A DNA stretch of 38,307 nt, taken from NCBI GenBank assembly GCA_036399815.1, contig DASWMK010000168.1, positions 1 through 38,307 on the forward strand, in the 5' to 3' direction. Below are positions 1 to 38,307 of this stretch, in pieces. This DNA is from Acidimicrobiales bacterium (GTDB taxonomy: Bacteria; Actinomycetota; Acidimicrobiia; Acidimicrobiales; DASWMK01). The notes beneath the pieces are model-generated. The model saw only the letters and a program-made list of their open reading frames with translations, did no database searches and was not told where the DNA came from. Every line of letters begins with the position of its first letter. Position 1 is the first letter of the stretch. The position numbers were made by a program, and so were the translations under genes.

Positions 1-2
1 AA

Positions 3-146
3 CAGACAGCGGCCATGGAACGTCAAACGGGCGTTACGGTGACCCACGAAGACCTCCGGTCAGCTGAAGACGGCTATCTCCACTGCACCGGAGGTCTTCG
101 CCTACGTCAACGACCCGTCACCAACCTCCTGGCCGAGTACATCTAG
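3..146 (+). CDS. Possible C-terminal tail of an unidentified protein (5' end outside window)
   Basis: A reading frame is open from the window edge to a TAG at 144-146 and encodes about 47 residues ending in NLLAEYI. I do not recognise the protein. Its third codon positions are clearly poorer in G+C than those of neighbouring genes, and a 14-bp perfect inverted repeat lies inside it, so it may be non-coding or a remnant of a mobile or foreign element. Its TAG shares the palindrome CTAG with the stop codon of the convergent oxidoreductase gene, an arrangement seen again at the end of uvrA, which mildly favours a real gene end. Confidence 0.25.
   Translation, partial: QTAAMERQTGVTVTHEDLRSAEDGYLHCTGGLRLRQRPVTNLLAEYI
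47..100. repeat. 14-bp perfect inverted repeat with 26-nt spacer
   Basis: CGAAGACCTCCGGT at 47-60 is the exact reverse complement of 87-100. A second nested pair, GGTGAC at 38-43 and GTCACC at 117-122, flanks it, so the segment could fold into a long hairpin. No T-run follows the arm, so it is not a typical intrinsic terminator. Its role is unknown. Confidence 0.6.
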
Positions 147-1099
147 CGGCCGGCCAGGGCGGCGACGACCTCGGCGAAGCGCTCCTGGCGGGACTCGAAG
201 ACGGTGACGTAGCTGATCCCGAAGCGGTCGCGCAGCTCGGACAGGCGGTCGACCATGGCCGGCGGCGGGCCGAGGAGCACGAACGGGCTGTCGAGGACGG
301 CCTCGGCGTCGAGGCGGCCGTCCTGCACGGCGGGGATCGTCGCCGCCGCGGCGACCGGCGTGTCGCCGGGGACGACGTACTGCACGAGCGCGCTCAGCTC
401 CAGGTCGTCGAACCGGTCGCCGGCGGCCGCCCGCACCACGGCGTGGCGGTCGGCCAGGCCGTCGAAGGAGAAGTGGGTGAGGGACGGGCCGGCGTCGGTG
501 GCGGAGAAGCCGACGAACTGCACGGTGTCGGCCAGCCGGGCGGCGAGACCGAGCAGGCGGTCGCCGTTCCCGCCCACCATGACGGGCATCGCGGCGGGCA
601 GCGGGTCGGGGACGAGCGGCATCGGGCCGTCCTCCCCGTCCGCCGGCGGGCTCCCGGACAGCCGCACGCGGGCCAGGCGCACGCGCGCCTCGTCGACGTC
701 GACCTCCTCGCCGGCGGCCAGGCGGCGGAGGGCATCCACGGTCGCGGCCAGGCGGTCGACCCGGTCGCCCGCGCCCGGGAGCACCTGGCCGATGGCCTCG
801 TGCTCCTCCGCGGCGTAGCCGGTGCCGATGCCGAGCTCGAAGCGCCCGCCCGACAGCACGTGCGCGCTGGCCGCCGACTGGGCCAGCAACCCCACGTTGC
901 GGAGCTCGTTGTTGACGACCTGGCTGCCGGCCCGGAGCCGGGTGGTGGCCGCCGTCGCCGCGACCGCGGCGACGAACGGGTCCCAGCAGCCGAGGTGGTC
1001 GGGGAACAGGAGCGTGTCGTAGCCCTCGTCCTCCGCCCGGCGGGCGAGGTCGGCGACGGGGCCGCCGGTGTGGACCAGGCCGAAGCGGAAGGGGCGCAT
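143..1099 (-). CDS. LLM-class F420-dependent oxidoreductase (MSMEG_2516-like family)
   Basis: This 318-residue protein is a predicted soluble flavin/F420-dependent TIM-barrel oxidoreductase of the luciferase-like monooxygenase superfamily. The N-terminus RPFRFGLVHTGG, the ARRAEDEGYDTLLFPDHLG segment (about residues 19-37), LSGGRFELGIGTGYAAEEHE (about 82-101) and the later PVMVGGNGDRLLGLAARLAD stretch follow the subfamily known as TIGR03621 in mycobacteria and relatives. The substrate cannot be read from sequence. The ATG at 1097-1099 is chosen because it starts the conserved first beta strand and because a TAGGGT hexamer ends 6 nt upstream, suggesting a leaderless mRNA. The gene is transcribed alone and is convergent with the fragment at the window edge. 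Cofactor F420 rather than FMN is inferred from the family. Confidence 0.85.
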   Translation of the reverse strand: MRPFRFGLVHTGGPVADLARRAEDEGYDTLLFPDHLGCWDPFVAAVAATAATTRLRAGSQVVNNELRNVGLLAQSAASAHVLSGGRFELGIGTGYAAEEHEAIGQVLPGAGDRVDRLAATVDALRRLAAGEEVDVDEARVRLARVRLSGSPPADGEDGPMPLVPDPLPAAMPVMVGGNGDRLLGLAARLADTVQFVGFSATDAGPSLTHFSFDGLADRHAVVRAAAGDRFDDLELSALVQYVVPGDTPVAAAATIPAVQDGRLDAEAVLDSPFVLLGPPPAMVDRLSELRDRFGISYVTVFESRQERFAEVVAALAGR

Positions 1100-1105
1100 C
1101 CCGGG

Positions 1106-1111
1106 ACCCTA
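1106..1111 (-). promoter_or_regulatory. -10 hexamer TAGGGT, leaderless promoter of the LLM oxidoreductase
   Basis: TAGGGT on the minus strand is followed by exactly 6 nt and then the ATG, so transcription would begin at or next to the start codon. No Shine-Dalgarno sequence is present. It is one of several similarly placed TAnnnT elements in the window. Confidence 0.55.
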
Positions 1112-1161
1112 GCCACGCAACCCCATGGTTGCGGGTCGCGGTCGCCGCCCGGACGCCGGCG

Positions 1162-1167
1162 TAAGGT
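1162..1167 (+). promoter_or_regulatory. Candidate -10 hexamer TAAGGT for the Cys-repeat protein gene
   Basis: TAAGGT lies 61 nt before the ATG of the Cys-repeat protein. This gene, unlike its neighbours, has a good ribosome binding site, so a leadered transcript is plausible. No clear -35 box is visible. Confidence 0.35.
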
Positions 1168-1173
1168 TCCGAC

Positions 1174-1192
1174 AACCGGTACGAACCGGTTC
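1174..1192. promoter_or_regulatory. Repeat/palindrome AACCGGT ... GAACCGGTTC, possible operator
   Basis: AACCGGT occurs at 1174-1180 and again at 1184-1190, a 10-bp step. The second copy is the centre of the perfect 10-bp palindrome GAACCGGTTC (1183-1192). The pair sits at the expected transcription start downstream of TAAGGT, where a repressor would block initiation. The binding protein is unknown. Confidence 0.35.
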
Positions 1193-1228
1193 AGGACGGC
1201 CATACGGGGCCGGCTCGAGGAGGGGCGA

Positions 1229-2155
1229 ATGACCGAAGCCGGACGACGTCGGCGCGTGGCGCACGCCGCGCTCGCGACCTCGCTCGCCGCCATGCTCGCC
1301 GTCGCGGCGACGGCCGCCCCCGCGGCGTCGGCGGCGGCCGCGGGAGGGACGGCCGGCTCACGGGCCCCGGCCGGGAGGGTCACCGCCGTCGCGGCCGGCG
1401 TCCAGTACACGTGCGTCATCACCGCGGTCGGGGCGGTCCGGTGCTTCGGCTGGAACGACGACGGCCAGGCAACGCCACCGGCGGACCTGCGCCGGGCGAC
1501 CGCCGTCGCCGCCGGGGCCGACACGACGTGCGCGATCACGACCGCCGGCGAGGCCCGCTGCTGGGGGAACGACTTCTACGGGGAGGCGACGCCCCCCGAC
1601 GACCTCGGCACGGTGAGCGCCATCAGCCCTGGCTTCGACTTCACGTGCGCGATCACGTCGGCCGCCGAGGCCCGCTGCTGGGGGGACGACTTCCACGGGC
1701 GGGCGACGCCACCGGCCGACCTCGGCACGGTGACCGCCATCTCCTCCGGGTGGTGGCACGCGTGCGCCGTCACGTCGGCGGGGGCGGTCCGGTGCTGGGG
1801 CGCCGACTTCGACGGGCTGACCAACCCGCCCACCGACCTCGGCGAGGCCACGGACGTCGCGACCGGCGCCTACCACGCCTGCGCCGTGACGTCGGGCGGC
1901 CTGGTCCGCTGCTGGGGCGACGGCGCCTCGGCGCCACCGTCGAACCTCCGGGCGGTCGACGTCACCGCCGGGTACCTCCACACGTGTGCCATCACCGTCG
2001 GCGGGCGGGCCCGGTGCTGGGGGTCGGACAACGACGGTCAGTCCAGCGTGCCGTCCGACCTCGGCACCGTCACTGCCATCTCCGCCGGCGGCGACCACAC
2101 GTGCGCGGTGACCACCGCCCGGGCCCTCCGGTGCTGGGGCAGCATCGACCTCTGA
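1229..2155 (+). CDS. Secreted protein with seven 39-residue Cys-rich RCC1-like repeats
   Basis: This 308-residue protein starts with a typical export signal: MTEAGRRRRVAHAALATS, then an Ala-rich hydrophobic stretch to about residue 40. The rest is a tandem array resembling RCC1_2-type beta-propeller repeats, each with a core like GxxHTCAVT, ten residues from Cys to Cys, then RCWG and an acidic GQATPPxDLG turn. Seven units are present; the last ends right after RCWG. Each carries two cysteines, so disulfides outside the membrane are likely. The ATG is chosen because GAGGAGGGG at 1217-1225 is a strong ribosome binding site and the signal peptide begins there. It probably folds as a single propeller exposed at the cell surface or secreted. 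Ligand and function are unknown; known relatives are mostly uncharacterised. Confidence 0.8.
   Translation: MTEAGRRRRVAHAALATSLAAMLAVAATAAPAASAAAAGGTAGSRAPAGRVTAVAAGVQYTCVITAVGAVRCFGWNDDGQATPPADLRRATAVAAGADTTCAITTAGEARCWGNDFYGEATPPDDLGTVSAISPGFDFTCAITSAAEARCWGDDFHGRATPPADLGTVTAISSGWWHACAVTSAGAVRCWGADFDGLTNPPTDLGEATDVATGAYHACAVTSGGLVRCWGDGASAPPSNLRAVDVTAGYLHTCAITVGGRARCWGSDNDGQSSVPSDLGTVTAISAGGDHTCAVTTARALRCWGSIDL
1379..2152 (+). repeat. Seven tandem 117-nt coding repeats (one shortened to 105 nt)
   Basis: The first Cys codon of each unit lies at 1412, 1529, 1646, 1763, 1880, 1985 and 2102. The spacings are 117, 117, 117, 117, 105 and 117 nt, so the period is 39 codons with a four-codon deletion in unit 5. 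The nucleotide similarity between units is high enough that recombination between them is possible. Confidence 0.9.
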
Positions 2156-2170
2156 GGCGGCCGGCCGTGC

Positions 2171-2893
2171 TCACGGCCCGGCGCCGAGCAGCGCCCGCGT
2201 GACGACCAGGGGGTCCTGCTCCTCGAGGCGGCGGGCCAGCCGGGCGGCCAGCTCCGGCACCGGACCGGGGTTGGCGACGAGGTAGGCGAGCACGGCGACG
2301 AGGTCGTCCAGCTCGGCGAGGTAGCGGCGCCGGCCCGGCTCGTCGAGGCCGTGCAGGCGGACGGCCGCGTCCCAGGCCCGGTCGCGCGCCACCCGCAGCG
2401 AGAACCGGAACACCCGGCCGCCGCCCATCGAGGCGGCCAGGTTGACCCACCTCGACACCCGGTCGAGGTCCCGCAGGACGGTGGAGTAGGTGTCGGCCAG
2501 CACGTCGTTGACGGCCTCGAAGTCCGGGCGGACGGCGGCCAGGTCGCCCCCCGGCCCGGCCACCTCGACCACGGCGCGGGCCAGGTCGTAGTTGACGTGG
2601 GCGTTCACGCCGAGCAGCAGGTGCTGGACGATCAGCAGCCGGCGGTCGCCGGCCACGTCCCAGGTCGCCCGCCAGCAGCGGGCCGCCTCGGCCCGGTTTG
2701 CGTGGGCCCGCAGGTAGAGGCGGGCGAACGTGGTGGCGAACCGGTCCATCCTCGGCCCGTCCTCGAACCGGCCCTCCTCGATGGCCGCGGCGATGCGGGC
2801 CGTGACCACCGAGTACATGGCGGGGAAGTGGCCGGAGGCGTCCGGGGCGGCCAGCGCGACGGCCCGCAGCTCCGCCGCCGTCTCCCCGATCAC
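2171..2893 (-). CDS. DUF5995 family protein
   Basis: This 240-residue protein is predicted to be cytosolic and mostly helical. The FPAMYSVVTARIAAAIEEGR segment (about residues 23-42), FEDGPRMDRFATTFARLYL (about 43-61) and especially IVQHLLLGVNAHVNYDLARA (about 87-106), followed by DFEAVNDVL, match what I know of DUF5995, a family of unknown function in actinobacteria and bacteroidetes. The His and Asn/Asp residues in HLLLGVNAHVNYD are conserved and could bind a metal or substrate, but this is inference. The start is GTG at 2891-2893, 6 nt after a TAGGTT hexamer. It is transcribed divergently from uvrA, with 75 nt between the two start codons, and ends 15 nt from the convergent Cys-repeat gene. 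Confidence 0.75.
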   Translation of the reverse strand: MIGETAAELRAVALAAPDASGHFPAMYSVVTARIAAAIEEGRFEDGPRMDRFATTFARLYLRAHANRAEAARCWRATWDVAGDRRLLIVQHLLLGVNAHVNYDLARAVVEVAGPGGDLAAVRPDFEAVNDVLADTYSTVLRDLDRVSRWVNLAASMGGGRVFRFSLRVARDRAWDAAVRLHGLDEPGRRRYLAELDDLVAVLAYLVANPGPVPELAARLARRLEEQDPLVVTRALLGAGP

Positions 2894-2899
2894 GCCCCG

Positions 2900-2905
2900 A
2901 ACCTA
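2900..2905 (-). promoter_or_regulatory. -10 hexamer TAGGTT, leaderless promoter of the DUF5995 gene
   Basis: On the minus strand TAGGTT is followed by 6 nt and then the GTG start. There is no ribosome binding site. It is back to back with the uvrA promoter. Confidence 0.55.
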
Positions 2906-2956
2906 GTGGCCGCCCGCGGCGAACGCCCGTTCCCCTCCCGCCGCCGGGACGGACGC

Positions 2957-2962
2957 TAGCCT
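2957..2962 (+). promoter_or_regulatory. -10 hexamer TAGCCT, leaderless promoter of uvrA
   Basis: TAGCCT is followed by 6 nt and then the GTG start of uvrA, placing the first transcribed base at the start codon. I see no LexA-type SOS box in the short region upstream. Confidence 0.55.
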
Positions 2963-2968
2963 CGGCAC

Positions 2969-5812
2969 GTGGCCGACTCGCTCGTGATCCGGGGCGCCCG
3001 GGAGCACAACCTGCGGAACCTCTCGCTCGAGCTGCCGCGCGAACGCCTGATCGTGTTCACCGGCCTCTCCGGGTCGGGCAAGTCGTCGCTCGCCTTCGAC
3101 ACGATCTATGCCGAGGGCCAGCGCCGGTACGTCGAGTCGCTGTCCGCCTACGCCCGCCAGTTCCTCGGCCAGATGGACAAGCCCGACGTCGACTTCATCG
3201 AGGGCCTGTCGCCGGCCATCTCGATCGACCAGAAGAGCGCGTCCCGCAACCCGCGCTCCACGGTCGGCACCATCACCGAGGTCTACGACTACCTGCGCCT
3301 CCTGTACGCCCGCATCGGGGTCGTCCACTGCCCGCACGACGGCACCGAGGTCACCCGCCAGACCCCCCAGCAGATCGTGGACCGGGTGCTGGAGCTGCCG
3401 GACGGCACCCGCTTCCAGGTGCTGGCGCCGGTCGTGCGGGGCCGCAAGGGCACCTACGAGACCCTGCTCGAGGACCTGGCCCGCCAGGGCTTCGCCAGGG
3501 CCCGCATCGACGGCGAGCTCCACGAGCTGACCGACAAGGTCGACCTCGCCCGCTACGAGCAGCACACGATCGAGGTCGTCGTCGACCGGCTCGTCCGCCG
3601 GGACGGGATCGAGCGGCGGCTGACCGACTCGCTGGAGACGGCCCTGCGGCTGGCCGAGGGGGTCGCCGAGGTCGAGCTGGTGCCGAGGGACGGCGAGGCC
3701 CAGCCCGAGACGCTCACGTTCAGCCAGCACCTGGCCTGCCCGACCTGCGGCCGGTCCTACGAGGAGCTGGCCCCGAGGAACTTCTCGTTCAACTCGCCCT
3801 ACGGGGCCTGCGAGCACTGCGACGGCCTCGGCACCCGCTTCGAGGTCGACCCCGAGCTGGTCGTGCCCAACCCCGACCTGGCCCTCTCGGAGGGCGCCAT
3901 CGCCCCCTGGTCGGGCGGGCGCAACCAGTACTTCGCCCGGCTGGTCGAGGCCATCGCCGAGGACATGGGCGCCGACGACCGCACGCCGTGGCGGGCGCTG
4001 CCGGCGAAGGTGCGGGACGCGCTGCTGCACGGGGCCGGGTCCCGCCAGGTCCAGGTCCGCTACAAGAACCGCTACGGCCGCACCCGGTCCTACGCGGCGA
4101 CCTACGAGGGCGTCGTCCCGTGGCTCCAGCGGCGGTACACGGACAGCGAGAGCGACGCCCAGCGGGAGCAGCTGGCCGGCTACATGCGGGAGGTGCCGTG
4201 CCCGCACTGCGGGGGCGCCCGGCTGAAGCCGCTGTCGCTCGGCGTGACCATCGACGGCCACACGATCAGCGACGTCTGCACCATGTCCATCAGGGACGCG
4301 GCGGCGGTGCTGAACGGGCTGCGCCTGTCCGAGCGGGACCGGCTGATCGCCGAGCGGGTGGTCAAGGAGATCAACGCCCGCATGGGCTTCCTGCTCGACG
4401 TCGGGCTCGACTACCTGACCCTCGCCCGCTCGGCCGGCACCCTCGCCGGCGGCGAGGCCCAGCGCATCCGGCTGGCCAGCCAGATCGGCAGCGGCCTGGT
4501 CGGCGTGCTCTACGTGCTGGACGAGCCGTCCATCGGGCTCCACCAGCGGGACAACAAGCGGCTCATCGACACCCTCCTGCGCCTGCGCGACCTCGGCAAC
4601 ACGGTCCTCGTGGTCGAGCACGACGAGGAGACCATCCGCGTCGCCGACCACGTCGTGGACATCGGCCCCGGCGCCGGCGAGCACGGCGGCGCCGTCGTCT
4701 ACAGCGGTCCGGTGAAGGGCCTGCTGCGGTCCAGGGCGTCGATGACCGGCCAGTACCTGTCCGGCAAGCGGTCGATCCCCGTCCCCGCCGTCCGCCGCCA
4801 GCCCGGGGAGGAGTGGCTGGTCGTGCGGGGGGCGAGGGAGCACAACCTGCGGGACATCGACGTCGAGCTCCCGCTCGGGTGCTTCGTCGCCGTCACCGGC
4901 GTGTCAGGGTCGGGGAAGTCGACCCTCGTCAACGACATCCTCTACCGGGCGCTCATGCAGCGCATCTACCGCTCCAAGGTCGTGCCCGGCCGCCACACGA
5001 CCATCGAGGGCCTCGAGGCGCTGGACAAGGTCATCAACATCGACCAGAGCCCGATCGGCCGCACCCCGCGCTCGAACCCGGCCACCTACACCGGCGTGTT
5101 CGACCACGTCCGCCGGCTGTTCAGCACGACCAACGAGGCCAAGGTGCGGGGCTACCTGCCCGGCCGGTTCTCGTTCAACGTGAGCGGCGGGCGGTGCGAG
5201 GCCTGCGCCGGCGACGGCACGATCAAGATCGAGATGCACTTCCTGCCGGACGTGTACGTGCCGTGCGAGGTGTGCAAGGGCGCCCGCTACAACCGGGACA
5301 CCCTCGACATCACGTTCAAGGGCAAGAACATCGCCGAGGTGCTCGACCTGTCCTGCGAGGAGGCCTGCGAGTTCTTCGCCAACCAGCCGGCCATCTCGCG
5401 GCACATGCAGACCCTGGTCGACGTCGGCCTCGGCTACGTGCGCCTCGGGCAGCCGGCGCCCACGCTGTCGGGCGGCGAGGCCCAGCGGGTGAAGCTGGCC
5501 AGCGAGCTGGCCAAGCGGTCCACCGGCCACACCATCTACATCCTCGACGAGCCGACCACCGGCCTGCACTTCGAGGACGTGCGCAAGCTGCTGACCGTCC
5601 TTTCCCGCCTGGTCGACCAGGGCAACACGGTGCTCGTCATCGAGCACAACCTGGACGTGGTGAAGACGGCGGACTGGATCGTCGACCTCGGCCCGGAGGG
5701 CGGCAGCGGCGGCGGCACCGTCGTTGTCGAGGGCCCGCCCGAGCTGGTGGCCAAGACGCCGGAGAGCCACACGGGGCGGTTCCTGGCCCCGCTGCTGGCG
5801 GGCTCGGCCTAG
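2969..5812 (+). CDS. uvrA: UvrABC excinuclease subunit A
   Basis: UvrA is the damage-recognition ATPase of nucleotide excision repair; it scans DNA as a dimer and loads UvrB. The 947-residue length is normal. The first Walker A is GLSGSGKSS (residues 32-40) and the second GVSGSGKST (about 644-652). ABC signatures are [14 protein letters not shown] and [16 protein letters not shown], each followed by a Walker B ending LDEP. Zinc-binding cysteines appear as [11 protein letters not shown]...CEHC in the first half and CEACAGDG...CEVCKG in the second. GTG at 2969 is chosen because [17 protein letters not shown] is the canonical N-terminus and the -10 hexamer is correctly placed. The TAG stop overlaps the stop of the convergent membrane-protein gene within a single CTAG. 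uvrC is 3.2 kb downstream and uvrB is not in the window. Confidence 0.98.
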
Positions 5813-7200
5813 GAGGCGGCGAGGGCCGGCGCCGGGGCGGCCGCGGGCGCGGGCGCCGGCGCGGACGCCGCGCTCGCACCGGCCGAGCGCAGGCAGGCGA
5901 CGGCGAGGGCGGCGGCCCCCGCCACCACGGCCAGCAGGGCCACGTCGCCGACCACGAGGCCGGGCACGGTCTCGGCCCACTCGCCCCGGCCGGCGAGGCG
6001 CAGCCACCCGGCCAGCGCGCTCGGGGCGTCCCTGGCCATGAGCGGCTGGGTGACGGTGGCGAGGCCCATCGCGGCCACGCTCAGCGCCGCGCACCCCCTC
6101 GTGAGCGCCGGCCAGCGGGACAGGGCGACGGCGACGCCGGCGGCGAGGAGGGGCAGGGCGGGGGTGACGTAGCGGGCGCCGGGGGAGTCGCCGCCGGTCG
6201 AGTTCCCCCAGCCCGACTGCACGAGGAGGAACCCGGCGAAGGCCGCCAGGCCGACCACGCCGGCCACCCGGGCGCCGGGGCGGCCGGCCCGCCGGGCGAG
6301 GACGACCAGCCCGGCCACGCCGACCAGCACGACCGGGGTGAGGACGAACAGCCCCCGCTCGCCGACCAGCACGTCGGCCAGGCGGCCGGGGTCGAGCAGG
6401 CGCACGCCGCCGATCCCGGCGTGCTGGCCGGTGCCCCGGCTGTGCTCGTAGCTGAACGAGAGCGGCCGGCCGAACACGGCCCACTGGTAGGCGACGAGGG
6501 CGAGCGCCGGCCCGGCGCCGCCGAGCACCCACCACCCGGCGCGCGACCGGTGGCGGGCGAGGACCAGCCCGGTCAGCACGACGGCGAGGATGGCGAGGGT
6601 GTACTCGGTGGCCACGCCCAGCCCGGCCAGCAGGCCGGCGGCGGCCACCGCCCGGGGCGACGGCCGGTCCCGCAGGAGCAGGAGGGTGGCGCCGGTGCCG
6701 AACAGGGCGGCCAGCACGTGGCCGAACAGCACGGTCGAGAACGGGAGCAGCATGGTGCCGAAGGCGACGGCCATGGCCGCGCCGGTGGCGGCCGGGTCGT
6801 CGGCCACCCGCAGCGCCAGCCGGCGCATGAGCACGGCCAGGGCGGCGGCCGGCACGGCAGCCGACACGACCGACACGGCCCACAGCCCGAGGTTGCCGTC
6901 GATGCGCAGGTGGGTGGCCGGCTCGCCGCCGAGCGCCCGGTAGGCGGCGTAGGCGGGGACTCCCAGCACCGGCTGGGCCGGCGCCTTGTCGGAGTACAGG
7001 TGGTCGCCGCTCGCCGCCCAGTCCATCCCGAGGTTGTCCTCGTAGGCGTCGATGGCGACCGTGTGCCGGTCCCACAGGGCGGCGGTCAGCGCGTAGCGCG
7101 ACGACTGCTGGGCCATCAGCACCTGCACCACGGGCGCGGCGAGGCACAGCACGGCGGCGGCCAGCAGGAGGTCGGTGCGGTGGCGGCGGAGGGCGCTCAC
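5809..7200 (-). CDS. Polytopic membrane protein, probable GT-C type glycosyltransferase
   Basis: The 463-residue protein has roughly ten or more hydrophobic segments. An N-terminal membrane anchor (about residues 10-29) is followed by an extracytoplasmic loop, residues about 37-80, containing [19 protein letters not shown] and [18 protein letters not shown]. Loops of this kind, with acidic residues and an SDKAPxxP motif after the first segment, are found in lipid-carrier-dependent GT-C (ArnT/PMT-like, GT39) proteins, so transfer of a sugar to an envelope acceptor is the best guess. The acceptor is unknown. The C-terminus is an Ala/Pro-rich tail. It lies 27 nt downstream of nadA and is probably co-transcribed with it, although no functional link is obvious. 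The GTG at 7198-7200 has a G-rich stretch just upstream as a ribosome binding site. Confidence 0.6.
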
Positions 7201-7227
7201 CCCCCGCTCATCGGCGCGAGGCGGGCC

Positions 7228-8319
7228 TCAGGTGAGGTCGAGCATCCGCTGGAGGGCGACCCTCGCCCACTCGGCGGTGTCGGCGTCGACGGTGATGCGG
7301 TTGACGACCCGGCCGTCGACCAGCGACTCCAGCACCCACGCGAGGTGGGCGGCGTCGATGCGGAACATGGTCGAGCACGGGCAGACGATCGGGTCGAGGG
7401 AGACGACGGTCTTCCCCTCGGTCTCGGCGTCGAGGCGCTGCACCAGGTGGATCTCGGTGCCGACGCCGATCACCGACCCCTCCGGCGCCTCCTGCACGGC
7501 CCGGATGATGAAGTCGGTCGAGCCCACCCGGTCGGCGACGAGGCAGACCTCGTGGCTGCACTCGGGGTGGACGACGACGAGCCCGTCCGGGTGCCGCTCG
7601 CGGAAGGCGGCGACGTGGTCGGGGCGGAACCGCTGGTGGACCGAGCAGTGGCCCTTCCACAGCAGGAACGTGGCGTCCTTGCAGTCCTTCTCGGACAGGC
7701 CGCCGAGGTCGCGGCGGGGGTCCCACACCCGCATGTCGTCGAGCCCGTAGCCGAGGGCGACGCCGGTGTTGCGGCCGAGGTGCTGGTCCGGGAAGAACAG
7801 CACCTTGTCGCCCTGCTCCAGGGCCCAGGTCAGCACCTGCTTGGCGTTGGTCGACGTGCACACCGCGCCGCCGTGGCGGCCCACGAACGCCTTCAGCGCG
7901 GCGGACGAGTTCATGTACGTGATCGGGACCAGGCGCTCGACGTCGACGACCGCGGCCAGCGACTCCCAGGCCTCCTCGACCTCGTCGAGGTCGGCCATGT
8001 CCGCCATCGAGCAGCCGGCGTTCAGGTCCGGGAGGATCACCTGCTGGTGGTCGGCGGTCAGCACGTCGGCCGACTCGGCCATGAAGTGCACGCCGCAGAA
8101 CACGATGAAGTCCGCCTCGGGCCGCTGCTGGGCGAGGACCGACAGGCGGTAGGAGTCGCCGCGGGCGTCGGCCCACCGCATCACCTCGTCGCGCTGGTAG
8201 TGGTGCCCGAGCACGAACACCCGGGGCCCGAGCGTCGCCTTGGCGGCCTCGATCATCGACGCCAGGGTGGCGGCGTCCGCCGTGCGGTACCGCTCGGGGA
8301 GCGGCGTCTGGATGCGCAT
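7228..8319 (-). CDS. nadA: Quinolinate synthase NadA
   Basis: NadA is a [4Fe-4S] enzyme that condenses iminoaspartate with dihydroxyacetone phosphate to quinolinate in de novo NAD synthesis. The 363-residue protein shows the family landmarks: VFVLGHHYQRDEV (about residues 34-46), FCGVHFMAESADVL with cluster Cys75, NSSAALKAF, a PECSHEVC segment and CPCSTM near the C-terminus, which supply the remaining cluster cysteines. The ATG at 8317-8319 (MRIQTPLPERY) is chosen over further upstream in-frame codons because the protein then has the normal NadA length. GGGAGGA lies about 11 nt before it, slightly further than ideal. nadB and nadC are not adjacent. The gene heads a two-gene unit with the GT-C-like membrane protein. 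Confidence 0.96.
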   Translation of the reverse strand: MRIQTPLPERYRTADAATLASMIEAAKATLGPRVFVLGHHYQRDEVMRWADARGDSYRLSVLAQQRPEADFIVFCGVHFMAESADVLTADHQQVILPDLNAGCSMADMADLDEVEEAWESLAAVVDVERLVPITYMNSSAALKAFVGRHGGAVCTSTNAKQVLTWALEQGDKVLFFPDQHLGRNTGVALGYGLDDMRVWDPRRDLGGLSEKDCKDATFLLWKGHCSVHQRFRPDHVAAFRERHPDGLVVVHPECSHEVCLVADRVGSTDFIIRAVQEAPEGSVIGVGTEIHLVQRLDAETEGKTVVSLDPIVCPCSTMFRIDAAHLAWVLESLVDGRVVNRITVDADTAEWARVALQRMLDLT

Positions 8320-8506
8320 TCGGTTGTGGGTCCTCCCTGAGGAGCCCCGATCACGGCCGGTGGGGACAGCCTGGTCGCCTCGCCACGGGGATGTCGGCCT
8401 CGGAGCTGATATGTCGCCGGATGCCAGGCCGGCAGGTGCGACAACTGTACGTCGTCTGCTCGGGATGAACCGGGGGAGGGCGCCGGTCATTCCCGGCGCG
8501 GCGGGG

Positions 8507-8983
8507 TCAGCCGGTGGTGGAGGAGGACCCGGCGACCGTGGTCGCCGCGCCGGCGCCGGTGTCGATCTGGCAGCGCTGGAGCCAGGCGTTCACGGCGTCG
8601 CTCGCGCCCCGGTACTCCTGCTGGAGGTCGGCCAGCTGGGCCTGGTCGACGGCGGCCTGGTCCCACCCGGCGTCGGCCAGCAGCGCCTGGTCGGCCTCGA
8701 TGCCCTCGACCAGGGTCTCGAAGTCGTCGACGATGTCGTCCGGCGCGTCCTCGGCCAGGGTCCTGAAGCTCGTGAGGCTGTCGGCGAACAGGGCCTCCAG
8801 CTCCTCCGGGGTGCCGGCGGACGAGACGTTGCGCAGCGGGTCGACGATCTCGCCGAGGTCCTTGGCGTCGTCGCAGAACGCCTGCCGCTTCTCCTCGGCG
8901 CTCTCCGAGCAGGCGGCGACGGCGAGGGTGAGGGAGAGCACCGCCGCGAGCGCGCGCCAACGGCGGGCGGAGGACCTTGCCAT
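8507..8983 (-). CDS. Small secreted lipoprotein, function unknown
   Basis: The 158-residue protein begins MARSSARRWRALAAVLSL and has a hydrophobic core ending in the lipobox VAAC at about residues 23-26, so it should be anchored in the membrane by a diacylglyceryl cysteine. The mature part is acidic and helical with two further cysteines (AFCDDAKDL and LQRCQID) that may form a disulfide, and it ends in a Ser/Thr/Gly-rich tail. I recognise no named domain. The ATG at 8981-8983 is preceded by TAAGGT with a 7-nt gap, consistent with a leaderless mRNA, and it starts exactly at the n-region of the signal peptide. It is divergent from uvrC, with only 64 nt between the two start codons. Confidence 0.7.
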   Translation of the reverse strand: MARSSARRWRALAAVLSLTLAVAACSESAEEKRQAFCDDAKDLGEIVDPLRNVSSAGTPEELEALFADSLTSFRTLAEDAPDDIVDDFETLVEGIEADQALLADAGWDQAAVDQAQLADLQQEYRGASDAVNAWLQRCQIDTGAGAATTVAGSSSTTG

Positions 8984-8990
8984 GGCGGCG

Positions 8991-8996
8991 ACCTTA
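8991..8996 (-). promoter_or_regulatory. -10 hexamer TAAGGT, leaderless promoter of the lipoprotein gene
   Basis: TAAGGT on the minus strand is followed by 7 nt and then the ATG. It is divergent from the uvrC promoter 40 bp away. Confidence 0.5.
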
Positions 8997-9034
8997 GCGG
9001 TACCGGAAGCGGCGGCCGTGGACGGGCCCGCCCG

Positions 9035-9040
9035 TATCGT
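9035..9040 (+). promoter_or_regulatory. -10 hexamer TATCGT, leaderless promoter of uvrC
   Basis: TATCGT is followed by 7 nt and then the first of two adjacent in-frame GTG codons (9048 and 9051). This spacing favours 9048 as the start and a leaderless transcript for the uvrC-methyltransferase pair. Confidence 0.5.
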
Positions 9041-9047
9041 TTGGGGC

Positions 9048-10919
9048 GTGGTGCAGCGGCCCCCGACCGGCACGATCCCCGACGCGCCCGGCTCCTACCA
9101 GTTCAAGGACGCCGAGGGCAGGGTCATCTACGTCGGCAAGGCGTCGTCGCTGCGGTCCCGGCTGTCCAACTACTTCCAGGACCCCCGCCACCTGCCGCCC
9201 CGCACCGCGCAGATGGTCCAGAGCGCGACCTCCGTCGAGTGGATCCAGGTCCGCAACGACGTCGAGGCCCTCATGCTCGAGTACAACCTGATCAAGCAGC
9301 ACCGGCCCCGGTTCAACATCCGGCTGCGGGACGACAAGAGCTACCCGTTCCTCGCCGTGACCCTGGACGACGAGTGGCCGCGGGCCATGGTCATGCGGGG
9401 GCGGAAGCGCAAGGGCACCCGCTACTTCGGCCCCTACGCCCACGCCTACGCCATCCGCGAGACGCTCGACCTGCTGCTGCGCACGTTCCCGATCCGCACG
9501 TGCACCGACAACAAGTTCCGCCACCACGAGCGGCTCGGCCGGCCGTGCCTGCTCGGCCACATCGAGAAGTGCAGCGGGCCGTGCGTCGGCGCCGTGCCCA
9601 GGGAGGACTACGACCACCTCGTCGCCGAGCTGCTCGACTTCCTCGACGGCGACACCGACACGGTCGTGAAGCGGCTCGAGGGGGAGATGCGGGCCGCGGC
9701 CGCCGAGCTCGAGTTCGAGCGGGCGGCCCGGCTCCGGGACCGGCTGGCCAGCGTGCGCAAGGCGATCGAGCGCCAGCTGGTGGTGGCCGAGCGCAACGAG
9801 GACCTCGACGTGATCGGGATCGCCGGCGACGAGCTCGAGGCCGCCGTGCAGGTCTTCTGGGTCCGCCGGGGCCGGGTCGTCGGACGCAAGGGGTTCGTGG
9901 TCGACAAGGTCGAGGACGTGACCGCGCCCGGCCTCGTCACCAACGTGCTCGAGCAGCTGTACGGCGAGGACCAGCCCCTCGGCGTGCCCAAGCAGGTGCT
10001 GGTGCCCGACGAGCCCGACGACGTCGACCTGTACCAGCGGTGGCTGGGCGAGCTGCGGGGCTCGCAGGTCGTCGTCCGCGTGCCCCAGCGGGGCGACAAG
10101 CGGGCCCTGCTCGAGACCGTGGTCCGCAACGCGGAGGAGGAGTTCGCCCGCCACCGCCTGCGCCGGGCCGCCGACCACAACAGCCGGGCCAGGGCGCTGA
10201 ACGAGCTCCAGGAGCACCTCGGGCTGCCGACCGCGCCGCTCCGCATCGAGTGCTACGACATGAGCCACATCCAGGGCAGCGACTACGTCGGCTCGATGGT
10301 CGTCATGGAGGACGCGCTCCCGAAGAAGTCGGACTACCGGCGCTTCCGCATCCGGGGCGTCCCCGGCAACGACGACTTCGCGGCGATGGAGGAGGTGCTG
10401 ACCCGGCGGCTCACCGCCTACCTCCAGGAGCGGGGGAAGCCGGCGGCCGAGCGCCCGGGCCGGTTCGCCTACCCGCCCCAGCTCCTGCTCGTCGACGGCG
10501 GCCGGGGCCAGCTGTCGGTGGCCGTGCGGGTCGTGGAGGAGCTGGGCCTGGCCGAGGAGATCCCGGTGGCCGCGCTGGCCAAGCGCTTCGAGGAGGTGTA
10601 CCTGCCGGGGTCGCCCGAGCCGGTCCGCATCCCCCGCCAGTCCGAGGCGCTGTACCTCCTCCAGCGGGTGCGGGACGAGGCCCACCGCTTCGCCGTGAGC
10701 TACCACCGCCAGCTGCGGGGCCGGCGGATGACGACCTCCGCGCTCGACGGCATCCCCGGCCTCGGCGAGACCCGGCGCAAGCGGCTGGTGAAGGAGCTGG
10801 GCGGGGTGCGGGCCGTCAAGGAGGCGTCGATCGACGACCTGAAGGCCCTGTCCTGGCTGCCCGACCCGGTGGCCGAGGCCGTGTGGGAGAAGCTCCACGG
10901 GATGGCGGCCCGTGCCTGA
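9048..10919 (+). CDS. uvrC: UvrABC excinuclease subunit C
   Basis: UvrC makes the 3' and 5' incisions in nucleotide excision repair. The 623-residue protein has an N-terminal GIY-YIG domain (PGSYQFKDAEGRVIYVGKA, about residues 13-31), a central UVR motif for UvrB contact (ELEFERAARLRDRL, about 222-235), and the RNase H-like 5' nuclease half with ECYDMSHIQGSDYVGSMVV and LLLVDGGRGQL. It ends in a helix-hairpin-helix pair (LDGIPGLGETRRKRLVKEL). The canonical Ser-Lys in the FDISH/IDGGKGQ motifs are Met and Arg here, conservative differences. The start is GTG 9048 (or GTG 9051), because the protein then begins just before the GIY-YIG fold and a -10 box is in place. It heads the syntenic block with rapZ and yvcK and overlaps the next gene by 8 nt. 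Confidence 0.97.
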   Translation: MVQRPPTGTIPDAPGSYQFKDAEGRVIYVGKASSLRSRLSNYFQDPRHLPPRTAQMVQSATSVEWIQVRNDVEALMLEYNLIKQHRPRFNIRLRDDKSYPFLAVTLDDEWPRAMVMRGRKRKGTRYFGPYAHAYAIRETLDLLLRTFPIRTCTDNKFRHHERLGRPCLLGHIEKCSGPCVGAVPREDYDHLVAELLDFLDGDTDTVVKRLEGEMRAAAAELEFERAARLRDRLASVRKAIERQLVVAERNEDLDVIGIAGDELEAAVQVFWVRRGRVVGRKGFVVDKVEDVTAPGLVTNVLEQLYGEDQPLGVPKQVLVPDEPDDVDLYQRWLGELRGSQVVVRVPQRGDKRALLETVVRNAEEEFARHRLRRAADHNSRARALNELQEHLGLPTAPLRIECYDMSHIQGSDYVGSMVVMEDALPKKSDYRRFRIRGVPGNDDFAAMEEVLTRRLTAYLQERGKPAAERPGRFAYPPQLLLVDGGRGQLSVAVRVVEELGLAEEIPVAALAKRFEEVYLPGSPEPVRIPRQSEALYLLQRVRDEAHRFAVSYHRQLRGRRMTTSALDGIPGLGETRRKRLVKELGGVRAVKEASIDDLKALSWLPDPVAEAVWEKLHGMAARA

Positions 10920-11643
10920 CGGCGTCGACCACTGGGAGGCGGTGGCCGCCTGGTGGCAGGAGGGGTTCACCGAGGGCGCCGACCCCGAGTACGAGGAGCA
11001 GATCCTCCCGCTGGCCGCCCGCCACCTGGCCGGCGCGGCGCGGGTGCTCGACGTCGGGACGGGCGAGGGCCAGGTCGCCCGGCTGGCCGCGGCCGGCGGC
11101 GCCGACGTCGTCGGGGTCGAGCCCGCGTGGGCCCAGGTGCGCGAGGCCGTCCGGCGGGGCGGGGGTCCGGCGTACGCGCGTGCCGGGGCCGCGGCCCTGC
11201 CCTTCGCCGACGCCGCCTTCGACGCGGTCGTCGCCTGCCTCGTCTTCGAGCACATCCGGGAGGTGGACGAGGCCCTGGCCGAGGTGGCCCGCGTGCTCGC
11301 CCCCGGCGGCCGGTTCCTGTTCTTCCTCAACCATCCGCTCCTCCAGACGCCGGGCAGCGGCTGGATCGACGACCACGTGCTCGACCCGCCCGAGCAGTAC
11401 TGGCGGATCGGCCCGTACCTGGTCGAGGACGAGACCCTGGAGGAGGTCGAGAAGGACGTGCTCATCCCGTTCGTCCACCGACCCCTCTCGCGCTACGTCA
11501 ACGCCATGGCGGCCGGCGGGCTGCTCGTCCACTGCATGGAGGAGCCGGCCCCGCCGCCCGGGTTCCTGGTGCGGGCGGCCGAGTACGCGGCGGCCGACAC
11601 CATCCCCCGCCTGCTGTTCCTCCTCGCCGTCAAGCACGCCTGA
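10912..11643 (+). CDS. SAM-dependent class I methyltransferase
   Basis: This 243-residue cytosolic protein has a Rossmann-type methyltransferase domain. Motif I is RVLDVGTGEGQVARLAAAGG (about residues 44-63), followed by the acidic end of strand 2 (VVGVEP) and motif IV/post-IV VACLVFEHIREVDEALAEVA, RVLAPGGRFLFF. This is the methyltransf_11/25 type, which acts on small molecules, quinones or lipids; the substrate cannot be predicted. The GTG at 10912 overlaps the end of uvrC by 8 nt, so the two are translationally coupled. A methyltransferase at this point is an insertion relative to the usual uvrC-rapZ adjacency. The C-terminal third (PFVHRPLSRYVNAMAAGGL) is like other members of the family. 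Confidence 0.85.
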   Translation: MPDGVDHWEAVAAWWQEGFTEGADPEYEEQILPLAARHLAGAARVLDVGTGEGQVARLAAAGGADVVGVEPAWAQVREAVRRGGGPAYARAGAAALPFADAAFDAVVACLVFEHIREVDEALAEVARVLAPGGRFLFFLNHPLLQTPGSGWIDDHVLDPPEQYWRIGPYLVEDETLEEVEKDVLIPFVHRPLSRYVNAMAAGGLLVHCMEEPAPPPGFLVRAAEYAAADTIPRLLFLLAVKHA

Positions 11644-11657
11644 GCGGTCGCCGTCGG

Positions 11658-11663
11658 TATCGT
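11658..11663 (+). promoter_or_regulatory. -10 hexamer TATCGT upstream of rapZ
   Basis: TATCGT ends 12 nt before the rapZ ATG, giving a transcript with a leader of only about 5-6 nt. It lies in the 32-nt gap after the methyltransferase stop and would provide an internal promoter for rapZ-yvcK. Confidence 0.4.
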
Positions 11664-11675
11664 TCCGACGAGCCG

Positions 11676-12527
11676 ATGAACCAGATCGTCGTGATCACCG
11701 GGCTGTCGGGAGCGGGTCGGTCGTCCGCCGCGGACGACCTGGAGGACCTCGGCTGGTTCGTCATCGACAACCTGCCCCCGTCGCTCATCCCCAAGGTGAC
11801 CGAGCTGGCCAGGGGGCAGATGGGCGGGGTCGACAAGGTCGCCCTCGTCGTCGGCACCGGGCCGTACCACGACGAGGTCGTCGAGGCCCTGGCCGCCCTG
11901 CGGGAGAGCGGGGCGGAGCTGCGCATCGTCTTCCTCGACGCCTCGACCGAGGTGCTCGTCCGCCGCTTCGACAGCACGAGGCGGCGCCACCCGATGGCGT
12001 TCGGGGAGAGCGTGGCCGAGGCCATCGAGCGCGAGCGGGACGTGCTGGAGCCGGTCAGGGCCGAGGCGGACGTCGTGATCGACACGTCCGACCTGAACGT
12101 CCACCAGCTGCGGGGCCGCATCGTCGAGCTCTTCGGGTCCGACGTGCCGGCCGCCGGGATGCAGACGACGATCGTGTCGTTCGGTTACAAGCACGGCCTG
12201 CCCCTCGACGCCGACATGGTCGTCGACTGCCGCTTCCTCCCGAACCCGTACTGGGACGAGCGCCTCCGGCCGATGACCGGGCAGGACCAGCCCATCCGGG
12301 ACTACGTGCTCGGCCGGGAGGAGACCGGCGAGTTCCTCCGCCGCCTCGACCGGCTGCTGTCCGTGCTGCTCCCCGCCTACGTCAAGGAGGGGAAGTCGTA
12401 CCTGTCCCTGGCCTTCGGCTGCACCGGTGGCCGGCACCGCTCGGTGGTGATCGCCGAGGAGGTCGCCGCCTCGCTGCGCCGCATGGGGTTCGAGCCGGTC
12501 GTCCACCACCGCGACGTCGAGCGGTAG
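11676..12527 (+). CDS. rapZ: RNase adapter RapZ / YvcJ-type nucleotide-binding protein
   Basis: RapZ-family proteins bind nucleotides. In E. coli RapZ controls GlmS through the small RNA GlmZ, whereas in Gram-positive bacteria the YvcJ form is linked to competence and cell-wall metabolism. The 283-residue protein starts MNQIVVITGLSGAGRSSAAD with Walker A GLSGAGRS at 9-16, in which the usual Lys is Arg, as I recall for actinobacterial members. Further signatures are DNLPPSLIPK, SFGYKHGLP, DCRFLPNPYW and the C-terminal GCTGGRHRSV loop. The ATG at 11676 is chosen by alignment with the family N-terminus. yvcK begins 4 nt after its stop, as is normal in this conserved block. Confidence 0.95.
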   Translation: MNQIVVITGLSGAGRSSAADDLEDLGWFVIDNLPPSLIPKVTELARGQMGGVDKVALVVGTGPYHDEVVEALAALRESGAELRIVFLDASTEVLVRRFDSTRRRHPMAFGESVAEAIERERDVLEPVRAEADVVIDTSDLNVHQLRGRIVELFGSDVPAAGMQTTIVSFGYKHGLPLDADMVVDCRFLPNPYWDERLRPMTGQDQPIRDYVLGREETGEFLRRLDRLLSVLLPAYVKEGKSYLSLAFGCTGGRHRSVVIAEEVAASLRRMGFEPVVHHRDVER

Positions 12528-12531
12528 GGCG

Positions 12532-13401
12532 GTGGCGGCCGGTCCCCGGGTGGTCGCCGTCGGCGGCGGCCACGGCCTCTCGGCCTCGCTGGCCGCGGCC
12601 CGCCGGTACGCCGGCCACCTCACCGCCGTGGTCACGGTGGCCGACGACGGCGGGTCGAGCGGCCGGCTGCGGGCCGCGTTCGGCATCCCCGCGCCCGGCG
12701 ACCTCCGCCGCTGCCTCGTCGCGCTGGGCGACCCGTCGTCGCCGTGGGCGGCCGCCTTCGAGCACCGCTTCGGCGCCGGCGAGCTCGAGGGCCACGCGCT
12801 CGGCAACGTGATGATGGCGGGGCTGATCGAGCAGACCGGCAGCCTCATGCAGGCGCTGGACCTGATGGCCGGGATCCTCGGCGTGGAGGGCAGGGTGCTG
12901 CCGGCGACGACCGAGCCGGTCGTGCTGAAGGCCGCGGCCGGCGCCGTCGAGGTCGAGGGCGAGCTCGCCGTGCGGAACACGGCCGGGATCACGAGGGTGT
13001 CGCTCGTCCCCCCGGACCCCGCGCCGCCGGCCGACGCCGTCGCCGCCGTGGAGGCCGCCGACCAGGTCGTGGTCGGCCCCGGCTCGCTGTACACGAGCGT
13101 GCTCGCCGTCGTCGCCGTCCCCCGCCTGCGGGCCGCGCTGGCCGCCACCAGGGCCCGCCGCGTCTACGTCTGCAACCTGCGCCCCGAGCGGGAGACCGAC
13201 GGCTACGGGGTCGGCGACCACGTGCGCGCGCTGGTCGACCACGGGCTCCGGCCCGACGTCGTCGTGTGCCAACCGGGGGCGCTGCCGAAGGGGCGGCTGG
13301 ACGTGCCGTGCGTGGAGGCGGCGGTCGCCGAGCCGGGCGCCGCCGTGCACGACGTCGCCCTCCTCGGCGGGGTGCTGGAGGGGCTGGTCGGGCGCCGCTA
13401 G
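12532..13401 (+). CDS. yvcK: Gluconeogenesis factor YvcK / CofD-like (UDP-GlcNAc-binding)
   Basis: YvcK/CuvA proteins belong to the CofD fold family. In Bacillus and mycobacteria they bind UDP-sugars and link carbon metabolism to cell shape and cell-wall synthesis. The 289-residue protein has VVAVGGGHGLSASLAAARRY (about residues 7-26), VVTVADDGGSSGRLRAAFGI (about 34-53), PAPGDLRRCLVAL and VVVGPGSLYTSVLA, the typical nucleotide-sugar binding loops. It is somewhat shorter than many homologues, mainly at the C-terminus. The GTG at 12532 follows the rapZ stop by 4 nt, so coupling is likely. Immediately downstream one expects whiA in actinobacteria, but gap starts 30 nt after the stop. Confidence 0.93.
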   Translation: MAAGPRVVAVGGGHGLSASLAAARRYAGHLTAVVTVADDGGSSGRLRAAFGIPAPGDLRRCLVALGDPSSPWAAAFEHRFGAGELEGHALGNVMMAGLIEQTGSLMQALDLMAGILGVEGRVLPATTEPVVLKAAAGAVEVEGELAVRNTAGITRVSLVPPDPAPPADAVAAVEAADQVVVGPGSLYTSVLAVVAVPRLRAALAATRARRVYVCNLRPERETDGYGVGDHVRALVDHGLRPDVVVCQPGALPKGRLDVPCVEAAVAEPGAAVHDVALLGGVLEGLVGRR

Positions 13402-14439
<1,038 letters not shown>

Positions 14440-14450
14440 CCGGGCCAGCG

Positions 14451-15548
14451 GTGCGCCTGCCCCAGCTGGAGGACCTCGGCGACCTCGACGGTCGCCGGGT
14501 CCTCGTCCGCGCCGACTTCAACGTGCCGCTGGAGGACGGCCGCATCACCGACGACCTCCGCATCCGGGCCGCCCTGCCCACCCTGCGCTGGCTCCAGGAG
14601 CGGGGGGCGACGGTGACCGCGTGCAGCCACCTCGGCCGGCCGAAGGGCGCGCCCGACCCGCGCTACTCCATGGAGCCCGTGCGCGAGCGGCTGGCCGAGC
14701 TCGCCCCCGGCGTCGAGCTGATGGAGAACCTGCGCTTCGACCCGGGCGAGACGGCGGACGACGAGGCGTTCGTGCGCCGGCTCGTCGACGGCCAGGACGC
14801 GTACGTCAACGACGCGTTCGGCGCGTCGCACCGCGCGCACGCGTCGGTCGTCGGCCCGCCCCGCGTGCTGCCGAGCGCCGCCGGGCGCCTGCTGGCCCGT
14901 GAGGTCGAGGTGCTCCTCGGCCTGCGCGAGCACCCGCGCCGGCCGTTCGTCGCCGTGCTCGGCGGCGCCAAGGTGAGCGACAAGCTCGGCGTGATCGACG
15001 CGCTGCTCGGCGTCGTGGACGCGCTCGTGGTGGGCGGCGGCATGTGCTTCACGTTCCTCGCCGCGCAGGGCCACGAGGTGGGGGGCTCGCTGCTCGAGGC
15101 CGACCAGGTGGACGAGTGCCGGCGCCTGCTGGCGTCGGGCACGCCGATCCACCTGCCCACCGACATGGTCGCCGTCGGCCCCGGCGACGAGGTGCGCACG
15201 GTCGGGGCCGACGTGCCGCCCGGCTGGAAGGGCTACGACGTCGGGCCGGGCACGGCGGGCGCGTTCGCCGACGTGGTGGCCGGCGCCGCCACCGTGTTCT
15301 GGAACGGGCCGATGGGCGTGTTCGAGGACGAGCGCTTCGCGGCCGGCACGCGGGCGGTCGCCGAGGCCGTGGCCGACGCCGACGGGTTCACGGTCGTGGG
15401 CGGCGGCGACAGCGCGGCCGCGCTGGCCCGCTTCGGCCTCGCCGACCGGGTCGACCACCTGTCGACCGGCGGGGGCGCGTCGCTCGAGCTGCTCGAGCAG
15501 GGCGACCTGCCCGGCCTCGCCGCGCTGAGGGAGGGACGCCGTGGCTGA
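14451..15548 (+). CDS. pgk: Phosphoglycerate kinase
   Basis: Pgk transfers the acyl phosphate of 1,3-bisphosphoglycerate to ADP. Motifs visible in order are RRVLVRADFNVPL, CSHLGRPKG, MENLRFDPGE, YVNDAFGASHRAHAS, VAVLGGAKVSDKLGVI, VVGGGMCFTFLAA and the C-terminal nucleotide site GGGDSAAAL. At 365 residues it is about 25-30 shorter than usual. The missing piece lies between the SHLGRPKG region and ENLRF, where homologues have an extra helix and an FxxDCVG strand. GTG 14451 is preferred as start because it puts the conserved DLDGRRVLVRADFN close to the N-terminus. A TTG at 14436, overlapping the gap stop, is an alternative that would couple the two genes. The stop overlaps tpiA by 8 nt. Confidence 0.95.
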   Translation: MRLPQLEDLGDLDGRRVLVRADFNVPLEDGRITDDLRIRAALPTLRWLQERGATVTACSHLGRPKGAPDPRYSMEPVRERLAELAPGVELMENLRFDPGETADDEAFVRRLVDGQDAYVNDAFGASHRAHASVVGPPRVLPSAAGRLLAREVEVLLGLREHPRRPFVAVLGGAKVSDKLGVIDALLGVVDALVVGGGMCFTFLAAQGHEVGGSLLEADQVDECRRLLASGTPIHLPTDMVAVGPGDEVRTVGADVPPGWKGYDVGPGTAGAFADVVAGAATVFWNGPMGVFEDERFAAGTRAVAEAVADADGFTVVGGGDSAAALARFGLADRVDHLSTGGGASLELLEQGDLPGLAALREGRRG

Positions 15549-16329
15549 GCCGGCGCGCACGCCGCTCATCAGCGGCAACTGGAAGATGCACCACAACCAC
15601 TTCGAGGCCATCCAGACGGTCCAGAAGCTGTCCTACAAGCTCGGTCCCGAGGACTACGCGGCCGTCGAGGTGTCGGTGCACCCGCCGTTCACGGACCTGC
15701 GGTCGGTGCAGACCGTGCTCGAGGCCGACCGCATCCCGATCGCGCTCGGCGCGCAGAACTGCCACTGGGAGGAGAAGGGCGCGTTCACCGGCGAGGTGGC
15801 GCCGCCGATGCTCGCCAAGCTGAACGTCCGCTACGTGATCGTCGGGCACTCGGAGCGGCGCGAGCTGTTCGGCGAGACCGACGAGGACGTGAACCGCAAG
15901 GCGATCGCCGTGCTGCGCTCCGGGATGGTGCCGATCCTCTGCGTGGGCGAGACCCTCGACGAGCGCGAGGCGGGGACCACCGAGGAGAAGGTGACCCGTC
16001 AGGTGACGGCGGGGCTGGCCGGCGTCGCGCCCGCCGACGTGGCCCGGCTGGTGATCGCCTACGAGCCCATCTGGGCCATCGGCACGGGACGCACGGCGAC
16101 GCCCGCGGATGCGCAGACCGTGTGCAGTCGCATACGTCAGGTGGTCGGCGACGTGGCCGGCGCGGACGCGGCCGGCGCGGTGCGCGTGCAGTACGGGGGC
16201 TCGGTGAAGCCGTCGAACGCCGCCGAGCTCATGGCCGAACGTGACATCGACGGGGCACTCGTCGGTGGTGCCAGCCTCGACCCCGACGACTTCGCTCGCA
16301 TCGTCCAGTACCGTCTGACCAGCCCATGA
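15541..16329 (+). CDS. tpiA: Triosephosphate isomerase
   Basis: TpiA interconverts dihydroxyacetone phosphate and glyceraldehyde 3-phosphate. The 262-residue TIM barrel has the catalytic lysine in SGNWKMH (Lys15), the electrophile His103 in VIVGHSERRELFGE, the base Glu175 in AYEPIWAIGTG, and the phosphate-binding YGGSVKPSNA and LVGGASL loops. The GTG at 15541 lies inside the last codons of pgk (8-nt overlap), so translation is probably coupled. A candidate hairpin terminator follows the stop, closing the gap-pgk-tpiA unit. In most actinobacteria secG follows directly; here a peptide-transport cassette intervenes. Confidence 0.98.
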   Translation: MAEPARTPLISGNWKMHHNHFEAIQTVQKLSYKLGPEDYAAVEVSVHPPFTDLRSVQTVLEADRIPIALGAQNCHWEEKGAFTGEVAPPMLAKLNVRYVIVGHSERRELFGETDEDVNRKAIAVLRSGMVPILCVGETLDEREAGTTEEKVTRQVTAGLAGVAPADVARLVIAYEPIWAIGTGRTATPADAQTVCSRIRQVVGDVAGADAAGAVRVQYGGSVKPSNAAELMAERDIDGALVGGASLDPDDFARIVQYRLTSP

Positions 16330-16347
16330 ACCCGTCCTTCGAGGCCT

Positions 16348-16378
16348 CGCGTCGCGGTTTTGATGCCGCCGCGACGTG
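16348..16378 (+). terminator. Hairpin after tpiA, candidate terminator
   Basis: CGTCGCGG at 16350-16357 pairs perfectly with CCGCGACG at 16369-16376 around an 11-nt loop that contains TTTT. Pairing extends two more positions with one wobble. It starts about 20 nt after the tpiA stop. No T-run follows, so this is a hairpin-only candidate of the kind common in G+C-rich actinobacteria. Confidence 0.45.
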
Positions 16379-16420
16379 TATTGCACTGCGATGAAAATGG
16401 CTACAGGTCGGGCACGAGCC

Positions 16421-16450
16421 GTGACATCGGTCGCTCGCCCTGGCTAGCAT
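16421..16450 (+). promoter_or_regulatory. Candidate promoter GTGACA - 18 nt - TAGCAT for the peptide ABC operon
   Basis: A -35-like GTGACA (16421-16426) and a -10 TAGCAT (16445-16450) are separated by 18 nt. The -10 matches the TAnnnT class seen elsewhere in the window. Transcription from it would give a leader of roughly 240 nt. Confidence 0.4.
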
Positions 16451-16491
16451 CGCCGCCGCTACCAGCACGAAGTGACTCGCGTTCACCGTCC

Positions 16492-16523
16492 GTACCAAGT
16501 CCCCAAACGCACTAGGTTGGTAC
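16492..16523 (+). promoter_or_regulatory. Inverted repeat GTACCAA/TTGGTAC in the leader
   Basis: GTACCAA at 16492-16498 pairs with TTGGTAC at 16517-16523 around an 18-nt loop. It may be an operator or part of a structured 5' leader. No known RNA family is recognised. Confidence 0.35.
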
Positions 16524-16696
16524 CCGGCGGCGACCTGACGGTGGGGAGGCCGGTCTCATTCGACCGAGAACCACAGCCAGAGTTGTGTTTCCGGCTCCAG
16601 CGCTGGTGGCGCCATCGCGGGTGCTCCGCAGGACGGGGCGCACCGTACGACCCTGTCCGAACGTCCCCGACGAAGAAATCTGAGGAGGTCCTCTTC

Positions 16697-18403
16697 GTGA
16701 TACGCCAGCGCAGGAGCGCCAAGCTCCTGGCTCTGCTCACGGCTTTCGTGTTGATCTTCGCCGCCTGTGGCGGCGACGACGACGACGACGCCACGGCGGA
16801 GAACCCCGACGAGTCCACCCCGAGCACCGAGGACGTCGACAGCCTCGAGCAGGGCGGGACCGTCACCTTCGCGTCCGACCAGGAGCCCACTGGCTGGAAC
16901 GTCAACACCTCGAACGACAGCCTCGCCGCCCTGGCCTACATGGAGGCCATCGTCCTGCCGTCGCCGTTCATCGTGCAGCCCGACTTCACCGTCGAGCTGG
17001 ACGAGAACCTCATGGAGAGCGCCGAGCAGACGAGCGACGACCCGCAGACGATCGAGTACGTCATCAAGGAGGAGGCCGTCTGGAACGACGGCACCCCCGT
17101 GACGGTCGAGGACTTCTCCTACAACTGGGAGATGCAGAACGGGTCGAACCCGGACGTCGACGTCGCGTCGACCACCGGCTACGACCAGATCGAGTCGGTC
17201 GAGCCCGGTGACGACGACAAGACCGTCGTGGTCACCTTCTCCCAGCCGTTCGCCGACTGGCAGGGCCTGTTCAGCAACCTGATGCCGGCCCACATCCTGA
17301 AGGACGCCACGGGCTGGAACGACAGCCTCGACGGCGAGAACATCCCCGACTTCTCGGCCGGTCCCTTCCAGTTCTCGAACTACGAGCCGGGCGCCAACGT
17401 GACGCTCGTCCCGAACGAGTCCTACTGGGGCCCCGCGCCGCTCCTCGACGAGCTCGTCGTCCGCTTCGGCATCGACGCGCCGAACGTCCCGGCGGCCCTC
17501 GAGAACGGCGAGATCGACCTCGCCTACCCGCAGCCCCAGATCGACCTGGTGCAGCAGGTGGAGGCCCTCGCGCCGGAGATCGACAGCCAGATCAACTTCG
17601 GCCTGTCGTTCGAGCACATCGACTTCAACTTCCTGAACCCGCACCTCGGCAAGCTCGAGGTCCGGCAGGCGATCGCCTTCGGCCTCGACCGCGAGGACCT
17701 CGTGGCCCGCACCGTCCAGCAGTTCGACGAGCGGGGCAGCGTCCTGAACAACCGGCTCTGGCTCACCGGCCAGCCGGAGTACCAGGACAACGCGGCCGAC
17801 TTCGCCTTCGATCCCGAGCAGGCCCGCTCCCTCCTCGAGGAGGCCGGCTACACCGAGGGCTCGGACGGCATCTACACCCACCCCGAGGACGGCAAGCTGA
17901 CCCTGCGGATCTCCACCACCGGTGGCAACGCCCTGCGTGAGAACACCGAGGAGATCATCCAGTCGCAGCTTCGTGAGGTCGGCATCGACATCCAGATCGA
18001 CAACCGCGAGGGCGCGGAGGTCTTCGACCTCTTCTTCCCGGAGAGCGGCAACTTCGAGGATGCCAACTACGACCTCGCCCTGTTCGCCTGGGTCGGCACC
18101 CCGTTCGTGGTGAGCTCGTCCAAGTCGCTGTACGAGTGCGGCGGCGGCCAGAACGAGATGAGCTACTGCAACGAGGAGATCGGGCCGATGTTCGACGACG
18201 CCCTCGCCGCGACCGACCGGCAGGAGGCCGTCGACCTCATGAACCAGGTCGACCAGCTCCTCTGGGAGGACATGGCGACCCTCCCGCTCTACACGAAGCC
18301 CACGTTCCTGCCCTACCGGACGTCGGTGGCGAACATCGTCGACAACCCGACCAACCAGGGCCCGCTGTGGAACGCCTACGAGTGGGGTATCAAGGCCTCG
18401 TAG
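16697..18403 (+). CDS. Oligopeptide ABC transporter substrate-binding lipoprotein
   Basis: This is the extracellular receptor of the importer encoded just downstream, family SBP_bac_5 (OppA/DppA type), 568 residues. The signal peptide MIRQRRSAKLLALLTAFVL ends in a lipobox FAAC with Cys24, followed by an acidic linker (GGDDDDD and on). Family landmarks are VEDFSYNWEMQN, the GPFQFSNYEPGANVTLVPN segment, ESYWGPAPLLDELVVRF, KLEVRQAIAFGLDREDL and a C-terminal LPLYTKP. The GTG at 16697 is preceded by GAGGAGG with good spacing and starts exactly at the signal peptide. Ligands are probably peptides, but the family also binds nickel, sugars or opines. A stable hairpin separates it from the permeases, which would allow excess receptor to be made. 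Confidence 0.93.
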   Translation: MIRQRRSAKLLALLTAFVLIFAACGGDDDDDATAENPDESTPSTEDVDSLEQGGTVTFASDQEPTGWNVNTSNDSLAALAYMEAIVLPSPFIVQPDFTVELDENLMESAEQTSDDPQTIEYVIKEEAVWNDGTPVTVEDFSYNWEMQNGSNPDVDVASTTGYDQIESVEPGDDDKTVVVTFSQPFADWQGLFSNLMPAHILKDATGWNDSLDGENIPDFSAGPFQFSNYEPGANVTLVPNESYWGPAPLLDELVVRFGIDAPNVPAALENGEIDLAYPQPQIDLVQQVEALAPEIDSQINFGLSFEHIDFNFLNPHLGKLEVRQAIAFGLDREDLVARTVQQFDERGSVLNNRLWLTGQPEYQDNAADFAFDPEQARSLLEEAGYTEGSDGIYTHPEDGKLTLRISTTGGNALRENTEEIIQSQLREVGIDIQIDNREGAEVFDLFFPESGNFEDANYDLALFAWVGTPFVVSSSKSLYECGGGQNEMSYCNEEIGPMFDDALAATDRQEAVDLMNQVDQLLWEDMATLPLYTKPTFLPYRTSVANIVDNPTNQGPLWNAYEWGIKAS

Positions 18404-18446
18404 CCACTCGGCTCTGACGCCTCTGGCAGTACCAGGACTCGGAACC

Positions 18447-18472
18447 GGGGGGTCGGCACCAGCCGGCCCCCC
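18447..18472 (+). terminator. Strong intercistronic hairpin between receptor and permease genes
   Basis: An 11-bp stem (18447-18457 with 18462-18472; ten G-C or A-T pairs and one G-T wobble) closes a 4-nt loop. It lies about 45 nt after the receptor stop and 50 nt before the permease start, with no T-run after it. It is best read as a partial terminator or 3'-end stabiliser that raises receptor over permease levels, a common design in ABC importers. Confidence 0.6.
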
Positions 18473-18522
18473 GCTCCGGTCCTCGACCGGTTCCGCTTCC
18501 ATCCGTCAGCGAGGGAGTTGCG

Positions 18523-19503
18523 ATGCTCGGTTTCGTGGTCCGCCGGCTCCTCGTATCCCTGTTGGTCATGCTCGTGGCGTCGATGCTGGTGTTCACCATG
18601 GTGGCGAGCCTCGGCGACCCCCTGGCCGAGCTCAAGAACCGCCAGCCACCGCCGCCCGCGTCGGTCATCCAGAACCGCCGCGAGGAGCTGAACCTCGACA
18701 AGCCGATCATCTCGCGGTACTTCATCTGGCTCGGGGGCTTCGTCCGGGGTGACATGGGCGAGGACAACCGCAGCCGGGAGGTGTACCCCCGGCTGAAGCG
18801 GGCGCTGTTCATCACCCTCAGGATGGTCATCCTCGCCACCCTGCTGGCGCTCGCCCTCGCCGTCCTCGTCGGGGTGTACAGCGCGGTGCGCCAGTACTCC
18901 GTCGGGGACTACATCGCCACGTTCACCGGCTTCCTCTTCCTGTCGACACCGGTGTTCTGGTTGGCGGCGTTGTTGAAGGAGTACGCCGCCATCCGGATCA
19001 ACAACCTGTTCGACACCACGCTCGTGTACACGGTCGGCGCCGAGTCGCCGAACCTGTCGGGCAGCTTCTTCGAGCGGTGGGCCGACTACCTCGGCCACCT
19101 CGCCCTGCCCACCCTGGCCCTCGCGCTGATCAGCTTCGCGGCGTGGAGCCGGTACCAGCGGGCGACCATGCTCGACGTGCTGAACAGCGACTACGTGCGC
19201 CTCGCGCGGGCCAAGGGCCTGTCCAACCGCCGGGTGCTCGTCCGCCACGCCCTGCGCAACGCGCTCATCCCGTTGACCACCGTCGTGGCCATCGACTTCG
19301 CCGCCGTTTTCGGTGGCGCGGTCATCACCGAGCGAGTGTTCGCCTGGCAGGGCATGGGCACGCTGCTCGTCGAGGGCGTCAGGCTCTACGATCCGAACAT
19401 CGTGCTCGCCTGGCTCATGGTCACGGGGGTGATCGTCATCCTCTTCAACCTGCTCGCCGACATCCTGTACGGCGTGCTCGATCCCCGCATCCGCTTCTCC
19501 TAG
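18523..19503 (+). CDS. Oligopeptide ABC transporter permease, OppB/DppB type
   Basis: This 326-residue inner-membrane permease has about six transmembrane helices. It starts MLGFVVRRLLVSLLVMLVAS, typical of OppB. The family hallmark after the first helix, an extracytoplasmic segment with REELNLDKPIISRYFIWL and RGDMGED, is present. The ATPase-contacting EAA loop reads YVRLARAKGLSNRRVLVRHA (about residues 225-244), and the C-terminus LLADILYGVLDPRIRFS is characteristic. The ATG at 18523 follows a GAGGGAG ribosome binding site. The gene is followed at 17 nt by the second permease and acts with it as a heterodimer. Confidence 0.95.
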   Translation: MLGFVVRRLLVSLLVMLVASMLVFTMVASLGDPLAELKNRQPPPPASVIQNRREELNLDKPIISRYFIWLGGFVRGDMGEDNRSREVYPRLKRALFITLRMVILATLLALALAVLVGVYSAVRQYSVGDYIATFTGFLFLSTPVFWLAALLKEYAAIRINNLFDTTLVYTVGAESPNLSGSFFERWADYLGHLALPTLALALISFAAWSRYQRATMLDVLNSDYVRLARAKGLSNRRVLVRHALRNALIPLTTVVAIDFAAVFGGAVITERVFAWQGMGTLLVEGVRLYDPNIVLAWLMVTGVIVILFNLLADILYGVLDPRIRFS

Positions 19504-19520
19504 GGCACGAAGGAGTCGCC

Positions 19521-20500
19521 ATGTCCGACACATCGGAGCGGATCCCGGGGGAGGGAACCAGCAGCGCCGCCCCTGCCGCGGTCGTCGAGGACGGGGTCCA
19601 GCCCGGCGCCGGCCCCGAGCGGGAGTTCACCGTCGAGGCCCGCAGCCAGTTCAAGATGGTGCTGCGGCGCTTCCTCCAGCACAAGCTCGCCGTCGCCAGC
19701 CTGTTCGTGCTGATCTTCATGATCCTCGCCTCGCTCGTGGGCGGGCGGCTCTGGAAGTACGACTACGACGAGCTGACCCCCGAGTTCTCGAGCGGGCCGA
19801 CCCTCGACCATCCCTTCGGCACCGACGGGCCCGGCCACGACGGCCTCGCCCGGGTGCTCAGGGGCGCCCAGAAGTCCGTGCAGATCGCGCTGGTCGTCGC
19901 CCTGCTGTCGACCACGTTCGGCACGCTCGTCGGCGCCGTCGCCGGCTACTTCCGGGGGGTCGTCGACAACATCCTCATGCGGTTGACGGACCTGTTGCTC
20001 GTCATCCCGTCGATCGCCCTGTTCGCCCTGCTGGCCAACAAGCTGGCGGGCACCGGCGGCGGGAACAGCTGGTTGCTGCTCTCGCTCGCCCTCGCCGCCA
20101 TCTCGTGGACCTCGATCGCGCGGGTCGTGCGGGGCGTGTTCCTCTCCCTGCGGGAGAAGGAGTTCGTCGAGGCGGCCAGGGCGCTCGGCGCGCCGCACTC
20201 GCGGATCATCTTCCGCCACCTGCTGCCCAACGCCGTCGGGCCGATCATCGTGAACGCCACGATCACCGTGGCCGTCGCCATCCTCGTCGAGACGGCGCTG
20301 TCGTTCCTCGGCCTCGGGGTGAAGCCGCCGGACACGTCGCTCGGCCGGCTCGTGGCCGAGGGGCAGCAGGCCTACGACACGAGGCCCTGGCTGTTCTACT
20401 TCCCGGGGCTGTTCATCATCGTGATCGCCCTGTCGGTGAACTTCCTCGGCGACGGCCTGCGGGACGCCTTCGACCCGACCCAGCGCCGGGTGCGTGCCTG

Positions 20501-20501
<1 letters not shown>
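19521..20501 (+). CDS. Oligopeptide ABC transporter permease, OppC/DppC type
   Basis: This 326-residue permease is the partner of the OppB-like protein. A disordered N-terminal tail of about 50 residues is followed by a first helix ([20 protein letters not shown]), the [20 protein letters not shown] periplasmic signature of OppC proteins, and four to five more helices. The EAA loop is [20 protein letters not shown] (about residues 215-234), and [20 protein letters not shown] is the classic C-terminal motif. The ATG at 19521 has AAGGAG 8-13 nt upstream. The TGA overlaps the ATG of the first ATPase gene (TGATG), so translation is coupled. Confidence 0.95.
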
Positions 20502-21660
<1,159 letters not shown>

Positions 21661-21664
<4 letters not shown>

Positions 21665-22773
21665 GCACGAGTCCCGAGCAGGCGGGGGCGACGGCGACGG
21701 CGCAGACCGCCACGAGCGGGGGCGCCGGGCCGGAGGCGACGAGGGCGACCGCGACCGACGCCGCGACCGGCGTGAACCGGGACGGGCAGACGCCCATCCT
21801 GTCGGTCCGCAACCTGGTCAAGCACTTCCCGGTCCGGGGCGGCGGGATCGTCCGCCGCCAGGTCGGCGAGGTCCACGCCGTCTGCAACGTCTCGTTCGAC
21901 CTCTATCCGGGCGAGACGCTCGGCCTGGTGGGGGAGTCGGGCTGCGGCAAGTCGACCACGGGACGGACGATCCTCCAGCTCACGCCGGCCACGTCGGGGG
22001 CGGTGGAGTTCAGCGGCGAGGACATCACGAGGAAGAACTCGCGGGAGATGCGCCACATCCGGCGCGACCTCCAGATCGTGTTCCAGGACCCGTACGCCTC
22101 GCTGAACCCGCGGCTGCCGGTCAACGAGATCGTGGCCGAGCCGCTGCGCATCCACGGGCTCTACAACAAGGGCAGCAAGGAGCGGGTCCGGGAGCTGCTC
22201 CGCACCGTCGGCCTGAACCCCGAGCACGGCAACCGCTACCCGCACGAGTTCTCCGGCGGCCAGCGCCAGCGGATCGGCATCGCCCGGGCCCTCGCCCTCG
22301 AGCCCAAGGTGATCGTGCTCGACGAGCCGGTGTCGGCCCTCGACGTGTCGATCCAGGCCGGCGTCGTGAACCTGCTGGAGGAGCTCCAGGAGCGCCTCGG
22401 CCTGGCCTACGTGTTCATCGCCCACGACCTGTCCGTCGTCCGCCACATCTCCGACCGGGTGTCGGTCATGTACCTCGGCAAGGTCGTGGAGACCGGCACC
22501 AGGAAGCAGATCTACGAGGAGCCGACCCACCCCTACACCCAGGCCCTGCTGTCGGCCGTGCCGCTGCCGGACCCCAACGCCGAGCGGAAGCGCAAGCGGA
22601 TCGTGCTCACCGGCGACGTGCCGAGCCCGATCAACCCGCCGTCGGGGTGCCGGTTCCGCACCCGGTGCTGGAAGGCGCAGGAGATCTGCGCCCAGGAGGA
22701 GCCGGCCCTCGTCGACCGCGGCCACGGTCACCCCTCGGCGTGCCACTTCGCCGAGCGGATGGACGTCATCTAG
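21661..22773 (+). CDS. Oligopeptide ABC transporter ATP-binding protein, OppF/DppF type
   Basis: This 370-residue second ATPase pairs with the OppD-like subunit. An Ala/Thr-rich N-terminal tail of about 45 residues is followed by [20 protein letters not shown], the OppF-type insert. Walker A is [12 protein letters not shown], the Q-loop [11 protein letters not shown], the signature [17 protein letters not shown], Walker [15 protein letters not shown] and the switch region [10 protein letters not shown]. Its C-terminal extension also has four cysteines ([14 protein letters not shown] and SACHF). The ATG at 21661 overlaps the previous stop by 4 nt. It closes the importer operon; secG begins about 60 nt downstream behind its own promoter. 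Confidence 0.95.
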
Positions 22774-22820
22774 CGCCTCGGCGGGTGGCCGCGCGGGGTC
22801 GCCGGGCGGCCACCGGCTGG

Positions 22821-22826
22821 TAGCGT
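22821..22826 (+). promoter_or_regulatory. -10 hexamer TAGCGT, promoter of secG
   Basis: TAGCGT is followed by 8 nt and then the secG GTG. There is no ribosome binding site, so the mRNA is probably leaderless. Confidence 0.5.
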
Positions 22827-22834
22827 GGTCGGCC

Positions 22835-23065
22835 GTGCTCACGTACGTCGTCGTCGCCATCCACGTGGTGGTGTCCGCGCTGCTCGTCCTCCTCGTGCTG
22901 CTGCACAGCGGCAAGGGCGGCGGCCTGTCGGACATGTTCGGCGGCGGCCTCGGGTCCACCGCGGCGGGGTCCACCGTGGTCGAGAAGAACCTCGACCGGA
23001 TCACGGTGGTCTGCGCCCTGATCTTCGCCTTCACCACTGCGGGCCTGGTCCTCCTCCTGGACTGA
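22835..23065 (+). CDS. secG: Preprotein translocase subunit SecG
   Basis: SecG is the small accessory subunit of the SecYEG channel. The 76-residue protein has two transmembrane helices (about residues 3-23 and 53-75) joined by the diagnostic cytoplasmic loop LLHSGKGGGLSDMFGGG, followed by a short polar segment with VEKNLDRIT. The length is normal for actinobacteria. The GTG at 22835 gives MLTYVVVAIHVV, the typical first helix. Its usual neighbour tpiA is separated from it by the peptide importer. A second binding-protein gene follows at once in another frame, with no clear space for a start site. Confidence 0.95.
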   Translation: MLTYVVVAIHVVVSALLVLLVLLHSGKGGGLSDMFGGGLGSTAAGSTVVEKNLDRITVVCALIFAFTTAGLVLLLD

Positions 23066-23105
23066 CCGGCCCCGCTGCCGGTCGGCCGCCGCCCTGGCGG
23101 CCGTC

Positions 23106-24707
23106 GTGGCGACGCTCGCCGTCGCCTGCGCCGGCCCGCCGTCGGCCCCGCCGCTGGAGCGGGCCGCGCCGGGCGACGGCACCCTCCCGTCCACCTCGCA
23201 GGTGACGGCGGCCCCGTCCACGGCGCCGGCGCCGGGCGGTGGCCCGGGGTCGTCCACCTCGTCGCCGCCGGCGGGGGCCCAGCCGGGCGGCGTGCTGCGC
23301 ATGGGCCTGGAGGACCCCGGGTCGTTCGACCCGGTGGCCGCCTCGCCCGCCGACCAGGCCGCCCTGGTGGCGGCCGACCTGCTGTTCGACGGGCTGACGG
23401 CCGCGGGACCCGACGGCGCCCCGGTGCCGGCGCTGGCCGCCTCGTGGCAGCCGTCCGAGGACCTGCGGACCTGGCGGTTCACCCTGCGCCAGGGGGCCCG
23501 CTTCTCCGACGGGTCGGCGGTGACCGGCGGCGACGTCGCCTTTTCGCTCTCCCGGATGGCGGCGAGGGGCGCCGGCGACCCGGTGGCGACCGCGCTGCGG
23601 GGGGTCGAGGTGTCGGCCCCGTCGGCCGGCGAGGTGGTGGTCACCGTCGACCGGCCGTCCGCCGAGGTGCCGGCGGTGCTGTCGAGCCCGCTGCTCGGGG
23701 TGGTGCCCCAGGTGGCGGCGTCGGCGCCGGCCTTCGCCGGGTCGCCGGTGGGCAGCGGCCCGTTCCGGGTGGCCGGGCGGGACGGCGCCGTCGTCCACCT
23801 CCGCCCGGCCGAGGGGGTCGCCGCCAACCTGGAGGGGATCGACCTGCACCTCTACGCCGACGACGCCGACGCCTACGCCGCCTGGGTGGCCGGCGACCTC
23901 GACTGGTCCCAGGTGCCATCGACGGCGGTGGGCGACGCCGAGGCCAGGGCCGGGGCCAGGGGGTTCGTGCCCTTCCCGGCGATGCTGTACCTCGGGTTCA
24001 ACCTCCGCAGCCCGTCGCTCGACGACGTGCGCTTCCGCCAGGCGGTGCTGGCCGCCATCGACCGGGACAGCGTCGTGCGGGCGGCGTACGGGACGGCGGT
24101 GACGCCCCGGGCGGCGCTGGTGCCGGCCGGGGTGCCGGGGGCCGTCGACGACGCCTGCGGGTCGGCCTGCTCGCACGACGCCCGGCGGGCCCGCTCGCTG
24201 GTCGAGGCCGCCTTCCCGGACGGCCGGGTCCCCGAGCTGCCCCTCGACTACGACCAGGGCGCGTCGCAGGAGGCGCTCGCCCGGGCCATCCAGTCCGACC
24301 TGGCCGAGGCCGGCATCCCGTCGACCCTCCGGGGCCGGCCGCCCGAGGAGTTCGCCACGTTCGCCACCAGCGGCGGCCAGGGCCTGTTCCGGCTGGGTTG
24401 GGTCGGCGTGTTCCCGACCCCCGACGCCTTCCTCACCCCGCTGTTCCGCTCGGGCGGGGCCGAGAACGCCGTCGGCCTGGCCGACGAGGAGGTCGACGCG
24501 GCGATCGACGCGGCCCGGGCCGAGCCCGACCCGGCCCGCCGGGCGGCCGCCTGGGCCGAGGCCGAGCGCCTCGTCCTGGCCCGCGCCCCGGTCGTCCCGT
24601 TGGGCCAGTTCCGCACGGCCACGGTGTTCTCCCGGCGGGTCCAGGGCCTGGTCCCGAGGCCCGACGGCACGTTCGACCCGGGCGCCGTCTGGCTCCAGCC
24701 GCGCTAG
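23106..24707 (+). CDS. Second SBP_bac_5-type substrate-binding lipoprotein (start uncertain)
   Basis: This is a second peptide/opine-type binding protein of about 533 residues. A Pro/Ala/Ser-rich linker after the signal leads to GGVLRMGLEDPGSFDPVAAS, the first strand of SBP_bac_5 proteins. Further signs are LAASWQPSEDLRTWRFTLRQ, GARFSDGSAVTGGDVAFS, GSGPFRV, MLYLGFNLRSPSLDDVRFRQ and LDYDQGASQEALARAIQ. GTG 23106 leaves only MATLAVACAG before the lipobox Cys, too short for an export signal. The frame is open upstream to about 23022 and encodes a convincing n- and h-region (RPRCRSAAALAAVVATLAVAC) but has no ATG, GTG or TTG there. The real start is therefore unusual or coupled to the secG stop. 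The TAG stop lies inside the tRNA promoter. Confidence 0.8.
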   Translation: MATLAVACAGPPSAPPLERAAPGDGTLPSTSQVTAAPSTAPAPGGGPGSSTSSPPAGAQPGGVLRMGLEDPGSFDPVAASPADQAALVAADLLFDGLTAAGPDGAPVPALAASWQPSEDLRTWRFTLRQGARFSDGSAVTGGDVAFSLSRMAARGAGDPVATALRGVEVSAPSAGEVVVTVDRPSAEVPAVLSSPLLGVVPQVAASAPAFAGSPVGSGPFRVAGRDGAVVHLRPAEGVAANLEGIDLHLYADDADAYAAWVAGDLDWSQVPSTAVGDAEARAGARGFVPFPAMLYLGFNLRSPSLDDVRFRQAVLAAIDRDSVVRAAYGTAVTPRAALVPAGVPGAVDDACGSACSHDARRARSLVEAAFPDGRVPELPLDYDQGASQEALARAIQSDLAEAGIPSTLRGRPPEEFATFATSGGQGLFRLGWVGVFPTPDAFLTPLFRSGGAENAVGLADEEVDAAIDAARAEPDPARRAAAWAEAERLVLARAPVVPLGQFRTATVFSRRVQGLVPRPDGTFDPGAVWLQPR

Positions 24708-24710
24708 CAT
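24705..24710 (+). promoter_or_regulatory. -10 hexamer TAGCAT for tRNA-Leu, overlapping a stop codon
   Basis: TAGCAT ends 11 nt before the mature tRNA 5' end. Its first three bases are the TAG stop of the preceding binding-protein gene, so promoter and stop codon share sequence. No -35 box is obvious. Confidence 0.45.
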
Positions 24711-24721
24711 CGACCGTCCAC

Positions 24722-24805
24722 GTCGGAGTGGCGGAATAGGCAGACGCGCTAGCTTGAGGGGCTAGTGCCCGCAAGGGCGTGGGGGTTCAAGTCCCCCCTC
24801 CGACA
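24722..24805 (+). tRNA. tRNA-Leu (anticodon GAG)
   Basis: The acceptor stem GTCGGAG (24722-24728) pairs fully with CTCCGAC (24798-24804), followed by discriminator A at 24805. The anticodon stem is CTAGC/GCTAG with loop TTGAGGG, giving anticodon GAG, which reads CUC and CUU. A long variable arm (TGCCCGCAAGGGCGT) marks it as a class II tRNA, and the T-arm is GGGGG-TTCAAGT-CCCCC. The 3' CCA is not encoded. A region of different composition begins just downstream. Confidence 0.97.
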
Positions 24806-25155
24806 CGCTGGATCGAGCGCCTCAGACGCACGTCGCGTGTGGTAGCGAGCCGGCGAGCGTGCCTCTTTGCGCGCTCGGTCCGCACGTGCCATCGGCATGG
24901 CGAACGACGCCTTTGTCATTCGCCGACGGCGCCGATCGTGGCGGACCTCCGTTCGTTGCAGACGCTCATGGGGTCGCGCTTCAGAGCGGACCTTTTGAGG
25001 GTGTTTGACGCCGACCATCGGGCACGGCGAGATCAAGGCGAACGCCAAGGATCCAGTCAGCCTGTCGCCGACGAAGGGTCGAACAGCACCGAGTCGTCGG
25101 ACGCGAACGTGCGATCGAACCTCCGTCCCGGTGGCTCGGGCGGTCACTGTCGGGG
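24806..25155. other. 350-nt region between tRNA-Leu and vsr with no recognisable gene
   Basis: Open frames exist on both strands but none encodes a recognisable protein or has convincing codon use. Base composition is already less G+C-rich than upstream of the tRNA. I looked for a direct repeat of the tRNA 3' end that would mark an integration site and saw none. It may be the decayed edge of an inserted island. Confidence 0.5.
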
Positions 25156-25650
25156 TCAAGCGACCGTTCGGCGACGCCGCTTCCCGACCGACGCTTGGAT
25201 GCGAAGTGCGGCGTCAGTCGGATGCTCGTGTTCCCAGATCCGTAGCGGAAGCCAGCCTTCGGCCTGAAGGCGAGCGTCGGTGTCGTCGTCGCGGCGCCGG
25301 TTGCTCGCGATCTTCTCGGGCCAGTACCAGGTGTTCTTACGGATCGTGCCGCGGGCGTGAACCGGGCACCCGTGCCAGAAGCACCCGTCGACGAACACGG
25401 CGACGCGCGCTGCTGGGAACACCAGGTCTGCTGTGCGCCGGAGGCCGGGGAGCGGGCGCCGATTGACGAAGAACCGCAGGCCTAGCCGGTGCGCTGCTCG
25501 CCGAACCGCGAGCTCCGGTCCGGTCCCGACACGCCGCTGCGTCTGCATACGCCGGCGCGCGGCCTCGCTCGACGCGAAGGACGTCTTCGGGACCGCAGGA
25601 GGGCTGGTCAGCGACCGTTCGGGCTCGCCCGCCGCCGGCTTCACTGTCAC
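25156..25650 (-). CDS. vsr: Vsr-family very short patch repair endonuclease
   Basis: Vsr nicks DNA 5' of the T in T:G mismatches produced when 5-methylcytosine deaminates within a methylase target. The 164-residue protein matches the family through RRVGTGPELAVRRAAHRLGL (about residues 39-58), TADLVF with the presumed metal-binding Asp75 (E. coli Asp51), VAVFVDGCFWHGCPVH (about 83-98), WYWPEKIASNRRRDDDTDAR and LPLRIWEHE. The GTG at 25650 gives an N-terminal tail of about 25 residues before the conserved part; a second GTG two codons on is equally possible. It is divergent from a C5-cytosine methyltransferase, its expected functional partner. Codon use is less G+C-biased than in the core genes. 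Confidence 0.9.
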   Translation of the reverse strand: MTVKPAAGEPERSLTSPPAVPKTSFASSEAARRRMQTQRRVGTGPELAVRRAAHRLGLRFFVNRRPLPGLRRTADLVFPAARVAVFVDGCFWHGCPVHARGTIRKNTWYWPEKIASNRRRDDDTDARLQAEGWLPLRIWEHEHPTDAALRIQASVGKRRRRTVA

Positions 25651-25777
25651 ACCCCCTGCTTACCCTCCGGCCATTGGCTTGACGAGCCGTGACCGTCGCC
25701 GACAAGGCAACCAGCTGAGCCTCCTGGCGGGGTCGACCATGCGCGCCCCGCACGGCGCAGGGAGCCAGACTCGCGCC

Positions 25778-26866
25778 ATGGCTGTCGGTTCGGCGATTTC
25801 GCTGTTCTCGGGTGCCGGCGGCCTCGACCTGGGGATCGAGGCAGCCGGTTTTCGGACCACGGTCGCCGTCGAGTGGGACGAAGACGCTGCCGACACGATG
25901 GAGAAGAACGCCAGCGCCTTCTTCCCCGGCCTGCAGGAAGTCGTCCGCGCCGACCTGTATCCGCTCGCGACCGGTGCGCCGAGAGGAATCACCACACGAG
26001 ACATCCTGCGCGCGGGCGGGTTCACGGGCCGCGAGCGACCTGCTCTGCTCGTCGGAGGTCCTCCGTGCGTCGCCTTCTCGAAGTCCGGGTTTTGGCTCGA
26101 CTGGAAGCGTGACGGTGTCGACCCTGCAGCGAGCCTCCTTCAGGCGTACACGCGTGTGCTCGTCGAGGCCCGGCCGCGGCACTTCATACTCGAGAACGTC
26201 TACGCGCTGACGTTCGACAACAAGGCGAGCCGTCCAGCGTTCGAGCGGTTGCTAAGGGAGATCGACGACGCGGGCTACCGCTTCAGCTGGCGAGTCCTGA
26301 ACGCCGCCGACTACGGGATCCCCCAGGCGCGGCCCCGCCTCTTCATCGTTGGTGCCGCCAAGGGCGAGAAGTCGCCGGAGCTGCCGGAGCCGACACACCA
26401 CGGGGAGTGGGAGCGGCGGCGAGTCGTCGGCGGGCCGCTGCCGCACGTCACGGCCGGCGAAGCTCTGAATGGGCTCGTGACGGAACCCGAGCCAGAAGAG
26501 GTTGTCCGCGGCAAGTGGGGCCATCTGCTGCCCGACATCCCGCCAGGCGACAACTACCTCCACTACACGGCCGAGCGAGGTCACCCGAACCCGGTGTTCG
26601 GTTGGCGAACCCGCTACTGGTCGTTCCTGTTGAAGCTCGATCCGAGCCGTCCGTCGCCGACAATCCAGGCTCAACCGGGGCCGAACGTGGGTCCGTTTCA
26701 CTGGGAGAATCGGCGGCTGCGAGTCCCGGAGCTACGCCGGCTCTTCACCTTCCCCGATTCGTTCGCCTTCGTCGGGCGCAGAGGCTCGATCCAGTCTCAG
26801 ATCGGCAATTCTGTGCCGCCCTTGCTGGGTCGAAGGGTCGCCGAGGGCGTAGCCGCCGCGACGTGA
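25778..26866 (+). CDS. C5-cytosine-specific DNA methyltransferase
   Basis: The 362-residue protein methylates cytosine C5 in a specific DNA sequence, protecting it from the partner nuclease. Motif I is AISLFSGAGGLDLGIEAAGF (about residues 6-25), motif IV is LVGGPPCVAFSKSGFW with catalytic Cys97 (the usual PCQ is PCV here), motif VI is FILENV (about 136-141), motif VIII QARPRLFIVG, and motifs IX-X include IQSQIGNSVPP near the end. The target-recognition region lies between about residues 200 and 310. ATG 25778 starts just before motif I; an in-frame ATG at 25739 is an alternative. It is divergent from vsr and convergent with the nuclease gene, 22 nt from its end. The recognition site is unknown. 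Confidence 0.93.
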   Translation: MAVGSAISLFSGAGGLDLGIEAAGFRTTVAVEWDEDAADTMEKNASAFFPGLQEVVRADLYPLATGAPRGITTRDILRAGGFTGRERPALLVGGPPCVAFSKSGFWLDWKRDGVDPAASLLQAYTRVLVEARPRHFILENVYALTFDNKASRPAFERLLREIDDAGYRFSWRVLNAADYGIPQARPRLFIVGAAKGEKSPELPEPTHHGEWERRRVVGGPLPHVTAGEALNGLVTEPEPEEVVRGKWGHLLPDIPPGDNYLHYTAERGHPNPVFGWRTRYWSFLLKLDPSRPSPTIQAQPGPNVGPFHWENRRLRVPELRRLFTFPDSFAFVGRRGSIQSQIGNSVPPLLGRRVAEGVAAAT

Positions 26867-26888
26867 ACACTGCTCCCCTCTTGATGTG

Positions 26889-28070
26889 TCAAACAACGAG
26901 GTCTGCGAAGCGGACGCGCCAAGTGGAGTCGACTCGTTGAATCGCTTGTATCCGTGTGTTGTCCTCCTTCCACGGCGTGAGGTTCGCAGTCCATTGAAAC
27001 CTGTACTCCCAGATGCCGGTCGAGGGAAAGAGACACGCGGCCACGACATCGAACTGGTCGAACGTGTACTTTCGGCCGGTCCCTGAGTCGCGGGTCTTCT
27101 GAACTTCAACCTTGAAGTCGCCGCCGTTCTTGTAGCGGTCCTTGCTGACGGTCTTGCACTCGACCAGAAGCGTGCGTCCGTCGATGAGCTGGACGCGGAG
27201 GTCGGGCTGGCCGTCCTCGTCGATCTCCTGGACGTGAGCGACCGACGGGTCGACGCGCAGCGCCGCTGCAAGGTGATGCTCGGCGACCCCTCCGCGGACA
27301 GCGATGCCCAGTCGGAAGTTCGAACCGATGATGTCGAGGATGGTTTCCGACGGCAGGCCGAAGAACGTTTCGAGACGATGCGGACCGGAGTCAGAGGTGA
27401 GGAACGTCTCGGCCAGCGAGCGACGTAGACCAGGATCGAGACCGAGCGCGGTGGCCTTCGACTCGAACCGCACATAGTCCAGCAGGCGGTGCGGCCTGAA
27501 CCCGACGAGGGTTTCCAGTCCCTCCCAACTCGGGCGCCGCTTCCCTCCCGTCTTCTTGCGTTCCCATACTGCCCACGCGTGTTCGTCGGCAAGCTCGACA
27601 TGCCGGTCGCGGTAGTAGACCGAGATGCCCATTGGAAGGTCGTCGTACACGAGCGGGTCAAGGCCGACGATGAACTCGCTTTCGGGGTCGACTGCGAGTA
27701 CCAACGTGACGTCCACTCCCGCGATGTCACGCGCGACGCGGTTGTCCTCATCCCGAGTTCGCACCGGATCGCCGAGCCGAATCTGAGCCCGGTGCTCGTC
27801 ACGCGGCCGGTTCTTCGTCTCGCGGCGAGTCGTCGTGAACGGGTAGACGAGAATGCCGTAGCGCCCACCCTGGGTGTCATCGGCTCCGAAGTAGATCGGG
27901 GCGACGAGCTGTTCGCGGAAGGAGCTGTACACGAGCCGGCCGCCGCTCGCCTCGATGGCGTACTCCAACAGTTCGACGACCGCCTGGCGTTCCGCCTCGA
28001 TCGGGTACACCTTCGGTACGTAGAGGCGGCCGGCAAGCTCTCGCACGACATGAGCGTCGCACGGCTGCAC
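26889..28070 (-). CDS. Predicted PD-(D/E)XK restriction endonuclease of the island
   Basis: This protein of about 393 residues (with the GTG start at 28070) is not a family I can name. Its C-terminal part has a PD-(D/E)XK nuclease core: GQPDLRVQL with Pro289-Asp290, then LLVECKTVS with Glu304 and Lys306, then EVQKTR and YTFDQFDVVAACLF, a pattern common in type II restriction enzymes. The N-terminal half (RYGILVYPFTT, RPRDEHRAQIRLG, VYDDLPMGISVYY) may recognise DNA. Position next to a cytosine methylase and vsr makes it the likely restriction partner. The start is uncertain: GTG 28046 is also possible, and the frame stays open upstream to about 28421, but that stretch does not look coding. Codon use is less G+C-rich than in the flanks. 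Confidence 0.75.
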   Translation of the reverse strand: MQPCDAHVVRELAGRLYVPKVYPIEAERQAVVELLEYAIEASGGRLVYSSFREQLVAPIYFGADDTQGGRYGILVYPFTTTRRETKNRPRDEHRAQIRLGDPVRTRDEDNRVARDIAGVDVTLVLAVDPESEFIVGLDPLVYDDLPMGISVYYRDRHVELADEHAWAVWERKKTGGKRRPSWEGLETLVGFRPHRLLDYVRFESKATALGLDPGLRRSLAETFLTSDSGPHRLETFFGLPSETILDIIGSNFRLGIAVRGGVAEHHLAAALRVDPSVAHVQEIDEDGQPDLRVQLIDGRTLLVECKTVSKDRYKNGGDFKVEVQKTRDSGTGRKYTFDQFDVVAACLFPSTGIWEYRFQWTANLTPWKEDNTRIQAIQRVDSTWRVRFADLVV

Positions 28071-28627
28071 TGCTGACGGACGGAACTCCAGCGGCGCTGT
28101 AGGCGTGCAAGGCGCGAGCCCTGATCGCTCGTAGCCCGGCGCAGACGACTGGTCACCGCCACGCCGTCGCGGTCCTGCCGATGTCAGCGCTGAGCTACCG
28201 GGCCACGTGCTCGGCGAGGTGGCCGGTCGTGAGTGGTCATGTCGGCGCCACGCGCCGTTGTGTTCGACCTCGCCGCCTATCGCACGCCTTCGGGCGGCCG
28301 GCGCATACTGGAGGTGTCGCATCGCTGCGAGGCCCACCATGGGGAAGCACCGCTGCGCGGCCCGAACAAGTCGAGGTGCGCTGGCGTCGCCGCCCGAGGA
28401 AGGTAGCAGCGCATTCCGCACAGGCCGCCGAGGTGTGTCGCTCAGCAGCCACCGGTCTCACTTTGTCGGCGAACGCGGCGGCCGCACGAACGACCGATGC
28501 CCAAGTCCCGAGGCGCCGGAGTGGATTGCGCCGGACGTCCGCCGTAGTCCGGGTCCGATGAGTCTCGGGAGCGAGGGGAGTCTCAGTGGAAACGCCCGGA
28601 TCACCGAGTCGACACTGGAGCGTGAGC
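28071..28627. other. About 557 nt without a recognisable gene (right edge of island)
   Basis: Several short overlapping frames exist on both strands (for example 28237-28641 minus and 28181-28561 plus), but none resembles a known protein or has a ribosome binding site. The nuclease promoter should lie at the left end. The remainder may be remnant sequence from the insertion of the restriction-modification genes. Confidence 0.45.
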
Positions 28628-29188
28628 GTGGGCAAACTCATCTACTCGGCCATCGCGTCGCTCGACGGCTACGTGGAGGACGCGAGCGGGCGGTTCGACT
28701 GGGCGGCGCCGGACGAGGAGGTGCACGGGTTCGTCAACGACCTCGAGCGGCCCATCGCCACCCACCTGTACGGGCGCAGGATGTACGAGACGATGGTCTT
28801 CTGGGAGACGGCCGGTCTGGCCGACGACGACCCCGAGGTCATCCGGGACTTCGCCTCGGTCTGGCGAGCCGCCGACAAGATCGTGTTCTCGAGGACGATG
28901 ACGTCGGCGGCGAGCGCACGGACGCGCATCGAGCGGGACTTCGACCCCGGTCTGATCCGGCAGCTGAAGCAGCGGGCCGACACGGACCTGTCGATCGGCG
29001 GCGCCGACCTGGCCGGGCAGGCGCTGGCCGCCGGGCTCGTCGACGAGGTGCAGCTGTTCCTCGTCCCGGCGATCGTCGGTGGCGGCAAGCGCGCCCTGCC
29101 GGCCGGCGTGCAGGCACGGCTCGGGCTGGTCGACACCCGGGCGTTCGGCGGCGGCGTCGTGTACGTCCGCCACGCGGTCGACGGCTGA
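28628..29188 (+). CDS. RibD C-terminal/dihydrofolate-reductase-like family protein, copy 1
   Basis: This 186-residue protein belongs to the RibD_C (DHFR-fold) family of predicted NADPH-dependent reductases, whose substrates are mostly unknown. Landmarks are GKLIYSAIASLDGYVEDASG (residues 2-21), THLYGRRMYETMVFWE (about 44-59), ADKIVFSRTM and the cofactor-loop DLSIGGADLAGQALAAGLVD, then FLVPAIVGGGKRAL. GTG 28628 is chosen because the family begins MGKxxYS and GGAG lies 8 nt upstream; GTG 28622 is possible. It has the same length as, and is collinear with, the gene at 30090, so the two are tandem paralogues separated by a broken kinase-like gene. Confidence 0.88.
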   Translation: MGKLIYSAIASLDGYVEDASGRFDWAAPDEEVHGFVNDLERPIATHLYGRRMYETMVFWETAGLADDDPEVIRDFASVWRAADKIVFSRTMTSAASARTRIERDFDPGLIRQLKQRADTDLSIGGADLAGQALAAGLVDEVQLFLVPAIVGGGKRALPAGVQARLGLVDTRAFGGGVVYVRHAVDG

Positions 29189-30002
29189 CCCGCTCGGCGC
29201 GTGGCGACGCGAACCGGGCGCGGCTGCGTCGGCTGGGCTTCGAGCTCGGCGGTCGGGTCGAGGCCGGCGAGTCCGGTGGGGCATGGTGGGCGACGGAGCC
29301 GGACGGCGAGCCGGTGGTCCTCAAGCGGTTCCCAGACGAGACCGTCGCCGACCGCTACGCCGGGCTCCTCCCCGCCCTCGCCGAGCTCCGATCACGCGGG
29401 GTCCCCGTCCCCGAGTACCGGCACGTCCTCGTGGTCGACGGCGGCACGTTGTCGGCGCAGCAGGTGCTGCCGGGGGCGTCGGTCGACAACCCCTCACCGG
29501 CGATGGTGCAGCAGGTGGTGGCGTGCGTCGCCGCCATGGTCGGGGTGGCGTGTCCGCTGCCGGCGCCGACCTGCTCCCCTGGGGGGCGTCGGTCGTGGAC
29601 ACCCTCACCGTCGGCGTGGACGGCTGGGCGATGCACGAGCCGCTGCGCTCCGGCGGTCGACGCAGCGCGGCGGTGCTCGACCGCGTCGAGGCCCTCGGCG
29701 CCGACGCCGACCCGGCGTGGTTCCCCGGTGACGACGGCGCGCTCACCGGCATCATCGACTGGGACGGCGCGTGCGCCGGCGATCCCCGCTTCGACCTCGT
29801 GCGGTTCGCGTACGACCTCGACGGCCACGATCAGCCGGTCTGGGACGTCGTCGAGGCGACGGGCATCGAGCCACGCGTGCTCCGGGCGCACGTCGCCCAC
29901 CACGCGCTGCGGTGCACGTCCTGGCAGATCCGCCACCACCCCGAAGACGCGCCCCGCCAGCTCGATCGCGCCGAGCGCGTCCTCGATCGGCACGGCGCCT
30001 AG
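29189..30002 (+). pseudogene. Broken aminoglycoside/choline phosphotransferase-like gene
   Basis: Two frames together make one APH-fold protein. The first (GFELGGRVEAGESGGAWW, then VVLKRFPDETVADRYAGLLP, to about 29545) is the ATP-binding lobe. The second, shifted as by a 1-nt loss, continues GADLLPWGASVVDTLTVGVD, GWAMHEPLRSGGRRSAAVLD, GIIDWDGACAGDPRFDLVRF and ends at TAG 30000-30002. The shift falls around 29545-29565. In addition the catalytic loop HxDxxxxN that should precede IDWD is absent: WFPGDDG runs straight into ALTGIIDWDG, about 15 residues short. No start codon is evident at the 5' end either. The gene is therefore probably dead, or an error in the assembly accounts for the frameshift only. 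It lies between the two RibD-like genes. Confidence 0.8.
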
Positions 30003-30044
30003 CAGCCGGCGACCGCTCAGCTGCCCGCGTCGTGCGCTCGCGCG

Positions 30045-30050
30045 TACGTT
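30045..30050 (+). promoter_or_regulatory. Candidate -10 TACGTT for RibD-like copy 2
   Basis: TACGTT lies 39 nt before the ATG at 30090, which itself has a GGAGGAGG ribosome binding site, so a short leader is expected. Confidence 0.3.
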
Positions 30051-30089
30051 GGCTCGCCGGGGCGGTCCCGCTGACGCCGGAGGAGGCCC

Positions 30090-30650
30090 ATGGCCAAGCT
30101 GATGTACGTGGCGAACGTGACCCTCGACGGCCACATCGAGGACGCCGACGGCCGCTTCGACTGGGCCGAGCCGACCGACGAGTACTTCGGCTTCATCACC
30201 GACCTCGTGCGCCCTGTCGGCACCTACCTCTACGGCCGGCGGCTGTACGAGACGATGGCCGTGTGGGAGACCGACCCCACCCTGGCCGCGCAGTCGGAGC
30301 TGCGGGCCGACTTCGCCGGCGTCTGGCAGAGCGCGGACAAGGTCGTCTACTCCACGACCCTCCGCACGGTGTCGACGGCCAACACACGGCTCGAGCCCCG
30401 CTTCGACCCCGATGCCGTCCGCGACCTCAAGGCGTCGGCCGCCGGCGACCTCACCATCGGCGGGGCGACCCTCGCCGCCCATGCCTTCGACGCCGGCGTG
30501 GTCGACGAGTGCCACCTCTTCGTCGGCCCGGTGGTCGTCGGCCGGGGCAAGCCCGCGTTCGGGAGCGCCGCCCGCACGGAGTTGGACCTGCTCGAAGAGC
30601 GCCGTTTCGACAACGGCGTCGTCTACCTCCGCTACCGCACCCACCGCTGA
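30090..30650 (+). CDS. RibD C-terminal/dihydrofolate-reductase-like family protein, copy 2
   Basis: The 186-residue paralogue of the gene at 28628. It reads MAKLMYVANVTLDGHIEDAD, GRFDWAEPTDEYFGF, TYLYGRRLYETMAVWE, SADKVVYSTTL, DLTIGGATLAAHAFDAGVVD and LFVGPVVVGRGKPAF, matching copy 1 position by position without large gaps. It is a predicted DHFR-fold, NADPH-dependent reductase; the reaction is unknown. The ATG at 30090 has a strong GGAGGAGG site 6 nt upstream. Because the genes are diverged at many positions, the duplication is old or the copies came from different sources. Confidence 0.9.
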   Translation: MAKLMYVANVTLDGHIEDADGRFDWAEPTDEYFGFITDLVRPVGTYLYGRRLYETMAVWETDPTLAAQSELRADFAGVWQSADKVVYSTTLRTVSTANTRLEPRFDPDAVRDLKASAAGDLTIGGATLAAHAFDAGVVDECHLFVGPVVVGRGKPAFGSAARTELDLLEERRFDNGVVYLRYRTHR

Positions 30651-30708
30651 CCACCGAGAGGGACGGCAGCCACGTCGCTTCGACGGTCCCAGCGGCGCCC
30701 GCCGTGTG

Positions 30709-31563
30709 TCAGGCGGCGACGGTGCGGAGCCACTCCAGGGCTTCGGGGGACTTCGTGAGGACGCTGACGTGGCCGTCGTCGTCGAACACGCGCAGCTCGG
30801 CGTCGGGGCAGTGCTCGGCCAGCCAGCGGGCGTGGGCCACCGGCGCGATGCGGTCTCGGGCGCCGTGGTGGAGCAGGACCGGGCAGCGGACGTCGGCGAC
30901 GTCGAAGCCCCACGGCCGCACGTACGACAGGTCGTCGTCGATCTGGCCGTCGGGGCCGCCCGCCATCGCCGCGTTCACCACCTCCAGCATCCACGCCCAC
31001 TCGCCCCGCAGGGCGGCCAGGTCGGCCTCGGTGAACTCGGGGTCGTACTCGGCGCCGGACGCCGCGAGGCGCTCGATCGCCTCCCGGCCGGCCAGCGCGG
31101 CCTGCAGCGCCGCCACCCCCGAGGCGGTCATCCCGTCGAACCAGTCCAGCCCGTCCGCCCCGTACGGCGCCAGCGCGGACGCGGCCACCACGGCGACGAC
31201 CCGCTCGCCGAGCAGCGCCGCGCAGGCCAGGGCGTGCGGTCCGCCGCCCGAGTGGCCCATCACGGCGAACCGGTCGATGCCGAGCGCGTCGGCGACGGCC
31301 GCCACGTCCCCGGCCGCCGACCCCACCGACCGGCCCGGGTGGGGGGTCGACCCGCCGTATGCCGGGCGGTCGTAGGACACCCACCGCAGCCCCAGCCGTT
31401 CGGCGGCCGCGACCAGGGGCGCGGGCGGCGCCCCCGTGTTCGGCGTGCCGTGGTGCCAGAACACGGCCAGCCGGTCGTCGCCGCCCTCCGGCACGGTGTC
31501 GTAGGCGTGCAGGGCCCGGCCGTCGTCGAGCCGGACGTCGACCTCGGTGACCCCCGCTCCCAC
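30709..31563 (-). CDS. Alpha/beta hydrolase
   Basis: This 284-residue alpha/beta-hydrolase-fold protein has an HHGTPNTGA oxyanion region (about residues 36-44), the nucleophile elbow GHSGGGPHAL (Ser about residue 100), an acid in LLHHGARDRIAP and the catalytic His in DDDGHVSVL near the end. The YDRPAYGGSTPHPGRS segment resembles epoxide hydrolase/proline iminopeptidase-like members, but the substrate cannot be told. GTG 31563 (MGAGVTEVDVRL) is preferred because TAGGCT lies 8 nt upstream, giving a leaderless mRNA. It is divergent from the ABC exporter genes, with 63 nt between starts. Confidence 0.88.
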   Translation of the reverse strand: MGAGVTEVDVRLDDGRALHAYDTVPEGGDDRLAVFWHHGTPNTGAPPAPLVAAAERLGLRWVSYDRPAYGGSTPHPGRSVGSAAGDVAAVADALGIDRFAVMGHSGGGPHALACAALLGERVVAVVAASALAPYGADGLDWFDGMTASGVAALQAALAGREAIERLAASGAEYDPEFTEADLAALRGEWAWMLEVVNAAMAGGPDGQIDDDLSYVRPWGFDVADVRCPVLLHHGARDRIAPVAHARWLAEHCPDAELRVFDDDGHVSVLTKSPEALEWLRTVAA

Positions 31564-31571
31564 GAGCCGAG

Positions 31572-31577
31572 AGCCTA
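31572..31577 (-). promoter_or_regulatory. -10 hexamer TAGGCT, leaderless promoter of the alpha/beta hydrolase
   Basis: On the minus strand TAGGCT is followed by 8 nt and then the GTG start. There is no ribosome binding site. Confidence 0.5.
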
Positions 31578-31626
31578 GGAGCGAAATGCACCGCGCGCCG
31601 CCACCGCGCGCGGCAGGCTGTCGGCC

Positions 31627-32583
31627 GTGCCGGCTGTCGTCGCCGAGGGCCTCACCAAGCGGTTCGGGTCGACCGAGGCCCTGCGGGGCGTCGACCTCGA
31701 GGTGGAGCGCGGCTCGGTGCTCGGCGTGCTCGGGCCCAACGGCGCCGGGAAGACCACGACCGTCCGCATCCTCACCACGCTGATCCGGCCCGACGCCGGG
31801 CGGGCCACGATCGACGGCGTCGACGTCGTCGCAGAGCCCCGCCGGGCGAGGGCCAGGGTCGGCCTGACCGGGCAGTACGCCGCCGTCGACGAGCGCCTCT
31901 CCGGCTTCGAGAACCTCGAGATCGTCGGGCGCCTCTTCCACCTCCGCCGGCCGGAGGCCCGGGCGAGGGCGACCGAGCTGCTCGACCGGTTCGACCTCAC
32001 CGAGGCGGGCGGCCGGGTGGTGAAGACCTACTCGGGGGGCATGCGCCGGCGGCTGGACATCGCCATGTCGCTGATCGGCCGGCCGTCGGTGCTGTTCCTC
32101 GACGAGCCGACCACCGGGCTCGACCCCCGGAGCCGCCTGGCCATGTGGGACCTCATCGAGGAGCTCGGGCGGGAGGGCACCACCACCCTCCTCACCACCC
32201 AGTACCTGGAGGAGGCCGACCGGCTGGCCCACCAGATCGTCGTCATCGACCACGGGACCGTCATCGCCAGGGGCACGTCGAGCGAGCTGAAGCGGGAGAT
32301 CGGCGGCGACCGGGTCGAGGTGACCGTGCAGGACCCGGCCGACCTCGACCGGGTGACGGCCATTCTGCACCCCCACGCCTGCGCGGCCGAGCAGGTCGAC
32401 CGGGACCGGCGCCTCGTCGGCATCCCCGTCGAGGACGCCACCGGCATGGTGCCGGCGGTGGTCCGGGCCCTCGACGAGGCCGGCGTGAAGGTGGCCGACG
32501 TCGGCGTGCGCCGGCCGACCCTCGACGACGTGTTCCTCCAGCTCACCGGCCACGCCGCCGAGGACGGGGAGGACCGGGGATGA
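31627..32583 (+). CDS. ABC exporter ATP-binding protein, DrrA-like
   Basis: This 318-residue ATPase belongs to the DrrA/daunorubicin-resistance type (ABC-2 exporters). Walker A is GPNGAGKTTTVRIL (about residues 37-50), the Q-loop region TGQYAAVDERLSGFENL, the signature YSGGMRRRLDIAMSL, Walker [16 protein letters not shown] and the switch region TTQYLEEADRLAHQ. The C-terminal 80 residues form the DrrA-type extension, including RRPTLDDVFLQLTGH. The GTG at 31627 follows a CAGGCT stretch. Its stop overlaps the permease start (ATGA), so the two subunits are coupled. The exported compound is unknown; drugs or lipids are typical. Confidence 0.93.
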   Translation: MPAVVAEGLTKRFGSTEALRGVDLEVERGSVLGVLGPNGAGKTTTVRILTTLIRPDAGRATIDGVDVVAEPRRARARVGLTGQYAAVDERLSGFENLEIVGRLFHLRRPEARARATELLDRFDLTEAGGRVVKTYSGGMRRRLDIAMSLIGRPSVLFLDEPTTGLDPRSRLAMWDLIEELGREGTTTLLTTQYLEEADRLAHQIVVIDHGTVIARGTSSELKREIGGDRVEVTVQDPADLDRVTAILHPHACAAEQVDRDRRLVGIPVEDATGMVPAVVRALDEAGVKVADVGVRRPTLDDVFLQLTGHAAEDGEDRG

Positions 32584-33398
32584 CGGCGGCCACCGCGACC
32601 ACCGCGGCGACGACCGTCGAGATCGAGGACGGCCCCGCCTGGTTCGCCAGGGACAGCTGGACCGAGGCGTCCCGCCATCTGCGGGCCATCCCCCGCAACC
32701 CGGAGCTGATCATCTTCGTCGTCGTCCAGCCGGTGATGTTCGTGCTGCTGTTCGTCTACGTCTTCGGCGGCTCGATCGAGGTGCCCGGCTACGCCAGCTA
32801 CCGCCAGTACCTGCTGCCCGGGATCTTCGCGCAGACCGTGCTGTTCGGCTCCGGCTTCACCGGGGTCGGCCTGGCCGACGACCTGCAGAAGGGCATCGTC
32901 GAGCGCCTGCGCTCCCTGCCCATGCACCAGCCCGCCGTCCTCGTCGGCCGCACCGTGTCCGACCTCGTGCGCAACGCGCTGACGTTCGTCGTGATGATCG
33001 TCGTCGCCTTCCTCGTCGGCTTCCGGTTCGAGGGGAGCCTGGCCGGCGCGGTCGGCGCCACCCTGCTGCTGTTCGGCTTCTCCTACGCCTTCTCGTGGGT
33101 GCAGGCGCTGATCGGGCTGTCGGTCGGCTCGGTCGAGGCGGCCAACTCGGCCGGGTTCATCTGGATGTTCCCGCTGACGTTCGTGTCGTCGGCCTTCGTC
33201 GACCCCGACAACATGCCGGCCGCGCTCCGGGTGTTCGCCGAGCACAACCCGTTCACCGTGCTGACCGACGCCGTCCGCGCCCTCTACAACGGCCGCGACC
33301 CCGGCAGCGACGTGCTCGTCGCCGTCGTGTGGGCCGTCGGCATCACCGCCGTGTTCTCGTACCTGGCGTCCCGCAAGTTCGCCTCGAGCACCCGCTGA
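32580..33398 (+). CDS. ABC-2 type exporter permease, DrrB-like
   Basis: This 272-residue permease has six predicted transmembrane helices. After a cytoplasmic N-terminus of about 45 residues come FVVVQPVMFVLLFVYVFGGS, LPGIFAQTVLFGSGFTGVGL, the DDLQKGIVERLRSLPMHQPA cytoplasmic signature of DrrB proteins, TFVVMIVVAFLVGF, FSWVQALIGLSVGSVEAANS and the C-terminal helix before YLASRKFASSTR. It partners the DrrA-like ATPase, overlapping it by 4 nt. The formate dehydrogenase operon begins 41 nt after its stop, but no functional link is evident. Confidence 0.92.
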   Translation: MTAATATTAATTVEIEDGPAWFARDSWTEASRHLRAIPRNPELIIFVVVQPVMFVLLFVYVFGGSIEVPGYASYRQYLLPGIFAQTVLFGSGFTGVGLADDLQKGIVERLRSLPMHQPAVLVGRTVSDLVRNALTFVVMIVVAFLVGFRFEGSLAGAVGATLLLFGFSYAFSWVQALIGLSVGSVEAANSAGFIWMFPLTFVSSAFVDPDNMPAALRVFAEHNPFTVLTDAVRALYNGRDPGSDVLVAVVWAVGITAVFSYLASRKFASSTR

Positions 33399-33439
33399 CC
33401 GTGTTTGGCGGCGGGGGGCACGGGTAGCGGCGGCGGCGG

Positions 33440-36400
33440 ATGGACGTGCGCGCGCTGCTCGGGCGCTGGCCGGTCCTTCGCCAGGTGACGGGCCGGGACG
33501 GGCTGGGCCGGGGCGCGGCCGCCGTGTCCGAGCGCACCGCCGCGTGGCGGCCCCGCACCGAGGACGCGGACCACGTCGCCCGCTCGGTCTGCCCCTACTG
33601 CGCCGTCGGGTGCGGGCAGCGGGTGTACGTCAAGGACGGCGGGGTCACCCAGATCGAGGGCGACCCGGACAGCCCGCTCTCCCGGGGCCGGCTGTGCCCG
33701 AAGGGCAGCGCCAGCCGGAACCTCGTGACGAGCCCGCTCCGCCAGACGAAGGTCCGCTACCGGCGGCCCTACGGCACCGAGTGGGAGGACCTCGACCTCG
33801 ACACGGCGATGGAGATGATCGCCGACCGGGTCCTCGCCGCCCGCCGGGCCGGGTGGCAGGACACGAACGAGGACGGCGTCCCCCTCCGGCGCACGACGGG
33901 GATCGCCAGCCTGGGCGGCGCCACCCTGGACAACGAGGAGAACTACCTCATCAAGAAGCTGTTCACCGCGTTGGGCGCCATCCAGATCGAGAACCAGGCC
34001 CGCATATGACATTCGGCCACCGTCCCCGGTCTGGGGACATCCTTCGGCAGGGGCGGGGCGAGCACCTACCAGCAGGACCTCGCGAACGCGGACTGCATCG
34101 TCATCCAGGGCTCGAACATGGCCGAGTGCCACCCGGTCGGGTTCCAGTGGGTGATGGAGGCCAAGGCCAGGGGCGCGAAGGTCATCCACGTCGACCCCCG
34201 CTTCACCCGGACCAGCGCCCTCGCTGACCTGCACGTCCCGCTCAGGGCCGGGACCGACATCGCCTTCCTGGGCGGCGTCGTCCACCACATCCTCGAGCAC
34301 GGCCTCGACTTCCGCGAGTACCTCCTCGCCTACACGAACGCGTCGACGATCGTGGACGAGCGCTTCCTCGACACCGAGGACCTGGACGGGCTGTTCTCCG
34401 GCTTCGACGCCGAGCACCGCCTGTACGACCCGTCGTCCTGGCAGTACGAGGGGATGACGGCCGAGCCGCCGAGCGGCGGGCGGGACCAGGGCGAGGCCCG
34501 GGAGCAGGCGACCTCCCACGAGCACGGCAGCCACGGCGCCCCGCTCGACGGCGACGGGCCCCGCCGCGACCCGACGCTTCAGCACCCCCGCTGCGTGTAC
34601 CAGATCCTCCGCCGCCACTTCTCCCGCTACACGCCCGAGGCCGTCGAGCGCGTCTGCGGCACGCCCAAGGAGCAGTTCCTCGAGGTGTGCCGGGCGTGGA
34701 CCGAGAGCTCGGGGCGGGAGCGGACGACGGCGCTGGTGTACTCGGTGGGCTGGACCCAGCACACCGTCGGCGCGCAGTACATCCGCACGGGGGCGATCAT
34801 CCAGCTGCTGCTCGGCAACATGGGCCGGCCCGGCGGCGGCGTCCTCGCCCTCCGGGGCCACGCCAGCATCCAGGGGTCGACCGACATCCCGACCCTCTAC
34901 AACCTGCTGCCCGGCTACCTGCCGATGCCCGACGCCGGCAAGCACCGCGACCTGGCGTCGTACCTGGAGGGGATCACGGGGCAGCGCCGGGCCGGGTTCT
35001 GGGGCCGGGCCGACGCCTACACGGTCAGCCTCCTGAAGGCCTGGTGGGGCGACGCGGCCACGGCCGAGAACGACTGGTGCTACGACCACCTGCCCCGCAT
35101 CGACGGCGACCACGGCACCTACCGCCAGGTGCTCGACATGATCGACGGGAAGATCAGCGGCTACTTCCTGCTCGGCCAGAACCCGGCCGTCGGCTCGGCC
35201 AACGGGCGGGCCCAGCGCCTCGGCATGGCCAACCTGGACTGGCTCGTCGTGCGCGACCTGTTCGAGATCGAGAGCGCGACCTGGTGGAAGGACGGGCCGG
35301 AGGTGGCGACCGGCGAGATCGTCCCCGAGCAGTGCCGCACGGAGGTGTTCCTGCTGCCGGCCGCCTCGCACGTCGAGAAGGAGGGCACGTTCACCCAGAC
35401 CCAGCGCCTGCTCCAGTGGCGGGAGAAGGCGGTGGAGCCGCCGGGTGACTGCCGCTCCGAGCTGTGGTTCTTCTTCCACCTCGGCCGGATGGTCCGGGAG
35501 CGGCTGGCCGGGTCGACCGACGAGCGGGACCGCCCGATCCTCGACCTCACCTGGGACTACCCGACCCACGGCGAGCACGACGAGCCGTCGGCCGAGGCCG
35601 TGCTGATGGAGATCAACGGCGTCGACCTGGCGACGGGCCGGCCGGTCGACGGCTTCACGGACCTGCGGGCCGACGGCACCACCACGGCGGGGTGCTGGAT
35701 CTACAGCGGCGTGTACGCCGGCGGGGTGAACCAGGCCGCCCGCCGGCCGCCCCCGGAGGCGCAGGGGCCGGTCGCCGGCGAGTGGGCCTGGGCCTGGCCG
35801 GCCAACCGGCGCATCCTCTACAACCGGGCGTCGGCCGACCCCGAGGGCCGGCCGTGGAGCGAGCGCAAGGCCTACGTCTGGTGGGACGCCGAGCGGGGCG
35901 AGTGGACCGGCCTCGACGTGCCGGACTTCGAGCGGACCAAGCCGCCGTCGTACGAGCCACCGCCGGGCGCGAAGGGCGAGGACGCGCTCGGCGGCGCCGA
36001 CCCGTTCGTGATGCAGGGCGACGGGAAGGGGTGGCTGTTCGCGCCGGCCGGGCTGGTCGACGGGCCGCTCCCGACCCACTACGAGCCGGCCGAGTCGCCG
36101 GTCGCCAACGCCCTGTACGGCCAGCAGGCCAACCCCGTCCGGCAGGTGTTCCCGCACGCCGCCAACCCCGGCCAGCCGGGGCCGGGCGCGCCGGGCAGCG
36201 AGGTGTACCCGTACGTGTTCACGACGAGCCGGCTGACCGAGCACCACACGGCCGGCGGCATGAGCCGCTACGTGCCCCTGCTGGCCGAGCTCCAGCCCGA
36301 GCTGTTCGTCGAGGTGTCGCCGGCCCTCGCCGCCGAGCGGGGGCTGACCCACCTGGGCTGGGCCCACCTCGTCACCGCCCGGTCGGCGGTCGAGGCCCGG

Positions 36401-36673
36401 GTGCTGGTGACCGACCGGCTGGTGCCGCTGCGGGTGGCCGGCCGCACCGTCCACCAGGTCTGCATCCCGTACCACTGGGGCCAGGGCGGCGGCCTCACCA
36501 CCGGCGACGCGGCGAACGACCTGTTCGGCATCACCCTCGACCCCAACGTGCACATCCAGGAGAGCAAGGTGGGCGCCTGCGACATCCGCCCGGGCCGGCG
36601 GCCGACCGGCGAGGCGCTCCTGCGCTACGTCGAGGACCACCGGCGCCGGGCCGGCGAGGGGGGACCCCCGTGA
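33440..36673 (+). CDS. fdhA: Selenocysteine-containing formate dehydrogenase catalytic subunit (TGA recoded)
   Basis: FdhA oxidises formate to CO2 at a Mo or W bis-pterin centre. Read through the in-frame TGA at 34007-34009 as selenocysteine 190, it is 1077 residues long. The N-terminal [4Fe-4S] motif is CPYCAVGC with Cys51, Cys54 and Cys58, plus Cys86 in GRLCPKG. The NQARI-Sec-HSATV context is that of FdnG/FdoG-type enzymes. Later come the pterin-binding LGQNPAVGSANGRAQRLGMA, FLLPAASHVEKEGTFTQTQR and the C-terminal domain (RLTEHHTAGGMSR, HWGQGGGLTTGDAANDLFG). A hairpin right after the TGA fits a bacterial SECIS. Automatic calling would give two false pieces, 33440-34009 and from about 34118. 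No Tat signal is seen, so it probably faces the cytoplasm. ATG 33440 is the only good start. Its stop overlaps the next gene's GTG. Confidence 0.93.
34010..34045 (+). promoter_or_regulatory. SECIS-like hairpin directing selenocysteine insertion
   Basis: Stem GTCCCC (34022-34027) pairs perfectly with GGGGAC (34033-34038) around the 5-nt loop GGTCT. The E. coli fdhF SECIS loop, which binds SelB, also contains GGUCU. The loop begins 21 nt from the T of the recoded TGA, the spacing I recall for E. coli fdhF. The lower stem is less clear. Confidence 0.85.
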
Positions 36674-37509
36674 CCCGCCTGCGCGACCGCCTCCTCGGCC
36701 CGGTGGACCCGGCGCCCGACGCCGGGTGGGAGGAGCCACCGCCCCGCGTCGGCTTCTTCACCGACACGTCGGTGTGCATCGGGTGCAAGGCGTGCGAGGT
36801 GGCCTGCAAGGAGTGGAACGGCGTCCCCGAGGCCGGCCTCGACCTGCTCGGGTGGTCCTACGACAACACCGGCTCGCTCGGGGCGAACGCCTGGCGCCAC
36901 GTCGCCTTCGTCGAGCAGCCGACCGCCGGCGACGGGGACCGGGCCGGGATGCGCTGGCTGATGATGTCGGACATCTGCAAGCACTGCACCAACGCCGCCT
37001 GCCTCGACGTGTGCCCCACCGGGTCGCTGTTCCGCACGGAGTTCGGCACGGTCGTGGTGCAGGAGGACATCTGCAACGGGTGCGGCTACTGCATCCCCGC
37101 CTGCCCCTACGGCGTCATCGACCAGCGGCGGGGCGACGGCCGGGCCTGGAAGTGCACCATGTGCTACGACCGGCTGAAGGGCGGCCTCGAGCCGGCCTGC
37201 GCCAAGGCCTGCCCGACCGACTCGATCCAGTTCGGCCGGCTCGACGTGCTGCGGGAGCGGGCCGCCCGCCGGGTGGGGGAGCTGCACGACGCCGGCGTCG
37301 GGTCCGCCCGCCTCTACGGGCACGACGACGCCGACGGCGTGGGCGGCGACGGCGCCTTCTTCCTGCTCCTCGACGAGCCGGAGGTCTACGGGCTGCCGCC
37401 CGACCCGGTCGTCACCACGCGCGACCTGCCGGCCATGTGGCGGCGGGCCAGCGCGGCGGCCGCGGCCATGGCCGTCGGCGCCGTCGTCGCGTTCCTGGGC
37501 CGGCGCTGA
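36670..37509 (+). CDS. fdhB: Formate dehydrogenase iron-sulfur (ferredoxin-like) subunit
   Basis: This 279-residue electron-transfer subunit has four [4Fe-4S] sites of the FdnH/DmsB type: CIGCKACEVACKEWN (about residues 37-51), CKHCTNAACLDVCPTG, CNGCGYCIPACPYG and CTMCYDRLKGG followed by CAKACPTD. It passes electrons from FdhA to the membrane subunit. A C-terminal hydrophobic stretch (AAAAMAVGAVVAFLG) would anchor it, as in E. coli FdnH. The GTG at 36670 overlaps the fdhA stop (GTGA), and its TGA overlaps the next ATG, so the three genes form one coupled operon. An N-terminal extension of about 25 residues precedes the first cluster. Confidence 0.95.
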   Translation: MTRLRDRLLGPVDPAPDAGWEEPPPRVGFFTDTSVCIGCKACEVACKEWNGVPEAGLDLLGWSYDNTGSLGANAWRHVAFVEQPTAGDGDRAGMRWLMMSDICKHCTNAACLDVCPTGSLFRTEFGTVVVQEDICNGCGYCIPACPYGVIDQRRGDGRAWKCTMCYDRLKGGLEPACAKACPTDSIQFGRLDVLRERAARRVGELHDAGVGSARLYGHDDADGVGGDGAFFLLLDEPEVYGLPPDPVVTTRDLPAMWRRASAAAAAMAVGAVVAFLGRR

Positions 37510-38307
37510 TGCCGGGGGCCGGCGGGCGGCGCGGCGGCGAGGAGCCGATGGTGCCGGCGGCCGAGTTCCGCTCGTACCACGGCCGGCCGGTGCTGAAGCG
37601 GCCGGTGTGGAAGTGGGACATCCCCGCCTACTTCGCGGCCGGTGGGATCATGGCCGGGTCCTCGCTGCTCGCCGCCGGCGCCGACCTCACCGGCAACCGG
37701 GCCCTGCGGCGGGCCGGCCGGCTGGCGGCCGCCGCCCACCTCGCCGCCAGCACGGCGTTCCTCGTGCACGACCTCGGGCGCCCGGGCCGGTTCGCCAACA
37801 TGCTGCGGGTGGCCAAGCCGACCTCGCCGATGAGCGTCGGCACCTGGCTCCTCGCCGCCTACGGCCCGCCGGCCGGGGCCGCCGCCGCCTCGGAGGTGAC
37901 CGGCCTGCTCCCCGGCGCCGGCCGGGTCGCCGGGCTGGCGGCGGCCGCCCTGGCCCCCGCCGTCGCCAGCTACACGGCCGTCCTCACCGCCGACACGGCC
38001 GTCCCCGCCTGGCACGACGCCCACCCGCAGCTGCCGTTCGTGTTCGTCGGCAGCGCGGCGGCGGCGTCCGGCGGGCTGGCCATGGGCCTCGTCGCCCCGG
38101 CCGACGCCGGGCCGGCCCGGCGGCTCGGCGTCCTCGGCGCGGCCGTCGACCTCGCCGCGTCGACGTGGATGGAGCGGGCCATGGGCCTGTCGGCCGAGCC
38201 CTACCGGCAGGGCCGGGCCGGGCGCTTCCACCGGTGGGCGAGGGGGCTGACCGCGGCCGGGGCCGTCGCCACGGCCGTGGCCGGCCGCCGGAGCCGCCTG
38301 GCCGCCG
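37509..38307 (+). CDS. nrfD: NrfD/PsrC-type membrane subunit (3' end outside window)
   Basis: At least 266 residues are visible; the gene runs off the window. After a polar start (residues 1-35, with FRSYHGRPVLKRPVWKWDIP) come helices of NrfD-type proteins: AYFAAGGIMAGSSLLAAGAD, a RAGRLAAAAHLAAS helix with HDLGRPGRFANMLRVAKPTS (the conserved DLGRPxRF motif), MSVGTWLLAAYG, AALAPAVASYTAVLTADTAV and FVFVGSAAAASGGLAMG. NrfD proteins are quinone-binding membrane anchors without haem, so this formate dehydrogenase would feed the quinone pool without the cytochrome b (FdnI) of the E. coli enzyme. The ATG at 37509 shares one base with the fdhB TGA. Confidence 0.88.
   Translation, partial: MPGAGGRRGGEEPMVPAAEFRSYHGRPVLKRPVWKWDIPAYFAAGGIMAGSSLLAAGADLTGNRALRRAGRLAAAAHLAASTAFLVHDLGRPGRFANMLRVAKPTSPMSVGTWLLAAYGPPAGAAAASEVTGLLPGAGRVAGLAAAALAPAVASYTAVLTADTAVPAWHDAHPQLPFVFVGSAAAASGGLAMGLVAPADAGPARRLGVLGAAVDLAASTWMERAMGLSAEPYRQGRAGRFHRWARGLTAAGAVATAVAGRRSRLAA

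Follow-up and report, generated by a model that had tools for sequence, protein, structure and literature searches.

The 38,307-nucleotide stretch of Acidimicrobiales DNA analysed here (the window) almost certainly encodes the selenocysteine (Sec)-containing catalytic subunit of a membrane-anchored FdhA-FdhB-NrfD formate dehydrogenase, with the UGA at codon 190 of fdhA predicted to be decoded as Sec. The frame contains one internal TGA and a terminal TGA at 36671-36673 (Table 1), and no further lesion was found downstream of TGA190. The initial annotation had joined two same-frame open reading frames, separated by this TGA, into one FdhA, and the read-through product bears this out by matching NF041513 (formate_DH_Act), the NCBIfam profile for actinobacterial formate dehydrogenase, end to end. 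In profile searches, it scored 1962.7 bits against NF041513 (cut-off 1400; residues 7-1070) and 924.9 bits against TIGR01553 (cut-off 814.2), and the domains PF04879, PF00384, and PF01568, which represent the N-terminal [4Fe-4S] and molybdopterin-binding domains, each scored above their cut-offs. The best solved relatives in a phmmer search were 1kqf (Escherichia coli FdnG) and 1h0h (Desulfovibrio gigas FdhA), and residue 190 aligned with the X of both structures (NQARV-X-HGPTV and HQARI-X-HSATV, respectively). The motifs ENQARI and HSATV do flank the TGA, as had been pointed out, but they are not exactly those of FdnG-type enzymes: E. coli FdnG reads DNQARV-U-HGPTV, and the identity QARI-U-HSATV is shared with D. 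gigas FdhA instead. Judged from the sequence, a formate-oxidizing product with Sec at the internal stop is well supported.

Table 1. Positions of the formate dehydrogenase genes and the Sec-related elements in the window.
Feature	Position	Strand	Remarks
fdhA, Sec-containing formate dehydrogenase catalytic subunit (predicted)	33440..36673	+	1077 residues with TGA190 as Sec; NF041513, TIGR01553
TGA codon 190, read as Sec (predicted)	34007..34009	+	Opposite the modified residue (X) in the alignments with 1kqf and 1h0h
Bacterial SECIS hairpin	34022..34038	+	Stem GUCCCC/GGGGAC; loop GGUCU at 34028-34032; 18 nt after TGA
fdhB, [4Fe-4S] electron-transfer subunit	36670..37509	+	GTG start codon overlapping the stop codon of fdhA; Fer4_11 and further Fer4 domains
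NrfD-type membrane subunit, cut off at its 3' end where the contig stops	37509..38307	+	PF03916 NrfD, 48.7 bits

The Sec codon is conserved among homologues within and beyond the order. An fdhA match was present in 31 of the 148 genomes from the same order, and 29 of the aligned rows covered codon 190, which was TGA in 28 (window included) and TGT in one (genome G080, locus L048). The alignment with Sec and Cys homologues, which had been recommended as a check, showed a homologous Sec site and, among these rows, a single Cys form. The 28 TGA genes, which come from separate assemblies, contained no other TGA inside the aligned gene. Extra TGAs in the FdhA of family f29 and of genome G054 fell outside the aligned gene and are most likely terminal stops. 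A search of the named genome collection returned at least 588 related stretches among at least 595 matches. The best 80 of these at least 588 relatives were all actinobacterial (Micromonospora, Nocardioides, Streptomyces, Mycobacterium, Amycolatopsis, Kineococcus, and others), with codon 190 being TGA in 78 and TAG in 2. The resulting Sec-type set of 108 rows, window included, comprised 106 TGA and 2 TAG codons, although the rows are mutually related and were picked by similarity and so do not represent independent samples. The two TAG genes (L199 and L207, from Geodermatophilus and Goekera of the Geodermatophilaceae) encode the same enzyme and keep the same hairpin, differing in TAG rather than TGA at codon 190; the UAG-Sec code of the Geodermatophilaceae has already been published (PMC5330540 and its reference 56).

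The hairpin that follows the UGA has the features of a bacterial SECIS. The bSECIS model (criteria quoted from PMC13188914) specifies a loop of 3-9 nt, a stem of 4-16 bp, a G in the first two loop positions, a spacing of 16-37 nt, and a minimum free energy (MFE) of -7.5 kcal/mol or lower. The window hairpin falls within every one of these limits, with a 5-nt loop, a 6-bp stem, GG at the start of the loop, a spacing of 18 nt, and an MFE of -11.8 kcal/mol. Its energy alone is ordinary for its composition when compared with shuffled sequences (z of -0.2 to -1.0), and longer stretches around it favour a competing fold. Since fold energy alone does not single the hairpin out, conservation and covariation carry the case for a SECIS. 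A hairpin of six or seven pairs is kept in 108/108 Sec-type rows. The third stem pair, V195.3-G199.3, formed by the wobble bases of Val195 and Gly199, is a standard pair in each of the 108 rows (C-G 77, U-A 18, U-G 8, G-U 3, and G-C 2) and has undergone at least 16 changes on the FdhA tree. Among the gene's 11,628 synonymous-site pairs, it ranks first by mutual information (0.69 bits vs 0.42 bits for the next pair) and is the only one complementary in every row. Loop bases 1 and 4, the N1-N2 pair allowed by the model, also co-vary (G..C 100, A..U 7, and A..C 1), and the G-to-A change at loop base 1 turns Gly into Ser. In the Cys homologue of G080, the hairpin is lost and a different fold of -2.2 kcal/mol takes its place; neither selC nor selA had a match in that genome. 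The E. coli fdhF SECIS likewise has a GGUCU loop beginning 18 nt past the UGA, whereas its stem sequence differs from that of the window hairpin. Both the hairpin and the reading frame are visibly under selection.

Part of the machinery for Sec insertion was located elsewhere in the same genome. The initial annotation had noted that selA, selB, selC, and selD are absent from the window, and the genome-wide matches indeed sit on other contigs. It had also proposed a genome search for these genes, with the absence of all of them as the counter-case. The search recovered selC (tRNA-Sec; C128:3159-3250, 67.6 bits, cut-off 47, anticodon TCA), selD (C28:8129-9043, 331 bits, cut-off 125), and the C-terminal 66 amino acids of SelB (SelB-wing_3, 62.5 bits) at the very start of contig C24; SelA had no match in the assembly, which is estimated to be 96.7% complete. 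The gene order in related genomes points to a location for the missing part. selA and selB are adjacent in G135, G029, G046, G048, and G027. In G048 and G027, the end of selB is followed by what we take, from our own reading of the sequences, to be a convergent alpha/beta hydrolase-like gene and a WhiB-like gene, and the same genes follow on C24. The selC-bearing contig C128 breaks off within an iscA-like gene that lies ~3.5 kb upstream of selA-selB in G048 and upstream of selA on the same contig in G027. This synteny places selA and most of selB in the assembly gap between C128 and C24; with the spacing of G048, this gap would be roughly 6-7 kb long. Matches to the SelB N-terminus at the ends of C230 and C260 were interpreted as truncated EF-Tu genes, the two contig ends being identical in sequence and having an EF-G-like gene or tRNA genes upstream. 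Among the 31 genomes of the order with this fdhA, 26 have selA, including the nearest ones, G135, G103, and G040. Two genomes of family f50, G049 and G124, have tRNA-Sec and no selA or selB match, which may reflect an assembly gap, gene loss, or divergent enzymes; G049 also carries a TGA fdhA. A search for a second selenoprotein, of the UGSC type, gave one weak sub-threshold match.

The internal TGA could in principle stem from a sequencing error or a recent nonsense mutation, which would make FdhA a cysteine enzyme or a pseudogene. The missing selA and the Cys form in G080 would fit such an origin. However, TGA occupies the same codon in 27 other members of the order and in 78 of the best 80 wider loci, in independent assemblies. 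The SECIS is intact in the window gene and lost in the Cys form, and the downstream frame is otherwise undamaged. We therefore regard an error or mutation as extremely unlikely.

Another possibility is that the codon is a true Sec codon whose decoding has been abandoned, selA and most of selB having been lost and fdhA surviving as a relic that terminates at codon 189. This is very unlikely, even with a nearly complete genome that yields no SelA match and with the two f50 genomes that have selC without selA or selB, one of them with a TGA fdhA. The SelB C-terminus opens at the very edge of C24, as an assembly break would leave it and a decayed gene would not, and the iscA-like end of C128 and the genes after selB on C24 match the layout around selA-selB in G048. 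The visible selection on the hairpin and reading frame also argues against a relic. Sec might also be inserted from Sec-tRNA that is formed independently of SelA, such as through an archaeal-type PSTK/SepSecS route. Nothing besides the unseen selA speaks for it, the assembly gap explains that absence, and selA is present in most genomes of the order with this fdhA, its closest relatives among them; we consider this route vanishingly improbable. Decoding of UGA190 as Sec through the bacterial machinery, as the initial annotation had predicted, is favoured by the homologous Sec site, the conserved and covarying SECIS, the tRNA-Sec and SelD in the same genome, the SelB fragment at a contig edge, and the synteny that puts selA-selB in the assembly gap.

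With UGA190 decoded as Sec, FdhA would be the catalytic subunit of a cytoplasm-facing Mo- or W-bis-MGD formate dehydrogenase, in which the Sec would serve as a ligand of Mo/W. The SECIS would bind SelB, which would deliver the Sec-tRNA-Sec (selC) made by SelA, presumably encoded in the assembly gap, with selenophosphate from SelD. Formate-derived electrons would then travel via the [4Fe-4S] clusters in FdhA and FdhB to the NrfD subunit, and on to quinone. FdhB scored 183.8 bits against TIGR01582 (FDH-beta), below the cut-off of 334.7. The locus (L097) has 1500 bases of left flank and none on the right, which indicates that the contig ends at 38307. Elsewhere in the window, the neighbouring genes at 28562-29185 and 30075-30647 encode similar proteins (xxKLxYxAxxxLDGxxEDAxGRFDWAxP), which we take to be an apparently duplicated RibD/dihydrofolate-reductase-like pair. 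A tRNA-Leu (anticodon gag) lies at 24722-24806, and no other RNA gene was detected in the window.

The enzyme belongs to a known and widespread group. It shares the fold family and the aligned Sec position with E. coli FdnG (1kqf) and the W-containing formate dehydrogenase of D. gigas (1h0h), but differs from them in its NrfD-type gamma subunit and in lacking a twin-arginine motif (no RRx[FLIVM] in the first 60 residues). The gamma subunit of FdnGHI is a cytochrome b. The full-length match to NF041513 revealed nothing that sets the window protein apart from that family. Among described systems, FDH1 of Actinomycetospora chiangmaiensis comes closest; it consists of a Sec-containing FdhA1 of 1078 aa, FdhB1, and FdhC1. 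Formate removal measured in this organism was selenium-dependent (selenite), and its proteome contained SelA, SelB, and SelD (PMC7176365). Both are actinobacterial Sec-FdhA proteins of near-equal length accompanied by beta and gamma genes, whereas selA and selB are listed in the A. chiangmaiensis cluster and lie elsewhere in the window's order. An arrangement with fdhA adjoining selA-selB, as in Actinomycetospora, was looked for and rejected, with the genes on different contigs in G009, G013, G040, G048, and G010. The homologue from an uncultured Actinomycetospora (L203) has both the Sec codon and the hairpin. The initial annotation had described selenoproteins as rare in actinobacteria. This disagrees with the genome collection, where at least 588 stretches matched and the 80 best came exclusively from actinobacteria, and with the tRNA-Sec found in 39/59 sampled genomes of this order. 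Actinobacteria have been counted among the three selenoprotein-rich phyla (PMC1794560).

The phylogeny of FdhA splits the order. A quick tree built with no outgroup places the window FdhA next to those of G135 and G103 in a clade that consists mostly of Actinomycetes sequences, and separates it from 23 other members of its own order; the genes of G040 and G079 are also placed among Actinomycetes sequences. This placement suggests that fdhA was transferred horizontally between lineages. The G079 gene (L058, on G079:C107) has TGA at the Sec site, and neither selC, selA, nor selB had a match in that genome; the gene clusters with Kineococcus, the genome is rated 5% contaminated, and L058 may be a stray contig.

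The avoidance of ATC immediately before the Sec codon is the one feature that our account leaves unexplained. Ile189 (34004-34006 and the aligned codons) is ATT or ATA in 98/107 Sec-type genes, whereas the other Ile codons of the same genes are ATC in 96% and ATT/ATA in 3.7% of cases; we attach no weight to the binomial p-value for this bias, as it takes no account of how the rows are related. Codon 189 has undergone at least 18 changes on the FdhA tree, and the consensus folds contain no pairing partner for it; the codon preceding TGT in the Cys homologue is GTC. Because both ATT and ATA are used and no pairing partner was found, the base as such might influence termination or decoding through SelB. 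We tentatively propose, at somewhat less than even confidence, that actinobacterial Sec codons follow a context rule beyond the SECIS, by which C should be avoided as the last base of the codon just before UGA.

The window fdhA is a further case of a well-known enzyme that is widespread in actinobacteria and already described, and it opens no long-standing question. Standard gene callers would split this formate dehydrogenase in two. Our analysis indicates that this actinobacterium uses Sec, and, as Sec decoding is common in the order, formate oxidation there is probably selenium-dependent.
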